From Streptomyces sp. NBC_01276 (lineage in GTDB: Bacteria > Actinomycetota > Actinomycetes > Streptomycetales > Streptomycetaceae): 64,000 bases of DNA. A program made the position numbers and the translations under genes. Of this stretch, positions 1 to 64,000 are shown in pieces. Numbering within the stretch: the first letter of the stretch is position 1; every line of letters begins with the position of its first letter. Below the pieces are notes generated by a model. The model was not told the DNA's origin. It saw only the letters and a program-made list of their open reading frames with translations, and made no database searches. The stretch spans positions 4,393,501-4,457,500 of the forward strand of contig NZ_CP108442.1 in assembly GCF_041435355.1 (NCBI RefSeq), written 5' to 3'.

Positions 1-1
1 G

Positions 2-889
2 CGCGAGGAGCTGGCCTGGTTCGAGTCGAAGCCGCTGTTCGGCTGGCGGGTCCTCGTACCGCGCACCAAGGAGCAGGCCGCTTCGCTCTCCGACCAGCTG
101 CGTTCGTACGGCGCGGTGCCCCACGAGGTGCCGACCATCGCCGTGGAGCCGCCGCGCACCCCGCAGCAGATGGAGCGGGCGGTCAAGGGCCTGGTCACCG
201 GCCGCTACGAGTGGATCGCCTTCACCTCCGTCAACGCGGTCAAGGCGGTGCGGGAGAAGTTCGAGGAGTACGGGCTCGACGCGCGCGCCTTCGCGGGCAT
301 CAAGGTCGCCGCGGTCGGCGAGCAGACCGCCGCCGCGCTGGTCGAGTTCGGCGTGAAGCCGGACCTGGTGCCGAGCGGCGAGCAGTCGGCCGCCGGGCTG
401 CTGGAGGACTGGCCGCCCTACGACCCGGTCTTCGACCCGATCGACCGCGTCTTCCTGCCGCGCGCCGACATCGCCACCGAGACCCTGGTGGCCGGGCTGA
501 TCGAGCTGGGCTGGGAGGTCGACGACGTCACGGCCTACCGGACCGTGCGCGCGTCGCCGCCGCCGGCCGACACCCGCGAGGCGATCAAGGGCGGCGGCTT
601 CGACGCCGTGCTCTTCACCTCGTCCTCGACCGTGCGCAACCTGGTCGGCATCGCGGGCAAGCCGCACAACGTGACCGTCATCGCCTGCATCGGCCCGGCC
701 ACCGCCAAGACGGCGGAGGAGCACGGCCTGCGCGTGGACGTGCTGTCGCCGGAGCCGTCCGTCTCGAAGCTGGCGGAGGCCCTCGCCGCGTACGGCGAGG
801 CCCGCCGCGAGGCGGCGAAGGAGGCCGGCGAGACGGTCTCCCGCCCGAGCGAACGCCGTCCGGGCGCGCGTCGCCGCCGCACGACGTGA
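2..889 (+). CDS. hemD: Uroporphyrinogen-III synthase domain (C-terminal part, 5' truncated by window)
   Basis: The reading frame is open from base 2 to the TGA at 887..889, giving about 295 visible residues; the start lies outside the window. The visible part matches the HemD fold, which cyclises hydroxymethylbilane to uroporphyrinogen III: an early VLVPRTKEQ strand, FTSVNAV, AAVGEQTAAAL, then the second-domain motifs LFTSSSTVRNL and IACIGPATAKTAEEHG near the C-terminus. In Streptomyces this domain is usually fused behind a uroporphyrinogen-III C-methyltransferase (CobA-type) domain, so the missing part may be that methyltransferase; this cannot be seen here. The tail is basic (RRPGARRRR). 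A strong hairpin follows the stop, and hemB lies about 3 kb downstream on the same strand. Confidence 0.9.
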   Translation, partial: REELAWFESKPLFGWRVLVPRTKEQAASLSDQLRSYGAVPHEVPTIAVEPPRTPQQMERAVKGLVTGRYEWIAFTSVNAVKAVREKFEEYGLDARAFAGIKVAAVGEQTAAALVEFGVKPDLVPSGEQSAAGLLEDWPPYDPVFDPIDRVFLPRADIATETLVAGLIELGWEVDDVTAYRTVRASPPPADTREAIKGGGFDAVLFTSSSTVRNLVGIAGKPHNVTVIACIGPATAKTAEEHGLRVDVLSPEPSVSKLAEALAAYGEARREAAKEAGETVSRPSERRPGARRRRTT

Positions 890-923
890 GCGGCTTAGGC
901 GGGGCGGCTCCGCCGCAGGACAC

Positions 924-966
924 GGGGAAGGGGCCCGGGTGCACAGCGCACCCGGGCCCCTTCCCC
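924..966 (+). terminator. Strong hairpin terminator after hemD
   Basis: A 19-bp perfect inverted repeat (arms 924..942 and 948..966) with a 5-nt loop lies 35 bp after the hemD stop. There is no long T tract, as is usual for Streptomyces terminators. Confidence 0.8.
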
Positions 967-1038
967 CGTTCCCGGGGGTAATCCGGTTGTCCGCCGGCCC
1001 CCGTCGGGCGAGGATCGCCGCCGGACGAGGGGGGACGG

Positions 1039-2271
1039 ATGGCGGAGCGGGACGGGCTGTCGGGGCTGTGCGCGGCGGTCGCGGCGTACGCGGTGGAGAC
1101 CGTCGAGGAGCTGGTCGCGGCCGGGGCGGACCCGGACCGGGTGCTGCTGCGGGCCGTCGAGGGGGGCTCCCCTGCGGTGGTGTCGGCGCTGCTGGACGAG
1201 CGTTCCGCGCCGCTGCCGGAGGCGGAGCGCGACCGGCTGCTGGTCGCGGCCCGCTGGTGGTACGAGCGGGGCGCGGAGGGCGAGCTGCGGCGGCTGACGG
1301 GGGCGGCGGGGCCGGCGGACGTCCGGTGGGTGCGGGACGGCGCGGCCGACCGCGTCGAGGAGGTCACCCTCGGCGGGCGGACCGTCCGGGCCGGGCACGG
1401 AGCCGTCCTGACCCAGCTGGAGTGGCGGTACCGGATCCTGGCCCCGGTCGGGGAGCTGATGGCCCGCGCGGTGCGGCACGAGGACGGTGCGGAGGACGAG
1501 GAGCACGTCGACCGGTCGGCAGCCTGCTGGGTGCTGCTGTCGCGGCAGAGCGCGGAGACGTGGCGGGAGGTGGTGGCCTTCCACCGGCACCCCTCGCCCG
1601 CGCACCGGGCGTTCGTCGCCGATTTCCTGGGCCTGGGCAGGCTGATGTCCGGCGTCACGGACCACGCCCCCTGGTACGAGAAGCGGCGTGCCGAGCTGCT
1701 TCCCGGCTGGGCCGACACGGAACGGGACGCCGGGGTACTGGCGAGGGTGCTCCGGCTGGTGACCGAGGAGGACCTCCCGGAGGCTCGGGAGTTCGGGCTG
1801 CGGTACGCGGGGCATCCGGACCCCCGGGTGCGGAGCCGGGTGCCGTGGATGTTCGACCGGCCGCTGGACCCGGAGACGGCACGGGCGGTGTGCGACCTCG
1901 GGCGGGACCCCGACGCGGGGGTACGGGCGGAGGCGGCCGGGGTGCTGGGCGGGGAGGAGCTGGGGGAGCCGGACAGGGCGGTACTGCTCGCCCTGCTCCG
2001 GGACGCGGACCCGCGTGTCCGGCACCGGGCCGTGCGGGCCACCGCCCGCGGCTCCGACTGCTCGCCGGAGGTCACGGAGGCGCTGGCGGAGCTCCTCGAC
2101 GCGGACGAGCAGGACGTCCGGCTCAGCGCCGCCTACGGACTGGCCGTCCGGGACGACCCCCGGACGGCGGAGGCCTACGCCCGGGTGGGCCCACTGGGCC
2201 CGGAGTTCGAACACGACACCCGGCCGGACGGCCTGCGGCGCTGGCGCCTCAGGAACGAACCCAACGGGTGA
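1039..2271 (+). CDS. HEAT/ankyrin-like repeat protein
   Basis: A 410-residue soluble protein beginning MAERDG. The start is supported by the purine-rich GAGGGGGGA just upstream. The N-terminus (about residues 10-60) has an ankyrin-like pattern (ETVEELVAAGADPDRVLLRAVEGGSPAVVSALLDE). The C-terminal third (about 240-390) has HEAT-like helical repeats of the type DPRVRHRAVRATARG and DAGVRAEAAGVLGG. Such repeats normally serve as protein-binding scaffolds. No catalytic motif was recognised and the partner is unknown. It stands alone between the hemD terminator and the convergent DUF397 gene, whose 3' end it overlaps by about 20 nt. Confidence 0.7.
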   Translation: MAERDGLSGLCAAVAAYAVETVEELVAAGADPDRVLLRAVEGGSPAVVSALLDERSAPLPEAERDRLLVAARWWYERGAEGELRRLTGAAGPADVRWVRDGAADRVEEVTLGGRTVRAGHGAVLTQLEWRYRILAPVGELMARAVRHEDGAEDEEHVDRSAACWVLLSRQSAETWREVVAFHRHPSPAHRAFVADFLGLGRLMSGVTDHAPWYEKRRAELLPGWADTERDAGVLARVLRLVTEEDLPEAREFGLRYAGHPDPRVRSRVPWMFDRPLDPETARAVCDLGRDPDAGVRAEAAGVLGGEELGEPDRAVLLALLRDADPRVRHRAVRATARGSDCSPEVTEALAELLDADEQDVRLSAAYGLAVRDDPRTAEAYARVGPLGPEFEHDTRPDGLRRWRLRNEPNG

Positions 2272-2494
2272 GGCTGCCCCAGGCGGCGGGGGCCAGGGTG
2301 AGCGTCGGCCCGTCGGCGACCTTGGAGTCGCGGATGTGGACGGTGTCGGCGCAGGGGCAGGTGGCGACCTCGACGCAGGCGCCGCCTTCGTCACCGCTGT
2401 AGGAGGACTTCCGCCAGGAGACGGCGACTTCAAGGCACTGGCCGCCTTGGTCGCTGCTGTAGCTGGACTTGAACCACTTCAGTGGGGTGCTCAT
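2249..2494 (-). CDS. DUF397 domain protein, two half-repeats
   Basis: An 81-residue protein with two copies of the DUF397 signature: FKSSYSSDQGGQCLEVA near residue 8 and WRKSSYSGDEGGACVEVA near residue 27, followed by HIRDSK. DUF397 proteins are small actinobacterial proteins almost always encoded beside XRE-DUF5753 regulators; they are thought to act as their partners or antagonists (Scr1/BldB-like systems), but the biochemistry is largely unknown. The start ATG overlaps the stop of the upstream regulator (ATGA), so the two are translationally coupled. The doubled motif is unusual, since most family members carry a single one. Confidence 0.85.
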   Translation of the reverse strand: MSTPLKWFKSSYSSDQGGQCLEVAVSWRKSSYSGDEGGACVEVATCPCADTVHIRDSKVADGPTLTLAPAAWGSLTRWVRS

Positions 2495-3315
2495 GCCTCT
2501 CCTAGCAGCCGGTCCAACAGGCCCTTCGTCTCAGCGAAGTTGAGGGCCTGTGACCGCAGCATCGCATACTTCTGGGAGAGGATGCTGACCTCATTCGGGT
2601 CGCGCACGAGCACACTGCCGCGCTGCGTTTCCGAGTAGGCGAGCCGCTGGTAGTCAGGGGTTTCGAGCAGGGTGAACGGGCCTGAGAGACCGGCGTGGGT
2701 CTCCATGCGCATGGGGAGGACCTGGAGAGAGATGCCGGGGGAGTCGGCACAGCTGCGAAGGTGATGCAGCTGCTCCCTCCACACGGCGTCGCCGCCGAGC
2801 CGGTCGTGCAGGACGGGCTCCCACATGACGAAGCTGAGCGTTGGCGGTGTGGGGCGGTGCAGGATCCTCTGGCGCTTCATCCGAAGGGAGGTCTGCAGCT
2901 CTATCTTCTCCTCGCCGAGGTACGGGACGTGGCATCCGAACACCGCACGGGCGTACTCCTCCGTCTGGAGCAGGCCAGGAATGATCAGCGTGTCGTACCA
3001 GGACAGGGCCAGGGCCTCCCGTTCCCGCTCCATGTACTCCTCCGCCCAGGCGGGGACCATGTCGACCTCCGGCATCCTGTTCGCCGCGACCGCCAGGAGG
3101 CCGGGCAGGCCGAGGACCCGGTCCATCTTTTCGGCGACGTTGGGCATGAGGACCCGCCTGCCCTGCTCGATGGAGGCGACCGTCTCTTCGTCCATGTGCA
3201 GCGCTTCGGCGAGGGTGCGCTGCGTCATTCCTTTGGCGACTCGGGCGGCGCCGACCTGCGCGCCGACCATCTTCATCGCGGTTTCGTTGGGCCGGGGCCT
3301 CTTGCGTGGTGGCAT
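2491..3315 (-). CDS. XRE-family regulator with DUF5753 domain
   Basis: 274 residues from the ATG at 3315, which has GGGGAG about 10 nt upstream; the frame stays open to 3513 but the longer N-terminus is low-complexity and runs through the promoter region. Residues about 15-75 form a helix-turn-helix (MTQRTLAEALHMDEETVASIEQGRRV). The rest is the DUF5753 domain, with the typical PGLLQTEEYARA, RMKRQRIL, LHHLRS and LQVLPM segments. Members of this Scr1-like family pair with a DUF397 protein and are often divergent from an ATP-binding HATPase protein, exactly as here. A perfect palindrome at 3357..3384 lies in the shared promoter region and may be its operator (inference). Confidence 0.88.
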   Translation of the reverse strand: MPPRKRPRPNETAMKMVGAQVGAARVAKGMTQRTLAEALHMDEETVASIEQGRRVLMPNVAEKMDRVLGLPGLLAVAANRMPEVDMVPAWAEEYMEREREALALSWYDTLIIPGLLQTEEYARAVFGCHVPYLGEEKIELQTSLRMKRQRILHRPTPPTLSFVMWEPVLHDRLGGDAVWREQLHHLRSCADSPGISLQVLPMRMETHAGLSGPFTLLETPDYQRLAYSETQRGSVLVRDPNEVSILSQKYAMLRSQALNFAETKGLLDRLLGEA

Positions 3316-3356
3316 GCCTGTGAACTCCCCGAGTGCGCACGAGAGATACCGGTACC

Positions 3357-3384
3357 AACCCGTACTCATGAAGGAGTACGGGTT
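3357..3384. promoter_or_regulatory. Perfect palindrome in the divergent regulator/ATPase promoter region
   Basis: Arms AACCCGTACTC (3357..3367) and GAGTACGGGTT (3374..3384) are perfect inverse complements separated by 6 nt. The site sits between the XRE-DUF5753 gene and the ATP-binding gene, 42 bp from the regulator start, and is a plausible operator. The element is seen directly; its function is inferred. Confidence 0.6.
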
Positions 3385-3427
3385 ACCGGTCTCGCCCACG
3401 CTAGTCACGCACCGCGACGATCGCCCC

Positions 3428-3841
3428 GTGAACGTGGAAATCCATCCGGCCCTGCTGCGCGAGCGGTACTTCCCCCGCAGCCCCCGATCCGTCCGCCCCG
3501 CCAGGGAGTTCACGGCGGAGACGCTTCACGCGTGGGGTGTCACATGTCGTCGGGACGACCTGTTGCTCTGCGTGAGCGAGCTGGCCACCAACGCCCTGCT
3601 GCACGGCGTCCCGCCCGGCCGGTACTACCGGGTGCGGCTGATGCTCTTCGACGGGGCCGTCCGGGCGGAAGTGCACGACAGCGGGGGCGGGCGGCCCCGG
3701 ATCGCGGACCGGGATCCGGGGGCCGAGGGCGGGCGGGGGCTGCTGCTGGTGGCGGGGGTCGCGGACCGGTGGGGGGTGACGCCGAGGATGCCCGGCAAGG
3801 CGGTGTGGTGCGAGTTCGGGGTGCGGACGGCGGGCCCCTAG
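3428..3841 (+). CDS. ATP-binding protein, anti-sigma/histidine-kinase-like (HATPase_c_2)
   Basis: About 137 residues from the GTG at 3428; an in-frame ATG at 3368 is an alternative start that would lie in the palindrome loop. Neither has a clear ribosome binding site, so leaderless translation is possible. GHKL ATPase motifs are present: the N box in LLLCVSELATNALLHG, the G1 box VHDSGGG, and GGRGLLLVAGVADRWGV. This is the RsbW/SpoIIAB-type fold common in Streptomyces, normally a serine kinase or binding partner of a regulator. It is divergent from the XRE-DUF5753/DUF397 pair, and a second copy of this arrangement occurs at 53.1-54.7 kb. Confidence 0.8.
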   Translation: MNVEIHPALLRERYFPRSPRSVRPAREFTAETLHAWGVTCRRDDLLLCVSELATNALLHGVPPGRYYRVRLMLFDGAVRAEVHDSGGGRPRIADRDPGAEGGRGLLLVAGVADRWGVTPRMPGKAVWCEFGVRTAGP

Positions 3842-3883
3842 GCTTGGGGGGACTGCTGTCGATGCTCGAAGAGGCGACTGAGA

Positions 3884-4885
3884 ATGAGCGCGTACGGATC
3901 CTTCCCCGGCTCCCGGCCCCGCCGGCTGCGCACCACCCCGGCCATGCGGCGGATGGTCGCGGAGTACCGGCTGCACCCCTCGGACCTGATCCTCCCGGCG
4001 TTCGTCCGGGAAGGCATCACCGAGCCGCTGCCGATCTCGGCGATGCCGGGCGTGGTCCAGCACAGCCGGGACACGCTGCGGAAGGCCGCCGTGGAGGCGG
4101 TCGAGGCGGGCGTCTCGGGGATCATGCTCTTCGGCGTCCCGGCCGACGAGAACAAGGACGCGCTCGGCACGGCGGGCACCGAGCCCGACGGCATCCTCCA
4201 GGTCGCGATCCGCGACGTGAAGGCCGAGGTCGGCGACGACCTCGTCATCATGTCCGACCTGTGCCTGGACGAGTACACCGACCACGGCCACTGCGGTGTC
4301 CTGGACGAGCACGGCCGCGTCGACAACGACGCCACGCTGGAGCGGTACGCGGAGATGGCGCAGGTCCAGGCCGACGCGGGCGTCCACGTGGTGGGCCCCA
4401 GCGGCATGATGGACGGCCAGGTCGGCGTCGTCCGCGACGCCCTCGACGAGACGGGCCACGAGGACGTCTCGATCCTCGCCTACACCGCGAAGTACTCCTC
4501 CGCCTTCTACGGTCCCTTCCGCGAGGCCGTCGCCTCCTCCCTCCAGGGCGACCGCAAGACGTACCAGCAGGACCCGGCCAACGCCCGCGAGTCCCTGCGG
4601 GAGCTGGCGCTGGACCTGGAGGAGGGCGCCGACATGGTCATGGTCAAGCCCGCCGGCCCGTACCTGGACATCCTCCACCGGGTCGCGGAGGCCGTGGACG
4701 TGCCGGTGGCGGCGTACCAGATCAGCGGCGAGTACGCGATGGTCGAGGCAGCCGCCGAGAAGGGCTGGATCGAGCGGGACCGGGCGATCCTGGAGACCCT
4801 CCTCGGCATCAAGCGGGCGGGCGCCGACACGATCCTCACCTACTGGGCGACCGAGGTCGCGGGCTGGCTGCGCGAGACCCGCTGA
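3884..4885 (+). CDS. hemB: Porphobilinogen synthase (delta-aminolevulinate dehydratase)
   Basis: 333 residues, full family length. It condenses two 5-aminolevulinate molecules to porphobilinogen, the step before HemC and HemD. The two Schiff-base lysines are visible: K203 in [11 protein letters not shown] and K255 in [11 protein letters not shown]. The metal loop reads [14 protein letters not shown] (about 125-138), a mix of the zinc-type (Cys-Cys-Cys) and magnesium-type (Asp-rich) loops. The C-terminal DTILTYWA motif is also typical. The gene follows hemD at 3 kb with the DUF397 module between. Other starts are possible but [16 protein letters not shown] matches the family N-terminus. Confidence 0.97.
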
Positions 4886-4913
4886 GTGCGCTGAGTGCGG
4901 TGCGCGGGCCGGG

Positions 4914-5315
4914 ATGAGTACGGACACTCATGCCGGCCCGGCGCCGTCCGGCTTGAGTGGGGGCATGGACACCACCGCCCCCGCCGAGCGCGACCGCCGC
5001 GCGTACGTCGCGCCGCTCGTCTCCACCCTGCTGACGCTGCCCGCCGCCGCCGTCACCCTGTTCTTCGCGGGGCTCTCCCCGATGGCCTGCGACTCCTGCG
5101 AGGACGCGGCCTCGGACCGCTTCGACGCGAGCTTCGGGCCCGCGTGGACGGTGTTCACGGGCGGGCTGGTCCTCGTACTGCTCCTGCTCGTGGCCTGCTG
5201 GGCGCTGCCCTGGAACCACGGCAACCGGGCGCGGCGCCTCGCGCTGGCGCTGGCGGCGCCGGGGGCCGTGGTGCTGAACGTGATCGTCTTCGCCGCCATG
5301 GTCGACTGGCCCTAG
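4914..5315 (+). CDS. Small integral membrane protein
   Basis: 133 residues from the ATG at 4914, or 116 from the in-frame ATG at 4965 (MDTTAPAERD), which may be the true start because the first 17 residues are low-complexity. There are three hydrophobic segments: VAPLVSTLLTLPAAAVTLFF, VFTGGLVLVLLLLVACWALP and LALALAAPGAVVLNVIVF. A CDSC pair occurs in the loop after the first segment, on one face of the membrane. No family was recognised and no function can be assigned. It lies just after hemB and before a DUF1876 gene, without an obvious shared operon. Confidence 0.65.
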   Translation: MSTDTHAGPAPSGLSGGMDTTAPAERDRRAYVAPLVSTLLTLPAAAVTLFFAGLSPMACDSCEDAASDRFDASFGPAWTVFTGGLVLVLLLLVACWALPWNHGNRARRLALALAAPGAVVLNVIVFAAMVDWP

Positions 5316-5373
5316 CGGGGCGGGAGGAGCAGGCTGGGGGGAGAGGCGCACGGCACTGTGGAGGTGATCCGCC

Positions 5374-5646
5374 ATGCCCACACTCGCAGGCTGGCACGTC
5401 GAGATGGAGTTCACCGAAGACGGCCACCGCACGAACGCGGCGGCCCTGCTGAGGCTCGCCGACGGTTCCGAGGTCAGGGCGCGCGGCTATGCGATGCGGC
5501 ACCCGTCCGACCCGGAGCAGTTGCGGGTCGGTGAGGAGATCGCCGGGGCGCGGGCCCTGATGGACCTCGCGGGCCAGCTGCTCCAGAAGGCCCACGGGGA
5601 GATCGACGAGGCCACGGGACGGCATTCCTACCCGCTGACGGCCTGA
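5374..5646 (+). CDS. DUF1876 domain protein (copy 1)
   Basis: A 90-residue cytosolic protein matching the small actinobacterial DUF1876 family (double-stranded-RNA-binding-like fold; function unknown): AGWHVEMEFTEDGHRTNAAALLRL, then HPSDPEQLRVGEEIAGARAL and the C-terminal HGEIDEATGRHSYPL. The ribosome binding site GGAGGTGATC is a 10-nt perfect complement to the 3' end of 16S rRNA and sits 5 nt before the ATG, which predicts very strong translation. A close paralogue with the same initiation region lies at 8287..8559. Confidence 0.85.
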   Translation: MPTLAGWHVEMEFTEDGHRTNAAALLRLADGSEVRARGYAMRHPSDPEQLRVGEEIAGARALMDLAGQLLQKAHGEIDEATGRHSYPLTA

Positions 5647-5711
5647 CCGCTGCGGTCCGGGCCCGTGCTGACCCCCGTCCGGCACGAGCCCGGTGGCGCG
5701 AGCGCCCCCGC

Positions 5712-6461
5712 TCAGCGGGTGCGGCGCCGGAAGAGGACGCCCGCCACGGTGACGGCCAGGGCGGTGATCGCCGCGCACCATGCGAGGGCGGTCCAGGGGG
5801 CGTTGCCCGCCGGGCGGTCCAGGAGGAGGGCGCGCAGCGATTCGATCACCGGGGTCAGCGGCTGGTGGCCGGCGAAGCCGTGCAGCCAGGACGGCATGGT
5901 GTCGATGGGGACGAAGGCGCTGGACGGGTAGGGGAGGAACATCATCAGGAAGGTGAACCCGCCCGCGGCTTCAGGGGACTTGGCGAGCAGGCCGAGCGTC
6001 GCGGCCAGCCAGGAGATCGCGGTGATGTACGCGACGAGGAGCCCGGCGGCGGCGAGGTAGGCGGGCGCCGAAGCCCGGGGGCGGAAGCCGATGGCGAGGG
6101 CGACGGCCAGGACGAGGGTCGTCGAGACGAGGTTGCGGACGACCGATGCCGTGACGTGTCCGGCCAGGACGGGGACGCCGCCCACGTCCAGGGAGCGGAG
6201 GCGGTCGACGATGCCGTTCTTCATGTCGTCGGCCACGCTCACGGCGGTGCTCGCCGCGCCGAAGCCCGCGCACAGGAGCATGGCGCCGGGGACCACGTAC
6301 GTCACGTACGCCGTCCCGGTGTCGATGGCGCCGCCGAAGAAGTACACGAAGATCAGCATCAGCATGACGGGGAGCATCAGGGCGGCGATCAGCGCGTCGG
6401 GGCTGCGCCGGCTGATGCGCAGGCTGCGCCCGGCCATGGTGAGGGCGGCGGTACCGGTCAT
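5712..6461 (-). CDS. ABC-2 type transporter permease (DrrB-like)
   Basis: 249 residues with about six membrane segments, including LIAALMLPVMLMLIFVYFFGG, ALAIGF, LAAAGLLVAYITAISWLAATLGLL, FTFLMMFLPYPSSAF and a final ITALAVTVAGVLF. The ABC-2 signature (FLPYPSSAFVPIDTMPSWL) identifies it as the membrane half of a DrrAB-type exporter, which usually extrudes hydrophobic drugs or lipids. The start ATG overlaps the stop of the upstream ATPase gene (ATGA), so the pair forms one operon. The substrate cannot be read from the sequence. Confidence 0.88.
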   Translation of the reverse strand: MTGTAALTMAGRSLRISRRSPDALIAALMLPVMLMLIFVYFFGGAIDTGTAYVTYVVPGAMLLCAGFGAASTAVSVADDMKNGIVDRLRSLDVGGVPVLAGHVTASVVRNLVSTTLVLAVALAIGFRPRASAPAYLAAAGLLVAYITAISWLAATLGLLAKSPEAAGGFTFLMMFLPYPSSAFVPIDTMPSWLHGFAGHQPLTPVIESLRALLLDRPAGNAPWTALAWCAAITALAVTVAGVLFRRRTR

Positions 6462-7384
6462 CGGGGGGCTCCCGTCAGGGCGAGGAAGACGTCGTCGAGG
6501 GTGGCGGTGCGGAGCGTGAAGCGCTCGACGCCGGTGCGGTCGGGGTCGAGTTCGTCGAGCAGGGCCCGGACGTGGGCGGCGGTGCCGTCGGTGGGCAGGC
6601 CCAGGGTCAGTGCGTCGGGGTCGTGGTGGACGGCGCGGGCAGTGAGGGCCTCGTAGGCGCCCCGGCTGGTCAGGGTGAGGTCGAGGCGGTGTCCGGCGAC
6701 GCGGGCCTTCAGTTCGGCGGGGGTGCCCTCGGCGGTGACGCGGCCGGAGTCGAGGACGGTGACGCGGTCGGCGAGCCGGTCGGCCTCCTCCAGGTACTGG
6801 GTGGTGAGCAGGACGGTGGTGCCGTCGGAGCGCAGTTCCCGTACGAGGTCCCAGAGTTCCGCGCGGCTGCGCGGATCGAGGCCGGTCGTGGGCTCGTCCA
6901 GGAACAGCACGGCGGGCTTGCCGACGAGGCTCGCCGCGAGGTCCAGGCGCCGTCGCATCCCGCCCGAGTAGGTCTTGGTGAGGCGGTCGGCGGCCTCGGA
7001 CAGGCCGAAGCGGTCGAGGAGTTCACCGGCGCGGGCGCGGGCGTCGCGGGCGGACAGCCCGGTGAGCCTGCCGGTCATGCGCAGGGTCTCGGCGCCGGTC
7101 TGGAGGTCGTCGAGGGCCGCGAACTGGCCGGTGAGGCTGATGCGTTCCCGTACGAGGGCCCGCGCGCCGGTGATGTCGTGCCCGGCCACGCGGGCGGTCC
7201 CGGAGTCGGGCGCGGTGAGGGTGGCGAGGACCCGGACGGTGGTGGTCTTCCCGGCGCCGTTGGGGCCGAGGAGGGCGAGGACGGAGCCGCGCGGGACGGA
7301 GAGGTCGAGGCCGTCGAGGACGCACAGGTCCCCGTAGGACTTGGTGAGGCCGGTGGCGTGGATGCCGAGGGCGTGCGGGGTCAT
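6458..7384 (-). CDS. ABC transporter ATP-binding protein (DrrA-like)
   Basis: 308 residues. Walker A is LGPNGAGKTT (about 39-48), the Q-loop region is SLTGQFAALDD, the ABC signature is YSGGMRRRLDLA and Walker B is AVLFLDEPTTGLDPRSR. The C-terminal extension of about 80 residues (LTSRGAYEAL to TLDDVFLALTGAP) is the DrrA-type C-domain that contacts the permease. It powers export with the permease encoded at 5712..6461. It is divergent from a TetR regulator, with palindromes in the 93-bp gap, suggesting repression relieved by a small-molecule ligand. Confidence 0.92.
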   Translation of the reverse strand: MTPHALGIHATGLTKSYGDLCVLDGLDLSVPRGSVLALLGPNGAGKTTTVRVLATLTAPDSGTARVAGHDITGARALVRERISLTGQFAALDDLQTGAETLRMTGRLTGLSARDARARAGELLDRFGLSEAADRLTKTYSGGMRRRLDLAASLVGKPAVLFLDEPTTGLDPRSRAELWDLVRELRSDGTTVLLTTQYLEEADRLADRVTVLDSGRVTAEGTPAELKARVAGHRLDLTLTSRGAYEALTARAVHHDPDALTLGLPTDGTAAHVRALLDELDPDRTGVERFTLRTATLDDVFLALTGAPR

Positions 7385-7404
7385 GAGGGATGGAGCTCCC
7401 TTCT

Positions 7405-7432
7405 GCGTATGGCTTACGCTCTTCTGCGTAAG
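7405..7432. promoter_or_regulatory. Overlapping palindromes, probable TetR operator
   Basis: CTTACGC (7413..7419) and GCGTAAG (7426..7432) form a perfect 7-bp inverted repeat with a 6-nt spacer. An overlapping GCGTA/TACGC repeat spans 7405..7419. The site lies between the ABC ATPase and the divergent TetR gene. A TAGGAT hexamer at 7446..7451 could be the -10 element of the TetR promoter. Operator function is inferred from the geometry. Confidence 0.65.
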
Positions 7433-7477
7433 TAATACACAGAACTAGGATGGGGGTCAATCGAGGAGTGGGCGGTC

Positions 7478-8245
7478 ATGGCGGACGAGGACAGCGGGAC
7501 CGGGCTCCCGGCGAGCCTGGAAATGGCCTGGGGCCTGCGCGAACGCCCCGGCAAGGGGCCGCGCCCCACCCTCACGCTGCCCCGGATCGTGGAGGCGGCC
7601 GTCGCGCTCGCCGCCACGGAGGGCATGGACGCCGTGTCGATGGGCCGGGTCGCCAAGGAGCTGGGCGCCTCGACGATGTCCCTCTACCGCTACGTCGCCG
7701 CCAAGGAGGAGCTGTACGTCCTCATGGCGGACGCGGGGGTCGGCACCCCGCCGCCGCTGCCGCCCGGGGCGCAGGGCCTGGGCTGGCGCGAGCTGCTGAC
7801 GCAGTGGGCGTACGCGCAGCGGGCCGTACTGATGGCCAACTCCTGGATCCTGCGCATCCCGATCACGGCCCCGCCGGCCACCCCGAACCAGCTCGCCTGG
7901 ATGGACCGGGGGCTCGCCGCGATGGCCGGCACGGGCCTGGAGGAGGGCGAGAAGCTCTCCACGATCATCCTGATCGGGGGCCTGGTGCGGAACGAGGCCA
8001 CGATGGCCGCCGACATGATCGACGCCATCGTGAAGTCCGGAGTCACCCCGCAGCAGGCCCTGGACCGGTACGTCCGCACCCTGCGGCTGCTCGCCGGCCC
8101 GGACGCGCACCCTGCCGTGACGCGGCTGCTGGACTCGGACGCCTTCAGCGGCTCCGGCGAGCCGGACTTCCAGTTCCGCTTCGGGCTGGAGCGGATCCTG
8201 GACGGGCTCGCGCCGCTGGTCGCGGGGCGGGCGGGGACGGGCTGA
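7478..8245 (+). CDS. TetR/AcrR-family transcriptional regulator
   Basis: 255 residues; GAGGAG upstream supports the ATG at 7478. The N-terminal helix-turn-helix begins near residue 35: LPRIVEAAVALAATEGMDAVSMGRVAKELGASTMSLYRYVAAKEELYVLM, the canonical TetR recognition region. The C-terminal ligand domain resembles the TetR_C type that follows drug-responsive regulators. It probably represses the divergent DrrAB-like exporter and itself, through the palindromes at 7405..7432. The inducer is unknown. Confidence 0.9.
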   Translation: MADEDSGTGLPASLEMAWGLRERPGKGPRPTLTLPRIVEAAVALAATEGMDAVSMGRVAKELGASTMSLYRYVAAKEELYVLMADAGVGTPPPLPPGAQGLGWRELLTQWAYAQRAVLMANSWILRIPITAPPATPNQLAWMDRGLAAMAGTGLEEGEKLSTIILIGGLVRNEATMAADMIDAIVKSGVTPQQALDRYVRTLRLLAGPDAHPAVTRLLDSDAFSGSGEPDFQFRFGLERILDGLAPLVAGRAGTG

Positions 8246-8286
8246 CGGGTGCACCCTGGAAAGCAGCGGCCTCGGAGGTGATCGCC

Positions 8287-8559
8287 ATGAAGGATGCCGT
8301 CGGATGGCATGTGGACGTGGAGTTCCAGGAGGACAGCAAGCGCACCCGCGCCGCCGCCCTCGTCCGGCTACCGGACGGGAGCGAGCTGCGCTCGCACGGC
8401 TATTCCAGCCGTCACCCCAGTGACGGCAATCAGCCCAGGGTGGGCGAGGAGATCGCGGCAGCCCGTGCGCTCAACGATCTCAAGGAGCAACTGCTCACCA
8501 AGGCGCACGACGAGATCGACGGTGCGTCGGGGCGCACGTCCTACCCGATCGAGCGCTGA
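8287..8559 (+). CDS. DUF1876 domain protein (copy 2)
   Basis: 90 residues, a close paralogue of the protein at 5374..5646, sharing GWHV..EF.ED..RT.AAAL.RL.DGSE, RHPSD, RVGEEIA.ARAL and the GR.SYP ending. The start at 8287 is fixed by GGAGGTGATC 4 nt upstream, the same perfect anti-Shine-Dalgarno complement seen in copy 1; the frame extends further upstream through the TetR gene but those codons are out-of-frame shadow. Function unknown. The two copies bracket the ABC exporter and TetR gene. Confidence 0.85.
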   Translation: MKDAVGWHVDVEFQEDSKRTRAAALVRLPDGSELRSHGYSSRHPSDGNQPRVGEEIAAARALNDLKEQLLTKAHDEIDGASGRTSYPIER

Positions 8560-8590
8560 CCGGTCCCGGAGGGAAGGGCCCGGCACGGCG

Positions 8591-8614
8591 GCCCGGACGT
8601 GAGGACGTCCGGGC
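8591..8614. terminator. Bidirectional hairpin between convergent genes
   Basis: A perfect 10-bp stem (8591..8600 with 8605..8614) and a GAGG tetraloop lie between the DUF1876 stop (8559) and the convergent small-protein stop (8636). Confidence 0.65.
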
Positions 8615-8635
8615 AGCCGTCCGTGGGCGGGGCCG

Positions 8636-8800
8636 TCAGTCGCCCCCGCCGCCCCCGCAGGACGAGTCGCCGCCGCAGCCGTAGAAGGAGCCCGCGTCGC
8701 CCTTCGAACGGCGGCGGCCGCTGCTCGGGCGTCCGCGCTCGCGCCAGATGGTGAAGCCCACCCACGCGAGGCCGAACCCAATGATGATCAAGTAAGACAT
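8636..8800 (-). CDS. Small single-pass membrane protein with Gly/Cys tail (54 aa)
   Basis: A 54-codon frame starting MSYLIIIGFGLAWVGFTIW, one membrane helix, then a basic stretch (RERGRPSSGRRRSK) and a tail SFYGCGGDSSCGGGGGD with two cysteines. The basic stretch after the helix predicts a cytoplasmic C-terminus. A good ribosome binding site (GGGGGA) lies 5-6 nt before the ATG, and hairpins stand on both sides of the gene. Short Gly/Cys-tailed membrane proteins of this kind occur in Streptomyces genomes but no function is known to me. Confidence 0.6.
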   Translation of the reverse strand: MSYLIIIGFGLAWVGFTIWRERGRPSSGRRRSKGDAGSFYGCGGDSSCGGGGGD

Positions 8801-8841
8801 GGTTCCCCCGGTTCCCCCTGGTTGCCGCGTCCCGCCATTGT

Positions 8842-8872
8842 CGTGGGTGCGGGGAACTCCCCCGCACCCACG
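8842..8872 (-). terminator. Hairpin terminator after the VOC gene
   Basis: A 13-bp perfect inverted repeat (8842..8854 with 8860..8872) with a 5-nt loop lies 43 bp past the stop of the minus-strand VOC gene. Confidence 0.75.
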
Positions 8873-8914
8873 GGTGTTTCACGGTCCGGCGGGCCGAGGC
8901 CCCGGGGGCGGGGG

Positions 8915-9721
8915 TCAGGCCGGCTGCTCCGGCATGTTGGCCGTGATGACCGAGAACGCTCCGCCCTGCGGGTCGGCGAGGACGGCCATCCGGCCGACCG
9001 CCATGTCGAAGGCCGGGGCGAGGACGCTGCCGCCGGCGCGGACGGCGGCGGCCTGGACCTCGTCGACGCTGTCCACGTGGAAGTAGGCCTGCCAGTGCGG
9101 CGGTACGCCCGGCGGGAGCTGGGTCAGGTCCATCATCCCGCCGACCGCGCGCCCGTCGACCTGGAACTCGATGTAGCCCTCGGCGCCCGGGATCTCGGAG
9201 CGGTGCGTGGTGACGGGCAGGATGGAGGAGTAGAACGCGGAGGCGGCCGGGAGGTCGGCGGTGGTCAGCTCGTTCCAGATGAGCGCGCCGTGCTCGTTGA
9301 CGATGCCCGCGCCGTCGAAGGTGCCGGGCTGCCACAGGCCGACGACGGCCCCGGTCGGGTCGGTGATCACGGCCATCCGGCCGAGGTCCATGACGTCCAT
9401 CGGGCCCATCATGACGGTGCCGCCGGCGTCGGTGACGGACTTGACGGTGCCGTCGATGTTGTCGGTGGACAGGTAGGTGGTCCACACCGTCGGGGGCAGC
9501 GGGTCCGGGACGGTGCCGTCCGGGTTCATCGCCTTCATGATCCCGGCGACCGGCTTGCCCTTGAGGGTGCAGACGGCGTATCCGCCGGTCTCGGCCGGTC
9601 CGACCTCGCCCTGCCAGCCCAGGAGGTCGCAGTAGAAGTCGATGGCCGCCTGCTGGTCGGGGACCATCAGGTCGATCCAGCACGGGGTGCCGGGCTTGTA
9701 GGGGCCGTTCATGTCGGGCAC
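8915..9721 (-). CDS. Tandem VOC (glyoxalase/bleomycin-resistance) domain protein
   Basis: 268 residues from the GTG at 9721, chosen because GGAGG stands 5 nt upstream; the ATG three codons later is less well placed. Two vicinal-oxygen-chelate domains occur in tandem: the first from GTPCWIDLMVPDQQAAIDFYCDLLGW to GAVVGLWQPG, the second from GALIWNELTTADLPAASAFYSSIL to GGAFSVI. Such two-domain proteins in actinomycetes are often annotated as hydroxylases or antibiotic-binding proteins, but substrates are mostly unknown. It ends at a strong terminator and appears monocistronic. Confidence 0.85.
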   Translation of the reverse strand: MPDMNGPYKPGTPCWIDLMVPDQQAAIDFYCDLLGWQGEVGPAETGGYAVCTLKGKPVAGIMKAMNPDGTVPDPLPPTVWTTYLSTDNIDGTVKSVTDAGGTVMMGPMDVMDLGRMAVITDPTGAVVGLWQPGTFDGAGIVNEHGALIWNELTTADLPAASAFYSSILPVTTHRSEIPGAEGYIEFQVDGRAVGGMMDLTQLPPGVPPHWQAYFHVDSVDEVQAAAVRAGGSVLAPAFDMAVGRMAVLADPQGGAFSVITANMPEQPA

Positions 9722-9847
9722 GGATGCCTCCGGGTGGCGCTCGGGGGGAAGGACGGGCCGACCCCTACCCGGCTCCCGCGGCGGAAATCGGGCCGAACGG
9801 GTGAACGGGCCGCGCCCGGTGGTACAGGGCCCCACTCGCTCACTCAC

Positions 9848-10351
9848 TCACTCGCCCGGCCGGGGTGCCGCGGGGGCCCGGACCAGGGCCGCCAGCCGGT
9901 GTGCGGCCTCGTCCAGTTCGCGCCGGGTGGCGAAGGGGACGACCGCCGCCCTGGTGGGGACGCGTACGCCGCCGGTGAGGGCGATCCGGGTGGCGGCCGG
10001 ATCGGCGGCGGGGGCGGCGGCGAGGCCGACGATCAGGAAGCGGCTCTGCAGCCAGCACCAGCCGGGGCGGGAGAAGCCCCGCAGGTGGGCGCGGAAGCCG
10101 TACCGGCCGCGGGCCAGCGCCTCGAAGCGGCCGCCGTCGGCATCGGCGTCGGCGCGCACGACGCGGACGCGGTGGAAGTCGGGGAGGAAGCCGAGGGCGG
10201 CCATGACCGGCCAGACCTCCTCGAAGGGGGCCTGCACCACGTGCTCGGCGACGTGCGCGCCGCGTACCGCGGCCGCCATGACGCGCAGCCGGTGCACGGG
10301 GTCGGTCCCGGGGGCGGGCGTTCCGGGGGGCGGGAGGGTTGGGTCGGTCAC
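9848..10351 (-). CDS. Uncharacterised SRPBCC-like protein in an ECF sigma operon
   Basis: About 167 residues. The GTG at 10351 overlaps the sigma-factor stop (GTGA), so it is translationally coupled. The pattern AEHVVQAPFEEVWPVMAALGFLPDFHRVRVV followed by FEALARGRYGFRAHLRGFSRPGWCWLQSRFLIVGLAA resembles a polyketide-cyclase/SRPBCC small-molecule-binding fold. It might modulate the adjacent sigma factor, but no anti-sigma motif is visible. A longer version starting at 10360 is also open. Function uncertain. Confidence 0.6.
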   Translation of the reverse strand: MTDPTLPPPGTPAPGTDPVHRLRVMAAAVRGAHVAEHVVQAPFEEVWPVMAALGFLPDFHRVRVVRADADADGGRFEALARGRYGFRAHLRGFSRPGWCWLQSRFLIVGLAAAPAADPAATRIALTGGVRVPTRAAVVPFATRRELDEAAHRLAALVRAPAAPRPGE

Positions 10352-10857
10352 GCGGACCACGCCTTTCGGAAGCTGGTACGGGCCCGGTGCAGGCGGGACT
10401 TGGCGGTGCCGGCCGGGATGCGCAGGAGGGCCGCGGCGCTCTCCTCGTCCAGGCCCTCCACGTCCCGCAGGACGAGCACGGCCCGGTGTTCGGGCGTCAG
10501 GCGGGCCAGGACGTCGTCGATGTCGGCGGCGAGCTGCGGATCGCCCCCGGCCGGTACGTCGTCCAGCTCGGCGGGCCGCGCCCGCGCCGCCCGCCGGGCC
10601 ACCCGTACCGCTTCCCGTACGGACACGGCCCGTACCCAGCCGTACAGGGCCTCGGGATCGCGCAGCGACCGGAGGGCGGTGAACACGGCCAGCAGCGCCT
10701 CCTGCGTGGCGTCCGGGCCGTCGGCGAGGGCGATCGGGGTGCAGATGCGGGCGATGTACGGGGTCAGGTGGTCGAGCAGCGCGTGCAGCGCGAGGGTGTC
10801 CCCGGCGCGGGCCGCGCGGGCCAGCGCGACCCCGCGTTCGCGGTCGGCGGGGTTCAC
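10348..10857 (-). CDS. ECF-type RNA polymerase sigma factor
   Basis: 169 residues from the GTG at 10857, which overlaps the stop of the upstream DUF3995 gene (GTGA). Region 2 is DATQEALLAVFTALRSLRDPEALYGWVRAVSVREAVR; region 4 is LARLTPEHRAVLVLRDVEGLDEESAAALLRIPAGTAKSRLHRARTSFR, a clear helix-turn-helix. It directs RNA polymerase to alternative promoters. No classical zinc anti-sigma gene is adjacent; control may come from the DUF3995 membrane protein or the SRPBCC-like protein on either side (inference). Confidence 0.9.
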   Translation of the reverse strand: MNPADRERGVALARAARAGDTLALHALLDHLTPYIARICTPIALADGPDATQEALLAVFTALRSLRDPEALYGWVRAVSVREAVRVARRAARARPAELDDVPAGGDPQLAADIDDVLARLTPEHRAVLVLRDVEGLDEESAAALLRIPAGTAKSRLHRARTSFRKAWSA

Positions 10858-11288
10858 CTGGCGCGGGCCAGCCGGGCCGCCGCCCAGCCGAAGCCGAGGC
10901 AGGCGGGCGTGTACAGGGCGAGGTTGAGGGCGTGGAAGGGGCTGCCGGGCGGGCTGGGCAGGATCCCGGCGGCCCAGCCGAGGCCCGCGAGGCCCCGTAC
11001 GGCGAGCCCGGCGGCGACGGCCGCGGTCACGGTCCGGGTGGTCCGCCCGCCGCGCCCGTGCGCGTGGGCCAGGACCCCCGTCCCGGCGGTCAGCGTGAGC
11101 GCGGCCAGGGGCAGGACGACGGGCGGCCCGAAGGACACCTCGGTGCCGAGCACGGCCAGCGACAGGGTCCGCTCGTCGGGGGCGGGCCAGGTGGCTCCGG
11201 TCGCCCAGTACAGGTGCGCCAGTCCGTCGGCGGCCAGCAGCCCGGCCACCGCGACGCCCGCCCGGCGCCGCGATCGGTCCTCGTCCAT
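10854..11288 (-). CDS. DUF3995-type membrane protein
   Basis: 144 residues from the ATG at 11288, preceded by GAGGGGGAAC. About four membrane segments are visible: AGVAVAGLLAADGLAHLYWATG, VVLPLAALTLTAGTGVLAHA, VTAAVAAGLAVRGLAGLGWAAG and LNLALYTPACLGFGWAAARLA. The ATGATWP and LGTEVSFGPPVVLPL segments fit the DUF3995 family, of unknown function. It is first in a three-gene coupled operon with an ECF sigma factor, so it could be a membrane sensor or anti-sigma (inference only). Confidence 0.7.
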   Translation of the reverse strand: MDEDRSRRRAGVAVAGLLAADGLAHLYWATGATWPAPDERTLSLAVLGTEVSFGPPVVLPLAALTLTAGTGVLAHAHGRGGRTTRTVTAAVAAGLAVRGLAGLGWAAGILPSPPGSPFHALNLALYTPACLGFGWAAARLARAR

Positions 11289-11377
11289 GGTGTTCCCCCT
11301 CGGTGAGCCGGTTGCCGACACACCGAAGAGGCGGCGACCCGGGGGAACGTTCCCTGTGACCCGCGTCACGGGGAAGG

Positions 11378-11914
11378 CTACTCGTTGACCAGGACCGGGA
11401 TCGAGAGGACCGCGGCGGCCGGGGTGCCGGTGAGGTGGTCGGCGGGGACGGTGAAGTCGATGCCGTCTCCGGCCGCGCGCGGGCCGGTGTGGGGCGCTCC
11501 GGCATGCGCCTCCTCGCCCTCCTCCTCGTGGTGGAAGGTGCCGGTGCCGAGCAGGCGGCCCTCCGCGTCGTAGTACGCGGCGGTGATCTCCAGGGCCAGG
11601 GTGTCGCTGACGTCGGAGCCGATGGCGATGTGCCCGGTGACGGACGGCGTGCCGGGGGTGAGGCGCAGGCCGGTCAGCTGCACGCGATCCGTGAACGGTC
11701 CCTGCTGGACGCGGACCTCGCCCGCCGTGGGCGCCGGGGTGAGGACGGCGGCCGGGGAGGGCGCGCTGCGGGGGGCGGGCAGGGCCACCGGGGAGGCGGC
11801 GGTGGCCGGGGCCTCGGCGGCGGCCGGAGCCCCGGCGCCGGAGCAGCCCGTGACGAGCGCGAACAGGGCGGCGGCGGCCGTGGCGGCGGCCGCGGCGCGG
11901 GGGAGGTACGTCAT
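11378..11914 (-). CDS. Secreted lipoprotein
   Basis: 178 residues with a lipoprotein signal peptide: MTYLPRAAAAATAAAALFALVTGC, lipobox LVTGC with the lipidated cysteine at residue 24. An Ala/Pro-rich linker follows (about 25-60), then a beta-rich domain with VQLTGLRLTPGTPSVTGHIAIGSDVSDTLALEITAAYYDAEGRLLGTGTF and an EEEGEEAH acidic stretch. No enzyme motif was recognised. It lies just upstream, on the same strand, of the DUF3995-sigma operon, separated by about 90 bp. Confidence 0.7.
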   Translation of the reverse strand: MTYLPRAAAAATAAAALFALVTGCSGAGAPAAAEAPATAASPVALPAPRSAPSPAAVLTPAPTAGEVRVQQGPFTDRVQLTGLRLTPGTPSVTGHIAIGSDVSDTLALEITAAYYDAEGRLLGTGTFHHEEEGEEAHAGAPHTGPRAAGDGIDFTVPADHLTGTPAAAVLSIPVLVNE

Positions 11915-12006
11915 CGGAAGTGCTCCTGGGAGGCCGGGAAGGGGCCGGCCACCAGGACGGCGGCCGGGGCCCGCCGGGGAGGCCGGGACGGGGCCGGGAA
12001 CGACGG

Positions 12007-12044
12007 CGGCCGGGGCCGGGGGAGTGCGCCCCCGGCCCCGGCCG
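12007..12044 (-). terminator. Hairpin terminator after the alkaline phosphatase gene
   Basis: A 16-bp perfect GC stem (12007..12022 with 12029..12044) with a 6-nt loop lies 9 bp downstream of the phosphatase stop on the minus strand. Confidence 0.75.
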
Positions 12045-12052
12045 CCCGGGGA

Positions 12053-13600
12053 TCAGTGCTGCTGCGGGGAGCGGCCGAACAGCGAGCGGTACAGCTTGCC
12101 GTACAGCTCGGTGTTGATCTGGCTCGTGGCGAAGGCGTTGCCGTTCGGGCCGTAGGCGAAGATCGGCACGTCGGCGCCGGTGTGGTTGCCCGACAGGTAG
12201 GTCAGCCACAGGCTCGCCTCGGGGCTGCCGTCCTTCACGTCCGCCGGGTCGTCGGGCGTACGGAAGGTGGCCGGACCGAAGTTCTTCGCGTCACCGGAGC
12301 CCGCGCCGTTGACGATGCCGCTGGAGCGGACCGGGTCCTTGGCGCCCGAGGCGGCACGCGAGGGGACGCTGTTGTTGGCCGTGTTGCCGGCGTCCGTGTT
12401 GGCCGGGGGCGCGACGGCCTCGGCGTTGGTGTAGCTGCCCTTTTCGATGATGTTGAAGCCGGCGCACTCGTGGTCCGCCGTGACGACCACGAGGGTGTGA
12501 CCGTCCTTCTTCGCGAACTCGTAGGCGGCCTTCACCGCGTCGTCGAAGGCCTTGACCTCGGCGAGGGTCTGCGCGGCGTCGTTCGCGTGCGAACGCTTGT
12601 CGATCTGGGCGCCCTCGACCTGGAGGTAGAAGCCCTTCTTCGACTTGCCGCGGTCGTACGAGCCGCCCTGCTTGCGGTCGTTCAGGAGCTGGATCGACTT
12701 GCGGGTCATGTCCGCGAGCGAGGGCTCCTGCTTCTGCGGGGCGCCGGCCGGCAGGGCGGCCTTGTTCTGCTCCACCGTCAGGTTGCCGCGGTTGAACAGG
12801 CCGATGACCTTCTTGCCGCCCGCCTTGTCCAGGTCGGACTTGGTGGCGACCTTCTGGCTGGCGGCCGTCTGCGCGGGCAGCGCCGGGTCGCCGAAGCTGC
12901 CGAGCACCTGGTAGCCCTGGGCCTGGAGGGCCTTCTGGTCGTCCGGCTCGAAGCGGGCGAGCCCGCCGCCGAGGATGACGTCGGCGGTGCCGTTGCGGGC
13001 GATCTGCTCGGCGATCGGCGTGATCAGCGTCTTGTCCGCCGGGGCCTGCTCGTAGCTGCCGTCGTCCTTCTTCGGGAGGCAGGCGGCGTCCGAGTAGGCC
13101 GGGCCCTGGCAGCCGCGCAGCAGCGCGTGGCTGAACTGGGCGGCGGGGGTGGCGTCGGTGATCTCGGCGGTGGAGACGTTGCCGGTGGCGAAGCCGGCCG
13201 CGTGGGCCTGCTCCATCAGCGTGGCGACCTTCTTCTCGTACGCGTCCACGCCGATGGCCGCGTTGTAGGTCTTCACGCCGGAGGCCCAGGCGGTCGCGGA
13301 GCTGGCCGAGTCGGTGACCAGGGCCGGCTTCGCGCTGTTCTTCTCGACGGCGTAGGTGGCGACCGCGCCCGTGTTCGGGAGGGTCTCCATGGTGAGCTTG
13401 CCGGCGGCGCCCGCGTAACGGTCGCGCGCGGCCGTCACGTGGGTGCGGCCCATTCCGTCACCGAGCAGGTAGATGACGTTCCGGACGTCCTGGTGCGAGT
13501 CGCTCTGCTGGGGCGCGGAGTTCGCGGTGACGGCGGTGCCGGCGGCCACGGCGCTGGCCAGGGCCAGGACGGTGAGCGTCTTCAACGGTCTGCGGCGCAT
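12053..13600 (-). CDS. Secreted alkaline phosphatase (PhoA family)
   Basis: 515 residues from the ATG at 13600. A signal peptide is visible (RRRPLKTLTVLALASAVAAGTAVTANSAP). Metal and nucleophile motifs are present: NVIYLLGDGMG (about 42-51; the aspartate ligates metal), the catalytic Ser98 in TDSASSATAW, and the C-terminal TADHECAGFN. It hydrolyses phosphomonoesters outside the cell to release phosphate. An insert of 60-70 residues (KSKKGFYLQVEGAQID to ASGAKDPVRSSG) matches the usual length of Streptomyces homologues. I looked for a PHO box upstream and did not find a convincing pair of repeats. Confidence 0.92.
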   Translation of the reverse strand: MRRRPLKTLTVLALASAVAAGTAVTANSAPQQSDSHQDVRNVIYLLGDGMGRTHVTAARDRYAGAAGKLTMETLPNTGAVATYAVEKNSAKPALVTDSASSATAWASGVKTYNAAIGVDAYEKKVATLMEQAHAAGFATGNVSTAEITDATPAAQFSHALLRGCQGPAYSDAACLPKKDDGSYEQAPADKTLITPIAEQIARNGTADVILGGGLARFEPDDQKALQAQGYQVLGSFGDPALPAQTAASQKVATKSDLDKAGGKKVIGLFNRGNLTVEQNKAALPAGAPQKQEPSLADMTRKSIQLLNDRKQGGSYDRGKSKKGFYLQVEGAQIDKRSHANDAAQTLAEVKAFDDAVKAAYEFAKKDGHTLVVVTADHECAGFNIIEKGSYTNAEAVAPPANTDAGNTANNSVPSRAASGAKDPVRSSGIVNGAGSGDAKNFGPATFRTPDDPADVKDGSPEASLWLTYLSGNHTGADVPIFAYGPNGNAFATSQINTELYGKLYRSLFGRSPQQH

Positions 13601-13753
13601 GTGCGGGAGATCCCCCTCGGGTGTTCGGCACGATCGGGCCGACCGTAGGAGGGCCGCGTGAACGGGACACCACCACCGGGTATTGCCCGGCCGAACGCGG
13701 AAAGCATGACAGGACACGGTCACGCGAAGGCCGTTCGGGGTGGCGCCGGCCAC

Positions 13754-14130
13754 CTACTGCCAGAAGATCTCCTCCACCACGATCTGCGGCTCGGCCACAC
13801 GGGGCAGGAAGGTGAACCGGATCCACCCGCGGTTGCTGTCGAAGTACGCGATGTGCGGGCCGCGGGGGACGGTGGAGCGCGGATCGTCGGGCAGGCCGAT
13901 CCGGTACTTCTCGGCGTCCTGGGTGTAGTCCACCGCCCACGGCGGCCCTGGCTTCCAGGTCGGCGACGTGCCGGTCGAGCTCGGGGTCGCGCGCGAGGGC
14001 GTACTCGCCCCACCAGCGGGCCATGAACGCCGGGACCGGACCGATGTCATAGGCATCGCAGATGGGCCTTCGGCGTGTACTCCGGCATCGGCGGTACGGA
14101 TCCACCGGGCGCAGGCGTCGCGGTCGTCAT
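13754..14130 (-). pseudogene. Small conserved gene broken by two frameshifts
   Basis: A strong ribosome binding site (GAGGAGG) and ATG at 14130 begin MTTATPAPGGSVPPMPEYTPKAH. That frame stops at a TGA after 27 residues. A continuous protein appears only if two +1 shifts are made: near 14058, into ICDAYDIGPVPAFMARWWGEYALARDPELDRHVADLEA, and near 13945, into WAVDYTQDAEKYRIGLPDDPRS and IAYFDSNRGWIRFTFLPRVAEPQIVVEEIFWQ before the TAG at 13754. All three pieces are non-repetitive and look coding. This is either a decaying gene or two sequencing errors. The family was not identified. Confidence 0.65.
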
Positions 14131-14173
14131 TCCCGGCTCCTCCTCGGATCGGACGCCTTCCACGAGGGAGCGC

Positions 14174-14212
14174 GACGGCCCCCGGCGCGGGGTGGTCGCG
14201 CCGGGGGCCGTC
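14174..14212 (-). terminator. Hairpin terminator after argS
   Basis: A 16-bp perfect stem (14174..14189 with 14197..14212) with a 7-nt loop sits 11 bp past the argS stop on the minus strand. Confidence 0.8.
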
Positions 14213-14222
14213 GGGTGGTGCG

Positions 14223-15995
14223 TCAGAGCTTCTCGGGGGTGCGGATGCCCAGGAGGGACATGCCCTTCGAGAGGGTGCGGGCGGTCAGCTCGCACAGGAA
14301 CAGGCGGTTCTCGCCGACGACGAGCTCGGGCTCCGGCTTGATGACCGGGCACTCCGAGTAGAACGTCGTGAACAGCGAGGACAGCTGGTAGAGGTACGCG
14401 GCCAGCTTGTGCGGGGCGTACTCCGCCGCGGCCTCCTCGACCAGCGCGCCGAAGCCGTCCAGGTGCAGGCCCAGCGCACGCTCGGCCGGAGCCAGCTCCA
14501 GCTCCGGGTGGGCGACCGGGCCGCGGTCGCCCGCCTTGCGCAGGATGGACCGGATCCGGGCGTACGCGTACTGGAGGTACACGGACGTGTCACCGGTCAG
14601 CGACACCATCTGGTCCAGGTCGAACTTGTAGTCGCGCGCCGCCGAGGTGGAGAGGTCCGCGTACTTGACCGCGCCGATGCCGACCTGGAGACCGTTCTCC
14701 ACGATCTCCTCCTCGGTCAGCAGCCCGCGCTCCTCGTCCTTCTCCCGGACCACCGAAGTCGCCCGCTCGACGGCCTCGTCGAGGAGGTCCACCAGCCTCA
14801 CCGTCTCGCCCTCACGCGTCTTGAACGGCTTGCCGTCCTTGCCGAGGACCGTGCCGAAGGCCAGCTGGACGGCCTTGACCTCGTCGTTCAGCCAGCCGGC
14901 CCGGCGGGCCGTCTCGAAGACCATCTTGAAGTGGAGCGACTGGCGCGCGTCCACGACGTAGATGAGCGTGTCCGCCTTCAGGTTGCCCACCCGGTCGCGG
15001 ATCGCCGAGAGGTCGGTGGCCGCGTAGCCGAAACCGCCGTCGGACTTCTGCACGATCAGCGGGGTCGGGTTGCCGTCCGGACCCTTGTACTCGTCGAAGA
15101 ACACGCACAGCGCGCCGTTGGAGCGGACGGCGACGCCCGAGTCCTCCAGCAGCTTGCAGGTCTCCGCGAGCATGTCGTTGTAACCGGACTCGCCGACCAC
15201 GTCCGGGTCCTGGATGTCCATGTCCAGCTTGTTGAAGACGGAGTAGAAGTAGATCTTCGACTCGTCCACGAACCGCTGCCACAGGGCCAGCGTCTCCGGC
15301 TCGCCCGCCTGGAGGTCCACCACCCGCGCCCGCGCCCGCGTCTTGAACTCCTCGTCGGAGTCGAAGAGCGCGCGCGAGGCCTTGTAGAGGCGGTTGAGGT
15401 TGGACATGGCCTCCTCGCCGGAGACCTCCTCGTCCGACTTGTGGTCCAGCTCGTGCGGGTGCTCCAGCAGGTACTGGATGAGCATGCCGAACTGGGTGCC
15501 CCAGTCGCCGATGTGGTGACGCCGCACCACCGTCTCGCCCGTGAACTCCAGGATCTCCACCATCGCCGCGCCGATCACGGCGGAGCGCAGGTGCCCGACG
15601 TGCATCTCCTTGGCGACGTTCGGCTGCGCGTAGTCGATCACCGTGGTGCCGGCGGACGGCGACAGCGGCACGCCGAGGCGGTCGTCGGCGGCGCGGGCCG
15701 CCAGGGTCTCGATGATCGCCCGGTCGGTGATCGTGATGTTGAGGAAGCCGGGGCCGGAGACCTCGATGTCCCGGATCAGGTCACCCGTCGGGATGCCCTC
15801 GACCACGGTCGTCGCCAGCTCGCGCGGGTTGGCCTTGGCCTTCTTCGCGAGCGCCAGGATGCCGTTGGCCTGGAAGTCGGCCCGGTCGCTTCGTCGCAGC
15901 AGCGGGTCGGTCGCACCGGCCTCCGGCAGGGCGGAGGCGAGGGCGTCCGCGACGCGCTGTTCGACGGAGGAAGCGAGGGAAGGGACCGAGGCCAT
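14223..15995 (-). CDS. argS: Arginyl-tRNA synthetase
   Basis: 590 residues from the ATG at 15995 ([19 protein letters not shown]), with AGGA upstream. It charges tRNA-Arg. The N-terminal add-1 domain (about 1-110) precedes the class I HIGH motif, [20 protein letters not shown] (about 121-140). The Rossmann fold continues with [22 protein letters not shown] and [23 protein letters not shown], a KMSKS-equivalent. The C-terminal DALR anticodon-binding domain ends [15 protein letters not shown]. Essential housekeeping gene, adjacent to lysS on the opposite strand. Confidence 0.97.
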
Positions 15996-16215
15996 GAGCT
16001 GCCGTTCCTGTGAGTCGGTTGATGCCCGTCGAGTATCCCACGGTGCACCTGTCCACATCCCGGGATTTGTCCGCGGCGACGGCCGGTCCCGGCGGGGAGG
16101 CGGAGGAGAGGGGGAGGGGGGAGATGACGGCGTATCTTTCCCGGTTTGCCCGGCAAAGCCCCCACCCGCCGGATAGGCTCCGCCCGATTTGACGGTCCGG
16201 TCGAAGGGTGGGGAC

Positions 16216-17076
16216 ATGACGGAGATGTCGTCGGGCGGCACCTACGTGAACCTGTCGGACGAGAACCTGCGGACGTACTACGAGACCTCCGACGGACGGA
16301 TGGTGGAAACGGTCGTCCTCGGCGTGGACCCGACCCTCCACGTCCCGCTCGCCGTGTCGGTGGGGACCGGCGGCCCGGAGCACATGGACGCGAGCCGGCT
16401 GCACGGCCTGCGGCGGGGCGGACGGATGGTCCTCGCCGACCGGGTCGGCGGCAGGGCCGTCCTCGCCGCCGTCCTGGAGATCGCCGAGGCGGTACGGGCC
16501 GTCGCGGCCGCCGCCCGGCGGCCGGCCGTGGCCGCCGCCACGTCCTCCTCCTCGATGGAGGACGCCGACACCGAGGAGCCGAGGACCAACCGCTGGGAGG
16601 ACTCCGACGACGAAGGGCCCGCACCCGTACCCGTACAGCGGCAGACCGGGCGGACCGCGCCCGCCGCCCCCCAGCAGGCACAGCGGCAGCAGGTGCCCGA
16701 CGGGCCCACCGCGGAAGAGATCGCCGCGCGCATGGCGCAGGGGCGACGGTTCACCACACCGCGCGGGCGGGCCTGCTACTTCAGCGACCAGGGCGACAGC
16801 GCCGTACGCCACTTCCTGGAGTACCAGCGCTCCCGCAAGGAACAGACCGCGGTCTTCTTCGCCAACGTCCGGCGCTACACCCCGCTGGAGTACCTGCAGA
16901 CCCTCCTGGCGGCGTGCGACGCGGCGATCGACCTCTACACGGCGCGCACCGTGGCCTACGGGAAGAACTGCCAGGTCCAGGACGCCGACGGCCGCCAGTG
17001 GACCATCGGCATGACGCGCGACGGCACCGAGCACCGGCTGACCCACGCGCACTTCGAGAACTACCAGAACAGCTGA
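16216..17076 (+). CDS. Conserved hypothetical protein
   Basis: 286 residues from the ATG at 16216 (MTEMSSGG), preceded by GGTGGGGA; an earlier in-frame ATG at 16189 has no ribosome binding site. The N-terminus holds a compact domain ([40 protein letters not shown]). A Pro/Gln/Ala-rich linker (about 105-175) joins it to a second domain ([34 protein letters not shown] to [16 protein letters not shown]). No catalytic motif and no known family was recognised. It lies between divergent argS and downstream lysS. Confidence 0.6.
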
Positions 17077-17203
17077 CACGGCACGGGCCGGCCGCCACCC
17101 GGCGGCCGGCCCCACCGGTCCGCGCCGCGCAGGCAACCTCGGAGGGCCCGCTTCCGTCTGGGAGAATGGCGGCAGCCAGCATTTCGAGATAGAAGGACGT
17201 GTC

Positions 17204-18931
17204 GTGGCTCAGAGCAGCACCGAGACCGACTGGGTCTCCCGTTTCGCGGACGAGGTCATCGCTGAGGCGGAGCGCCGAGCACCCGGCAAAACCGTCGTCG
17301 TCGCGTCCGGACTCTCCCCCTCCGGCCCGATCCACCTGGGCAACCTCCGTGAGGTCATGACCCCGCACCTGGTCGCGGACGAGATCCGCCGCCGGGGCAT
17401 CGAGGTCCGCCACCTCATCTCCTGGGACGACTACGACCGCTACCGCAAGGTCCCGGCCGGCGTCCCCGGCATCGACGAGTCCTGGGCCCAGCACATCGGC
17501 AAGCCGCTGACCTCCGTGCCCGCCCCGGCCGGCTCCGCGTACCCGAACTGGGCCGAGCACTTCAAGGCGGCCTTCGTCGAGGCCCTGGCCGAGATGGGCG
17601 TCGAGTACGACCCGATCAGCCAGACCGAGCAGTACACCTCCGGCGCGTACCGCGAGCAGGTCCTGTTCGCGATGAAGCACCGCGGCGACATCGACGCCGT
17701 CCTCGACCAGTACCGCACCAAGCAGAAGCCGGGCGGCAAGAAGCCCCAGCAGAAGCAGGTCGACGAGGCCGAGCTGGAGGCCGCCGAGGGCTCCGGCGCC
17801 GCCGCCGAGGACGACGGCAGCAGCGACGGGGGCGGCTACTTCCCGTACAAGCCCTACTGCGGCGAGTGCGGCAAGGACTTCACCAAGGTCACCGCCTACG
17901 ACGACGAGAGCACCGAGCTCACCTACGTCTGCACCGAGGACGAGTTCACCGAGACCGTCAAGCTGAGCGAGTTCAACCGCGGCAAGCTGGTCTGGAAGGT
18001 CGACTGGCCCATGCGCTGGGCCCACGAGGGCGTGATCTTCGAGCCCTCGGGCGTCGACCACTCCTCGCCCGGCTCGTCCTTCCAGGTCGGCGGCCAGATC
18101 GTGCACATCTTCGGCGGCGAGCAGCCGATCGGCCCGATGTACGCCTTCGTCGGCATCAGCGGCATGGCCAAGATGTCCTCCAGCAAGGGCGGGGTCCCCA
18201 CCCCGGCCGACGCGCTGAAGATCATGGAGCCGCAGCTGCTGCGCTGGCTGTACGCGCGCCGCCGCCCCAACCAGTCCTTCAAGATCGCCTTCGACCAGGA
18301 GATCCAGCGGCTGTACGACGAGTGGGACAAGCTGGAGGGCAAGGTCGCCGACGGCACCGTGCTGCCGGCCGACGCCGCCGCGCACGCCCGCGCCGTCCGC
18401 GTCGCCTCCCACGAGCTGCCCCGCACCCCGCGCCCGCTGCCGTACCGCACCCTCGCGTCGGTCGTCGACATCACCGCCGGGCACGACGAGCAGACCCTGC
18501 GCATCCTGACCGACCTGGACCCGACGCAGCCGCTGACCTCCCTCGACGAGGTCCGCCCGCGCCTGGACCGCGCCGAGAACTGGATCACCAGCCAGGTCCC
18601 GGCCGACCAGCGCACCCTCGTCCGCGAGGACGCCGACACCGAGCTGCTGTCCTCCCTCGACGAGAACGGCCGCGAGCAGCTGCGCCTCCTCCTGGAGGGC
18701 CTCGACTCGCACTGGTCCCTCGACGGGCTCACCACCCTCGTGTACGGCGTGCCCAAGGTGCTGGCCGGGCTGGAGCCCGACGCCAAGCCGACGCCCGAAC
18801 TCAAGGTCGCCCAGCGCGAGTTCTTCGCCCTGCTCTACCGCCTCCTGGTGACCCGGGAGACCGGACCGCGCCTGCCCACCCTGCTCCTCGCCGTCGGCGC
18901 GGACCGGGTGCGCAAGCTGCTCGCCGTCTGA
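17204..18931 (+). CDS. lysS: Class I (archaeal-type) lysyl-tRNA synthetase
   Basis: 575 residues from the GTG at 17204. The HIGH-type signature is PSGPIHLGN (about 39-47) and the KMSKS-type loop is KMSSSKG near residue 323, both typical of LysRS1. A CGECGK zinc-type pair occurs near residue 221 inside a lineage-specific insert that begins with an acidic, low-complexity stretch (AELEAAEGSGAAAEDDGSS). It attaches lysine to tRNA-Lys using a class I fold, unlike the class II enzyme of most bacteria. Actinobacteria commonly carry this form, sometimes beside a class II copy. Confidence 0.95.
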   Translation: MAQSSTETDWVSRFADEVIAEAERRAPGKTVVVASGLSPSGPIHLGNLREVMTPHLVADEIRRRGIEVRHLISWDDYDRYRKVPAGVPGIDESWAQHIGKPLTSVPAPAGSAYPNWAEHFKAAFVEALAEMGVEYDPISQTEQYTSGAYREQVLFAMKHRGDIDAVLDQYRTKQKPGGKKPQQKQVDEAELEAAEGSGAAAEDDGSSDGGGYFPYKPYCGECGKDFTKVTAYDDESTELTYVCTEDEFTETVKLSEFNRGKLVWKVDWPMRWAHEGVIFEPSGVDHSSPGSSFQVGGQIVHIFGGEQPIGPMYAFVGISGMAKMSSSKGGVPTPADALKIMEPQLLRWLYARRRPNQSFKIAFDQEIQRLYDEWDKLEGKVADGTVLPADAAAHARAVRVASHELPRTPRPLPYRTLASVVDITAGHDEQTLRILTDLDPTQPLTSLDEVRPRLDRAENWITSQVPADQRTLVREDADTELLSSLDENGREQLRLLLEGLDSHWSLDGLTTLVYGVPKVLAGLEPDAKPTPELKVAQREFFALLYRLLVTRETGPRLPTLLLAVGADRVRKLLAV

Positions 18932-18957
18932 GTCACCCGGCGGCGTACCGGCCGTAC

Positions 18958-18997
18958 GGAAGGGCCCCGCACCCCCTCGGGGGTGCGGGGCCCTTCC
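18958..18997. terminator. Bidirectional terminator between lysS and the DUF2637 gene
   Basis: Near-perfect complementary arms 18958..18976 and 18979..18997 lie between converging genes ending at 18931 and 19012. The stem is long enough to work in both directions. Confidence 0.8.
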
Positions 18998-19011
18998 GCG
19001 TGCCCGGACGA

Positions 19012-20364
19012 TCAGGCGATGTGCTCGTTCTCCAGGTCGCGCTGGTAGCGCTGCTTCAGGTCCGGCATCAGCCGGCTGATCGTGCTGAAACTGCGCGGGT
19101 GCGCGATACCGTGCCGGTCCGAGAGGTATATGTCGACCTGCTCGGGGCTCGGGACCTTGCCGTTCTCCTCGATGTACGTCCGGAAGACCTCGTACGCCGC
19201 CTCCGTGAACTTCACCTCGTCGAGGTCGGCCCCGGAGTCGTCGACCTCCTCGTCCGGCAGCAGCTGCTGCGACGGCTTCCGGGGCGGCTCCTGCTCCAGC
19301 AGCTCCTCCGGGCCGGACGGCGGCATGACCGGGGTCGGCTCCAGGCCCTCCACGTACTGCGGGTTGTATCCGCCCTCGTACGCCGCCTGCGGGGCCAGCG
19401 GCGCCGCGAACCAGGCACTGTCGTGCGCCGCCGGCATCGCGGTGGGATCCACCGCGAACGCCGGCGGGGCGTGCGTGACGGGGGGAACCGCCGACGGGCC
19501 CGCGCCCGACGCGGACGCCGGACCCGCCTGCTGCGGAACCAGCACCTCCGCGGCCTTCGAGCCGGCCGCGGCCTCGCGGGGCGCGCTCTCCAGGGCCGCC
19601 GCCTCCAGGGCCGCGGTCTCCGGGGACGCCGCCTCCAGGGCCGGGGCCGCCGGGCCCGCCGGGGGCAGCAGCACCGGCTCGATGCCCGCCGCCACCAGCC
19701 CCTCCGGGGCCGTCTGGGACAAGGGCACGCCGATCCGGGCCAGCCGCAGCGGCATCAGCGCCTCCACCGGCGCCTTGCGCCGCCACGCCCGCCCGTACCG
19801 GGCCTGCAGCCGCGCCTGGTAGATCAGCCGGTCCTGCTCCATGCCGACCGCCTGCTCGTAGGAGCGCAGCTCCCACAGCTTCATCCGGCGCCACAGCTTG
19901 AAGGTGGGGACGGGCGAGAGCAGCCAGCGGGTGATGCGGACGCCCTCCATGTGCCGGTCCGCGGTGATATCCGCGATCCGGCCCACGGCGTGCCGGGCCG
20001 CCTCGACCGTGACCACGAACAGGATCGGGATCACGGCGTGCATGCCCACGCCCAGCGGGTCCGGCCAGGCCGCCGCGCCGTTGAACGCGATCGTCGCCGC
20101 CGTCAGCAGCCACGCCGTCTGGCGCAGCAGGGGGAACGGAATGCGGATCCACGTCAGCAGCAGGTCCAGTGCCAGCAGCACGCAGATGCCCATGTCGATG
20201 CCGATCGGGAACACCAGCGAGAAGTTGCCGAAGCCCTTCTGCAACGCCAGAGCGCGCACCGCGGCGTACGATCCCGCGAAACCGATGCCCGCGATGACCA
20301 CGGCACCGGCGACCACGACACCGATGAGTATCCGGTGCGTACGAGTCAGCTGCATCGCGGCCAC
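19012..20364 (-). CDS. DUF2637 membrane protein with long cytoplasmic tail
   Basis: 450 residues from the GTG at 20364 (GGGAGG upstream); an ATG at 20355 is an alternative. The N-terminus has four membrane helices (ILIGVVVAGAVVIAGIGFAGSYAAV, VFPIGIDMGICVLLALDLLLTWI, TAWLLTAATIAFNGAAAW and GVGMHAVIPILFVVTVEAA), the DUF2637 domain found in SpdB-type plasmid-spread proteins and in conserved chromosomal copies. A basic stretch and an Ala/Pro-rich linker follow. The last ~80 residues form a helix-turn-helix-like region (VDIYLSDRHGIAHPRSFSTISRLMPDLKQRYQRDLE). No other conjugation gene is nearby. It is last of three minus-strand genes here. Confidence 0.75.
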   Translation of the reverse strand: MAAMQLTRTHRILIGVVVAGAVVIAGIGFAGSYAAVRALALQKGFGNFSLVFPIGIDMGICVLLALDLLLTWIRIPFPLLRQTAWLLTAATIAFNGAAAWPDPLGVGMHAVIPILFVVTVEAARHAVGRIADITADRHMEGVRITRWLLSPVPTFKLWRRMKLWELRSYEQAVGMEQDRLIYQARLQARYGRAWRRKAPVEALMPLRLARIGVPLSQTAPEGLVAAGIEPVLLPPAGPAAPALEAASPETAALEAAALESAPREAAAGSKAAEVLVPQQAGPASASGAGPSAVPPVTHAPPAFAVDPTAMPAAHDSAWFAAPLAPQAAYEGGYNPQYVEGLEPTPVMPPSGPEELLEQEPPRKPSQQLLPDEEVDDSGADLDEVKFTEAAYEVFRTYIEENGKVPSPEQVDIYLSDRHGIAHPRSFSTISRLMPDLKQRYQRDLENEHIA

Positions 20365-20453
20365 CCGCGACCTCCCCTTGTCGAGCTACGGCAGGCACAG
20401 CGTACGGGTGACTGCGCGTCACCCGTTCCCTAGGGCCCCTTACCGCCCGTCGC

Positions 20454-21269
20454 CTACTGCTGCGGGGAAGCGGAACCCGACGGCGAAGCCGAACCGGAAG
20501 GCGAAGCGGAACCGGACGGGGCCTGCTCGGGAGCGGCGTCGCCCTTGTTGGCGGAGTCGACCGCGTTCACCGCGTCACGGGCCGCCGCGACGGCGTCCTG
20601 GAGCAGCTTCGCCTGGTCGGGGGCGCCGGCGCCCTCGTAGGCGGCGCCGTTGTAGTCGAGCGTGACGACCACGTTGTGGGTGCGGACCACGAGGGTGGTG
20701 TTGAGGAAGTCGACGTCCTTCTTCACCCCGTACGCGACCGAGGAACCCTGGTCGCCGATCCCGCCGGCCTGCTCCACCTTGACGTCGTGCGCGCCCTCGA
20801 CGGTCTTCGCCAGCTCGATCTGCTTGTTGTACTGCTCCTCGGCGCGCTTGTCGCCGCCGCCGAGCGTGGCGTGCGAGTCGTAGCGGACCAGGGAGACGGA
20901 GAGCCAGCGGTACTGCGAGCCCTTCACGCCGTCCGTCTGCAGGCCGTTCCAGGAGCAGCTGGCCCGGTTGGCGAGGTCGTTCGACTTCGCGGCCGTACCG
21001 TTCTTCTCCTTCGCCTCCGGAACGACCGAATCTATGGTCTTCGACGTGATCGCCTTGCAGGGGTCGGGCAGCTTCGCGAACGCCACCTTCTCCAGGGCGG
21101 CCGGGGCCTTCGAGTTCGGCTTGGCGGACGAGGAGGCCGAGGACTTCTTGCCGGATTCCGAGCCCGAGGACTTCTCCGAGTCGGACGAGCACCCGGCGGC
21201 GGTGAGGATCACCGGGACGACGGCTGCGCAGGCGAGAACACGGGTGAGACGCGAGGCTGATCGGTGCAT
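20454..21269 (-). CDS. DUF3558 family lipoprotein
   Basis: 271 residues from the ATG at 21269, preceded by GAAGGA. Signal peptide RVLACAAVVPVILTAAGC with lipobox TAAGC (cysteine near 27). A Ser-rich linker follows, then the DUF3558 core (LPDPCKAITSKTIDSVVPEAKEKNG, NRASCSWNG and VVVRTHNVVVTLDYNG). The C-terminus has three SGSASP repeats. DUF3558 lipoproteins are surface-exposed with unknown roles. It is followed on the same strand by the DUF2637 membrane protein and preceded by a second DUF3558 lipoprotein. Confidence 0.85.
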   Translation of the reverse strand: MHRSASRLTRVLACAAVVPVILTAAGCSSDSEKSSGSESGKKSSASSSAKPNSKAPAALEKVAFAKLPDPCKAITSKTIDSVVPEAKEKNGTAAKSNDLANRASCSWNGLQTDGVKGSQYRWLSVSLVRYDSHATLGGGDKRAEEQYNKQIELAKTVEGAHDVKVEQAGGIGDQGSSVAYGVKKDVDFLNTTLVVRTHNVVVTLDYNGAAYEGAGAPDQAKLLQDAVAAARDAVNAVDSANKGDAAPEQAPSGSASPSGSASPSGSASPQQ

Positions 21270-21392
21270 GGTTCCTTCAGACGTTGGGGACTTCTTACGG
21301 GCGCGGGACCCGGGCAACGGTAGCCCGACCGGGCGCCCGGCTGCTGTGCGCGCCGTCACGACGGCCCCGCACGCCCTCGCGGGGCGGGGGCC

Positions 21393-22307
21393 TCACTCGT
21401 TGAAACGCTCGGCCAGGGCCTGTGCCAACTGGCGCGCCTTGTCCTGCGTTTCCGCACTTGAGGGGATCGTGCCGGGTCCGGACGGCTGCACGCTGTACTC
21501 GACGGTGACGAGGACGTTGGAGGTGCGGAACACAATCCGCACGGTGCGCGACTGGGCGGCGCTCGCCCCGGCCGGGCTCAGCTTGTCGTCCAGGTACGCC
21601 TCGTTGCCGAGCCCTTCCAGAACGCGCGAGCCGAGCTCGGGAGCGGTGCTGGGGGAGGCCGGGGCGGAGGGTGAAGCGGAGGCGGAGGCGGGGGCGGAAG
21701 CGGAGGAGGGGAGGGCGGAGGGGGAAGCGGAAGGCTGGGCGGGGGTCTCGGCGGTGCCGGGGGCGGTGCCGGGGGCGCCACCGGGGGTGGCGCCCGGGGC
21801 GGTGCTCGGGGAGGGGGAGCCCGTGATGCCGGGGAAGGGCAGGTGCGCGTCCGTGAGGCGGCGTACGAACACCGTGTGCGCCTTGTCGTCGTCGCTCGCG
21901 GCGGCACGGTCGTACGAGACCACGCGCTCGAACGTGACCGACAGCAGCATGGTGCCCTCGGGCGCCTGCGCGTTCCAGCGGCAGCCGACGTGCCGGTCGC
22001 CGTCGAAGGAGGGCTCCGCGGTTCCGGCGTAGAGCTGCTCGCGCTGCTGGGTGGTGAGCGAGTCGGCGGCCGGGAGCATGGCCTTGAGGCGCTTGGCGTC
22101 GGCGGCCTTGCAGGGCTGCGGCAGGCTGCGGTACTTGCCGGGCTGGGCGGGCGCGGCGGTGCTCCCGCCGCCCTTCTGGTCGCTGGTGCCCCCGATGCCG
22201 TTGCCGTCGGTGCATCCGGCGAGACCGGTCACGCCGGCCGCGAGTGCGGTGATCATCGCGATACCGGGCAGGACCCGTCGGCGTACCGCCTTGCGCTCCA
22301 CGTCCAC
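21393..22307 (-). CDS. DUF3558 family lipoprotein (second copy)
   Basis: 304 residues from the GTG at 22307, which has AAGGGAG 6 nt upstream; an earlier start at 22367 lacks a site. Signal peptide and lipobox are VLPGIAMITALAAGVTGLAGC (cysteine near 31). The DUF3558 core is seen in LPQPCKAADAKRLKAMLPAADSL, VGCRWNAQAPEG and VRIVFRTSNVLVTVEYSV. A Pro/Ser/Ala-rich insert of about 70 residues (SPSTAPGATPGG onward) splits the domain, longer than in the sister protein. Likely anchored to the outer face of the membrane. Confidence 0.82.
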   Translation of the reverse strand: MDVERKAVRRRVLPGIAMITALAAGVTGLAGCTDGNGIGGTSDQKGGGSTAAPAQPGKYRSLPQPCKAADAKRLKAMLPAADSLTTQQREQLYAGTAEPSFDGDRHVGCRWNAQAPEGTMLLSVTFERVVSYDRAAASDDDKAHTVFVRRLTDAHLPFPGITGSPSPSTAPGATPGGAPGTAPGTAETPAQPSASPSALPSSASAPASASASPSAPASPSTAPELGSRVLEGLGNEAYLDDKLSPAGASAAQSRTVRIVFRTSNVLVTVEYSVQPSGPGTIPSSAETQDKARQLAQALAERFNE

Positions 22308-22488
22308 TGGCTCCCTTGGTCCCCTCGGGAAAATCCGTTGCCGCGACTCGGACACGGATGGACACAATGTCTATCGCACACGCTGGTGCCGGCGCCGGTT
22401 CCCTGACTGCTTTGGGGCGATGAGCGAGGCTTTTTGCGTATTCCGAGCTTTCTGTGACTTTCTGTGGTTTCCGGGGGATTGACGTCAT

Positions 22489-23682
22489 ATGTCGTATGTA
22501 GAGGTGTCCGGGACGAACGTCCCGATCCGGATGTGGACCGATCCGGCGTCGGTCGAGGACAGCGCCATGCGGCAGTTGCAGAACACGGCGGGCCTGCCCT
22601 GGATCAAGGGCCTGGCGGTGATGCCGGACGTCCACTACGGCAAGGGCGCCACGGTCGGCTCGGTCATCGCCATGAAGGACGCGGTCTGCCCGGCGGCGGT
22701 GGGCGTCGACATCGGCTGCGGCATGTCGGCGGTGAAGACCTCCCTCACGGCGAACGACCTCCCGGGCGACCTCTCGAAGCTCCGCTCCCGCATCGAGCAG
22801 GCGATCCCGGTGGGGGCGGGGATGCACAGGGAGGCGGTGGACCCGGGGCGGCTGTACGGGTTCCCGGTGCAGGGGTACGAGGACCTCTGGAAGCGCTTCG
22901 ACCACCTCACGGACGCGATCAAATTCCGTCAGGAACGCGCCACAAAGCAGATTGGAACGCTCGGATCCGGAAATCACTTCATCGAGTTCTGTCTCGATGA
23001 GTCAGGTTCGGTCTGGCTGATGCTGCACTCCGGATCCCGGAACATCGGCAACGAGCTCGCCGCACACCACATCGGCGTCGCTCGGGGACTGGCCCACAAC
23101 CAGGGACTGGTCGACCGGGACCTGGCGGTGTTCCTCGCCGCGACCCCGGAGATGGAGGCGTACCGCAACGACCTCTTCTGGGCTCAGGAGTACGCGAAGT
23201 TCAACCGCGCGGCCATGATGAGCCTGTTCAAGGAGGTCGTGCGCAGGGAGTTCCGCAAGGCCAAGGTCTCCTTCGAGCAGGAGATCAGCTGCCACCACAA
23301 CTACGTGGCGGAGGAGCGGTACGACAGCATGGACCTGCTCGTCACGCGGAAGGGCGCGATCCGCGCCGGCAGCGGTGAGTACGGGATCATCCCGGGCTCG
23401 ATGGGAACCGGCTCGTACATCGTGAAGGGCCTCGGCAACGAGAAGTCCTTCAACTCCGCCTCGCACGGAGCGGGCCGCAAGATGAGCCGCACCGCGGCGA
23501 AGAAGCGCTTCTCGGCGCGGGACCTGGCGGAGCAGACGCAGGGCGTGGAGTGCCGCAAGGACGCAGGTGTGGTGGACGAGATCCCGGCCGCCTACAAGTC
23601 GATCGAGCAGGTCATCGACCAGCAGAGCGACCTCGTCAAGGTCGTGGCGAAGCTGAAGCAGGTCATCTGCGTCAAGGGCTGA
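22489..23682 (+). CDS. rtcB: RtcB-type RNA ligase
   Basis: 397 residues. RtcB joins 2',3'-cyclic-phosphate or 3'-phosphate RNA ends to 5'-OH ends using GTP and manganese, acting in tRNA splicing or RNA repair. Motifs are complete: DVHYGKG (47-53), GVDIGCG (72-78), GSGNHFIEF (159-167), the HSGSR segment and the SHGAGR loop (325-330) whose His326 is the guanylylated residue. The C-terminal ECRKDAGVVDEIPAAYK and VICVKG complete the family length. The gene stands alone: no archease or RtcA/RtcR gene is seen. Its upstream region is unusually AT-rich for this genome. Confidence 0.95.
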   Translation: MSYVEVSGTNVPIRMWTDPASVEDSAMRQLQNTAGLPWIKGLAVMPDVHYGKGATVGSVIAMKDAVCPAAVGVDIGCGMSAVKTSLTANDLPGDLSKLRSRIEQAIPVGAGMHREAVDPGRLYGFPVQGYEDLWKRFDHLTDAIKFRQERATKQIGTLGSGNHFIEFCLDESGSVWLMLHSGSRNIGNELAAHHIGVARGLAHNQGLVDRDLAVFLAATPEMEAYRNDLFWAQEYAKFNRAAMMSLFKEVVRREFRKAKVSFEQEISCHHNYVAEERYDSMDLLVTRKGAIRAGSGEYGIIPGSMGTGSYIVKGLGNEKSFNSASHGAGRKMSRTAAKKRFSARDLAEQTQGVECRKDAGVVDEIPAAYKSIEQVIDQQSDLVKVVAKLKQVICVKG

Positions 23683-24162
23683 GGTCGGAACGCGGGGGCC
23701 CGGACCGGTGGCGGTAGGTGCCGTTGCGCGGTTCGCGGCAGGCGACGACCTCGTCGTGGCGGCGGTCGGCGATGACGTAGAACGGGACGTCGGCCTGGGC
23801 GTAGCAGTCGACCTTGGAGCCGAGGTCGTCCGACCAGTTCGACGAGGTCACCTCGACGATGAGGCGGAACACCTCGGGCGAGTAGCAGTTGTTCCGCCCC
23901 TTGAAGTCCAGGAAGTCCTCGGTGACGAGGGCGAGGGCAGCCAGATGCCGATGCCCTGGAGGAATTCCAGCCCCGCTTTCATCGCCCCGGCCTCGTGGAA
24001 CGCCACGACGAGCCGGGTCGGTGTGCGTGCGTGACGTCCGTCGGCGGGTGGTGGTGTCGCGATGAGCCTCCCCTGGAGAATCTCCACTCGGTGCCCGGGA
24101 AGCTCCCTGGAGAGTCGATCGGCGGCCTCCGCGATCGTGGTCTCGTGCCGTATCACGGCCAA
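23672..24162 (-). pseudogene. Uma2-family (DUF820) nuclease gene, frameshifted
   Basis: The N-terminal half (HETTIAEAADRLSRELPGHRVEILQGRLIATPP, then GAMKAGLEFLQGIGIWLP) and the C-terminal half (LVTEDFLDFKGRNNCYSPEVFRLIVEVTSSNWSDDLGSKVDCYAQADVPFYVIADRRHDEVVACREP) are both recognisable Uma2-family sequence, a PD-(D/E)XK-like fold of unknown role common in actinomycetes. They are in different frames, with the break near 23940, where several residues of the usual PD...VV segment also seem missing. The start could be the TTG at 24162, 6 nt after AGGAGG. The 3' end overlaps the convergent rtcB by 11 nt. Inactivation is likely. Confidence 0.75.
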
Positions 24163-24299
24163 TGGCTTCCTCCTTTTCGCGAACCACGCTTTCGGAGCGT
24201 AGCGGTGTCCGCCGACAATTCGTATGGATTCACCCATACGGGCTTGGTGGATGCGCCGGGCCCAACTCTCCTGTCCGGCAAGGGGGTTGACTGGCAGAG

Positions 24300-24313
24300 T
24301 TGGTCTAGACCAA
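24300..24313. promoter_or_regulatory. DasR-responsive-element-like palindrome
   Basis: TTGGTCTAGACCAA is a perfect 14-bp palindrome containing the core TGGTCTAGACCA of the Streptomyces dre consensus. It ends 10 bp before the deacetylase start codon. A TTGACT hexamer at 24287..24292 stands just upstream. DasR is the GlcNAc-responsive GntR repressor; assignment rests on the consensus from memory. Confidence 0.7.
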
Positions 24314-24323
24314 GGTGTGCCGC

Positions 24324-25001
24324 ATGTGGAGATCCCGCGCGCTTCCCGCCGCGCTCGCGTCGTTGTCGCTCGCCCTCGGGGCCGCCGGGTCGGCGCAGGC
24401 CGGGGTGGGGCTGCCGCCCGTGGTGTCGCACGTGCCGACCCGGGACGAGGTCGTCTTCATCACCATCGACGACGGCTGGAACCACGACCCGGAGGCCGCC
24501 CGGATCCTGCTGGAGAAGCGGGTGCCGGTGTCGTTGTTCCTGCTGCCGGGCGCGACCGCGTACGACACCGGGTACTTCACGGAGCTCACCGGGCAGGGCC
24601 GGGCGACGGTGGAGAACCACACCGTCAACCACCCCGACCTGACGACCCTCGACGCCGCCGGGAAGGACGCCGAGGTGTGCGGGGCCGGGGAGCGGCTGGC
24701 GGCGGCCTTCGGGGGGAAGGAACCCAGGCTGCTGCGGCCGCCGTACGGGGCGGTCGACGACGCCGTGCGGGCGGCGGCGAAGGCGTGCGGGGTGAAGGCG
24801 CTGGTGACGTGGACGTACGACTTCACCACCTGGAGCCAGACCCCGCCGACGCCGCGGCTGGAGGCCGGCGACATCGTGCTGCTGCACTTCACGCCGACGC
24901 TGGCGGCGGACCTGCGGCGGGCCCTGGACGCGGCGAAGGCCGCCGGGCTGAAACCGGCGGCCCTCATGCCGCAGCTGAAGGCGGCCGGACTGGTGCCGTA
25001 G
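24324..25001 (+). CDS. Secreted polysaccharide deacetylase (NodB domain)
   Basis: 225 residues from the ATG at 24324 (AAGG upstream); a GTG at 24315 is possible. A signal peptide is present (LPAALASLSLALGAAGSAQA). NodB catalytic motifs are intact: TIDDGW with D49/D50, HTVNH (99-103) for the metal, RPPYG near 137 and the late LLHF. These enzymes remove N-acetyl groups from chitin, chitooligosaccharides or peptidoglycan. The dre-like site overlapping its promoter region suggests control by GlcNAc availability, which fits a chitin or murein substrate (inference). Confidence 0.88.
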   Translation: MWRSRALPAALASLSLALGAAGSAQAGVGLPPVVSHVPTRDEVVFITIDDGWNHDPEAARILLEKRVPVSLFLLPGATAYDTGYFTELTGQGRATVENHTVNHPDLTTLDAAGKDAEVCGAGERLAAAFGGKEPRLLRPPYGAVDDAVRAAAKACGVKALVTWTYDFTTWSQTPPTPRLEAGDIVLLHFTPTLAADLRRALDAAKAAGLKPAALMPQLKAAGLVP

Positions 25002-25003
25002 GG

Positions 25004-25771
25004 CTACAGCTCGCGGTGGACCTTGGTGTTGGAGGCCTGGGCGCGGGGGCGGACCACCAGGAGGTCGATGTTGACGTGGCTGGGGCGGGTGACCGCCCAG
25101 GTGACGGTGTCGGCGACGTCGTCGGCGGAGAGGGGCTCGGCGACGCCCTCGTAGACCTTCTCGGCCTTGGTCGCGTCGCCGCGGAAGCGGGTCTTGGCGA
25201 ACTCCTCCGTCTTGACCATCCCGGGGGCGATCTCGATGACGCGGACGGGCTGGCCGACGATCTCCAGGCGGAGGGTCTCCGCGAGGACGCGGGCGCCGTT
25301 CTTGGCGGCGACGTAGCCGGCGCCGCCCTCGTAGGTGGAGTGGCCGGCGGTGGAGGACAGGACGACCACCGTGCCGTCGCCGCTCGCGGTGAGGGCGGGC
25401 AGGAGGGCCTGGGTGACGTTGAGGGTGCCGATGACGTTGACCTCGTACATCGTGCGCCAGTCGGCCGGGTCGCCGGTGGCGACGGACTCGGCGCCGATGG
25501 CGCCGCCGGCGTTGTTGACCAGGACGTCGCAGCGGTCGAGGGAGGCGGCGAAGGCGTCGACGGCGGTGCGATCGGTGACGTCGAGGGCGTGGGCGGTGGC
25601 CTCGTAGCCCGCGTCGGTCAGGTCGCCGGCGAGGGTCTCGATGCGGTCCTTGCGGCGGGCGGTGAGGACGACGTGGTAGCCGGCCGCGGCGAGCTGCCGG
25701 GCGGTGGCCGCGCCGATTCCGCTGCTCGCGCCGGTGACTACGGCGGTTCGGGTGGCCGTGCGCGTGCTCAT
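25004..25771 (-). CDS. Short-chain dehydrogenase/reductase
   Basis: 255 residues; GAGGAG upstream supports the ATG at 25771. The NAD(P) motif TGASSGIG (13-20), NNAGG (86-90), the catalytic serine in VVLSSTAGHS and Y153/K157 in GYVAAK identify a classical SDR. An arginine pair in the TARRKDRI segment after the second strand suggests NADP(H) preference. Substrate is unknown. The gene is convergent with the deacetylase (2-bp gap) and not in an obvious pathway cluster. Confidence 0.9.
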   Translation of the reverse strand: MSTRTATRTAVVTGASSGIGAATARQLAAAGYHVVLTARRKDRIETLAGDLTDAGYEATAHALDVTDRTAVDAFAASLDRCDVLVNNAGGAIGAESVATGDPADWRTMYEVNVIGTLNVTQALLPALTASGDGTVVVLSSTAGHSTYEGGAGYVAAKNGARVLAETLRLEIVGQPVRVIEIAPGMVKTEEFAKTRFRGDATKAEKVYEGVAEPLSADDVADTVTWAVTRPSHVNIDLLVVRPRAQASNTKVHREL

Positions 25772-25856
25772 GAGCGGGCTCCTCGTTCGATCGTGGGGAC
25801 GTTCGTCCGCGGGGTCGTTCGTTCGTACGGGCGAATCCTCGCCAGCATAGGCCGGG

Positions 25857-26189
25857 TCAGCGGCGCGGCGCGTACATGATCACGGCCATCCCGGCGAGGC
25901 AGACGAGGGCGCCGGTGACGTCCCAGCGGTCGGGGCGGTAGCCGTCGGCGACGACGCCCCAGAGGAGGGATCCGGCGACGAAGACGCCGCCGTAGGCGGC
26001 CAGCACGCGGGCGAAATCGCCTTGGGGCTGGAGGGTGGCGACGAATCCGTACAGGCCGAGGGCGATGACGCCGGCGCCGATCCAGGCCCAGCCCTTGTGT
26101 TCGCGCACCCCCTGCCAGACCAGCCAGGCGCCTCCGATCTCCAGGACGGCGGCGAGGGCGAAGAGGGCGGCGGAGCGTGCGATGAGCAT
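25857..26189 (-). CDS. YnfA/UPF0060 family small membrane protein
   Basis: 110 residues from the ATG at 26189 ([55 protein letters not shown]). Four membrane helices and the conserved E in [13 protein letters not shown] match the YnfA family, related to the small multidrug-resistance transporters. The ending [18 protein letters not shown] is typical. The frame continues far upstream, but family length and start agree with 26189. Possible efflux role; not shown for most members. Confidence 0.88.
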
Positions 26190-26297
26190 GGCCGGAAGCC
26201 TACGCAGGCGAATGGGTGAGGGCTCGCCCTCGTTCGTGTGATGGTCCGACCGGTGGGTGGGTGGGCTGGTTAGCGTCCGCGCGAGGAGGTGGTGGCG

Positions 26298-26765
26298 GTG
26301 CGCCGTGGTGCCGTACGGAGTGTGGTGGTGGCGGGCTTGCTGGTGCTGGGCGGGGCCGGGCCCGCGGGTGCGTGGGCCGGGCCGGAGGCCGACGTGGCCT
26401 ACCACGGGCGGGTGTCCCTGGCCCATGGCCGGCTGAAGGTGTGGATGGTGCCGCAGAACGAGGGGCCGTCCGGGGTGCCGAACGCGACGGTGCGGGTGCG
26501 GCTGTCGGTGGACCTCGCGGACCGGCAGGAGCTGGCCGAGGGGTGCGCGCGGGCGGGGCAGCGCGAGGTGGTCTGCGAGACGGGTGAGCTGCCGGAGCAC
26601 GGCAGGGGGCGGCACATCGGGCTGTCGCTGGGGCTGCGGGAGCGGCCGGCCGAGGTGGTGGTGCGCATCGACACGTGGTGGAACGGCGGGGCGACCGACC
26701 GCAACCGCGGCAACAACGAGCTCGTGGTGCTGGCCCTGGACACGGGCGACGGTTACGCCTTCTGA
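26298..26765 (+). CDS. Small secreted protein of unknown function
   Basis: 155 residues if the GTG at 26298 is used, placed 8 nt after GAGGAGG; the GTGs at 26289 and 26292 overlap or abut that site. A signal peptide is visible: [27 protein letters not shown]. The mature domain is beta-like ([36 protein letters not shown]), with two cysteines that could form a disulfide and a [22 protein letters not shown] ending, reminiscent of DUF11/CARDB-like cell-wall domains. No function assigned. Its last codons overlap the convergent monooxygenase tail. Confidence 0.55.
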
Positions 26766-28498
26766 GGGCCTTGAGGGCCTTGAGGGCCTTGAGGGCCTTG
26801 AGGGCCTTGAGGGGCCTGGGGGCCTTGGGGGACCCGGGGGCCGCCGGGTCCCGGCAGGGGGCGGGGCAGCAGCCAGGCGGCGACGGCCGCGGTGAGCTCG
26901 GCGTCGGTGGGCCGCGGGGCGCTCCAGGCGACGTACCCGTCGGGGCGTACGAGGACGCACGCGGTGCGCGTCCCGGAGGCCCAGCGGCGGTGGGCGAGGG
27001 GGGTTCCGGGCGGGGTGGCGGTGCCGGGCGGGGTGACGAGGACGAAGCCGCCGGTGCGCAGGGCCTCGTAGAGGCGCTCTCCGTGGGCGAGGGCGAGGTC
27101 GGGGGCGCGCCGGCCGGCGGGGGTGGGGCGGCGGGTGCCCGGCGGGGGCGGGTAGGCGATGCCGATGCCGGAGACGATGCCGAGGGCGCGTTCCCGGGCG
27201 GGGCCGATGTGGGCGAGGAGGGCGGCGCCGAGGGCGCGGGCGGTGCGGTGGGCCGGGGTGGCGGCCATGGCGGCGCGGACGATGGTGCCGCTGACGCGCA
27301 GGACGAGGCGGCCGACGGGGTGGCGCTCGCGGTGGTAGCTGTCGAGGAGGGCTTCGGGGTCGGGGGCCCGGCCGTGGAGGACGGCGGCGAGTTTCCAGGA
27401 GAGGTTGGCGGCGTCCTGGAGGCCGGTGTTCATGCCGAGGCCGCCGGCGGGGGAGTGGACGTGGGCGGCGTCCCCGGCGAGGAAGACGCGGCCGACGCGG
27501 TAGTGGGGGACCTGACGTTCGTCGCTGTGGAAGCGGGACATCCAGCGGGGGTCGTGCATGCCGTGGTCGGTGCCGAGGGCGTCGCGCAGGATGTCCCGGA
27601 GTTCGTCGAGGCCGACGGGGGCGGTGTCCGGGGCGTCGGCGTCGCGGCGCCAGCCGATGGCGCGGTACCAGCCGTCGCCGAAGGGGACGAGGAAGCCGAA
27701 GGCGTCGGCGGCGCCGTTGACGGCGAGGGCGTCTTCGGGCGGGTCGGTGAGGCGGACGTCGGCCAGGATCATGGAGCGGACGACGGCGCGGCCGGGAAAG
27801 GGGAGGCCGAGGGCCTCGCGGACGGTGGAGCGGACGCCGTCGGCGCCGACGACGTGGCGGGCGTGGATCCGGCGGGTGGGGGCGGCGCCGGGGGTGCCCG
27901 TCGAGGTGCCTGCGGAGTTCGGGGTGTCCGAGGTGCCCGGGGAGGTGCTCGGGGTCTCCCGGGTGTCCCGGGTGTCCCGGGTGTCCGGGGTGGTGGGGTG
28001 GAGGTCGAGGGTGACGGTGTCGCGGTCCTGATGCAGGCCGATGACCCGACTGTCGTACTGGATGTCCACCCCTGTGGACAACGCGCGGCGCTCCAGGAGT
28101 TTCTCTGTCTCATATTGAGGGGTGACGAGCGCGAACGGGTAGCGCGAGCGCAGGCGTTGGAGGGAGAGGGGCATGCCACCGAAGGGGCGTATGCGGTCGA
28201 TCCGGCGGCCGGTGGTGACGAGCGGGTCGGCGAGTCCGCGGGCGTCGAGCAGTTCGAGGGTGCGGGCGTGCACGGCGAAGGCGCGGGTGAGGTTGGCGGC
28301 GGTGCGGGGGCGCCGCTCCACGAGGGTGACGGAGAGTCCGGTGGCGGCGAGGTCGCCGGCGAGCAGGAGTCCGGTGGGTCCTGCGCCGACGACCACGACG
28401 TCGACGACGGTCCGGGGGTCCGCGGTGGCGGCGGACCCGGGGTCGGTCGCGGCGGTGGCGGGGTCCATGACGTGCGAGGTGTTCTCGGCTGCGGTCAT
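26753..28498 (-). CDS. FAD-dependent aromatic monooxygenase with Gly-Pro-Gln tail
   Basis: 581 residues. A PHBH-type flavin monooxygenase: [15 protein letters not shown] (about 34-48) binds [13 protein letters not shown] is the DG motif, and [25 protein letters not shown] is the second FAD motif. These enzymes hydroxylate aromatic or polyketide substrates with NAD(P)H. Two repeats stand out: an internal [11 protein letters not shown] insert near 173 and a C-terminal run of about seven Gly-Pro-Gln triplets encoded by 9-bp DNA repeats at 26762..26830. The tail overlaps the convergent secreted-protein gene by 13 nt. Confidence 0.88.
26762..26833. repeat. 9-bp tandem repeat encoding Gly-Pro-Gln
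   Basis: About five near-perfect copies of TTGAGGGCC (first copy CTGAGGGCC), then three degenerate copies. Read on the minus strand it encodes the (Gly-Pro-Gln)n tail of the monooxygenase. The plus-strand stop codon of the convergent gene falls inside the first unit. Confidence 0.9.
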
Positions 28499-28540
28499 GG
28501 CCGGAGAGTCTGCCGGACGGGACCCTCCGGGGGGTGGGGG

Positions 28541-29275
28541 TCAGGCTGCGGCGCCGCCGAATTCGGCCATGGCCTCGCTGACGATCCGTTCCAGCCGGGC
28601 GTGGTGGGCGCCGCGCCAGTAGACGCGCTCGCAGTCGGTGCACTGCGCGAAGACGTCGTACGAGCGCTGCGTGCCGTGCTCCAGACGGTCGCCCACGCTG
28701 TCCTTGTCGGCCTCGTGCAGGGGGCCGTTGCAGGCCGTGCAGCGGGTCCAGGGGGCGAGGTCGGGGGCGAACCGGCCGAGGACGTCGCGGAGTTGGTCGT
28801 CCGGGTTGTCGCTGTAGACGTAGGCGCCGGCGAAGATCTCGCGGCGGCGCAGCAGGCCGCGGTCGCGGGAGAGCAGGACGCGGCGTTCGGCGGCGGAGCG
28901 GGTGGCGAGCGCGGGGTCGCCGATGTCCTCGTTCTCGTAGGCGGCGTCGACGCCGAGCAGGCGCAGACGACGGGCGAGGGTGCCGAGGTGGACGTCGAGG
29001 AGGAAACGCAGCGGGGCTTCGGGGAGCCGCTGCGGGCGGTCCACGCCGAACACCTCGACGGACTGGCCCGCTTGGGGCACGTAGGAGACGGGCACCTCGT
29101 GGCCGTCGACGAGGAGGCGGCCGACCTCGGTGAGGGGGACGCCCGCGGATTCGACGACGTGGCCGATGCTGGAGGCGCCGTCGGTGGCGGTCGGTACGCG
29201 ATCCGCGCGCCGGCTGGGCGGGACGAAGAGGCGCAGTTCGGGGGCGAGGGTGAGCTGAATGCCGGGACCGTTCAC
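28541..29275 (-). CDS. Mut7-C RNase-like domain protein with ubiquitin-like N-terminus
   Basis: 244 residues from the GTG at 29275; the frame is open further upstream but runs through the next gene. The N-terminal 85 residues (LTLAPELRLFVPPSRRA to PVSYVPQAGQSVEVFGVDRP) fit the ubiquitin-fold Mut7-C-associated domain. The C-terminal part (RFLLDVHLGTLARRLRLLGVDAAYENE, VLLSRDRGLLRRREI and the zinc pairs CTAC and CTDC) is the Mut7-C PIN-like nuclease. Such proteins are putative RNases. Convergence with nothing and close spacing to the monooxygenase (42 bp) may mean co-transcription. Confidence 0.85.
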   Translation of the reverse strand: MNGPGIQLTLAPELRLFVPPSRRADRVPTATDGASSIGHVVESAGVPLTEVGRLLVDGHEVPVSYVPQAGQSVEVFGVDRPQRLPEAPLRFLLDVHLGTLARRLRLLGVDAAYENEDIGDPALATRSAAERRVLLSRDRGLLRRREIFAGAYVYSDNPDDQLRDVLGRFAPDLAPWTRCTACNGPLHEADKDSVGDRLEHGTQRSYDVFAQCTDCERVYWRGAHHARLERIVSEAMAEFGGAAA

Positions 29276-29316
29276 GATCCCAGCATGCCATCGGGGGGCC
29301 GGGTGGCGCGGCCGAA

Positions 29317-29733
29317 TTACGTGGTCGCGAGGGCTCCGTCGTAGGCGTCGCGGTGGGCGCTGACGTCGTCGAAGTGGTTCTCCGCCCAGCGCTTCACGGA
29401 GGAGAGGAGACAGCCGAGGCTGCCGCCGAGTTCGGTGAGGGCGTAGTCGACGCGGACGGGGACGGTGGGGGTGACGGTGCGGCTGACGAGGCCGTCGCGT
29501 TCGAGGGAACGGAGGGTCTGGGTGAGCATCTTCTGGCTGACGCCGGGGATCTTGCGGCCGAGGTCGCTGTAGCGCATGGAGCCGGTCTCGGCCTGGCCGA
29601 GGGCGCTGAGGATGAGGCCGACCCACTTGTCGCTGATACGGGCCAGGAGCTGGCTGGTGGGGCACTCCTTGACGAAGGCGTCGTAGGCGGCGCGGGCCTC
29701 GTCGCGGCGGGCGGCGGCGGTGCGGGTGGCCAT
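29317..29733 (-). CDS. HxlR-family transcriptional regulator
   Basis: 138 residues. The HxlR winged-helix signature is clear: KECPTSQLLARISDKWVGLILSALGQ, then RYSDLGRKIPGVSQKMLTQTLRSLERDGLVSRT and VDYALTELGGSL. The conserved cysteine near residue 24 could sense oxidants or electrophiles, as in YodB/HypR-like members. It is divergent from an NADP-dependent oxidoreductase, a typical HxlR target, with a palindrome at 29767..29778 in the gap. Confidence 0.93.
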   Translation of the reverse strand: MATRTAAARRDEARAAYDAFVKECPTSQLLARISDKWVGLILSALGQAETGSMRYSDLGRKIPGVSQKMLTQTLRSLERDGLVSRTVTPTVPVRVDYALTELGGSLGCLLSSVKRWAENHFDDVSAHRDAYDGALATT

Positions 29734-29766
29734 GGTTACCCACTTCCGGGTCGGGTACGCACTCCG

Positions 29767-29778
29767 AAGTACGTACTT
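29767..29778. promoter_or_regulatory. Palindrome in HxlR/oxidoreductase promoter region
   Basis: AAGTACGTACTT is a perfect 12-bp palindrome 34 bp upstream of the HxlR start and about 95 bp upstream of the oxidoreductase start. A further AGTACCTC half-like element lies at about 29789. Candidate HxlR operator (inference). Confidence 0.6.
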
Positions 29779-29873
29779 ACGAAAAGAGAGTACCTCTCCC
29801 TAAGTTAGTGGTCATCGGGAAGGGCGGAACCGCCCGGCGAACCCGAGCCGAAAACACACAGGGGAGAAAGAGA

Positions 29874-30794
29874 ATGAGCGAGCAGACGCACACCATGCGG
29901 GCAGCGGTCGTCGACGCCTTCGGCGGCCCGGAGCAGGTGCGGGTGGAGCGGGTGCCGGTGCCGCGCCCGGAAGCCGGCCAGGTCCGGATCCGGGTCCGGG
30001 CGGCCGGGGTGAACCCGGTCGACGGAGCGGTCCGCGTGGGGGTCTTCGGCGGGGCCGGGCAGCGGCTCGGGTTCGGCTGGGACGTGGCGGGCGAGATCGA
30101 CGAGGTCGGCCCGGAGGTGGACGGCTGGACGGTGGGCCGCCGGGTGGTGGGCCTGCACTACGGCCCGGTGAAGCCGCTCGGCACGCACGCCGAGTACGTG
30201 GTGCTCGACGCCTCGGCGCTGGCTCCGGCCCCCGGGACGGCGGACGACGCGGCCGCGGCGGCGCTGCCGCTGAGCGGGCTGACGGCCGCCCGCGCGGTGG
30301 ACCTGCTCGGACTGGCCCCCGGCGCGTCCGTGCTGATCACCGGCGCGGCCGGGGTGGTCGGAGGGCTCGCGGTCCAGCTGGCCGTCCGGGCCGGACTGGT
30401 GGTGACCGCCCTGGCGGGCGCGGAGGACGAGGCCTTCGTACGGTCGCTCGGCGCGAGCGCCTTCGTGGAGCGCGGCGGGGCGCCGGCCGCCCCGGTCGAC
30501 GGGGTCCTGGACGCGGCCGTCCTGGGGGAGGCCGCGCTGGCCTTCGTCCGTGACGGAGGGGTCTACGTCGGGCTCCGCCCCCACGGCGGGCCGGCCGCGG
30601 AGCGGGGGATCCGGGTCGAGGAGCAGGAGGTCGCCCCCGACGGCGAGCACCTGGGGCGGCTGGTCGCGCTGGTCGACGCGGGGGAGCTGACGCTCCGGGT
30701 CGCGGACACCTTCGACCTCTCGGACGCCGCGAAGGCGCACGCCGCCCTCGGCACCCCGGGCACGCGCGGCCGACTGGTCCTCACGGTCGCCTGA
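29874..30794 (+). CDS. NADP-dependent zinc-free oxidoreductase (quinone reductase-like MDR)
   Basis: 306 residues from the ATG at 29874 with GGGGAG 8 nt upstream. A medium-chain dehydrogenase: N-terminal GroES-like part (MRAAVVDAFGGPEQVRVERVPVPRPEAGQVRIRVRAAGVNPVDG) and Rossmann part (VLITGAAGVVGGLAVQLAVRAGLVVTALAG). The zinc ligands of alcohol dehydrogenases are absent, so it belongs to the quinone-oxidoreductase group. Expression is probably controlled by the divergent HxlR protein in response to quinones or aldehydes. The last codons overlap the start of the 8-bp tandem array. Confidence 0.9.
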   Translation: MSEQTHTMRAAVVDAFGGPEQVRVERVPVPRPEAGQVRIRVRAAGVNPVDGAVRVGVFGGAGQRLGFGWDVAGEIDEVGPEVDGWTVGRRVVGLHYGPVKPLGTHAEYVVLDASALAPAPGTADDAAAAALPLSGLTAARAVDLLGLAPGASVLITGAAGVVGGLAVQLAVRAGLVVTALAGAEDEAFVRSLGASAFVERGGAPAAPVDGVLDAAVLGEAALAFVRDGGVYVGLRPHGGPAAERGIRVEEQEVAPDGEHLGRLVALVDAGELTLRVADTFDLSDAAKAHAALGTPGTRGRLVLTVA

Positions 30795-30901
30795 CGGCCT
30801 GACGGCCTGACGGCCTGACGGCCTGACGGCCTGACGGCCTGACGGTCTGACGGCCTGACGGCCTGACGGTCTGACGGCCTGACGGCCTGACGGTCTGACG
30901 G
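30790..30901. repeat. 8-bp tandem array CCTGACGG, 14 copies
   Basis: Fourteen consecutive 8-bp units, eleven CCTGACGG and three TCTGACGG. The variant is every third unit in the second half (units 8, 11, 14), giving a nested 24-bp repeat. The first unit includes the last codon and stop of the oxidoreductase. No spacers, so it is not CRISPR. Confidence 0.95.
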
Positions 30902-31001
30902 CTGGAGGGTCTGGCGGCCTGGAGGGCCGGCCGCCGCGGGGCTCCGGCCCGGCCTGCGCGGCCCGGCCCTCGCGGCCCGGACGTCGGCGGGGAGGGCGGG
31001 G

Positions 31002-31508
31002 TCAGGGGGTGAGGGGCAGGTGCCAGTCGTTGCTCGGGTGCGGGGTGCCCGGGGGGTACTCGAAGTCGACCCGGCCCAGGCACCCGAAGCCCGCCCGGCG
31101 GCAGACGGCGTTGGACGCCGGGTGGTCGGTGCCCGGGAAGGCGTGCAGGGCGCGGCGGGAGCCGTGGGCGCGGACGTGCGCGACGAGTTCGGCGAGGGCG
31201 ACCGCGGCCAGGCCGCGGCCCTGGAACTCCGGGAGCACCGCCCAGCCGGTCTCGTACACCGGCTCGCCGCGCCACTCCCGCTCCCAGAAGCCGATCGACC
31301 CGACGCTCTCGGTGCCGAGCACCACCCGGAACATCCGCCCGGCGGCCGGCTCCCGCGCGCTCAGGGCCTCGTAGCGGCGCTGCCGGGCGATGAGCTTCTC
31401 CTCGGACTCGGGCCCGCCGAGGTGCGCGGTCATCTCCGCCGAGTTGCACCGCGACAGCAGCCAGAAGTCGTCCTCGCCCCAGGGCTCCAGCCGTACGCGT
31501 GTCTCCAT
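31002..31508 (-). CDS. GNAT-family N-acetyltransferase
   Basis: 168 residues from the ATG at 31508 (METRVRLEPWGEDDFWLLSRCNSAEMTAHLGG). The acetyl-CoA site is VYETGWAVLPEFQGRGLAAVALAELVAHV, motif A with the Q-x-x-G-x-G/A pattern; the C-terminal FPGTDHPASNAVCRRAGFGCLGRVDFEYP is motif B. It resembles the RimJ/RimL-like acetyltransferases that act on amino groups of proteins or small molecules; the substrate is unknown. The divergent EF-hand gene starts 128 bp away. Confidence 0.88.
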   Translation of the reverse strand: METRVRLEPWGEDDFWLLSRCNSAEMTAHLGGPESEEKLIARQRRYEALSAREPAAGRMFRVVLGTESVGSIGFWEREWRGEPVYETGWAVLPEFQGRGLAAVALAELVAHVRAHGSRRALHAFPGTDHPASNAVCRRAGFGCLGRVDFEYPPGTPHPSNDWHLPLTP

Positions 31509-31635
31509 GCGGCCACTCTGCCCCGTGGGCCGGGGGGCGGAAAGAGGTGAGAGGGGGCGCGTGGGGCGCGCGGAGCGGGTGAGGGGGTGAGGGGAGGGGT
31601 AGCGGGCCAGTCCGAAGTACGCGAAAGGAATCTTC

Positions 31636-32166
31636 ATGGACACGGCGACCTCCCTCATGGCAAAGCGCCACATCTTCACCATGCTCGATGTGGACGGGGA
31701 CGGCGTGATCTCCCGTCACGAGTACCTGTCCCGCCCCGAGCGGGCCGCGTCGGCGATGGGCCGCGGCGGCGACGACCCGCGGGTCGCGGTCGCCCGCACC
31801 GCCCACGAGCGGGTGTTCGCATCGATGGACGCGGACGGCGACGGGGCGGTGACCTTCGAGGAGTACGCGGCCTGGGCGGGCGCCGAGGCCTTCGACGAGG
31901 TCTGCCGGCAGGCGCTCGGCTCGCTGTTCGACCTCGCCGACGCGGACGGCGACGGGGCGCTGGACCGGGCGGAGTTCACGCGGCTGCGCGAGGCGCTGGG
32001 CAATCCGGCCGACAACGCCGGTCCGGCGTTCGACGCGCTGGACGAGGCCGCCGGCGGCCACGGGCGCGTCGGCCGGGACGCCTACCTGGCCTCGATCCGC
32101 AGCTACGTCACGGAGGGCACGTCACCGATGGCGGAGGCACTGCACACGGCCGCCGCCGCCCGCTGA
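31636..32166 (+). CDS. EF-hand calcium-binding protein
   Basis: 176 residues, start supported by AAAGGAA 7 nt upstream. Three canonical 12-residue EF-hand loops are visible: DVDGDGVISRHE (18-29), DADGDGAVTFEE (65-76) and DADGDGALDRAE (102-113). A fourth region near 145 is degenerate (EAAGGHGRVGRDAY). Length and layout match calerythrin-like proteins of Streptomyces, which buffer or sense cytosolic calcium. No signal peptide. Confidence 0.93.
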   Translation: MDTATSLMAKRHIFTMLDVDGDGVISRHEYLSRPERAASAMGRGGDDPRVAVARTAHERVFASMDADGDGAVTFEEYAAWAGAEAFDEVCRQALGSLFDLADADGDGALDRAEFTRLREALGNPADNAGPAFDALDEAAGGHGRVGRDAYLASIRSYVTEGTSPMAEALHTAAAAR

Positions 32167-32259
32167 CCAGCCGCACCGCCGCCGCCCCGCCCCGCCCCGC
32201 GGCCCCGCCCCGCCGCGCCGACGCCGCCCCGCCGCGCGACCGCGGCGGGGCGGCGTCGG

Positions 32260-32697
32260 TCAGGGCCAGACGAGGCAGTACGGCTGGTGGCCGGCCTCGT
32301 GGAGGCGGTGGGAGAAGTCCTGCCACTCGTGCAGCAGCTGGTAGACGTTGAAGGCGTCCCGGGGGCCGCCCCGGTCCGGGACGGTCGACCAGATGAAGGC
32401 GGCCGCGCCGACCGACTCCTCGCCGACGCCGCGCAGCGGGTCGACCACCGTCATCGGGAGCTTGACCACGGCGTAGTCGGGGTGCAGGACGACCAGCTCC
32501 AGCGGGGGCACCTTGTGCAGAGGTATGCCCTCGATGCCGGTCAGGACCATCGCGGCGACCGTCTCCGGCTTGATCTTGGTGAACATGCCGCCCATGCCGA
32601 GCTCGTCGCCGCCCAGTTCCTCGGGCCGCATCGTCTGGGGCACCCGCGCGGCCGTGGCGCCGTCCGGGGCGCCGAAGTACTTGTACGTCACTCCCAT
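32260..32697 (-). CDS. Conserved hypothetical protein of Streptomyces
   Basis: 145 residues from the ATG at 32697 (MGVTYKYFGAPDGATAARVP), preceded by AAGGG; the open frame continues upstream, but the extra N-terminus is Arg/Gly-rich and unlikely. Soluble protein with segments PEELGGDELGMGGMFTKIKPETVAAMVLTGIEG, LELVVLHPDYAVVKLPMTVV and FNVYQLLHEWQDFSHRLHEAGHQPYCLVWP. I recognise it as a recurring actinomycete protein without an assigned role. It lies between the EF-hand and hemL genes and is divergent from hemL. Confidence 0.7.
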   Translation of the reverse strand: MGVTYKYFGAPDGATAARVPQTMRPEELGGDELGMGGMFTKIKPETVAAMVLTGIEGIPLHKVPPLELVVLHPDYAVVKLPMTVVDPLRGVGEESVGAAAFIWSTVPDRGGPRDAFNVYQLLHEWQDFSHRLHEAGHQPYCLVWP

Positions 32698-33004
32698 GCC
32701 GCGGCCCTTGGGGAGGCCGTCCCCGCCGTCCGGCGTCCGGGTGGGACCAGGTACGGGATCGGCCGCCTCGGCGCCTCGGCGCCGGTGCTTGCCGCGACGG
32801 GCTCGGGCGTCACGGGCGCGCTGCGGGTCCAGGCCGTCCGTACCCTCGCCCGGTCCACCACCGCGTTGCATATCTCCACCCGACACGTATTGCCTGCCCC
32901 GGCCCCGCGGCCCCCGCCACGCAGCCTGATCATCATGGCAGTGACCTCCCCCGCGGCGGCGCGGTGAAACGCCCGTCCGCAAGTCTGTCGCGGCCTCTGA
33001 GACC

Positions 33005-34323
<1,319 letters not shown>

Positions 34324-34327
<4 letters not shown>

Positions 34328-34998
34328 GCGACATGACCGTCGTCCACCTGATGCGGCACGGCGAGGTGCACAACCCGGACGGGGTGCTCTACGGGCGCCG
34401 GGCCGGGTACCACCTCTCCGAGCTGGGCCGGCAGATGGCCGACCGGGTGGCCGAGCACCTCCAGGACCGGGACGTCACGCACGTGGTGGCCTCCCCGCTG
34501 GAGCGGGCGCAGGAGACGGCCGCGCCGATCGCGAAGGTGCACGGCCTGGAGCTGGCGACGGACGGCCGGCTGATCGAGGCGGGCAACGTCTTCGAGGGCA
34601 AGACCTTCGGCGTCGGCGACGGTGCGCTGCGCAAGCCGGGCAACTGGAAGCACCTGACGAACCCGTTCAAGCCGTCGTGGGGCGAGCCGTACGTCGAGCA
34701 GGTCGTGCGGATGATGAGCGCGATCGAGGCGGCGCGGGACGCGGCGCGCGGGCACGAGGCGGTGGCGGTCAGCCACCAGCTGCCGATCTGGATCGTGCGG
34801 AGCTTCGCGGAGAAGCGGCGGCTGTGGCACGACCCGCGGCGCCGGCAGTGCACGCTGGCCTCGCTGACGTCGTTCACGTACCAGGGCGACAAGCTGGTGT
34901 CGGTGGGCTACAGCGAGCCGGCGCGGGACCTGGTCCCGGCGCACCTGCTGGCCGGAGCGAAGCCGGTGAAGGGCAAGTCCAAGGCCTTCGGCGCCTGA
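34324..34998 (+). CDS. Histidine phosphatase (phosphoglycerate mutase-like)
   Basis: 224 residues; the ATG overlaps the hemL stop (ATGA). The RHG signature LMRHGEVHN (about 9-17) contains the phospho-acceptor histidine; [11 protein letters not shown] and the second catalytic histidine in [13 protein letters not shown] complete the site. The substrate is unknown; some actinomycete relatives are phosphoglycerate mutases, others act on small phosphates. Being translationally coupled to hemL, it is likely part of the tetrapyrrole or cytochrome operon. A hairpin follows the stop. Confidence 0.88.
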
Positions 34999-35009
34999 CT
35001 CCGCCTCCT

Positions 35010-35045
35010 CCGCGGGCCCGTCCCCACCCGGGGGCGGGCCCGCGG
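35010..35045 (+). terminator. Hairpin terminator after the phosphatase gene
   Basis: An 11-bp outer stem (35010..35020 with 35035..35045) plus a 4-bp inner GC stem, 12 bp after the phosphatase stop. It separates hemL-phosphatase from the deacetylase gene. Confidence 0.65.
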
Positions 35046-35220
35046 GCGTCTCCGCGCCCGCCCGTGCCCCCGGCCCTCCGGCCTCGTGCCCCCGGCCCCC
35101 CCGCCCCCGGGCCCCAAGGGCAAAGCCGGGTCATGGGCAGGCCTAATTTCATACAAGTTGCGCACGTGGTGACGTGTCGGTGGGTCGACGTCGCGGGATT
35201 GTCCGTTTATATGACATTTC

Positions 35221-36471
35221 ATGAGCGACGTACGCGACGTCAGTCGAAGGGGATTGCTCGGGTTCGGACTCGGTGCCGCCGCGGCGATCGGGCTCGCCGG
35301 CTGCGGTGGCGGTGATGGCGGCAGGTCCGGATCCGGCTCCGGCAGGCACGGCCCGATAACGGCCGGCGACGGCTCCGCGCCGCCCGCCGCGGTCCGCGTG
35401 ATCGGCGACGGCTCCACCGCCGACACCGGACCACAGCCCCACCAGCCGCCCCGGCCCGTCCCCCTGGAACCCGGTCAGACCCCGCCGCAGTTCGTCGTCT
35501 TCAGCTGGGACGGCGCGGGCGAGGTCGGCAACGGCCTCTTCCCCCGCTTCCTCAAACTGGCCAACGACCACGGCGCGGCGATGACCTTCTTCCTCTCCGG
35601 CCTCTACCTCCTGCCGGAGTCGAAGAGCGGCCTGTACCACCCCCCTAACAACCCCGTCGGCGCCTCCGACATCGGTTACCTCAAGGACGAGAACGTCCGC
35701 AACACCCTCCACTTCGTCCGCCAGGCCTGGCTCGACGGCCACGAGATCGGCACCCACTTCAACGGCCACTTCTGCGGCGGTTCCGGTTCCGTCGCGCACT
35801 GGGGCCCGGAGGACTGGCGGTCGGAGATCGACCAGGCGGTGTCGTTCGTCACCGACTGGCGCACCAACACCGGCTTCACCGACCTCGAACCCCTGCCCTT
35901 CGACTACTGCAAGGAGCTCATCGGCGCCCGCACCCCCTGTCTCCTGGGCCAGGAGGGCCTGTTGCCGACCGCCGCCCGCCTCGGCTGGCGCTACGACTCC
36001 AGCTCGTCCGGCGGCCTGCAGCAGTGGCCGGCGAAGAAGGAGGGCGTCTGGGACCTGCCCCTCCAGTCGCTGCCCTTCCCCGGGCACACGTTCGAGGTGC
36101 TGAGCATGGACTACAACATCCTCGCCAACCAGTCGCAGAACACCACCAGGGGCGTGCCCGCCAACTACCCCGCCTGGCGCTCCCAGGCGACCGCCACCTA
36201 CCTCGGCGGCTTCCGCCGCGCCTACGAGACCAACCGCGCTCCCCTCTTCATCGGCAACCACTTCGAGGAATGGAACGGCGGCATCTACATGGACGCCGTC
36301 GAGGAGGCCCTCAAGGCCATGTCGGACAAAAAGGACGTACGCCTCGTATCCTTCCGGCAGTTCACCGACTGGCTCGACGTCCAGGACGGGAAACTGCTGG
36401 CCAGGCTGCGGACCCTGGCCCCCGGACAGGCCCCTCCCGGAGGCTGGTCCGCGTACCTTTCGGCCGCCTGA
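35221..36471 (+). CDS. Tat-exported polysaccharide-deacetylase-like lipoprotein
   Basis: 416 residues. The N-terminus carries a twin-arginine motif (SRRGLLGFG) and a lipobox LAGC (cysteine near 28), predicting Tat export and lipid anchoring. A Gly/Ser linker leads to a divergent NodB-like domain with FVVFSWDGAGE (an aspartate motif), HEIGTHFNGHF (metal histidines) and PAWRSQATATYLGGF. Expected to act on cell-wall polysaccharide, though the catalytic set is not a perfect NodB match. No ribosome binding site precedes the ATG; a leaderless transcript from the AT-rich TTTATATGACATT region is possible. Confidence 0.8.
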   Translation: MSDVRDVSRRGLLGFGLGAAAAIGLAGCGGGDGGRSGSGSGRHGPITAGDGSAPPAAVRVIGDGSTADTGPQPHQPPRPVPLEPGQTPPQFVVFSWDGAGEVGNGLFPRFLKLANDHGAAMTFFLSGLYLLPESKSGLYHPPNNPVGASDIGYLKDENVRNTLHFVRQAWLDGHEIGTHFNGHFCGGSGSVAHWGPEDWRSEIDQAVSFVTDWRTNTGFTDLEPLPFDYCKELIGARTPCLLGQEGLLPTAARLGWRYDSSSSGGLQQWPAKKEGVWDLPLQSLPFPGHTFEVLSMDYNILANQSQNTTRGVPANYPAWRSQATATYLGGFRRAYETNRAPLFIGNHFEEWNGGIYMDAVEEALKAMSDKKDVRLVSFRQFTDWLDVQDGKLLARLRTLAPGQAPPGGWSAYLSAA

Positions 36472-36548
36472 CCGGTACTGACCAGCGCGTTGACAACCCC
36501 GTCGGGGGGTGCGGAAGATCGGCAAATCGCTCATGCGAAACTTTTCAC

Positions 36549-37193
36549 ATGAGCCTTAGCCGCGCCCGTGTCCGTCGTAGTAGCAGCCGCTCTGCCGGCG
36601 GCCGCGCCGTCCTGCTGACCGCGGTGACCCTCGCGAGCACCCTCGCCCTGTCGGCGTGCAGCGACGCGGACGGCGGTGGCAAGCCCTCCGGCTCGGCCGG
36701 GGGCAACTACGTGACCGGCCCCAACGGCATCTCCACCGTGGCCAAGGCCGACCGCGTCGACGCCCCCAAGCTCGACGGCGAGACCGTGGACGGCAAGACC
36801 GCCGACACCACCGCCCTCAAGGGCAAGGTCGTCGTCCTCAACGTGTGGGGCTCCTGGTGCCCGCCGTGCCGGGCCGAGGCGCCGTACTTCGCGAAGGTCT
36901 CCAAGGAGATGGCCGACGCCGGCAAGGACGTCGCCTTCGTCGGGATGAACACCCGCGACAGCAGCAAGCAGAACGCCACCGCCTTCGAGGAGAACTTCGG
37001 GATCACCTACCCGAGCCTCTTCGACCCGGACGGGAAACTGATGCTCCGCTTCCCCAAGGGCACGCTCAACCCGCAGTCCATCCCCTCCACGATCGTCCTC
37101 GACAAGGAGGGCAAGATCGCCGCCCGCACCCTCGTCGCGGTCAACGAGGAGCAGCTGCGCTCGATGATCGACCCGCTCCTCGCGGAGAAGTGA
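36549..37193 (+). CDS. resA: Thiol-disulfide oxidoreductase, cytochrome c maturation (ResA-like)
   Basis: 214 residues. A lipoprotein signal (VLLTAVTLASTLALSAC, cysteine 37) tethers it to the outer membrane face. The thioredoxin fold carries WGSWCPPC (101-107), with CPPC instead of the Bacillus CEPC active site. It keeps apocytochrome c CXXCH thiols reduced before heme attachment. It is the first gene of the resA-ccdA-resB-ccsB set, with 4 bp to ccdA. The start ATG at 36549 has no strong ribosome binding site. Confidence 0.93.
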   Translation: MSLSRARVRRSSSRSAGGRAVLLTAVTLASTLALSACSDADGGGKPSGSAGGNYVTGPNGISTVAKADRVDAPKLDGETVDGKTADTTALKGKVVVLNVWGSWCPPCRAEAPYFAKVSKEMADAGKDVAFVGMNTRDSSKQNATAFEENFGITYPSLFDPDGKLMLRFPKGTLNPQSIPSTIVLDKEGKIAARTLVAVNEEQLRSMIDPLLAEK

Positions 37194-37197
37194 CACG

Positions 37198-37974
37198 GTG
37201 GTCGCCCTGCACCTCCTCGCCGCCGAAGCCACCGGTGTGAACACCACCGTGCTCAACGGCGCGCTGCTGCTGGCCCTGCCGCTCTCGCTGCTGGCCGGGC
37301 TGGTCTCCTTCTTCTCCCCCTGCGTCCTGCCGCTGGTCCCCGGCTACCTGTCCTACGTGACGGGCGTCGGCGGCGCCGACCTCGCCGAGGCGCGCCGCGG
37401 CCGGATGCTGGCGGGCGCGAGCCTGTTCGTGCTCGGCTTCACCGCCGTCTTCGTCTCGACCGGCGCGCTCTTCGGCTACTTCGGGGACACCCTCGCCGCC
37501 AACAAGGACGTCATCTCCCGGGTGCTCGGCGGGGTGGTGATCCTCCTCGGCTTCTTCTTCATGGGGTGGATCCCCGGTCTGACGATGCGCGAGTTCCGCT
37601 TCCACCGGAAGCCGGCGGCCGGCCTGCTCGGGGCGCCGCTGCTCGGCGTGCTCTTCGGGGTCGGCTGGAGCCCCTGCATGGGTCCGACGCTCGCGGCGGT
37701 CAACACCCTCTCCATCGACCAGGCGACCGCCGGCCGCGGGGCCCTGCTCACCGTGGTGTTCTGTCTGGGGCTGGGCCTGCCGTTCATCGCCACGGCGCTG
37801 GCCTTCCGCAAGGCGCTGGGCGCTTTCGGCTGGGTGAAGAAGCACTATGCATGGGTGATGCGCATCGGCGGCGGCATGCTGATCGTGACCGGTCTGCTGC
37901 TCGTCACAGGAATGTGGGCCAGCATCGTCAGTGAGATGCAGGGCTGGACCCAAGGCTTCACGGTGGGGATCTGA
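37198..37974 (+). CDS. ccdA: CcdA/DsbD-family thiol reductant transporter
   Basis: 258 residues from the GTG at 37198. Six membrane helices, with the redox cysteines in SFFSPCVLPLVPGY (about 38-51) and GVGWSPCMGPTLAA (about 157-170), typical of CcdA. It passes electrons from cytosolic thioredoxin across the membrane to ResA. Between resA (4-bp gap) and resB (13-bp gap), consistent with one operon. Confidence 0.95.
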   Translation: MVALHLLAAEATGVNTTVLNGALLLALPLSLLAGLVSFFSPCVLPLVPGYLSYVTGVGGADLAEARRGRMLAGASLFVLGFTAVFVSTGALFGYFGDTLAANKDVISRVLGGVVILLGFFFMGWIPGLTMREFRFHRKPAAGLLGAPLLGVLFGVGWSPCMGPTLAAVNTLSIDQATAGRGALLTVVFCLGLGLPFIATALAFRKALGAFGWVKKHYAWVMRIGGGMLIVTGLLLVTGMWASIVSEMQGWTQGFTVGI

Positions 37975-37987
37975 GGACTACACGCAC

Positions 37988-39724
37988 ATGAGTACGACCG
38001 ACAAGGCGCCCGCCGAGGCGCCGCACGAGTCCGACCCCACCGACGAGGCGGCCGGCGCGCAGCTGTCCACCGCCCCCGTCGAGGACGGCCCCGCCGCCCC
38101 CGTCGGCATCGGCGTGATCGGCTGGGCCCGCTGGTTCTGGCGTCAGCTCACCTCCATGCGGGTGGCGCTGATCCTCCTCTTCCTGCTCTCGCTCGGGTCC
38201 ATTCCCGGCTCCCTCATCCCGCAGACCCAGGTCGACGCGATGAAGGTCGCGGACTGGAAGAAGACCCACGAGTTCTGGGTGCCGGCCGCCGAGAAGCTCC
38301 AGCTCTTCGACGTCTACAGCTCGGTGTGGTTCTCCGCGATCTACATCCTGCTGTTCGTGTCGCTGATCGGCTGCATCGTTCCGCGCACCTGGCAGTTCGT
38401 CGGCCAGCTCACCGGCCGCCCGCCGGGCGCGCCGCGGCGCCTGGACCGGCTGCCGGCGTACACGACGTGGCGTACGGAGAAGTCCCCGGACGAGGTGCTC
38501 GCCTCGGCGAAGGGCGTCCTGGGCGGGCGCCGCTTCCGTACGGAGGCGGGCGGTAACTCCGTCGCCGCCGAGAAGGGCTACCTGCGCGAGGCCGGGAACC
38601 TGATCTTCCACATCGCCCTGATCGTGATGCTGGTGGCGTTCGCCGCCGGTCAGCTGTTCAAGTCCGAGGGCGGCAAGCTCGTCCTGCGCGGCAAGGGCTT
38701 CTCCAACACGCTCACCCAGTACGACGACTTCAAGTACGGCAGCCTCTTCTCCTCGGACGACCTGGCGCCGTTCTCGTTCACGCTGGACAAGTTCGACGCG
38801 ACGTACGAGAAGACGGGCCCGCAGAAGGGCACCGCGCGCGACTTCAAGGCCTACGTCACCTACAGCGAGGGCGCCGACGGCGCGCCGCACAAGGCCGAGA
38901 TCGAGGTCAACAAGCCCCTGGAGATCGACGGCTCCAAGATCTTCCTGCTGGGACACGGATACGCGCCCGTCATCTCGGTGACCGACCCCGCCGGGAAGGT
39001 GATCTACAAGGACGCCGTCCCGATGCTGCCCTTCGACGCGAACCTGAGTTCCTCGGGCGCGGTCAAGGTGCCGGACGGCTACCGCAACAAGAACGGCGAC
39101 AAGGAGCAGCTCGGCTTCAACGCCATGTTCGTGCCGACGTTCGCGGGCGAGGGCAAGGGCACGATGCTCTCGCAGTTCCCTGCGCTGGACTTCCCCGTCC
39201 TCGCGCTGAGCGCCTACCACGGCAGCCTGGGCGTGGACTCGGGCCTGCCGCAGAACGTGTACCAGCTGAACACCTCCAAGCTCCAGGAGTTCAAGGACGC
39301 CGACGGGCAGCTGTTCAAGAAGCGCCTGCTGCCCGGCGAGGCGATGGAGCTCCCGGGAGGCGAGGGCACCGTCAGGTTCGAGGGCGTCGAGCGCTGGGCG
39401 ACCTTCTCGGTCACCCGGCAGCCGGCCAGCGGGCTGGCCCTCGCGGGCGCCATGGCCGCCATCGGCGGTCTGGCCGCCTCCCTGTTCATCCAGCGCCGCC
39501 GGGTCTGGGTCCGCGCGGTGCGCGGCGAGGACGGGGTGACCGTCGTCGAGATGGCCGGCCTGGGCCGCAGCGAGTCCGCGAAGCTGCCGGAGGAGCTGTC
39601 GGCGCTCTCGGCCGCCCTGTTCGAGCGGGCGCCCTCCGCGCCCGCCGCAGCACCCCCCGCAGACGCGCAATCCACAGGATCCGCGTCATCCGCAGATGAA
39701 GCCCACGAAGGAGAGCGCGCATGA
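37988..39724 (+). CDS. resB: Cytochrome c biogenesis protein ResB
   Basis: 578 residues. Membrane helices flank a large outer domain: WFWRQLTSMRVALILLFLLSLGSIPGSLIPQ, VWFSAIYILLFVSLIGCIVPRT, a third near ALIVMLVAFAAGQLF and a late one (LALAGAMAAIGGLAASLFI). The GSLIPQ and IVPRTW motifs identify ResB/Ccs1 of System II, which with CcsB forms the heme transporter and synthase for c-type cytochromes. The N-terminus is an acidic, Ala/Pro-rich cytosolic extension. The stop overlaps the ccsB start (ATGA). Confidence 0.95.
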   Translation: MSTTDKAPAEAPHESDPTDEAAGAQLSTAPVEDGPAAPVGIGVIGWARWFWRQLTSMRVALILLFLLSLGSIPGSLIPQTQVDAMKVADWKKTHEFWVPAAEKLQLFDVYSSVWFSAIYILLFVSLIGCIVPRTWQFVGQLTGRPPGAPRRLDRLPAYTTWRTEKSPDEVLASAKGVLGGRRFRTEAGGNSVAAEKGYLREAGNLIFHIALIVMLVAFAAGQLFKSEGGKLVLRGKGFSNTLTQYDDFKYGSLFSSDDLAPFSFTLDKFDATYEKTGPQKGTARDFKAYVTYSEGADGAPHKAEIEVNKPLEIDGSKIFLLGHGYAPVISVTDPAGKVIYKDAVPMLPFDANLSSSGAVKVPDGYRNKNGDKEQLGFNAMFVPTFAGEGKGTMLSQFPALDFPVLALSAYHGSLGVDSGLPQNVYQLNTSKLQEFKDADGQLFKKRLLPGEAMELPGGEGTVRFEGVERWATFSVTRQPASGLALAGAMAAIGGLAASLFIQRRRVWVRAVRGEDGVTVVEMAGLGRSESAKLPEELSALSAALFERAPSAPAAAPPADAQSTGSASSADEAHEGERA

Positions 39725-40803
39725 CGCTGCTCGCGGCCGCTACCAACGAGAGCCTGGCCGATCTCAGCAACAAGCTGGTGTACGCGTCGATGGCGGTCTA
39801 CACGCTCGCCTTCTTCGCGCACATCACCGAATGGGTCTTCGGCAGCCGCAGCAAGGTGGGCCGTACGGCCGCCGCGCTGACGTCGGCCGCGGCCGACGCG
39901 GCTCCCGCCGTGCAGGTGCGGACCAAGGGCGGCGGCACGGCCGTCCTCGACAGGCCGCAGGTCGTCACCCGCTCCGCCGCGGGCACCCGGGACGTCCCGG
40001 ACGGTCCCGGCGCGGCCGGCGGCACCGAGAAGGGTGACCTCTACGGACGGATCGCGGTCTCGCTGACCGTCCTCGGCTTCCTCATCGAGGCGGCCGGCGT
40101 GGTCTCCCGCGCGATGTCGGTGCAGCGGGCCCCCTGGGGCAACATGTACGAGTTCTCGGTGACCTTCTCCACGGTGGCCGTCGGCGCGTACCTGCTGCTG
40201 CTGGCGCTGAAGAAGAACGTCCGCTGGCTCGGTCTGATCCTGGTCACCACGGTCCTGCTGGACCTCGGCATCGCCACCACCTGGCTGTACACCGCCAGTG
40301 ACCAGCTGGTTCCGGCCCTGCACTCGTACTGGCTGTGGATCCACGTCTCGACCGCGATCTTCTGCGGCGCCGTCTTCTACATCGGTGCGGCGGGCGCGGT
40401 GCTCTACCTGTTCCGCGACAGCTACGAGGCCCACCTGGAGGCCGGCCGCACGCCCGGCCGTTTCCGCTCCTCGGTGATGGAGCGGCTGCCCTCGGCGGCC
40501 TCGCTCGACAAGTTCTCGTACCGCATCAACGCGGCCGTCTTCCCGCTGTGGACGTTCACCATCGTCGCGGGCGCGATCTGGGCCGGCGACGCCTGGGGCC
40601 GCTACTGGGGCTGGGACCCCAAGGAGGTCTGGTCCTTCGTGACGTGGGTGGCGTACGCCTGCTACCTGCACGCGCGGGCCACCGCGGGCTGGAAGGGCCG
40701 CAAGGCGGCGTACCTGGCGCTGTTCGCCTTCGCCTGCTGGATCTGGAACTACTACGGCGTGAACATCCTGCTCAGCGGCAAGCACTCGTACGCGGGCGTC
40801 TGA
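39721..40803 (+). CDS. ccsB: Cytochrome c biogenesis protein CcsB (CcsA family)
   Basis: 360 residues; ATGA overlap with resB. Eight or so membrane helices, histidines on the transmembrane face (SYWLWIHVSTAIF), and the tryptophan-rich WWD-type heme motif GDAWGRYWGWDPKEVWSFVTW (about 298-318). It moves heme across the membrane and ligates it to apocytochrome thiols together with ResB. An extra 80-residue hydrophilic insert (about 45-110) follows the first helix. Last gene of the System II operon. Confidence 0.95.
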   Translation: MTLLAAATNESLADLSNKLVYASMAVYTLAFFAHITEWVFGSRSKVGRTAAALTSAAADAAPAVQVRTKGGGTAVLDRPQVVTRSAAGTRDVPDGPGAAGGTEKGDLYGRIAVSLTVLGFLIEAAGVVSRAMSVQRAPWGNMYEFSVTFSTVAVGAYLLLLALKKNVRWLGLILVTTVLLDLGIATTWLYTASDQLVPALHSYWLWIHVSTAIFCGAVFYIGAAGAVLYLFRDSYEAHLEAGRTPGRFRSSVMERLPSAASLDKFSYRINAAVFPLWTFTIVAGAIWAGDAWGRYWGWDPKEVWSFVTWVAYACYLHARATAGWKGRKAAYLALFAFACWIWNYYGVNILLSGKHSYAGV

Positions 40804-40828
40804 GCGCGGGCGGTGCGACGCTGGTGGT

Positions 40829-41332
40829 ATGCCTCCTGTGAGCCATGCCACCAGCGAGCCGCGTGAGGGCGGACGCTGGATCGTCCGCTTCGAGACGCAC
40901 GTGCCCTTCGCCTACGAGGCCGTCTGGGCCGCCCTGACCACGGCGGACGGGCTGTACGGCTGGCTGGCGGCGGTGGACGTGCTGGAACGCCGGTTCGGCG
41001 GGGCCGTCACCCTGCGCCGGCCGTACACCGGGATCACGGTGTCGGGGAAGGTCACGGCCTGGGACGCCGAGCGGGTCGTGGAGTACACGGTCACCGGCGA
41101 GGGGCGGATCCGCTTCCACCTGGACGCGGTGGGCACCGATTCGACGGTCGTCCGCTTCCTCAACGAGCGCGGCGGCTCCGACGCGGAGCGCCTGGACTGC
41201 CTGGCCGCCTGGCACGAGCACTTCGAAGGGCTGGAGGCCGCGCTGGGCGGGCAGCCCGTCGACTGGGCGGGCCGTACCGAGGCCCGCCGGGCGGAGCTGC
41301 GGGCCTCCTACGCGTCCTTCTCCAGGACGTAG
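40829..41332 (+). CDS. SRPBCC (AHSA1-like) family protein
   Basis: 167 residues. The activator-of-Hsp90 (AHSA1)/polyketide-cyclase START-like pattern is visible: RFETHVPFAYEAVWAALTTADGLYGWLAAVDVLERRFGGAVTLRRPY, TAWDAERVVEYTV, LNERGGSDAERLDCLAAWHEHFEGLEAAL. Such proteins bind hydrophobic ligands in a deep pocket. It follows ccsB by 25 bp and its end overlaps the convergent gene by 25 nt. No substrate can be inferred. Confidence 0.75.
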   Translation: MPPVSHATSEPREGGRWIVRFETHVPFAYEAVWAALTTADGLYGWLAAVDVLERRFGGAVTLRRPYTGITVSGKVTAWDAERVVEYTVTGEGRIRFHLDAVGTDSTVVRFLNERGGSDAERLDCLAAWHEHFEGLEAALGGQPVDWAGRTEARRAELRASYASFSRT

Positions 41333-41850
41333 GCCCCGCGCCGGCCCGGTCCGGTCCCGTCGCCGAAGAAGAAGTACAGCTCCAGCGAGCGGTGCGCGTC
41401 GCGGCGCAGCTCGAAGGTCCAGGAGTAGCGGCCGGGGGCCTGGGTGACGGTGCCGGCGCGGGTGGCGGTGCCGGTGGCGGCGGGCAGGACCAGGCGCAGG
41501 TGCTGGCCGAGGCTGCGGCCGGAGTCGCGGTCCTCGGTGAGCCGCCAGCGGCCGGGGCCGGAGAGCCGCCAGCCGGCGGCGTAGTCGCGTTCCTGGCCGT
41601 CGAGGAGGGTGACGGAGGCGCTGCCGTCGGTGCGGAAGACGACCTCGGTGCCGTCGACGCAGCGCCAGGTGCCGACGATCTCGGAGAGGTCGGCGTCGTA
41701 GACGGCGGGGACGGGTGGCGTGCCCTGCTGGGGGTTCCACCCGGTCATGGTGAGCAGCGCGGCGACGAGCACCCCGTAGGCGAGGAGATTGCGCAGGATC
41801 GTGTCGACGATCCGCGGCCCGCGCTCGCGTGGGGCCCGTGGCAGTGGCAT
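41308..41850 (-). CDS. Membrane-anchored hypothetical protein
   Basis: 180 residues. One N-terminal hydrophobic segment (ILRNLLAYGVLVAALLTMTG) anchors an outer domain with VPAVYDADLSEIVGTWRC, TEVVFRTDGSASVTLLDG and SWTFELRRDAHRSLELYFFFGDG, a beta-rich lipocalin-like layout. Convergent with the SRPBCC gene. No family recognised and no function assigned. Confidence 0.65.
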   Translation of the reverse strand: MPLPRAPRERGPRIVDTILRNLLAYGVLVAALLTMTGWNPQQGTPPVPAVYDADLSEIVGTWRCVDGTEVVFRTDGSASVTLLDGQERDYAAGWRLSGPGRWRLTEDRDSGRSLGQHLRLVLPAATGTATRAGTVTQAPGRYSWTFELRRDAHRSLELYFFFGDGTGPGRRGAYVLEKDA

Positions 41851-41928
41851 GGGCCCATTCTGACAGCCCTATTGAACGCGTTCAATCAAGTTTTGCGTCA
41901 CATTTTGCCGCCCCGGTGGCCCCCGGTC

Positions 41929-42255
41929 CTACTGGTCCTTGTCCTTCTCGTCCCGGTTCTCCCGGTTCTCCCGGTTCTCCCGGTTCTCGCGTTCCTCGCC
42001 CAGGGACTTCAGGAACTCCGGGTTGTCGTCCGGCGCCACCCACTGGGTGCGCCCCGGGCGGCCGCCGCCGACGCCCGCCCGCTTCTTGCCCGCGAACAGC
42101 CACACCACCGGCCCGACGATCGAGAAGATCAGGATGATGATCACCCACACCACCTTGGGGAGGTGCTTGACCTCTTCCTCGGGGGTGTTCAGGCAGTCGA
42201 TGAAGGTGTAGATGGTCAGCGCGATGATCAGCAGGAACGGCAGATAGCGCAGCAC
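41929..42255 (-). CDS. PLDc_N domain small membrane protein with ENR repeats
   Basis: 108 residues from the GTG at 42255 (VLRYLPFLLIIALTIYTFIDCL). Two helices (the first plus VVWVIIILIFSIVGPVVWLFAG) with the KHLPKVVW linker are the PLDc_N (phospholipase D N-terminal-like) domain found in many small actinobacterial membrane proteins. The charged C-tail holds a run of four ENR triplets encoded by 9-bp DNA repeats, likely a flexible tail. The start has a weak ribosome binding site. It is divergent from the ubiD-type gene. Confidence 0.8.
   Translation of the reverse strand: MLRYLPFLLIIALTIYTFIDCLNTPEEEVKHLPKVVWVIIILIFSIVGPVVWLFAGKKRAGVGGGRPGRTQWVAPDDNPEFLKSLGEERENRENRENRENRDEKDKDQ
41950..41991. 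repeat. 9-bp tandem repeat encoding Glu-Asn-Arg
   Basis: About four consecutive CTCCCGGTT units (minus strand AACCGGGAG) encode the ENR triplets near the C-terminus of the PLDc_N protein. Similar in scale to the Gly-Pro-Gln repeat at 26.8 kb. Confidence 0.85.
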
Positions 42256-42345
42256 GGTGTGGGACCGACTCCCCAGCAGTGGCGGCGGGCCCGCGTCGGG
42301 CCCCGGTGACGTCCCCAGGGTAGTTGGTGACGGATACTGGGCCCC

Positions 42346-43803
42346 ATGGCTTACGACGATCTCCGCTCGCTGCTCCGGGCTCTGGAGCGGGAGGGCGACC
42401 TCAAGCGCATCAAGGCCGAAGTCGACCCGTACCTGGAGATCGGGGAGATCGTCGACAGAGTGAACAAGGCCGGCGGCCCGGCCCTGCTCTTCGAGAACGT
42501 CAAGGGCTCGGCGATGCCGCTCGCCATGAACGTCTTCGGGACCGACCGGCGCCTGCTCAAGGCCCTCGGCCTGAAGTCGTACGGCGAGATCAGCGAGAAG
42601 ATCGGCGGCCTGCTGAAGCCCGAGCTGCCCCAGGGCTTCATCGGCGTCCGCGAGGCCTTCGGCAAGCTCGGCTCGATGGTGCACGTCCCGCCGAAGAAGG
42701 TGAAGGGCGAGTCCGCACCCGTCCAGGAGGTCGTCCTCACCGGCGACGACGTGGACCTGGACCAGCTGCCGGCCCTCTTCACCTGGCCCAAGGACGGCGG
42801 CTCCTTCTTCAACCTGGGTCTCACCCACACCAAGCACCCCGAGACGGGCGTGCGCAACCTCGGCCTCTACCGCCTGCAGCGCCACGACAAGCGCACCATC
42901 GGCATGCACTGGCAGATCCACAAGGACAGCCGCAACCACTACGCCGTGGCCGCCGCGCGCGGTGAGCGGCTGCCGGTCGCGATCGCCTTCGGCTGCCCGC
43001 CCGCCGTGACGTACGCGTCGACCGCGCCGCTGCCGGGCGACATCGACGAGTACCTCTTCGCCGGGTTCGTCGCGGGCAAGCGGATCGAGATGGTCGACTG
43101 CAAGACGGTCCCGCTCCAGGTCCCGGCCAACGCCGAAGTCGTGATCGAGGGCTGGCTGGAGCCGGGCGAGATGCTGCCCGAGGGCCCCTTCGGCGACCAC
43201 ACCGGCTTCTACACCCCGCAGGAGCCCTTCCCCGCACTGAAGATCGACTGCGTGACGATGCGCAAGCGTCCGCTGCTGCAGTCCATCGTGGTCGGCCGGC
43301 CGCCGACCGAGGACGGTCCGCTGGGCCGCGCGACGGAGCGCTTCTTCCTGCCGCTCCTCAAGATCATCGTGCCGGACATCGTGGACTACCACCTGCCCGA
43401 GTCGGGCGGCTTCCACAACTGCGCGATCGTCTCGATCGACAAGAAGTACCCCAAGCACGCGCAGAAGGTCATGCACGCCATCTGGGGCGCCCACATGATG
43501 TCGCTGACCAAGCTGATCATCGTGGTGGACAAGGACTGCGACGTCCACGACCTGCACGAGGTGTCCTGGCGGGCGCTGGGCAACACCGACTACTCCCGCG
43601 ACCTCACGGTCGTCGAGGGACCGGTGGACCACCTGGACCACGCCTCGTACCAGCAGTTCTGGGGCGGCAAGGCGGGAATCGACGCCACGAAGAAACTGCC
43701 GGAGGAGGGTTACACGCGCGACGGCGGCTGGCCCGACATGGTGGAGTCCGATCCCGCGACGGCGGCCCTCGTGGACCGCCGATGGAAGGAGTACGGCCTG
43801 TGA
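42346..43803 (+). CDS. UbiD-family decarboxylase of the futalosine menaquinone pathway
   Basis: 485 residues, full UbiD length. N-terminal MAYDDLRSLLRALEREGDLKRI, the prFMN-binding segments GMHWQIHKDSRNHYAVAAARGERLPVAIAFG and the catalytic E/R region (GEMLPEGPFGDHTGFYTP) are visible. It decarboxylates the aromatic acid late in menaquinone synthesis, using prenylated FMN made by the UbiX-type protein at 46085..46768; MqnL is the usual name in the futalosine route. A GTGA overlap couples it to the next gene. UbiA-type mqnP follows. Confidence 0.88.
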   Translation: MAYDDLRSLLRALEREGDLKRIKAEVDPYLEIGEIVDRVNKAGGPALLFENVKGSAMPLAMNVFGTDRRLLKALGLKSYGEISEKIGGLLKPELPQGFIGVREAFGKLGSMVHVPPKKVKGESAPVQEVVLTGDDVDLDQLPALFTWPKDGGSFFNLGLTHTKHPETGVRNLGLYRLQRHDKRTIGMHWQIHKDSRNHYAVAAARGERLPVAIAFGCPPAVTYASTAPLPGDIDEYLFAGFVAGKRIEMVDCKTVPLQVPANAEVVIEGWLEPGEMLPEGPFGDHTGFYTPQEPFPALKIDCVTMRKRPLLQSIVVGRPPTEDGPLGRATERFFLPLLKIIVPDIVDYHLPESGGFHNCAIVSIDKKYPKHAQKVMHAIWGAHMMSLTKLIIVVDKDCDVHDLHEVSWRALGNTDYSRDLTVVEGPVDHLDHASYQQFWGGKAGIDATKKLPEEGYTRDGGWPDMVESDPATAALVDRRWKEYGL

Positions 43804-44285
43804 GCCCCATCGCCGTGGGCGGTCCCGCCCTCTTCATCGGCAGCGACACCCCCTGCGTCGCCCTGGTGCGCCCCACGATCGACCCGGCCCAGCCGGCGGT
43901 CAAGGAGGCCGCCAAGCGCGCCGGAGTCACGCCCGAGGAGTTCGCCGGACCGTCCGACCAGTGGCAGCTGATCGCCGACCGCACCGACGGCGAGGGGCGG
44001 GAGATCGCCCTGAACGACCTCTCCGACGCCGACGCGGGCGCCTTCGCGGAGCGGCTGCTCGCCGCGATCGCCGACCCGGACGCCGAGTTCACCGAGGTGC
44101 TGACGGTCGCCGCGCACGACGTGCTGCGCCTCGACGGCCGCCCGGCGGGCGAGGGCTTCGCCTTCCTGGCCAGCGTCGTCCCGCCGCCCTCCGAGGGAAC
44201 GCCCCTGCTGGAGGTGGAGATCGGCCCGTCGTCCATCACGGACCTGCGCGCCGAACTCGAACAGTTCCGGAGGTCCCTCGGATGA
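43800..44285 (+). CDS. Conserved hypothetical protein in the menaquinone operon
   Basis: 161 residues from the GTG at 43800, overlapping the upstream stop (GTGA), and its own stop overlaps the next ATG (ATGA). Soluble, with segments SDTPCVALVRPTIDPAQPAVKEAAKRAGVTPEEF, GREIALNDLSDADAGAFAERLLAAI and PLLEVEIGPSSITDLRAELEQFRRSLG. No family or active site recognised. Tight coupling between ubiD-type and ubiA-type genes suggests a role in the same pathway, or a pathway-linked partner (inference). Confidence 0.7.
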   Translation: MSPIAVGGPALFIGSDTPCVALVRPTIDPAQPAVKEAAKRAGVTPEEFAGPSDQWQLIADRTDGEGREIALNDLSDADAGAFAERLLAAIADPDAEFTEVLTVAAHDVLRLDGRPAGEGFAFLASVVPPPSEGTPLLEVEIGPSSITDLRAELEQFRRSLG

Positions 44286-45205
44286 CATCGGCAGCCGAGG
44301 ACGTCCTCGGGCCGGGCCCCGCGCCCCAGTCCGCCGGCAAGGTGAAGGCCTTCCTGCGGCTCGTGATGATCGAGCACTCGGTCTTCGCGCTGCCCTTCGC
44401 CTACATCGCCGCCTTCACCGCGATGTTCCGGCTGGACGGGCGCGTGCACTGGAGGGAGCTGCTGCTCGTCACCGTGTGCATGGTGGGCCTGCGGACCTTC
44501 GCCATGGCCGCGAACCGGATCATCGACCGCGAGATCGACGCCCGCAACCCGCGTACCGCGGGGCGCGAGCTGGTCACCGGCGCGGTGTCCGTGCGGTCCG
44601 CGTGGACCGGGGCCGGGGTCGCGCTCGTGGTGTTCCTCGGCTCGGCGGCGCTGCTGAACCCGCTGTGCCTGGCGCTCGCGCCGGTCGCCGTCGTCCCGAT
44701 GGTGGTCTACCCGTACGGCAAGCGGTTCACGGACTTCCCGCACGCCATCCTGGGCCTGGCCCAGGCGATGGGGCCGATCGGCGCCTGGCTCGCCGTCACG
44801 GGCGAGTGGTCCTGGGAGGCCGTGGTCCTCGGCCTCGCCGTCGGCGTGTGGATCGGCGGCTTCGACCTGATCTTCGGCTGCCAGGACGTGGCCGCGGACC
44901 GGGCGGAGGGCGTCAAGTCCGTCCCGGCCCGCTTCGGGGTCCCGGCGGCCCTGTGGGGCGCCCGCGGCGCCCACGTCGTCACCACGGCCCTGCTGGTCTG
45001 GTACGCGCTGCTCACCGACGCGGGCCCGCTGTTCTGGTTCGGGCTGCTGGTCGTCGTGGCGGCCTTCTGCTACGAGCACACCATCGTCAGGCCGCACGAC
45101 CTGTCCCGCCTGAACCGGGCCTTCTTCACCGTCAACGGCTTCATCGGGATCGCCCTGTTCGTGTGTGCGTTGCTGGATCTGGTGGTGCGGGGTCTGACGC
45201 TCTAG
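44282..45205 (+). CDS. mqnP: UbiA-family prenyltransferase, menaquinone biosynthesis (MqnP)
   Basis: 307 residues with about eight membrane helices. Both aspartate motifs are present: NRIIDREID (NxxxDxxxD) near 80 and the second DVAADRAEG near 209 for Mg-prenyl diphosphate. It attaches the isoprenoid tail to the naphthoate acceptor at the membrane. ATGA overlap with the preceding gene. Assignment to the futalosine branch follows from the UbiD-type, UbiX-type and MqnE neighbours. Confidence 0.9.
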   Translation: MTSAAEDVLGPGPAPQSAGKVKAFLRLVMIEHSVFALPFAYIAAFTAMFRLDGRVHWRELLLVTVCMVGLRTFAMAANRIIDREIDARNPRTAGRELVTGAVSVRSAWTGAGVALVVFLGSAALLNPLCLALAPVAVVPMVVYPYGKRFTDFPHAILGLAQAMGPIGAWLAVTGEWSWEAVVLGLAVGVWIGGFDLIFGCQDVAADRAEGVKSVPARFGVPAALWGARGAHVVTTALLVWYALLTDAGPLFWFGLLVVVAAFCYEHTIVRPHDLSRLNRAFFTVNGFIGIALFVCALLDLVVRGLTL

Positions 45206-45249
45206 CCGGCGTGCGGCCTGTCGCCGGGTGCTCGGACAGGGAGGCCGAC

Positions 45250-45399
45250 ATGACCGTTTCGGACAGCGAGCGTCCGCACTCGCAGCTCAGCCGGTTCGAG
45301 GACATCCCGCACGGCGGGGCGGTCGTCGTCGAGGCGGGCATCGGCAAGCTGACGGTCGAGACCGCGGAGCTCCCCGTGGACCCGGGTACGGCCGGCTGA
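45250..45399 (+). CDS. Small ORF of 49 residues downstream of mqnP
   Basis: ATG at 45250 with GGGAGG 5 nt upstream, a strong ribosome binding site. The product, MTVSDSERPHSQLSRFEDI followed by PHGGAVVVEAGIGKLTVETAELPVDPGTAG, is acidic, soluble and lacks a signal or helix. No homologue known to me. It sits 44 bp after mqnP, and its end abuts the convergent rhomboid gene. It may be a real small protein or a chance frame; the strong translation signal favours real. Confidence 0.45.
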   Translation: MTVSDSERPHSQLSRFEDIPHGGAVVVEAGIGKLTVETAELPVDPGTAG

Positions 45400-45403
45400 T
45401 CCG

Positions 45404-45997
45404 TCAGGAGGCCCGGGGCGGGCGGCGGAAGAACAGGGCCGTCGCGATGCCCGAGGCCAGGCCGCACAGGTGGCCCTGCCAGCTGACGGTGGTGTCGGTC
45501 GGCAGGACGCCGACCACGATCGTGGTGCCCCAGACGGCGGCGACGCCCAGGGCGACGGCGATGCCGAGGGCCCGGCGCTCCACGAAGCCGCGCACCAGCA
45601 GGTAGCCGAAGAGTCCGAAGACCAGGCCGGAGGCGCCGGCCGTGATGGTGTTCGGGGCCGCGGTCAGCCAGACGCCGAGGCCGTCCGCCAGGATGATCAG
45701 GGCGCACACCGCGAGGAAGCGGCGGATCCCGGACAGGGCCGTGACGAAGCCGAGGATCAGCAGCGGGACGCTGTTGGCGGCGACGTGGGCGAAGCCGAAG
45801 TGCAGGAAGGGCGCGAAGAGGATGCCGCTCAGGCCGCCGGGGTCGCGGGCGGGTATCCCGTACGCGTCGAGCGCGTGGCCGGTGACGAGGTCGACCGCCT
45901 CGACCGCCCACAACAGGGCCACCCAGCCGAGCATCAGCCGGGCCGCGGCCCTGGCCCGGTCCGTCTGTGACCAGGTCTCTTCGGTCATCGTGTTCAT
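45404..45997 (-). CDS. Rhomboid-family intramembrane serine protease
   Basis: 197 residues from the ATG at 45997 (MNTMTEETWS), with GAGGGG 8 nt upstream; a longer version from 46021 is open. Six membrane helices with the rhomboid active site: H71-x-x-x-N75 in FAHVAANS, GASGLVFG with Ser123, and the catalytic His176 in SWQGHLCGLASG. It cleaves membrane proteins within the bilayer; the target is unknown. Located between mqnP and the divergent ubiX-type gene. Confidence 0.92.
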   Translation of the reverse strand: MNTMTEETWSQTDRARAAARLMLGWVALLWAVEAVDLVTGHALDAYGIPARDPGGLSGILFAPFLHFGFAHVAANSVPLLILGFVTALSGIRRFLAVCALIILADGLGVWLTAAPNTITAGASGLVFGLFGYLLVRGFVERRALGIAVALGVAAVWGTTIVVGVLPTDTTVSWQGHLCGLASGIATALFFRRPPRAS

Positions 45998-46084
45998 GTA
46001 CGTCCCCTCGCGCCGTCCCACGCCCCGGGACGTGCGGTCACCTTACCGAGTGCCTTCGCTCCGTGGCCGGATAGTCTCGGAGCT

Positions 46085-46768
46085 ATGACAGAGCGCAAGC
46101 GCACCCCGTGGGTGGTCGGGGTTTCCGGGGCCTCCGGGACGCCGTACGCGGCGGCGGTGGTCCGTGGGCTGCTGGCGGCGGGCGAGGACGTGGACCTGGT
46201 GGTCAGCCGTGCCTCGCGGCTGACCCTGCTGGACGAGACGGGGATCGCCTTCCGGGACGCGCACTGGCGCGACGACCTCGCCGAGTGGCTGGGCCGGGGG
46301 GCCGACGGGAAGCCGGGCACCTTCCGGGTGCCGGATCTGGACGCCGTCCGGTACTGGGGGGCGGGGGACCTCGCGGCCGGTCCGAGCTCGGGCTCGTACC
46401 CCGTGAAGGGGATGCTGGTCGTCCCCGCGTCCACGGCGTGCGTGGCGGGTGTGGCGCTGGGACTGTCGAAGGACCTGCTCCAGCGCGTCGCGAGCGTGAC
46501 GCTCAAGGAGCGGCGCCGACTGGTGGTCGCGGTGCGGGAGACCCCGCTGAACGGGCAGACGCTCAGGCATCTGGTGGCGCTGGACGAGGCGGGCGCGATC
46601 GTGCTGCCCGCCTCTCCGGCGTTCTACGCGGGTGCGACGCACATCCAGGACCTGGTGGATTTCGTCGCGGGGCGGGTGCTGGACGCGGCAGGTGTGCCGC
46701 ACCGGCTGTACCGCCGTTGGGAGGGGGAGCTTGGCGCAGCCCGCCCCTCTGGCCAGTCCGGTGACTAG
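46085..46768 (+). CDS. UbiX-family flavin prenyltransferase, menaquinone pathway
   Basis: 227 residues. N-terminal VVGVSGASGTPYAAAVVRGL binds FMN; the PSSGSYPVKGMLVVPASTACVAGVALGLSKDLLQRVA and LKERRRLVVAVRETPLN segments are UbiX signatures. It makes prenyl-FMN, the cofactor the UbiD-type decarboxylase needs; MqnM is a name used in the futalosine route. Its 3' end overlaps the convergent 44-residue gene by 3 nt. Confidence 0.92.
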   Translation: MTERKRTPWVVGVSGASGTPYAAAVVRGLLAAGEDVDLVVSRASRLTLLDETGIAFRDAHWRDDLAEWLGRGADGKPGTFRVPDLDAVRYWGAGDLAAGPSSGSYPVKGMLVVPASTACVAGVALGLSKDLLQRVASVTLKERRRLVVAVRETPLNGQTLRHLVALDEAGAIVLPASPAFYAGATHIQDLVDFVAGRVLDAAGVPHRLYRRWEGELGAARPSGQSGD

Positions 46769-46899
46769 CGCTTCTTGGCGCCGCGCGGCTTACGGGTCTT
46801 GTCGACGCGGTGCGCGGCGGACGGCTGGTCGGTGCGGGATCGGTTGGCCAGCTCCTGGAGCTGTCGCATGTGCGCGTAGGCCATCTCGATCGTGTACAC
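46765..46899 (-). CDS. Very basic 44-residue protein
   Basis: GTG at 46899, preceded by AGGAG, giving VYTIEMAYAHMRQLQELANR followed by SRTDQPSAAHRVDKTRKPRGAKKR. It starts as an amphipathic helix and ends strongly basic, like RNA-binding or ribosome-associated small proteins; it could bind nucleic acid (inference). The frame also extends upstream (FT before the GTG). Divergent from the Lrp-family gene; convergent with the ubiX-type gene. Coding status is likely but not certain. Confidence 0.55.
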   Translation of the reverse strand: MYTIEMAYAHMRQLQELANRSRTDQPSAAHRVDKTRKPRGAKKR

Positions 46900-46943
46900 G
46901 GTGAACCACTCCTGAAGATCGTCATTGATCTGTTGAAAGATTT

Positions 46944-46981
46944 CACAGGGTGTTGACCCTGTGCGCCTTTGATTCTATACC
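46944..46981 (+). promoter_or_regulatory. Promoter of the Lrp gene with overlapping inverted repeat
   Basis: TTGACC at 46953..46958 and TATACC at 46976..46981 are separated by 17 nt, a good sigma-70-like match. A CACAGGG/CCCTGTG repeat (46944..46950 with 46957..46963) overlaps the -35 and is a candidate autoregulatory site. Confidence 0.6.
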
Positions 46982-47021
46982 TAGACTTGCAGTAACGCCG
47001 AATAATGGAAGGCTCCACGTA

Positions 47022-47477
47022 ATGGACACGGTGGACAGGCAGCTCATCCAGGCACTTCGCGAGAACGGTCGTGCCTCGTATGCGGAGCTGGGCCGTCTCG
47101 TGGGCCTCTCCGGCCCCAGCGTCACCGACCGCATCAACCGTCTGGAGACGGCCGGTGTGATCACCGGCTACCGCGCGACCGTGGACTCGGCCTCGCTCGG
47201 TCTGGGCGTCACCGCGCTGATCGGCATCTCCCTCTCCGACGCCGCGGACCACGAGGACGTGGCGCGCCGGCTGCGCGACCTGGCGGAGATCGAGGACTGC
47301 TGGTTCATCGCCGGCGACGACTCCTTCATGCTCAAGGTCCGCGCCAGCGACGTCGACGGCCTGGAGAAGATCATCCGGAAGCTCTCCGGCACCAAGGGCG
47401 TCTCGCGCACCCGCACCACCATCGTGCTCTCCACGAAGTGGGAGAACCGGGTCGGGGAGCTGCCCGAGGAGGGCTGA
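47022..47477 (+). CDS. Lrp/AsnC-family transcriptional regulator
   Basis: 151 residues from the ATG at 47022 with GGAAGG 8 nt upstream. The helix-turn-helix is MDTVDRQLIQALRENGRASYAELGRLVGLSGPSVTDRINRLE. The C-terminal RAM domain (FIAGDDSFMLKVRASDVDGLEKIIRKLSGTKGVSRTRTTIVLST) binds amino acids or related ligands. Next to mqnE; may regulate it or be global. An inverted repeat overlaps its own promoter, consistent with autoregulation. Confidence 0.93.
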   Translation: MDTVDRQLIQALRENGRASYAELGRLVGLSGPSVTDRINRLETAGVITGYRATVDSASLGLGVTALIGISLSDAADHEDVARRLRDLAEIEDCWFIAGDDSFMLKVRASDVDGLEKIIRKLSGTKGVSRTRTTIVLSTKWENRVGELPEEG

Positions 47478-47532
47478 GAGTACGGTGGGTGGCGGTTGCA
47501 CGCAGGACGGGACACATAGAGGAGACACCGGC

Positions 47533-48696
47533 ATGGACGCTGGGCTCAAGCGCGAGCTGGAGGAGAAGGTCCGCTCCGGCGAGCGGCTGACGCGGGAGGA
47601 CGGCATCGCCCTCTACGAGTCGGACGACCTGGCCTGGCTGGGCGGTCTCGCCCACGAGGTGCGCACGCGCAAGAACGGTGACGTCGTCCACTTCAACGTC
47701 AACCGCCACCTCAACATGACGAACGTCTGCACCGCCTCGTGCGCGTACTGCTCGTTCCAGCGCAAGCCGGGCGAGAAGGACGCGTACACGATGCGCATCG
47801 AGGAGGCCGTCCGCCTGGCCAAGGCCATGGAGAACGAGAACCTCACCGAGCTGCACATCGTCAACGGCCTGCACCCCACCCTGCCGTGGCGGTACTACCC
47901 GCGCTCGCTGTCCGCCCTCAAGGAGGCGCTGCCGAACGTCTCGCTGAAGGCGTTCACGGCCACCGAGATCCACCACTTCGAGACGATCTCCGGTCTCTCG
48001 GCCTCCGAGATCCTGGACGAGCTGATCGAGGCCGGGCTGGAGTCGCTCACCGGCGGCGGCGCGGAGATCTTCGACTGGGAGGTCCGCCAGCACATCGTGG
48101 ACCACCGCACCCACTGGGAAGACTGGTCGCGCATCCACCGCCTGGCGCACGAGAAGGGGCTCAAGACCCCGAGCACCATGCTCTACGGGCACATCGAGGA
48201 GCCGCGCCACCGCGTGGACCACGTGCTGCGGCTGCGCGAGCTCCAGGACGAGACCGGCGGCTTCCAGGTCTTCATCCCGCTGCGCTACCAGCACGACTTC
48301 GTGGACATGCAGGACGGCAAGGTCCGCAACAAGCTCCAGGCGCGCACGACGATGGCGACCGGCGCCGAGGCCCTCAAGACCTTCGCGGTCTCGCGCCTGC
48401 TCTTCGACAACGTGCCGCACGTGAAGGTCTTCTGGGTGATGCACGGCGTGCAGACCGCCCAGCTCGCGCTGCAGCACGGTGCGGACGACATGGACGGCTC
48501 GGTCGTCGAGTACAAGATCACGCACGACGCGGACAACTACGGCACCCCGAACAAGCTGGGCCGCGACGACCTCCTGGAGCTGATCCGCGAGGCGGGCTTC
48601 CGCCCGGTCGAGCGCAACACGCGCTACGAGGTCATCCGCGAGTACCCCGGTCCCGACGCCGGCCTGCGCGAGACCCCGCAGGCGATGCGCGTCTGA
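47533..48696 (+). CDS. mqnE: Aminofutalosine synthase MqnE (radical SAM)
   Basis: 387 residues, ATG at 47533 with GAGGAG 8 nt upstream. The radical SAM cluster C66-x3-C70-x2-C73 lies in VCTASCAYCSF. MqnE joins a radical adduct of S-adenosylmethionine and the 3-[(1-carboxyvinyl)oxy]benzoate to form aminofutalosine, the first committed step of the futalosine menaquinone route. The segments HFNVNRHLNMTNVC and GLESLTGGGAEIFDWEVR are typical of MqnE rather than MqnC. Followed by a classical terminator. Confidence 0.95.
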   Translation: MDAGLKRELEEKVRSGERLTREDGIALYESDDLAWLGGLAHEVRTRKNGDVVHFNVNRHLNMTNVCTASCAYCSFQRKPGEKDAYTMRIEEAVRLAKAMENENLTELHIVNGLHPTLPWRYYPRSLSALKEALPNVSLKAFTATEIHHFETISGLSASEILDELIEAGLESLTGGGAEIFDWEVRQHIVDHRTHWEDWSRIHRLAHEKGLKTPSTMLYGHIEEPRHRVDHVLRLRELQDETGGFQVFIPLRYQHDFVDMQDGKVRNKLQARTTMATGAEALKTFAVSRLLFDNVPHVKVFWVMHGVQTAQLALQHGADDMDGSVVEYKITHDADNYGTPNKLGRDDLLELIREAGFRPVERNTRYEVIREYPGPDAGLRETPQAMRV

Positions 48697-48718
48697 GGTT
48701 CCGCTCCCGCGCGTGATG

Positions 48719-48748
48719 AGCCCCGGTCCCCCGCGGACCGGGGCTTTT
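48719..48748 (+). terminator. Rho-independent terminator after mqnE
   Basis: A perfect 11-bp stem (48719..48729 with 48735..48745), 5-nt loop and TTTT tail lie 23 bp after the mqnE stop. One of the few canonical U-tailed terminators in the window. Confidence 0.85.
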
Positions 48749-48787
48749 GCGTTGCCCGAGAGGGTGAGTAATGACTACTATTCAGTG

Positions 48788-49312
48788 ATGACCCTTACTT
48801 TCACCTTCGACCCGGTGGTCGATCCCGCCCTGCGCGACGGCCTCGCCGAGCTGTGGACCGAGGTCTCCAACGCGGGCGGCGCGGTCGGCTTCGTACCGCC
48901 CGTCACCCGCGACGTCATCCGGCCGGAGCTGGTCAAGCACCTCGCCGCCATGGCCGAGGGCCGCCACCGGCTGCTGGTGGGGCACGACGAGCGGGGCCGG
49001 GTCGCGGCCGCCGCGTTCCTCGCCCTCAACACGCACCGGTTGCAGACGCACTGGGTCTGGGCGTACACCGTCATGGTCGGCCCCGCCCTCCAGGGCCGCG
49101 GCGCCGGCCGGGAGCTGATGGCCGCCCTCGCCGACGCGGCGCGCTCGCTGGAGGGGATCGAGGCCATCCGCCTCTCCTGCCGCGGCGGCCTCGGGCTGGA
49201 GCACTTCTACGCGGCGTGCGGCTACAAGGAGGTCGGACGCGTCCCCGACGCCATCCGCGTGGCCCCGGGCGACGACCGCGACGACATCACCATGCTGCTG
49301 CCGCTGCACTGA
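48788..49312 (+). CDS. GNAT-family N-acetyltransferase
   Basis: 174 residues from the ATG at 48788 (MTLTFTFDPVVDPALRDGL). Motif A is TVMVGPALQGRGAGRELMAALADAARS, the acetyl-CoA pocket; the late LEHFYAACGYKEVGRVPDAIR is motif B. It follows a transcription terminator, so it is a separate unit from mqnE. Substrate unknown. Confidence 0.85.
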   Translation: MTLTFTFDPVVDPALRDGLAELWTEVSNAGGAVGFVPPVTRDVIRPELVKHLAAMAEGRHRLLVGHDERGRVAAAAFLALNTHRLQTHWVWAYTVMVGPALQGRGAGRELMAALADAARSLEGIEAIRLSCRGGLGLEHFYAACGYKEVGRVPDAIRVAPGDDRDDITMLLPLH

Positions 49313-49419
49313 CCGGCGGGGGAGTCCGGCGGGCGACCCCGGCGGGCCGGAGCGGGGGCCCGGCGTGCTTCACTGGTGAGGCACGTGCCGCCGTAGACGA
49401 CGAGAGAGAAGGGGTCACC

Positions 49420-49728
49420 GTGTCCCTCAAGCCGAGCGCGACGATCCGCTACACCGCGATGCGCCTGGGCATCTTCGTCGGATGCCTGGTCCTGGTCGCC
49501 GTCCTGGTCAACGTGGGCTGGGTGCCCGCCGGTCTGGGCGACGCCAACCCCGCCTGGGTCGTGCTGCTCGCCCTGGTGCTCTCCGCCCCGCTCTCCTTCA
49601 TCCTGCTGCGCAAGCAGCGTGACGAGATGTCCGAGCAGATCGCGGGACGCGTCGCGGGTGCGAAGGACAAGCTCGCCGCGAACCGCAACCAGGAGGACGC
49701 GGCCGACGACGCCGCCCGCGTGAGCTGA
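49420..49728 (+). CDS. DUF4229-type small membrane protein
   Basis: 102 residues from the GTG at 49420, with AGAAGGGG upstream. Two membrane helices (RLGIFVGCLVLVAVLVNVGWVPAG and AWVVLLALVLSAPLSFILLRKQR) followed by a charged tail (SEQIAGRVAGAKDKLAANRNQEDAADDAAR), matching the DUF4229 family, of unknown function. Follows the GNAT gene by about 107 bp on the same strand. A terminator-like hairpin ends it. Confidence 0.8.
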   Translation: MSLKPSATIRYTAMRLGIFVGCLVLVAVLVNVGWVPAGLGDANPAWVVLLALVLSAPLSFILLRKQRDEMSEQIAGRVAGAKDKLAANRNQEDAADDAARVS

Positions 49729-49790
49729 CGGGAGCCCGTGGGCTTCCTCACACACCGAACGCGCCGAACTCCACCGAACCGCACCGAACC

Positions 49791-49827
49791 GCCCCAGCAC
49801 CGGGAACACCCCCTGGTCCGCTGGGGC
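49791..49827 (+). terminator. Hairpin terminator after the DUF4229 gene
   Basis: An 8-bp stem (49791..49798 with 49820..49827) around a longer loop, then TT. It insulates the Cys-leader/symporter unit that begins at 49884. Confidence 0.55.
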
Positions 49828-49883
49828 TTCGGCATGTCCGGGGGAGTGTGCTCCGCTCCCGTGCGAGCTCGACTCAAAGTACG

Positions 49884-49916
49884 CCTTTGAGATTCTCAAA
49901 GGAGAAGTGTTAGCGT
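49884..49916 (+). promoter_or_regulatory. Palindromic operator and promoter of the leader-symporter unit
   Basis: CCTTTGAGATTCTCAAAGG (49884..49902) is a perfect 19-nt palindrome with a 3-nt centre. It contains a possible -35 (TTGAGA, 49887..49892), 18 nt from a -10-like TAGCGT (49911..49916). Transcription would start near the ATG at 49924, giving a leaderless mRNA. Elements seen; roles inferred. Confidence 0.6.
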
Positions 49917-49923
49917 GTTCAAC

Positions 49924-50031
49924 ATGTTGACCGTCGCAGCGCACCCGATGACCGTGAGCGTCCCGCTCGTGTCACGCCTGCACGTCGACCTCTGCCGCCG
50001 CGTGTCCGCGGCCTGTTGCTGTTGCCGCTGA
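49924..50031 (+). CDS. Poly-cysteine leader peptide (uORF) upstream of the symporter
   Basis: A 35-codon frame, ATG 49924 to TGA 50029..50031, with in-frame ATG at 49948 and GTG at 49969 as alternative starts. The C-terminus is RLHVDLCRRVSAACCCCR, i.e. four successive cysteine codons just before Arg and the stop. The R-x-HVDL-C-R-x-SA-C pattern matches the short actinobacterial leader peptides placed upstream of sulfur genes. Poly-Cys uORFs are known in mycobacteria as cysteine-responsive attenuators. Ribosome stalling on CCCC when Cys-tRNA is scarce would change expression of the downstream symporter (inference). Confidence 0.65.
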   Translation: MLTVAAHPMTVSVPLVSRLHVDLCRRVSAACCCCR

Positions 50032-50063
50032 TTCCCCTCGCCCCGTCGAGCCGAATCGATACA

Positions 50064-50104
50064 GCAGCAGTCCCCGGCCGGCCCGGCCCCTTTCCGGCTG
50101 CTGC
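50064..50104 (+). promoter_or_regulatory. Hairpin between leader ORF and symporter
   Basis: GCAGCAG (50064..50070) pairs with CTGCTGC (50098..50104) around a GC-rich centre that can form inner pairs. It lies 33 nt after the leader stop and could be the attenuator stem. The fold was judged by eye only. Confidence 0.4.
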
Positions 50105-50165
50105 CGCACCGCATCCCCCGCAGAAACCTTCCGCCTCCCCCGTGCGTCACCCCCGGAGAGTGTCC

Positions 50166-51500
50166 GTGTCCGCGTCCCCCCAGGCCCAGGCTCCCGCCAA
50201 GGCCTCGTTCAAGTTCCCGTTCTGGGCCCAGATAGTCGCCGGCCTCGCGTTCGGCGTCCTGTTCGGCTGGCTCGCCCGCAGCCAGGACATCAGCTGGCTC
50301 AAGACCACCCTCGAACAGGTCGGCGACATCTTCATCCAGCTGCTGAAGCTGGCCGTCGCGCCCCTCGTCTTCTTCGCGATCCTGGTGTCCATCACCAACC
50401 TCCGCAAGGTGAACAACGCCGCGCGGCTCGCCACCCGCACGCTGCTCTGGTTCATGATCACCTCGCTGATCGCGGTCGCCATCGGCCTGGCCATCGGCCT
50501 GCTGACCGACCCGGGCGCCGGCACCGGCCTCACCCCGGCCGACGGCAAGGAGCCCAAGCGGCACGGCTCCTGGATCGACTTCCTGACCGGCATCGTGCCG
50601 AAGGACATCATCACGCCGTTCACCGAGCTGAACGTCCTGCAGATCGTCTTCCTCGCCGCCGTCGCCGGCATCGCCGCCCTCCAGCTCGGCGGCAAGGCCC
50701 AGCCCGTCCTGAACCTGGCCGAGTCGGTCCTGGAACTCCTCCAGAAGGCCCTGTGGTGGGTCATCCGCCTCGCCCCGATCGGCACCGTCGGCCTCATCGG
50801 CACCGCCATCGCGAGCTACGGCTGGGACCTGATCGGCAAGTACGCCACCTTCACCGCCGACATCTACATCGGCTGCGCCCTGGTGATGTTCGGCGTCTAC
50901 CCGCTGCTCCTCGCGACGGTCGCCAAGGTCAACCCGGTCCAGTTCTTCAAGGGCGCCTGGCCCGCGATCCAGCTCGCCTTCGTCTCCCGCTCCTCGGTCG
51001 GCACCATGCCGGTCACCCAGAAGGTCACCGAGCGCCTCGGCGTCCCGAAGGAGTACGCCTCCTTCGCCGTCCCGTTCGGCGCCACGACCAAGATGGACGG
51101 CTGCGCCGCGATCTACCCGGCGCTCGCCGCGATCTTCATCGCGAACATCTTCGACGTGCAGCTGGGCATCAAGGAGTACCTGCTCATCGCGTTCGTCTCG
51201 GTCGTCGGCTCCGCCGCCACGGCCGGCCTCACCGGCGCGACCGTGATGCTGACCCTCACCCTCTCCACCCTGGGCCTGCCGCTGGCCGGCGTCGGCCTGC
51301 TGATGGCGATCGACCCGATCCTCGACATGATGCGCACCGCCACCAACGTGGCCGGCCAGGCGCTCGTCCCGGTCCTCGTCTCGGCCCGTGAGGGGATCCT
51401 GGACAAGGAGGCGTACGCCGCCGCCTCGTCCTCCCCGCTCGACGAGCCCGCCGCCGCCCCGGCCGCCGCCGAGCCGGCGAAGGTCCCCGTCGCGGCCTGA
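50166..51500 (+). CDS. Dicarboxylate/amino acid:cation symporter (DAACS family)
   Basis: 444 residues from the GTG at 50166, with GGAG 7 nt upstream. Typical DAACS/SLC1 membrane layout, with the family signatures FVSRSSVGTMPVTQK (hairpin 1), FGATTKMDGCAAIYPALAAIFIANIF (helix 7/8 motif) and NVAGQALVPVLVSARE near the end. DAACS carriers import C4-dicarboxylates, glutamate, alanine or cystine (TcyP type) with H+ or Na+. The poly-Cys leader upstream makes a cysteine, cystine or sulfur-linked substrate worth testing; family membership alone does not decide this. Confidence 0.9.
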   Translation: MSASPQAQAPAKASFKFPFWAQIVAGLAFGVLFGWLARSQDISWLKTTLEQVGDIFIQLLKLAVAPLVFFAILVSITNLRKVNNAARLATRTLLWFMITSLIAVAIGLAIGLLTDPGAGTGLTPADGKEPKRHGSWIDFLTGIVPKDIITPFTELNVLQIVFLAAVAGIAALQLGGKAQPVLNLAESVLELLQKALWWVIRLAPIGTVGLIGTAIASYGWDLIGKYATFTADIYIGCALVMFGVYPLLLATVAKVNPVQFFKGAWPAIQLAFVSRSSVGTMPVTQKVTERLGVPKEYASFAVPFGATTKMDGCAAIYPALAAIFIANIFDVQLGIKEYLLIAFVSVVGSAATAGLTGATVMLTLTLSTLGLPLAGVGLLMAIDPILDMMRTATNVAGQALVPVLVSAREGILDKEAYAAASSSPLDEPAAAPAAAEPAKVPVAA

Positions 51501-51513
51501 CGCGCACGCACCC

Positions 51514-51553
51514 GCCGCGGCCCCCGCCCCCGTCCGGGCGGGGGCCGCGGCGT
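51514..51553 (+). terminator. Hairpin terminator after the symporter gene
   Basis: A 17-bp perfect stem (51514..51530 with 51537..51553) with a 6-nt loop, between the symporter stop (51500) and the convergent sigma gene stop (51601). Confidence 0.8.
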
Positions 51554-51600
51554 TCGTGAAGGGACCGGCAGGGCCGGCGGGTTCGGCGGGCCCGGTGCCG

Positions 51601-52563
51601 TCAGAGCGCGCCGCGGTGACGCTCCTTGTCGTAGGTGCGGCGGTCCCGGAGGGTGGTCCGGATGCGGGCTCCGGTTGCGTCAGCGGTGTCGGGGGCGTCG
51701 GGCCGGCTCTGGTACCGGGCGCGCAGGTACCGGTCGCGGAGGTACCCGATGCCGTACCTGGCCGCGGCCGCCGCCACCACCGGGTAGACGTCGGGCCGGG
51801 TGAGCAGGTCGAGACCGCCGCTGGCGGCGGCCTCGAAGGGGACCTGCTCCAGGATCTTGTACAGCCCCACGAGGGCGGCGCCGGGCAGGATGACGAGTGC
51901 GCCCTTGGCGGCGGCTTCCCGCAGGGTCTTTCGACCGCTCTGCGCATGTGTCTTGACCGTCGACGCCGGCCTTGCGAGCAGGACTCCCGCCGCTGCCGCG
52001 GGGACCTGGAGCGCCGTGTGGACGAGGAGCGCCTCCTGTTGGGGGCGGGGCAGTCGGGAGAGGGCGGAGTAGAGGGTGACCTTGCCGATGACCGCCTCGG
52101 CCGGATCCGCGGCCGGGGGGAAGCCGAAGTCCTCGGGGCGGGTGGGGGAGACGTGCCGGATGGTGAGGGGGAAGCCGTCCGCGGTCACCATGCGGTAGGC
52201 CGAGCACTGCCCGCTGATCTCGTTGCGGGCCGTGCGCCAGATCGCCCGCTCCGGCCGGTCCCACCGATCGAAGTGCCGGTACGCGATGATCATCGTCTCC
52301 TGGACGATGTCCTCCGCGACCTGCCGGAAGTCCTCGTTGGGCATGAACCCCTGGAGCTTGCGCAGGCAGAAGCTGCGCAACCGCGGCTGGTAGAGCAGGA
52401 AGAACCGGTCCCAGTCGTCCAGGTAGCGCATGCAGCGCCCGCACCAGCGTGTCGAGTCGAGGTACTCCGCCGGCCCGTCCCCGGCGGGGGGCTCCGCGTC
52501 CAGCAGGTCGACGGGGGCCGCGCAGTTCAGACAGGGCGTGGCAAAGGGCGGGAAGCTCGTCAT
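51601..52563 (-). CDS. ECF-like sigma factor with N-terminal zinc ribbon and C-terminal membrane segment
   Basis: 320 residues from the ATG at 52563 with GAGGAGG 6 nt upstream; an ATG at 52578 is less well placed. An N-terminal C-x2-C...C-x2-C (CLNC near 11, CGRC near 43) may bind zinc. Sigma region 2 (DIVQETMIIAYRHFDRWDRPERAIWRTARNEI) and region 4 (LSRLPRPQQEALLVHTALQVPAAAAGVLLARPASTVKTHAQSGRKTL) follow. Past it is a hydrophobic stretch (ALVILPGAALVGLYKILEQV). The build is unusual: a redox/zinc sensor and a membrane anchor could be built into the sigma factor. No anti-sigma gene is adjacent. Confidence 0.75.
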   Translation of the reverse strand: MTSFPPFATPCLNCAAPVDLLDAEPPAGDGPAEYLDSTRWCGRCMRYLDDWDRFFLLYQPRLRSFCLRKLQGFMPNEDFRQVAEDIVQETMIIAYRHFDRWDRPERAIWRTARNEISGQCSAYRMVTADGFPLTIRHVSPTRPEDFGFPPAADPAEAVIGKVTLYSALSRLPRPQQEALLVHTALQVPAAAAGVLLARPASTVKTHAQSGRKTLREAAAKGALVILPGAALVGLYKILEQVPFEAAASGGLDLLTRPDVYPVVAAAAARYGIGYLRDRYLRARYQSRPDAPDTADATGARIRTTLRDRRTYDKERHRGAL

Positions 52564-52688
52564 CTTGGTCCTCCTCACGACCGCCCGGGGTGGGCCGGTC
52601 GCAACGGGTGAGGCCTAGGGAACCGTGTTTGGACGGAGCTGGGGAAGAAAATCTCGAAAGATCTCGGTGGGCGGCGGCGGGCGGGGGC

Positions 52689-53027
52689 TCAAAGGGTCTG
52701 CCAACGCAGGAACGCCAGCGTCGCGAGGAGGTAGGGCCCCGCGTACCACCAGCGGCCCAGCGTGCGGTGGAAGAGGGGCACGGCAGTGAGCAGCAGCCCG
52801 GCGAAGCACAGGCCGACGCTGATCCCGGCCAGCAGCCGGGCGTCGTCGCGCATGCGGTCGCCCGGGTAGCCGGGCTGCAACACCAGCGCGCCGTAACAGA
52901 AGTACGCGGCGGGCAGGTAGCAGAAGAGGACCAAGGGGAGGCCCAGCACCCACCGCAGGCACCCCTGGTCGGCGGGCAGGTCGATCGACTCGCGGCGCGG
53001 GGGGAACGAGGTCTTCACGGTGATCAC
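52689..53027 (-). CDS. Three-helix hypothetical membrane protein
   Basis: 112 residues from the GTG at 53027. Hydrophobic stretches LRWVLGLPLVLFCYLPAAYFCYGALVL, LLAGISVGLCFAGLLLTAVPLFH and WYAGPYLLATLAFL. The upstream ribosome binding site is weak; start uncertain (GTG at 53018 possible). No family known. It lies between the sigma gene and the second DUF397 module on the same strand. Confidence 0.55.
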   Translation of the reverse strand: MITVKTSFPPRRESIDLPADQGCLRWVLGLPLVLFCYLPAAYFCYGALVLQPGYPGDRMRDDARLLAGISVGLCFAGLLLTAVPLFHRTLGRWWYAGPYLLATLAFLRWQTL

Positions 53028-53108
53028 GACAGCCGTGGGGCCCGGACGGTTGCACGCCGTATGCCGCCGTTCCGGCCGCGTTCCCCTGCGGGGTGGCGGC
53101 CGGGGGCT

Positions 53109-53300
53109 TCAGCGGGCGGAGGCGTGCGGAAGGAAGCCGGTCCAGGCGTGGGGGGTGAAGGTGAGGTGGGGCAGCGTGGTGTCCTTGGAGTCGCGGACGT
53201 GGATTGCGGCTGGGGCGTTCGCCACTTCGACGCAGGAGTCGCCTTCGCTGCCGCTGCTGTAGCTGCTCTTGAACCAGTCGAACCCGGGGTTGTGGATCAC
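53109..53300 (-). CDS. DUF397 domain protein (second module)
   Basis: 63 residues from the GTG at 53300, overlapping the upstream regulator stop (GTGA-type, 4 nt). DUF397 signature FKSSYSSGSEGDSCVEVA (10-27), then IHVRDSKDTTLPHLTFTPHAWTGFL. Single repeat, unlike the doubled copy at 2249..2494. Partner of the following XRE-DUF5753 regulator. Confidence 0.85.
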   Translation of the reverse strand: MIHNPGFDWFKSSYSSGSEGDSCVEVANAPAAIHVRDSKDTTLPHLTFTPHAWTGFLPHASAR

Positions 53301-54172
53301 GTTTCTCCCAGCAGTTCTTCGATGAAGTCCCGAGACTCCAAGGGTGCCAGCGCTTGGGCTCGGATCATGCCATAGCGCAGTTCGAGGATCCGGAGCTGCC
53401 TCGGATCGGAGACCGGACGCCCCGCGAACGCCCCTTCCGAGCGGCCCACCGCCGTACCGTTCTCGAATTTGAGCACTTCGATCCCGCCGTCCATCCCGGC
53501 GTGTACCTCGCGGTCAGCCGGCATCACCTGGAGGGCCACGTTTCGCAACCGGCCTACCGCCAAGAGGCGTTCGAGCTGTGCCCGCCACACCATTGTGCCT
53601 CCGATGGGGCGGCGCAGGGACGCCTCTTCCTGGACGAAGGTGAGTGCCGGACCCGGTTCGCGGTCAAAGACGGATCGGCGTGCCATGCGTGCGCCTACGA
53701 AGCCTTCGATTTCGTCCCGTCCATATGCGGGCTGCCGCATCTCGAAGAGAGCGCGAGCATGCTCGGGTGTCTGCAACAGGCCGTGAACGACATGGATGCT
53801 GTACACGCCGATCTCAACGGCCCTGGCCTCAAGCTTCGCCAGGTCCCTCACCTTCTTCGGGTAGCGGACCTGTTCCGTGTCCGCCCTCATCGCGGAGATC
53901 TTGCCGCCCGCGTTCGGGACCTCGTCCGCCCTGTCCAGGTACTCCGGGCGCGGGATCCGCTTGCCCGACTCGACCTTGCGGACCAGGTCCTCCCCGTATC
54001 CGACGGCCGTGCCGAAGTCGGCGGCCCGCATGCCCGCCTCCTCGCGCCAGACCTTCAGCTGGCGCCCGAGCGCCGCCAGGACCGCGATGCCCTGCTCGTC
54101 GTCGGGGTCGACCTCCCAGCTCGCGTCCTCCGCTTCCGCTTCCGCCTCCGCGCCGTCACCGTCCACGCTCAT
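53297..54172 (-). CDS. XRE-family regulator with DUF5753 domain (second module)
   Basis: 291 residues. Acidic N-terminus (AEAEAEAED), then the helix-turn-helix AALGRQLKVWREEAGMRAADFGTAVGYGEDLVRKVESGKRIPRPEYL (about 33-80). DUF5753 follows: SIHVVHGLLQTPEHARALFEM, ARRSVFDREPGP, RLRNVALQVMPADREVHAGMDGGIEVLKFENG. Same architecture as the protein at 2491..3315 but clearly divergent in sequence, so an old duplication or separate acquisition. Coupled to the DUF397 gene and divergent from an ATP-binding gene. Confidence 0.87.
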   Translation of the reverse strand: MSVDGDGAEAEAEAEDASWEVDPDDEQGIAVLAALGRQLKVWREEAGMRAADFGTAVGYGEDLVRKVESGKRIPRPEYLDRADEVPNAGGKISAMRADTEQVRYPKKVRDLAKLEARAVEIGVYSIHVVHGLLQTPEHARALFEMRQPAYGRDEIEGFVGARMARRSVFDREPGPALTFVQEEASLRRPIGGTMVWRAQLERLLAVGRLRNVALQVMPADREVHAGMDGGIEVLKFENGTAVGRSEGAFAGRPVSDPRQLRILELRYGMIRAQALAPLESRDFIEELLGET

Positions 54173-54326
54173 GCGTGCCCTCCGCAGGACGTGCCGATTT
54201 CCTCAACGCCCCTCCCCGCAGGGCTTCGCGGACAGCCGGGACAGCACCGGACAAGCGCGGGACAGACTCCCGACGCGGAGGCGTTTCCGCTTCACACGGT
54301 ACGCACGGCCGCCCACGCTGAGTGAC

Positions 54327-54749
54327 GTGAATACTCACATCGGTTATTCCGCGACCCGGTTCGCGGTGCTCCTGCCCGCTACGCCCCGAGGGGCCCGGCA
54401 GGCGCGGCTGCTCGCCGTCGGACAGGTGCTCGCCTGGGGACTGGACGGTGGGCCGGTCGGGCTGGTGGTGGGGGAGCTCGCCGCCAACGCCGTCACCCAC
54501 GGGCGGGTTCCCGGGCGGGACTTCCAGGTGGCGCTGGGGCTGGCCGGGCGGGTGCTGCGGATCGAGGTCGTCGACGCGCGTGGCGACCGGATCCCGTGTG
54601 CCCGCGACGCGGACCCCGGCTCGGAGGGCGGGCGGGGGCTGGTGTTGGTGGCGGCCGTGGCCGACCGGTGGGGGGTCGAGGAGGGGGCGGCGCCCTGCAA
54701 GGCGGTGTGGGCGGAACTGGACCTGCCCGGTGGGGGGCTGGGGCCGTGA
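54327..54749 (+). CDS. ATP-binding HATPase-like protein (second module)
   Basis: 140 residues from the GTG at 54327; upstream codons are shadow of the regulator gene. GHKL motifs: VGLVVGELAANAVTHGRV (N box), VVDARGDRIPCARD and GSEGGRGLVLVAAVADRWGVEEG (G boxes). Like the protein at 3428..3841, an RsbW-type serine-kinase-like partner of the divergent XRE-DUF5753/DUF397 pair. No ribosome binding site visible; leaderless start possible. Confidence 0.8.
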   Translation: MNTHIGYSATRFAVLLPATPRGARQARLLAVGQVLAWGLDGGPVGLVVGELAANAVTHGRVPGRDFQVALGLAGRVLRIEVVDARGDRIPCARDADPGSEGGRGLVLVAAVADRWGVEEGAAPCKAVWAELDLPGGGLGP

Positions 54750-54893
54750 CGCGGACGGTCGGGACCCGGCGTTCCTCGACGTATACCTACCTAAGTACCG
54801 GGGTAAATCCAACCAACCCACCCCTCCGGCTCCCCGCTCACTCACACGGGTGAACTGTGCCAACTCGGCTGGATTTCGGGAGGGTTGGCGGGC

Positions 54894-54971
54894 ATGTGCT
54901 CGCCCCACAACATCAGACATGAGACGGCCCCCGCCGGGACGGGCATCCCGGGCGAGGGCCTGACCAACTAG
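54894..54971 (+). promoter_or_regulatory. Short leader ORF and hairpin upstream of the split regulator
   Basis: ATG at 54894, preceded by GGGAGGG, opens a 25-codon frame (MCSPHNIRHETAP onward, ending GEGLTN) stopping at TAG 54969..54971. Its second half contains a 14/15-bp imperfect hairpin (54926..54939 with 54946..54960). The 5' leader of the gene at 54990 could be controlled by translation of this frame. Both elements seen; function inferred. Confidence 0.4.
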
Positions 54972-54989
54972 GAAGTCGAACCCTTCCCA

Positions 54990-55954
54990 ATGGCTCTTGA
55001 GCACCCTAGCGCGCCCTCGCGCGCCGCGTCCCGGCATCGCGTCGGAACCGCCCCTTCAGGTGTCGTCCACGTCAACGTGCAGCACACCGATCACTACACC
55101 GTGGTGGGCAACCACCTCGCCCAGCATCGGGCGTTGTCGCTGGTCGCGATCGGTCTCGCGCTGCACATCCAGTCGCTGCCCGCCGGTTCCAAGGTCGGCA
55201 TCAAGGCGCTCGTCGGCCGGTTTCCCGAGGGGGAGATCCGGATCGCCACCGCCCTGCGGGAGCTGGAGGCCCACGGGTACCTGGAGCGCAGCCGCGTACG
55301 GACCGAGGGCGGCTGGTGAGCCGGACCGTGTCCTACAACCGGCCCCGGACGCCCGGCGCGCACCCCGACCCGCCGAATCCGCCGTCGCCGGACCGCGCAC
55401 CCGTACCGGAGCCGGAGTCGGGGCCCGTGCGGGAGTCCATGGCCGTGGCCATGGCCGTGGCCGTGGCCGCGCCGGTGGCGGAGCCGCAGCCCGTGCCCGC
55501 TCCGGAGCCCGCGCCCCCATCGGTGGCGGCCCCCGGACCCGTACCCGTAGAAGCGCCGGAGGCCCCGGCCCCCGCCCGGCAGGAGGCCGTGGACCTGCTC
55601 GTCCGGCTGCGGGTCGACGACCCCCGGCTGCTGCTCGCGGAGCGCGACGTACTGCGGCTCGCGCCGGAGGTGACCGCCTGGCTGGACCGGGGCGCCGATC
55701 CGGAGGCGGTACGGCGCGCGCTCACCGGGGACCTGCCCGCCGACCTGCGCAGTCCGGCCGCGGTGATCGGGTACCGCTTGCGGGCCGGGATCCCGCCGCG
55801 GATGCCGGCGGCCCCGGCCCCCGCGCCTCAGGCCCGGCGGCCCGATCCGTTCCAGACCTGCGACGACTACGAACGCGCCTTCCGCGCCCCGGCCCCCGGC
55901 CGCTGCCGCGACTGCCCGCCGCCCGGCGGGCCGACGGACGCGAACGCGGCGTAG
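54990..55954 (+). pseudogene. Helix-turn-helix regulator split by a frameshift
   Basis: Two abutting frames: 54990..55319 (109 residues) contains HYTVVGNHLAQHRALSLVAIGLALHIQSLPAGSKVGIKALVGRFPEGEIRIATALRELEAHGYLERSRVRTEGGW, a winged-helix module. It stops at TGA 55317, and a GTGA overlap continues in the next frame at 55316 (SRTVSYNRPRTPGAHP) through an Ala/Pro-rich linker to a C-terminal domain (LLVRLRVDDPRLLLAERDVLRLAPEVTAWLDRGADPEAVRRALTG and CDDYERAF...CRDC). The natural Streptomyces protein runs through, so one base appears lost near 55315. Alternatively two coupled genes. Confidence 0.6.
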
Positions 55955-55964
55955 CGGCCCGCTG

Positions 55965-56384
55965 CTACCCGCCGCACCGCATGCAGAAGAACGGGGTCCA
56001 CTTCAGGCCCGGGGCCATCCGCTTCGTGGCCCAGGGCTTGCCCCCCGGGCCCGCGGCGTAGACGGTGATCGCGTACGGGTATTCGGGTTCGGGCCGTTCC
56101 TGGACGTAGATCTTGCCCCGGAACACGCCGCCGAGGTAGACCCAGCCGCTCCACTCGCCGTCCATGTTGTGGCGCGTCCACATCGCTTCGTCGGTGCCGA
56201 CGATGAACTGTTCCTTGTGGCCGCCCGGGAGCGCGTGGTCGGTGACCCCGTACTCGCAGATGTAGAGGCCCCCGCCGCCGGCTTCGCACGTGGACGCCTG
56301 CGCCGCGGGTGCGGCGGCCAGGGTCAGTCCGGCTACGGCCACGGCCGCGAGAACGACCGCCTTGATCTTCTTCATGGTGCGCAT
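55965..56384 (-). CDS. Secreted single-blade lectin-like protein (copy 1)
   Basis: 139 residues from the ATG at 56384 (GAAGG upstream); ATG at 56375 is possible. Signal peptide KKIKAVVLAAVAVAGLTLAAAPAAQA. The mature part has STCEAGGGGLYICEYG, then FIVGTDEAMWTRHNMDGEWSGWVYLGGVFRGKI, the W-x-x-W-x-x-LGG blade of PLL/tectonin-like lectins, but only one blade, and a CMRC tail. Paralogous to 56806..57219. Probably binds a sugar or surface ligand (inference). Confidence 0.75.
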   Translation of the reverse strand: MRTMKKIKAVVLAAVAVAGLTLAAAPAAQASTCEAGGGGLYICEYGVTDHALPGGHKEQFIVGTDEAMWTRHNMDGEWSGWVYLGGVFRGKIYVQERPEPEYPYAITVYAAGPGGKPWATKRMAPGLKWTPFFCMRCGG

Positions 56385-56456
56385 GTGTCCTTCGGTGATG
56401 TGCGGGGAGCCGCCGGCCGGCCGGTTCCCTCGCACGCCGGTCGTCCTGACCGCACG

Positions 56457-56756
56457 TCAGGGCATGGGTTGTGGTCCGTCTCCCGGCACGGGACGCGCGG
56501 ACGCCCACCAGTCGAGCACGCGGCCCGCCACGGCGTCGGTGCGCTGGAGTGCGGGACTGATGCCGAAGTGGTCCTCCAGTTCGTGCCGGAGGAACGCCTC
56601 GATCTCCGCCCGGTCGGCGCCCTTGCACAGCCGCCCGAGCAGAGGGGCGAGCAGGCAGTCGTACTCGTCGTCGACCGCGTCGGCGACACCGATCGGGTCC
56701 CACTCGTTGAGCAGACCCCGCAGGGCGCGTTCGGTGGCGGTGTTCCAGGGCCTCAT
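56457..56756 (-). CDS. Small soluble hypothetical protein
   Basis: 99 residues from the ATG at 56756 (MRPWNTATERALRGLLNEWDPIGVADAVDDEYDCLLAPLLGRLCKGADRAEI). Helical and acidic, without a signal; short segments like DPIGVADAVDDEYD and LEDHFGI recur in actinomycete proteins whose role I do not know. It sits between the two lectin-like paralogues and may have come with one of them. Confidence 0.6.
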   Translation of the reverse strand: MRPWNTATERALRGLLNEWDPIGVADAVDDEYDCLLAPLLGRLCKGADRAEIEAFLRHELEDHFGISPALQRTDAVAGRVLDWWASARPVPGDGPQPMP

Positions 56757-56805
56757 GGCTCCAGACTGCCGGATGGGGGGCACGTCCGCCGTGGCCCGCC
56801 CGTTC

Positions 56806-57219
56806 CTACTCGGCCTCGGGGCACTTCAGGCAGTCGAACGGGGTCCACTCCAGCCCCGGCGCCAGCCGGGTCTGGCCCCAGGCCTTGTCCCACCGGCCCG
56901 TGGCGTAGATGGTGATCGCGTACGGGTGGTCGGGGTCGGGGCGCTCCTGGATCGAGATCTTGCTCTTGACCGGGCCGCCGAGGGAGACCCAGCCGCTCCA
57001 CTTGCCGGCCGTGGTGAAGCGCGTCCACATCGCGTTGTCGGTGCCGACGAGGAACTGTTCCTTCTCGCCGCCCGGCAGCGCGTGCTTGGTGACCCCGTAC
57101 TCGCAGATGTAGAGGCCTCCGCCGCCCGCCTCGCACGTGGACGCCTGTGCCGGTGTGGCGGCGACGGTCAGTCCGGCGACGGCGGCGGCCGCGAGGATGA
57201 CGGCCTTCAACTTCTTCAT
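56806..57219 (-). CDS. Secreted single-blade lectin-like protein (copy 2)
   Basis: 137 residues from the ATG at 57219 (AGAAGGG upstream). Signal peptide KKLKAVILAAAAVAGLTVAATPAQA. Closely similar to copy 1: the same STCEAGGGGLYICEYGVT start, FLVGTDNAMWTRFTTAGKWSGWVSLGG blade and a C-terminal CLKC pair. A tandem duplication with one gene in between. Extracellular; ligand unknown. Confidence 0.75.
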   Translation of the reverse strand: MKKLKAVILAAAAVAGLTVAATPAQASTCEAGGGGLYICEYGVTKHALPGGEKEQFLVGTDNAMWTRFTTAGKWSGWVSLGGPVKSKISIQERPDPDHPYAITIYATGRWDKAWGQTRLAPGLEWTPFDCLKCPEAE

Positions 57220-57445
57220 GCTGGAACAGCCCTTCTGTGCAACGTCGGTAACCGTTGGTCGGTCGGCTCCCGTACGCCCGTTCACCCTAGGGGCGGTCCG
57301 CGGCCCCTTCCGGCGCGTGGCGGGTGCCTGCGGGAAGGGCTGCCCGAAGAAGCAGCGGCCGCGTGGACCGGGAAGTCCGGCAGGGCAGTTCCGGCAGGTC
57401 GCGGGGGCAGGGGCGAGGGCCGAGGGGGCCGGTCAGGCCTTCCGC

Positions 57446-57820
57446 TCAGGCCTTGCGCTCGGCGGCGCTGCGCTCGACGCAGAACTCGTTGCCCTCGGGG
57501 TCCGTCATGGTCACCCAGCCGGTGCCGTCCGGGTTGCGGTGGTCGCCCGCGACGGTGGCGCCGAGGGAGAGGAGCCGCTCCACTTCCTCGTCGCGGGTGC
57601 GGTCCTGTGGCTGGAGGTCCAGGTGTACCCGGTTCTTGACGGTCTTGGCGTCCGCGACGGTGATGAAGAGGAGGGCGGTGCCGGGCGCGGTCACCAGCGC
57701 TTCCGGGTCGCCCGGGTGGTCGTCGTCGGCGAGGGAGCCGTCCAGGGCCCCGGCCCAGAAGCGGGCCAGGGCGTAGGCGTCGGAGCAGTCGAAGGTCACG
57801 TGGCGCACGAGAGAACTCAT
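57446..57820 (-). CDS. VOC (glyoxalase-like) family protein
   Basis: 124 residues from the ATG at 57820 (MSSLVRHVTFDCSDAYALARFWAGAL). The frame extends upstream as shadow. Two beta-alpha modules: VRHVTFDCSD and LLFITVADAKTVKNRVHLDLQP, with the His/Glu positions of the metal site (HVTF, HLDL, EFCVE). Substrate unknown. Adjacent, same-strand neighbour of the lectin genes. Confidence 0.85.
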   Translation of the reverse strand: MSSLVRHVTFDCSDAYALARFWAGALDGSLADDDHPGDPEALVTAPGTALLFITVADAKTVKNRVHLDLQPQDRTRDEEVERLLSLGATVAGDHRNPDGTGWVTMTDPEGNEFCVERSAAERKA

Positions 57821-57951
57821 GAGCGGCACTATCGGCCGCCCGGGCGGAGGCTGTCCATGGAGATTCGGGCCGGGTGGCCGGGGGAAGGCGCCCCCGCCGT
57901 GGGGCGGGGACGCCTCGGTGCGCCTCGGGGCGGCTCGGTGCCGCTCGCGGC

Positions 57952-58479
57952 TTACCGGTAGCCGACGGTCCAGGCCTGGTTCGCGGCCCCGCGCTTCTCG
58001 GGCCACTGGATCATCTGCTGGCCGTTGTAGGGGCTGGAGCCCGGGTCGTCCAGGACCATCCAGCTGTTCTTGTTGCGGAGCTGGGTCTGCCCGGCCTGGT
58101 CGATGCCGGCGACGACCCACTGCTGGTTGGCGCCGCCGTGGCAGTCCCACTGACGGGCCACGGCGCCGTTGCTCTTGCTCCAGTCCGCGATCTCAAGGCA
58201 CTTCTTGGTGCTCACGTTGACGATCTGCGAGTAGCCGTTGCCGTAGATGACGGTCCACTTCTGGTTGCTGCCGCCGTTGCAGTCCCACTGCTGCACGGGC
58301 GCGCCGTTGTTGAAGTTGCCGCCGGGAACCTCCAGGCACTTGCCGCTCGCGCCGTTGCGCAGGACGACGGTGTAGGAGCCGTCGGCGTGGGCGGGCACGG
58401 CCATCGCGCCGACGAGCAGGGCCGAACCGGCGGCCCCGAGCACTGCGGTGCGCAGCGCGGACAGACGAGAAATGGTCAC
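57952..58479 (-). CDS. Secreted ricin-type beta-trefoil lectin
   Basis: 175 residues from the GTG at 58479. Signal peptide SALRTAVLGAAGSALLVGAMAVPAHA. The mature domain is a single RICIN trefoil with three Q-x-W-type repeats: QQWDCNGGSNQKW, RQWDCHGGANQQW and the third IQWPEKRGAANQAW. Binds galactose- or xylan-type sugars, or other carbohydrates, outside the cell. No catalytic partner domain. It is followed by a GntR gene in the opposite direction. Confidence 0.9.
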   Translation of the reverse strand: MTISRLSALRTAVLGAAGSALLVGAMAVPAHADGSYTVVLRNGASGKCLEVPGGNFNNGAPVQQWDCNGGSNQKWTVIYGNGYSQIVNVSTKKCLEIADWSKSNGAVARQWDCHGGANQQWVVAGIDQAGQTQLRNKNSWMVLDDPGSSPYNGQQMIQWPEKRGAANQAWTVGYR

Positions 58480-58633
58480 AACTACCCCGTATTTCTTGGG
58501 CGGTGGAACTTCCCACCGCTACGAAGATCACCTTATGTCCGGCCACTGACAATCCCGGAGACCCGCCGTCCGGCCGTCGGCGTGTCTGATCGCGTGGTGG
58601 CATGGTGGCGATGGTGCTACGGTCACTAGCACC

Positions 58634-58981
58634 ATGTTGCTGAGGCTGAACACCGCGGACCCGCGTCCCCTCCACGAACAGGTGGCGGGAGCCCTCCGGC
58701 GCGCCATCGCCGACGGCGAATGCGCGCCCGGAGACCGGATCCCACCCGCGCGGGACCTCGCGGGGGCGCTCGGGGTCAATGCCAACACCGTCCTGCGGGC
58801 GTTGCGCGTCCTGCGCGACGAGGGGCTGCTGGAGTTCCGGCGGGGCCGCGGGGTGACCGTCGCGGAGGGGGCGGGCGGGCGCTCGGGGCTGCTGGACCGC
58901 GTGCGCGGACTGGTGGAGGACGGGGCGCGGCTCGGGTACAGCAAGGCCGATCTCATCGAGATGATCAGGGAGTTGCCGTGA
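58634..58981 (+). CDS. GntR-family regulator, YtrA-type
   Basis: 115 residues, short as for YtrA-type members. The helix-turn-helix is RPLHEQVAGALRRAIADGECAPGDRIPPARDLAGALGVNANTVLRALRVLRDEGLLEFRRGRGVTV. The short tail (LVEDGARLGYSKADLIEMIREL) replaces a ligand domain. The stop overlaps the next GTG (GTGA), so it is co-translated with the DUF1648 membrane protein it likely regulates. Confidence 0.9.
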   Translation: MLLRLNTADPRPLHEQVAGALRRAIADGECAPGDRIPPARDLAGALGVNANTVLRALRVLRDEGLLEFRRGRGVTVAEGAGGRSGLLDRVRGLVEDGARLGYSKADLIEMIRELP

Positions 58982-59928
58982 AGCAGCGGACGGGGTGGGG
59001 CGTGGCCGGAGGGGCCGCGGGGGTGCTGGTGTTACTGGTGGGGATGCCGGTGGCCGCGAGCGGGCGGCTGCCGGACCGGCTGGCCACGCACTGGTCGGCG
59101 GGCTCCGGGGCCCCGGACGGCTCGATGCCGCTGTGGGCGGCGGCGCTGTTCCCGGCGCTGATCTGGGCGGTCCTCGTGGCGGGCGTCGTCCTCGGCCGGC
59201 GGTTCGCGGGGCCGGGCGGCGGCTGGGTCGCGGGCACGCTGGCCGGCGCCGGGGTGGGGCTGGCCGGGGGGCAGGCCGCGATCGTACGGGCCAACCTGGA
59301 CCGGGCGGACTGGCGGCAGGCCGGGTCGGTGACGGCGTGGGTCGCGGGGGTCGTGGTGGCGGCCGTACTGGCGGCGGTCGGCGGGGCGCTGGCGGGCCGC
59401 CGGGGCGCGGCCGGGGCGCAACCCCCCTCCGCCGGGCCCCGGATGGAGATCCCGGACGGCGAACGGCTCGTCTGGCTCTCCCGCGAGAGCAACCCGTGGC
59501 TGCGGCTGACCGGTGCCGTGCTGGGCCTGGTGGCGGTGGCCGGCGCGCTGTCGGCCCTGTCCGGGCTGGCCGACGCGGCGGCGTGGGGGCTGGTCGCTTC
59601 GACCGGCTTCGCCGCCCTGGCCGTGCTGCTCTGCTCGTCGGTCCGGGCACGGGTGACGGGCGACGGCCTGGAGGTGGCCTTCGGCCCGCTGGGGCTGCCG
59701 GTACGACGCTGGGCGGCGCGCGACATCGAATCGGCCCGCACGGAACACCGCACCCCGTCCCGGGCGGGCGGCTGGGGCTACCGCATCAACGGCCTGGGCA
59801 CGACGGTGATGCTGCGGGGCGGCGAATGCCTGGTCATCCGCGCGAAGGGCCGGGACTTCGCGGTCAGCGTGGACGACGCGGAGCGGGGGGCCGCGCTGCT
59901 CAACTCCCTCCTTGCGGAACGGCGTTAA
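58978..59928 (+). CDS. DUF1648-containing membrane protein
   Basis: 316 residues from the GTG at 58978. The N-terminal hydrophobic segments with LPDRLATHWSAGSGAPDGSMP are the DUF1648 signature, repeated in SdpI-like immunity/transport proteins. About six helices, then a PH-like C-terminal part (LVWLSRESNPWLRLTGAVLGLV to GECLVIRAKGRDFAV). It may act as a membrane sensor or bacteriocin-type immunity protein; not shown. Operon with the GntR gene. Confidence 0.82.
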   Translation: MKQRTGWGVAGGAAGVLVLLVGMPVAASGRLPDRLATHWSAGSGAPDGSMPLWAAALFPALIWAVLVAGVVLGRRFAGPGGGWVAGTLAGAGVGLAGGQAAIVRANLDRADWRQAGSVTAWVAGVVVAAVLAAVGGALAGRRGAAGAQPPSAGPRMEIPDGERLVWLSRESNPWLRLTGAVLGLVAVAGALSALSGLADAAAWGLVASTGFAALAVLLCSSVRARVTGDGLEVAFGPLGLPVRRWAARDIESARTEHRTPSRAGGWGYRINGLGTTVMLRGGECLVIRAKGRDFAVSVDDAERGAALLNSLLAERR

Positions 59929-60204
59929 CCCTCCCCGTCCCGCTTGCGCAGCGCTGCGGCGGTGGCCCACCGGACGGCTCGAACCCGGTCGACGCCCAGC
60001 CGGTGGACGGCCCCGTCCGCCGCGGAGTCGCCCGGCCGCCCCGCGACGATGCCACGGCGGCCACCCCCCGGACTTCGGGCTCCCGGTCCTGCGCGAGCGC
60101 CAAGGGGACGTCGCGAGCCCCAGCGTCACCGGGCCGGCCCCGTGCGAGTGCGGACGCAGCCCCGAGGCGGGTCCCCGCTGAGGGGTCGCGGGGAAGTCCG
60201 GGCG

Positions 60205-60939
60205 TCAGGAGCGGGAGTAGGAGCCGAGGCCGATCAGGCAGTACACGTACTGGTTGATGACGCTTCCGTTGAGCGTGTAGCGGTACGAGAAGGCGTACTC
60301 GGTGTCGGGGTTGCTCTTGCACTGCTCCATGTCCGAGGAGAACGGGAACCTCTGGATCACCTTGTAGTGCGCGTCCGACGCCGAGCAGGAGACCTCCTTG
60401 ACGTCGTCCACCCGCTGGGCCGTCTCCGAGTCCGGGAGCCGGCCGTTCAGGCAGGTGCCCTTGTCGAAGGGGGTGGGGGCTTCCGTGGTGGGGGTGGGGA
60501 GGGGGAGTGCAGGGAGGGTGGGGAGGGTGGGGAGGGAAGTGCTCGGCGCGTAGGTGTCGGTGGGGGTCGGGTACGGGTCCCGGGTGGTCGGGGCGGAGTA
60601 CGTGGGGGTGTGGGAGGCCGTGTTCTTCGAGTCGTCGTCCTTGCCGTCGTTCGTCACGACGATGGCGATGATCACGGCCGCCACGACGCCCAGCCCGAGC
60701 AGGCAGCCCAGTGGGCTCGACTTCTTCGGCGTTGCGGGTGTGGCGGGCGGCGCCCCCGTCGGTGTGACCCGGACCCGGAGCAGCACCTCGTTCTCGCCGA
60801 AGCGGGCGCGGACCAGGTCGCCGTCGCGCGACGGCGGGATGCGCAGGCGGGCCGTGCCGTTGGGCAGGGGGACGGTGACGATCGTGCCCTCGGCGGCCTG
60901 CTGTGGGGTGAGCGGTAACTGGATTTCCTGCGGAGACAC
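60205..60939 (-). CDS. Single-pass membrane protein with DnaJ-C-like N-terminus
   Basis: 244 residues from the GTG at 60939, with GAGGAG 7 nt upstream; ORF open a few codons more. The N-terminus resembles the C-terminal beta domain of DnaJ (IQLPLTPQQAAEGTIVTVPLPNGTARLRIPPSRDGDLVRARF). A membrane helix follows (GCLLGLGVVAAVIIAIVV), then a Thr/Pro-rich linker and an outer domain with paired cysteines (GTCLNGRLPDSETAQ, VSCSASDAHYKVIQRFP, EQCKSNPDTEYAF, YCLIGLGSYS). Layout similar to septum/division-type lipoprotein relatives. Function unknown. Confidence 0.7.
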   Translation of the reverse strand: MSPQEIQLPLTPQQAAEGTIVTVPLPNGTARLRIPPSRDGDLVRARFGENEVLLRVRVTPTGAPPATPATPKKSSPLGCLLGLGVVAAVIIAIVVTNDGKDDDSKNTASHTPTYSAPTTRDPYPTPTDTYAPSTSLPTLPTLPALPLPTPTTEAPTPFDKGTCLNGRLPDSETAQRVDDVKEVSCSASDAHYKVIQRFPFSSDMEQCKSNPDTEYAFSYRYTLNGSVINQYVYCLIGLGSYSRS

Positions 60940-61350
60940 CGGCGGACTCCTCACGGTGGACGGGCGTGCGGAAGCCGTCGACCGGGCCCCCGCGGGGGAT
61001 TCTGCCCAGTGGGGGAGGCCTGACGCAGGCGTTCCGGCAGGCCGTTGCCAGGTGGTTACCGACCGTGGGCCGCGATGAAGTCCGCCCGCTCGGGGGAGGC
61101 GGGCAGGGGGGCCACGGCTGGCCGCCGCGGGCCGGGTGAGGGCGGCGCGCGGCAGGTCGCCGTCGTAGACGTACGCGTCCAGCAGCGGGTCCTCCAGCAG
61201 GAGGGGGGCGGGGGACGGGGTGCCGATTCTCCCCGGTGGGTGTGGGCAGGGGGTGGGAGGTGGGTGAAGAAGCGGTCCGGGGGGTGTTCGGGGTCGTTAC
61301 CCGTGCGTAGATTACCGGCGGTAACCCCGGAACGACCGAGGAGAACAGCC
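60940..61350. other. Intergenic region with coding-like remnant
   Basis: No intact gene is seen in this 411-bp stretch. On the minus strand, fragments LLLEDPLLDAYVYDGDLPRAAL (about 61205..61140) and, in another frame, PLPASPERADFIAAHGR ending at a TAA near 61056 look like a decayed C-terminal coding end, but neither has a start and the family is unknown. A 13-bp palindrome (61312..61324) lies near the acyl-CoA synthetase start. Confidence 0.4.
61312..61324. promoter_or_regulatory. Palindrome upstream of the acyl-CoA synthetase gene
   Basis: TTACCGGCGGTAA is a perfect 13-nt palindrome 26 bp before the GTG start. Overlapping GTTACCC and GGTAACCC elements flank it. Candidate operator for a TetR/GntR-type fatty-acid regulator (inference). 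Confidence 0.5.
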
Positions 61351-63210
61351 GTGGAAGCCGAGCCGAAACTGGTCGAGCCCCTCAAGACGACCGTCGCCGG
61401 GGTGGTGCGCGAGGTGGCGGTCCCCGCCCTCGCCGGGATGCCGGTGAGCGGCTCGCTCGGGGACCTCCCCTTCGAGAACGCCCGCCAGGCCCCGCACGAG
61501 CCCGTACTCGCCCGCAAGGAGCCCGACGGCACCTGGCGCGACGTCACCGCCGCCGAGTTCGCCCGCGAGGTGCTCGCCGTCGCCAAGGGGCTCATCGCCG
61601 AGGGCCTCCAGGAGGGCGACCGGCTCGCGATCATGGCCCGGACCACCTACGAGTGGACGCTGCTGGACTTCGCCGGCTGGGCCGCCGGGCTGGTGACCGT
61701 ACCGATCTACCCCACCTCCTCGGCCCTCCAGGCGCGCTGGATCATCCACGACTCCGGGGCCGTGGCCTGCGCCGTCGAGGACACCGCGCAGGCCCGCATC
61801 ATCAGCGCCGAGCGCGCCAACCTGCCCTGGCTCGCGCACCTGTGGGAGTTCGACACCGGGGCGGTCGCCCGGCTCGTCAAGGCCGGGGAGCACCTGCCCG
61901 ACGCGATCGTGCACGCCCGCAGGTCCACCCGTACACCGCAGTCCGTCGCCACGCTCGTCTACACCTCCGGCACCACCGGGCAGCCCAAGGGATGCGTGCT
62001 GACCCACGCCAACTTCTACGCCGAGGTCGACAACGCGGTGGAGCTGCTGCACCCGGTCTTCAAGTCGGTCAGCGAGGACCCGGCCTCCACCCTGCTCTTC
62101 CTCCCGCTGTCCCACATCTTCGGGCGGATGGTCGCCGTCGGCTGCCTGCGGGCCCGCGTCAAACTCGGACACGCGCCGAGCATCACCACCGAGGACCTCC
62201 TCGCCGACCTCGCCGGCTTCCAGCCGACCTTCCTGCTGGCCATCCCCTACGTCCTGGAGAAGGTCTACAACACCGCCCGCGCCACCGCCGAGAAGATGGG
62301 CAAGGGCGCTTCCTTCGACCGGGCCTCCCGCATCGCCCAGAGCGTCGGCGAGGCGCAGAGCGAGGGCAGACGGCCCCCGATGGGCACGCGGGCCGCGCAC
62401 GCCCTGTACGACCCGCTCGTCTACCGCCGCGTCCGCGCCGCCCTAGGCGGCCGCGTCCGCTACGTCCTCAGCGGCGGCTCCCCCCTCGGCCGGCGCCTCG
62501 CCGCCTTCTACACGGGCGCCGGGATCGAGGTCTTCGAGGGCTACGGGCTCACCGAGACGACCGCGGCCGCCACCGTCACCCCGCCGCTGCGCCCCCGGCT
62601 CGGCACCGTCGGCTGGCCGCTGCCGGGGACGGCGGTGCGCATCGCCGACGACGGGGAGGTGCTGTTGCGCGGGGCGCACGTCTTCGCCGGCTACTGGAAC
62701 GTCGCCGCGCAGCAGCCCGGCGACTGGCTGGCCACCGGGGACATCGGCGAGCTCGACGCGGACGGGTACCTCACCATCACCGGCCGCAAGAAGGACGTGA
62801 TCATCACCTCCGGCGGCAAGAACGTCGCCCCCGCCCCCCTGGAGGACTGGCTCCGCGCCCATCCGCTCGTCGGGCAGTGCATGGTCGTCGGCGACAACCG
62901 GCCGTACGTCACCGCCCTGATCACCCTCGAACCGGACGGGCTGGCGCACTGGCGGCAGATGCACAAGAAGCAGGGGGTGCCGATCCGCGAGCTGCTCACC
63001 GACGAGGCCCTGCTCGCCGACCTCCAACGGGCCGTCGACGAGGCGAACGCGCTGGTCTCGCGGGCCGAATCGATACGCCGCTTCGCCGTCCTGCCAGGGG
63101 ACTTCACCGAGGAGCGCGGGCACCTGACGCCGTCGATGAAGCTCAAGCGGGGCGCTGTCGCGCGGGACTACGAGCGGGAGATCGAGGAGCTGTACCGCAG
63201 GGAGCGGTGA
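61351..63210 (+). CDS. Long-chain fatty-acid CoA ligase (acyl-CoA synthetase)
   Basis: 619 residues from the GTG at 61351 with GAGGAG 7 nt upstream; the open frame extends back to 61045 without a ribosome binding site. ATP/AMP motif YTSGTTGQPKGC (about 203-214), FEGYGLTETTAAATV (about 395-409), and the late GRKKDVIITSGGKNVAP and MKLKRG lysine motif near the end identify an FadD-type long-chain acyl-CoA synthetase. It activates fatty acids to acyl-AMP then acyl-CoA for oxidation or lipid synthesis. Membrane-associated. Followed by a secreted hydrolase gene. Confidence 0.93.
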   Translation: MEAEPKLVEPLKTTVAGVVREVAVPALAGMPVSGSLGDLPFENARQAPHEPVLARKEPDGTWRDVTAAEFAREVLAVAKGLIAEGLQEGDRLAIMARTTYEWTLLDFAGWAAGLVTVPIYPTSSALQARWIIHDSGAVACAVEDTAQARIISAERANLPWLAHLWEFDTGAVARLVKAGEHLPDAIVHARRSTRTPQSVATLVYTSGTTGQPKGCVLTHANFYAEVDNAVELLHPVFKSVSEDPASTLLFLPLSHIFGRMVAVGCLRARVKLGHAPSITTEDLLADLAGFQPTFLLAIPYVLEKVYNTARATAEKMGKGASFDRASRIAQSVGEAQSEGRRPPMGTRAAHALYDPLVYRRVRAALGGRVRYVLSGGSPLGRRLAAFYTGAGIEVFEGYGLTETTAAATVTPPLRPRLGTVGWPLPGTAVRIADDGEVLLRGAHVFAGYWNVAAQQPGDWLATGDIGELDADGYLTITGRKKDVIITSGGKNVAPAPLEDWLRAHPLVGQCMVVGDNRPYVTALITLEPDGLAHWRQMHKKQGVPIRELLTDEALLADLQRAVDEANALVSRAESIRRFAVLPGDFTEERGHLTPSMKLKRGAVARDYEREIEELYRRER

Positions 63211-63371
63211 GGCGGACCCCGGCCGGGCACGCCCCGGACCGTCCCCGGACCGCCCCGGACCGTCCCCGGCCGGGGGCAACCCCTCCGGTGGCGGCCGAGG
63301 GGCGGGAGGGGCGGGGCGCGCTTAGTGTGAGCTGGGCTGACCGGTCCGGGGGGTCACCCGAGGAGGGTGCC

Positions 63372-64000
63372 GTGCACCGTTCCCACCGCCGTACCCGCTC
63401 GCACGGCCCCGGCCGTTCCCATACGGACGCGCCCGGCCGTTCCCATGCGGACGCGCCCGGCCGTTCCCATGCGGACGCGCCCGGCCGTTCCCATGCGGAC
63501 GCGCCCGGCCGTTCCCATGCGGACGCGCCCGGCCGTTCCCATACGGACGCGCCCAGCCGTTCCCGTACCGACGCGCCCGGCCGCCCCCGTACCCCCGTCC
63601 GCGCCCGGCTGCGTACGCGTGGGGCCGCCGCGGCCTGTGCGGTCGTGCTGGCCTCCGCCCTCGGGGCGGGCCCCGGCCCCGGCTCCGGGAGCGGATCCGG
63701 CACCCCGTCCCCCGCAGCGGGGTCCATACGGTGGGGGGACTGCCCCGACAAGCCCGTGCCCGACGGCATGACGTGCGGGTCCGTGACCGTCCCCCTCGAC
63801 CACGACGACCCCGCCAAGGGGACCATCCGGGTGGCCCTCGCCCGGATCCCGGCCACCGCCCCCGGCCGGCACCCCCTCGGCTCGCTGCTGCTGAACTTCG
63901 GCGGCCCCGGCGGACGCGGGACCACCTCCCTCGCCGCCGACCCCGAGACCTTCGCGAAGCTCGGCGAGCGCTACGACCTCGTCACCTTCGACCCCCGCGG
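63372..64000 (+). CDS. Secreted alpha/beta hydrolase (tripeptidyl aminopeptidase-like), 3' truncated
   Basis: Open from the GTG at 63372 (GGAGG 5 nt upstream) to the window end; 209 residues visible. The N-terminus (about 14-69) is a run of GRSHADAP octapeptides encoded by 24-bp repeats. It is followed by an anchor or signal-like segment (RTRGAAAACAVVLASALGAG) and the start of an S33-type alpha/beta hydrolase (IRWGDCPDKPVPDGMTCGSVTVPLDH, LLLNFGGPGGRGT and LVTFDPRG). The catalytic triad lies outside the window. Placing repeats before the signal is unusual: no in-frame start lies after them. Confidence 0.8.
   Translation, partial: MHRSHRRTRSHGPGRSHTDAPGRSHADAPGRSHADAPGRSHADAPGRSHADAPGRSHTDAPSRSRTDAPGRPRTPVRARLRTRGAAAACAVVLASALGAGPGPGSGSGSGTPSPAAGSIRWGDCPDKPVPDGMTCGSVTVPLDHDDPAKGTIRVALARIPATAPGRHPLGSLLLNFGGPGGRGTTSLAADPETFAKLGERYDLVTFDPR
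63411..63578. repeat. 24-bp tandem repeat (7 units) encoding GRSHADAP
   Basis: Seven consecutive 24-bp units (63411, 63435, 63459, 63483, 63507, 63531, 63555), five or six nearly identical and the last degenerate (GTACCGACGCG). In frame with the hydrolase gene. The repeats leave several other frames open. Not CRISPR: no spacers. Confidence 0.95.

Follow-up and report, generated by a model that had tools for sequence, protein, structure and literature searches.

A conserved leader peptide with a nearly invariant UGU cysteine codon, and a promoter palindrome shared with cds1, upstream of a DAACS symporter gene in Streptomyces

A short open reading frame upstream of a DAACS/SDF symporter gene in Streptomyces sp. 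NBC_01276 probably encodes a leaderless, cysteine-responsive pausing leader, which would operate under a second, promoter-level cysteine control, while the symporter likely imports cyst(e)ine or a relative. The features of the leader that are retained among orthologous loci are an HVDL motif and, eight codons downstream, the rare cysteine codon UGU. The window referred to below is the whole stretch of DNA analysed, 64,000 nucleotides in length (contig NZ_CP108442.1, positions 4,393,501 to 4,457,500), and coordinates are counted from its first nucleotide.

Layout of the leader-symporter locus

The initial annotation of the window had described a 35-codon frame containing Cys codons, a palindrome, the hexamers TTGAGA and TAGCGT, and a symporter start with a Shine-Dalgarno (SD) sequence, all of which were confirmed by re-reading. 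The features of the locus are the following.

47022..47477, + strand: nearby gene for an Lrp/AsnC-family regulator (domain match, AsnC_trans_reg)
49873..49879, + strand: candidate extra half-site CTCAAAG, 4 nt 5′ of the 19-nt palindrome (sequence)
49884..49902, unstranded: candidate palindromic operator CCTTTGAGATTCTCAAAGG, overlapping the −35 region (consensus CTTTGRGNNNCYCAAAG)
49887..49892, + strand: −35-like TTGAGA, within the palindrome (sequence)
49911..49916, + strand: −10-like hexamer TAGCGT, 7 nt 5′ of the leader ATG at 49924 (sequence and ortholog loci)
49924..50031, + strand: leader ORF of 35 codons, MLTVAAHPMTVSVPLVSRLHVDLCRRVSAACCCCR and stop, with the tail ...RLHVDLCRRVSAACCCCR and stop (sequence reading and conservation)
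49975..49992, + strand: conserved RLHVDL motif of the leader peptide (119 distinct tails)
49993..49995, + strand: first Cys codon, TGC, at +1 after HVDL, not invariant (leader comparison)
50014..50016, + strand: nearly invariant Cys codon TGT, the eighth codon after HVDL (leader comparison)
50014..50025, + strand: four-Cys run TGT TGC TGT TGC, element 1 of the proposed switch (sequence and fold)
50062..50070, + strand: element 2, CAGCAGCAG, complementary to both the Cys run and element 3 (minimum-energy fold)
50090..50105, + strand: element 3, consisting of the anti-SD CTTTCCGG (50090-50097) and then CTGCTGCC (fold and complement)
50153..50160, + strand: SD region of the symporter, CCGGAGAG, with GGAG at 50155 (sequence and fold)
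50166..51500, + strand: DAACS/SDF symporter, 444 aa, GTG start (PF00375, 353.2 bits)

The symmetry of the palindrome is perfect except at the central base, and TTGAGA and TAGCGT are separated by 18 nt in the window. A scan of positions 49700-50250 against a strict sigma-70 consensus called no promoter, and no intrinsic terminator was detected in the same region, while a search for Rfam elements between 49700 and 50400 returned nothing at the gathering score. Further upstream, a radical-SAM gene (47485-48696) encodes the aminofutalosine synthase MqnE (TIGR03700, 541.8 bits), placing the symporter in a menaquinone gene neighbourhood. A frameshift fusion of leader and symporter was considered, since in the window no stop codon interrupts the symporter frame over the length of the leader. 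It was rejected on the open-frame lengths of near-full-length orthologs, which range from 447 to 868 codons.

Conservation and natural loss of the leader

Symporter orthologs were identified in 83 of the 121 genomes of the genus, with 84 matches (E <= 1e-100), and upstream DNA was read for 81 of these, two fragments and one contig-edge match being left out. A search for the leader in front of the orthologous symporter in other Streptomyces, suggested as a check by the initial annotation, recovers a leader with the motif H[VIL][DEG][LI] at 77 of the 81 loci. It is lacking from L062, L071, L082 and L086, although a Cys-rich leader in which HVDL is altered is still present at L071. In a second, partly overlapping set of 80 named loci of the genus, 79 have the leader and 78 the pattern CTTTG-N7-CAAAG. 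Outside the genus, a symporter match (E <= 1e-80) was obtained in 40 genomes of the class sample, and 19 of the 21 loci read from these carry a leader, for example RLHVDLRRQASAACPA and RLHVDLCRVSSRLCP, each followed by a stop codon.

Of 190 loci, 170 could be used and gave 119 distinct leader tails; the remaining ones mostly held too little symporter sequence. Among these tails the D and L of HVDL are invariant, while H is found in 117 (Y in two) and V in 113 (I in six). The underlying codons vary synonymously, with His encoded by CAC in 72 and CAT in 45 tails and Asp by GAT in 76 and GAC in 43. The fixation of RLH[VI]DL against this variation suggests that selection acts on the translated peptide. 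On these comparisons, the leader is a genuine feature, far above chance. The conservation that the initial annotation looked for thus extends to the leader ORF, within and beyond the genus, while the four-Cys run is confined to the clade of the window. Insertions or duplicated CRCMSA-like segments are found in the leaders L028, L066, L072 and L221, which represent natural variants.

Where the −10-like TA[AGC]CGT hexamer and the start codon could both be read, ATG or GTG follows at exactly 7 nt in 59 of 62 loci. The hexamer variants are TAACGT (47 loci), TAGCGT (14) and TACCGT (2). At L062, L082 and L086, where the leader has been lost, a −10-like site and an intact or decayed palindrome are retained, and the palindrome also persists without a leader at L213 of the named set. 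Furthermore, the symporter ATG of L082 lies 7 nt after TAACGT, the position occupied elsewhere by the leader ATG. These losses, and the spacing at L082, support both the promoter assignment and a leaderless start. The leader mRNA is probably leaderless, with the transcript starting on the leader ATG. The losses also show that the leader can be removed as a module.

Relationship to a family of putative leader peptides

The leader of the window contains the core R-x-[HA]-V-D-L-x-R-x5-C, which was derived here from family members rather than from a curated rule, and scores below cut-off against both NF042934 (15.6 bits; cut-off 27) and NF042933 (leader_Ms5788A; 16.1 bits, cut-off 45, with the frame read from an upstream GTG). 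Symporter leaders of one other genus exceed the NF042934 cut-off in G159, G176 and G191 (30.4, 30.4 and 29.2 bits), while the symporter leaders of G173 and G181 (25.3 and 25.2 bits) fall below it. NF042934 matches above cut-off occur in 57 of 79 genomes of the class and in none of 14 controls. The genome of the window itself encodes seven NF042934-type leaders that pass the cut-off and two more that narrowly miss it. For seven of these nine sister leaders the downstream gene was resolved, and the predicted products are a sulfatase, a ThiS family protein, a cysteine dioxygenase, a NIR_SIR protein, a rhodanese, a luciferase-like monooxygenase and a flavin reductase. The other two of the nine, L100 and L103, are of the HIDL type, the latter having no Cys after HIDL. 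By sequence, the window leader is a divergent relative of the Actinomycetia leader family labelled 'putative' (NF042934/NF042933).

A single UGU codon is the conserved cysteine position

A Cys at the eighth residue after HVDL (+8) is present in 118 of the 119 distinct tails. The codon at this position is TGT in 120 of 124 distinct 57-nt sequences from the genus, the exceptions being L028, L034 and L072 (TGC) and L221 (CGT), and in all 18 distinct sequences from other genera. TGT is furthermore found in 48/48 additional family leaders from the window's own genome and from across the class; these were picked by a pattern that requires Cys at +8 and leaves its codon free, the class-wide ones by leader sequence alone. 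Across the class, 58 NF042934/NF042933 loci were collected, of which 52 were read, giving 40 distinct tails; 38 of these have a Cys at +8, encoded by TGT in every case, and the remaining two trace to a register error of the script (the true +8 codon being TGT) and to a misread locus.

TGT is otherwise rare: of 225 Cys codons counted in the symporter genes, 4 are TGT, and of 19 in nine genes of the window, 1. At other leader positions in the genus, TGC and TGT are represented by 100 vs 13 codons at +1, 44 vs 53 at +3 and 51 vs 6 at +9, while the Cys codons outside +8 in the class-wide family tails comprise 68 TGC and 15 TGT. The number of Cys residues following HVDL varies, with one in 11 of the 119 tails, two in a further 11 and three in 41. 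As judged from these alignments, the poly-Cys run is local to the clade of the window, and the feature that is kept is one Cys at +8 encoded by the rare codon UGU.

This distribution bears on the reading of the leader as a plain codon-starvation attenuator of the mycobacterial kind, in which the number of Cys codons would constitute the sensor and HVDL and UGU would be incidental. The window leader, with five Cys codons of which four are consecutive, fits such a device, and there is published precedent in the leaderless Cys-codon ORFs of mycobacteria, studied experimentally in M. smegmatis by Canestrari et al. 2020 as recounted in the available text of PMC9031893 and PMC13236596. Excerpts of further papers describe Cys leaders at the cys operons of mycobacteria and in a few other cases (PMC1262725), the Cys leader of cysA2 (PMC4633059), and six such ORFs of Mtb in which the Cys codons lower the third-position G/C signal (PMC9094748). 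We nevertheless regard this explanation as unlikely, since the run itself is not kept, whereas HVDL and UGU at +8 are retained in the further family leaders as well. The poly-Cys run which the initial annotation had taken for the sensor can as such not be upheld in that role, only the +8 UGU being nearly invariant.

The base following the +8 UGU is in nearly all cases a pyrimidine (C 0.44 and T 0.53 in the genus, C 1.00 in other genera, C 0.88 and T 0.12 in the further leaders), a bias for which codon choice alone offers no explanation. It would be compatible with the conserved U serving as an RNA-structure or RNA-protein contact rather than as a codon property, and a G-U pair inside the leader is possible, by eye, in one group of leaders from outside the genus. 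An RNA contact of this type is nonetheless quite improbable, given that in silico replacement of U by C shifts the ensemble energy by approximately zero on average and in either direction (−0.12, +0.09 and +0.06 kcal/mol for the sets of 120, 18 and 48 sequences), and that UGU keeps a fixed register with both the reading frame and HVDL.

Wobble decoding of UGU depends on the thiolated A37 (ms2i6A) of the tRNA. Sulfur status could accordingly be sensed through the modification of tRNA-Cys, with low sulfur slowing UGU even where the tRNA is charged. It is UGU rather than UGC that is locked at the sensing codon, and leaders of the family stand before sulfur genes of several kinds, both of which would suit this idea; we consider it very unlikely, as it draws on general tRNA biology. 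The preferred reading remains pausing at UGU for want of charged tRNA-Cys.

Predicted RNA structures between leader and symporter

In the minimum-energy fold of the window, the Cys run pairs with CAGCAGCAG (50062-50070), and CTTTCCGG (50090-50097) pairs with the SD region CCGGAGAG (50153-50160), although neither duplex is significant against shuffled sequences (0.14 for the SD duplex and 0.16 for elements 1 and 2). The same layout was recognised by eye at eight of nine loci in clade A, to which the window belongs, the SD pairing with the leader instead in L009; the lowest-energy fold of L008 combines the 1:2 pairing with that of anti-SD and SD, and a longer anti-SD/SD complement is found in L013-L015 and L017. 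In comparison with shuffles, five of the nine clade A loci fall at or below 5% for SD pairing and three of nine for 1:2 pairing. Over 76 loci, 1:2 pairing has a mean z value of −0.66 and SD pairing one of +0.11, the latter reaching +0.85 in clade B. Simulated ribosome stalling at the 76 loci raises mean SD accessibility from 0.15 to 0.19, against +0.018 in shuffles, with changes of more than 0.05 upward at 28 loci and downward at eight. A general SD sequestration mechanism was rejected, the accessibility and duplex shuffle tests being unsupportive outside clade A. These models weakly suggest that an SD sequestration switch may operate in clade A only.

A promoter palindrome shared with cds1

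The pattern CTTT-N9-AAAG is found upstream of the symporter at 74 of the 81 loci of the genus, and a CAAAG half-site is located 3-9 nt 5′ of the palindrome at 68. In the window's own genome CTTTGAGATTCTCAAAG has one exact site, all other matches requiring three mismatches, while CTTTGAGRTTCTCAAAG occurs with at most one mismatch in 23 of 61 genomes. In two of these, G007 and G013, which lack a symporter match, the palindrome precedes the L-cysteine desulfhydrase gene cds1, the identity of which is given by NCBIfam matches of 604.7 and 600 bits, against a cut-off of 600 bits. The relaxed pattern CTTTGRGNNNCYCAAAG is present in 91/121 genomes, compared with 2/121 for a reversed control. Among the first 61 of the 121 genomes it has 51 sites, of which 32 lie at the symporter, 18 at cds1 and one elsewhere; 39 were placed by coordinates (23 symporter, 15 cds1 and the one in G046) and 12 by reading of the locus (nine symporter, three cds1). 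The G046 site, the only odd operator match, lies inside a 278-codon frame.

By locus, CTTTGRGNNNCYCAAAG occurs upstream of the symporter in 57 of 81 cases and upstream of cds1 in 18 of 31; its lack at the other 13 cds1 loci suggests that use of the operator at cds1 varies between clades. No palindrome was found upstream of cds1 in the window's own genome, nor at any of the 21 symporter loci from outside the genus. The upstream region of the own-genome cds1 (L120) has just a CAAAG half with TTTGTGCAGGTG-like DNA. At cds1, the palindrome is followed on its 3′ side by a block resembling GTGTTTATGCAGGTGAGAAGCG (L117:2537-2600; L118, minus strand, about 2620-2680), which is found again at many of the 31 loci of this gene.

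The palindrome common to both genes suggests that a single cysteine-linked regulator, exerting control at the promoter, likely governs both the transporter and the breakdown of cysteine. A protein binding the palindrome might be the Lrp/AsnC-family product of 47022..47477, a candidate by virtue of being a neighbour. Sharing of an operator with a cysteine-degrading enzyme would fit induction by excess cysteine, which is opposite in sign to a starvation attenuator.

Identity of the symporter

Database names for the symporter are generic. Against carriers of E. coli the window protein scores 160 bits with DctA, 154 with TcyP, 152 with GltP and 68 with SstT. It might as such be an ordinary C4-dicarboxylate/glutamate carrier, with the leader coupling carbon uptake to sulfur status. 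DctA being ahead of TcyP in bits is in keeping with this, as are the best NCBIfam models, DctA (209.7 bits, under the cut-off of 513) and GltP, the closest PDB entry, an aspartate transporter, and the retained TM8 Arg, although TcyP also has a TM8 Arg. However, the TM7 stretch GATTKMDGCAAIYPA (motif DGCAAIYPA) resembles GATIGQNGCAGLYPA of TcyP (motif NGCAGLYPA) and not GltP, DctA or SstT; this pattern is present in the window protein, in 11 of 12 orthologs (none for L171) and in five of five TcyP proteins. The best partner of TcyP in the carrier set is furthermore the window protein (154 vs 127 bits for GltP), and the operator is common to cds1. A dicarboxylate or glutamate carrier therefore appears somewhat unlikely, and the substrate is likely cystine, cysteine or a close relative. 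Placement of the symporter with TcyP by phylogeny was tried and set aside, as the tree left three groups unseparated on long branches and did not join the two.

Compared with the L-cystine symporter TcyP/YdjN of E. coli, as described in the available part of PMC4383340, the window protein shares the SDF fold, 31% identity over 433 residues and the TM7 GCA-x-x-YPA motif. It differs in that its tree grouping is not resolved and in that DctA and GltP are about equally similar by score.

Proposed mechanism and relation to known systems

In the mechanism that we favour, the transcript would start on the ATG of the leader peptide, which would report the cysteine supply to the ribosome. When the ribosome meets UGU, the RLHVDL segment, eight codons behind, would sit at a fixed distance inside the exit tunnel, and where charged tRNA-Cys is short the ribosome would pause at this slow, rare codon. 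The pause would alter the behaviour of the RNA such that symporter expression rises. In the window's clade, the paused ribosome may cover the Cys run, leaving element 2 free to hold element 3 and the SD untrapped, and the additional Cys codons may sharpen the response. The second control would act at the promoter via the palindrome common to cds1. The cysteine-linked leader proposed in the initial annotation is upheld in that the peptide appears translated, is probably leaderless, is tied by descent to the DAACS symporter, has sister leaders before sulfur genes and lies behind a palindrome common to cds1; the part that falls is the poly-Cys run as sensor.

The device is of a known kind. Like the mycobacterial poly-Cys ORFs, in so far as the available accounts describe them, it comprises a short ORF with clustered Cys codons, there before sulfur genes and with pausing tied to cysteine, but its target is a DAACS symporter, its Cys run is not conserved and its promoter operator is common to cds1. 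The uORFC-8-2 upstream of cysS in Rhodobacterales is likewise a tandem-Cys leader ORF with proposed attenuation, but in the text available of PMC8632094 UGC is dominant and an intrinsic terminator is present, whereas UGU is locked in the window family and no terminator was found. Of the eight leader peptides given in the portion available of a reannotation of S. lividans (PMC8079986), not one is assigned to cysteine; metL there has three Cys.

With the NF042934 cis_reg_atten model ('putative leader peptide'), the window family shares the HVDL-x-R-x5-C core, and three symporter leaders from another genus pass its cut-off, which the window leader does not reach; the model name carries no mechanism and, as a protein model, it holds no codon rule. 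NF042933 matches the window leader weakly and its relatives have UGU at +8, but AVDL or AIDL in place of HVDL. In the tryptophan arrest peptide TnaC, conserved residues of the nascent peptide stand at a fixed distance from the pausing codon. The window leader is similar in this, although a free-ligand sensor is not indicated for it, and pausing by uncharged tRNA is simpler; TnaC as an arrest peptide is the subject of PMC10941005.

Among the open-licence papers searched, none was found to describe such a leader before a DAACS carrier, a combination which the initial annotation had held to be undescribed, and none to report a locked UGU codon; the matches listed for 'HVDL' as a literature term were all unrelated. 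Its target is new for such a device, and two features go beyond the initial annotation, namely the UGU locked at a constant distance from HVDL and the operator common to cds1. Extending the argument, the leaders may represent Actinomycetia-wide cysteine-sensing arrest peptides, with [HA]-V-D-L at a fixed spacing from an obligatory rare UGU rather than poly-Cys, joined here to a dedicated operator, and the symporter and cds1 may form a two-gene regulon for uptake and breakdown with AND-type logic, combining an inducer at the promoter with tRNA-Cys charging at the leader. We put this wider proposal forward tentatively, as plausible though slightly short of an even chance.

A leader family called merely 'putative' in databases thereby gains a testable rule, HVDL, eight codons and UGU, which predicts that a synonymous change of UGU to UGC alters gene expression. 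Furthermore, a generically named carrier is tied to cysteine, and what appears from the promoter sequences to be a second cysteine control, common to cds1, is exposed.
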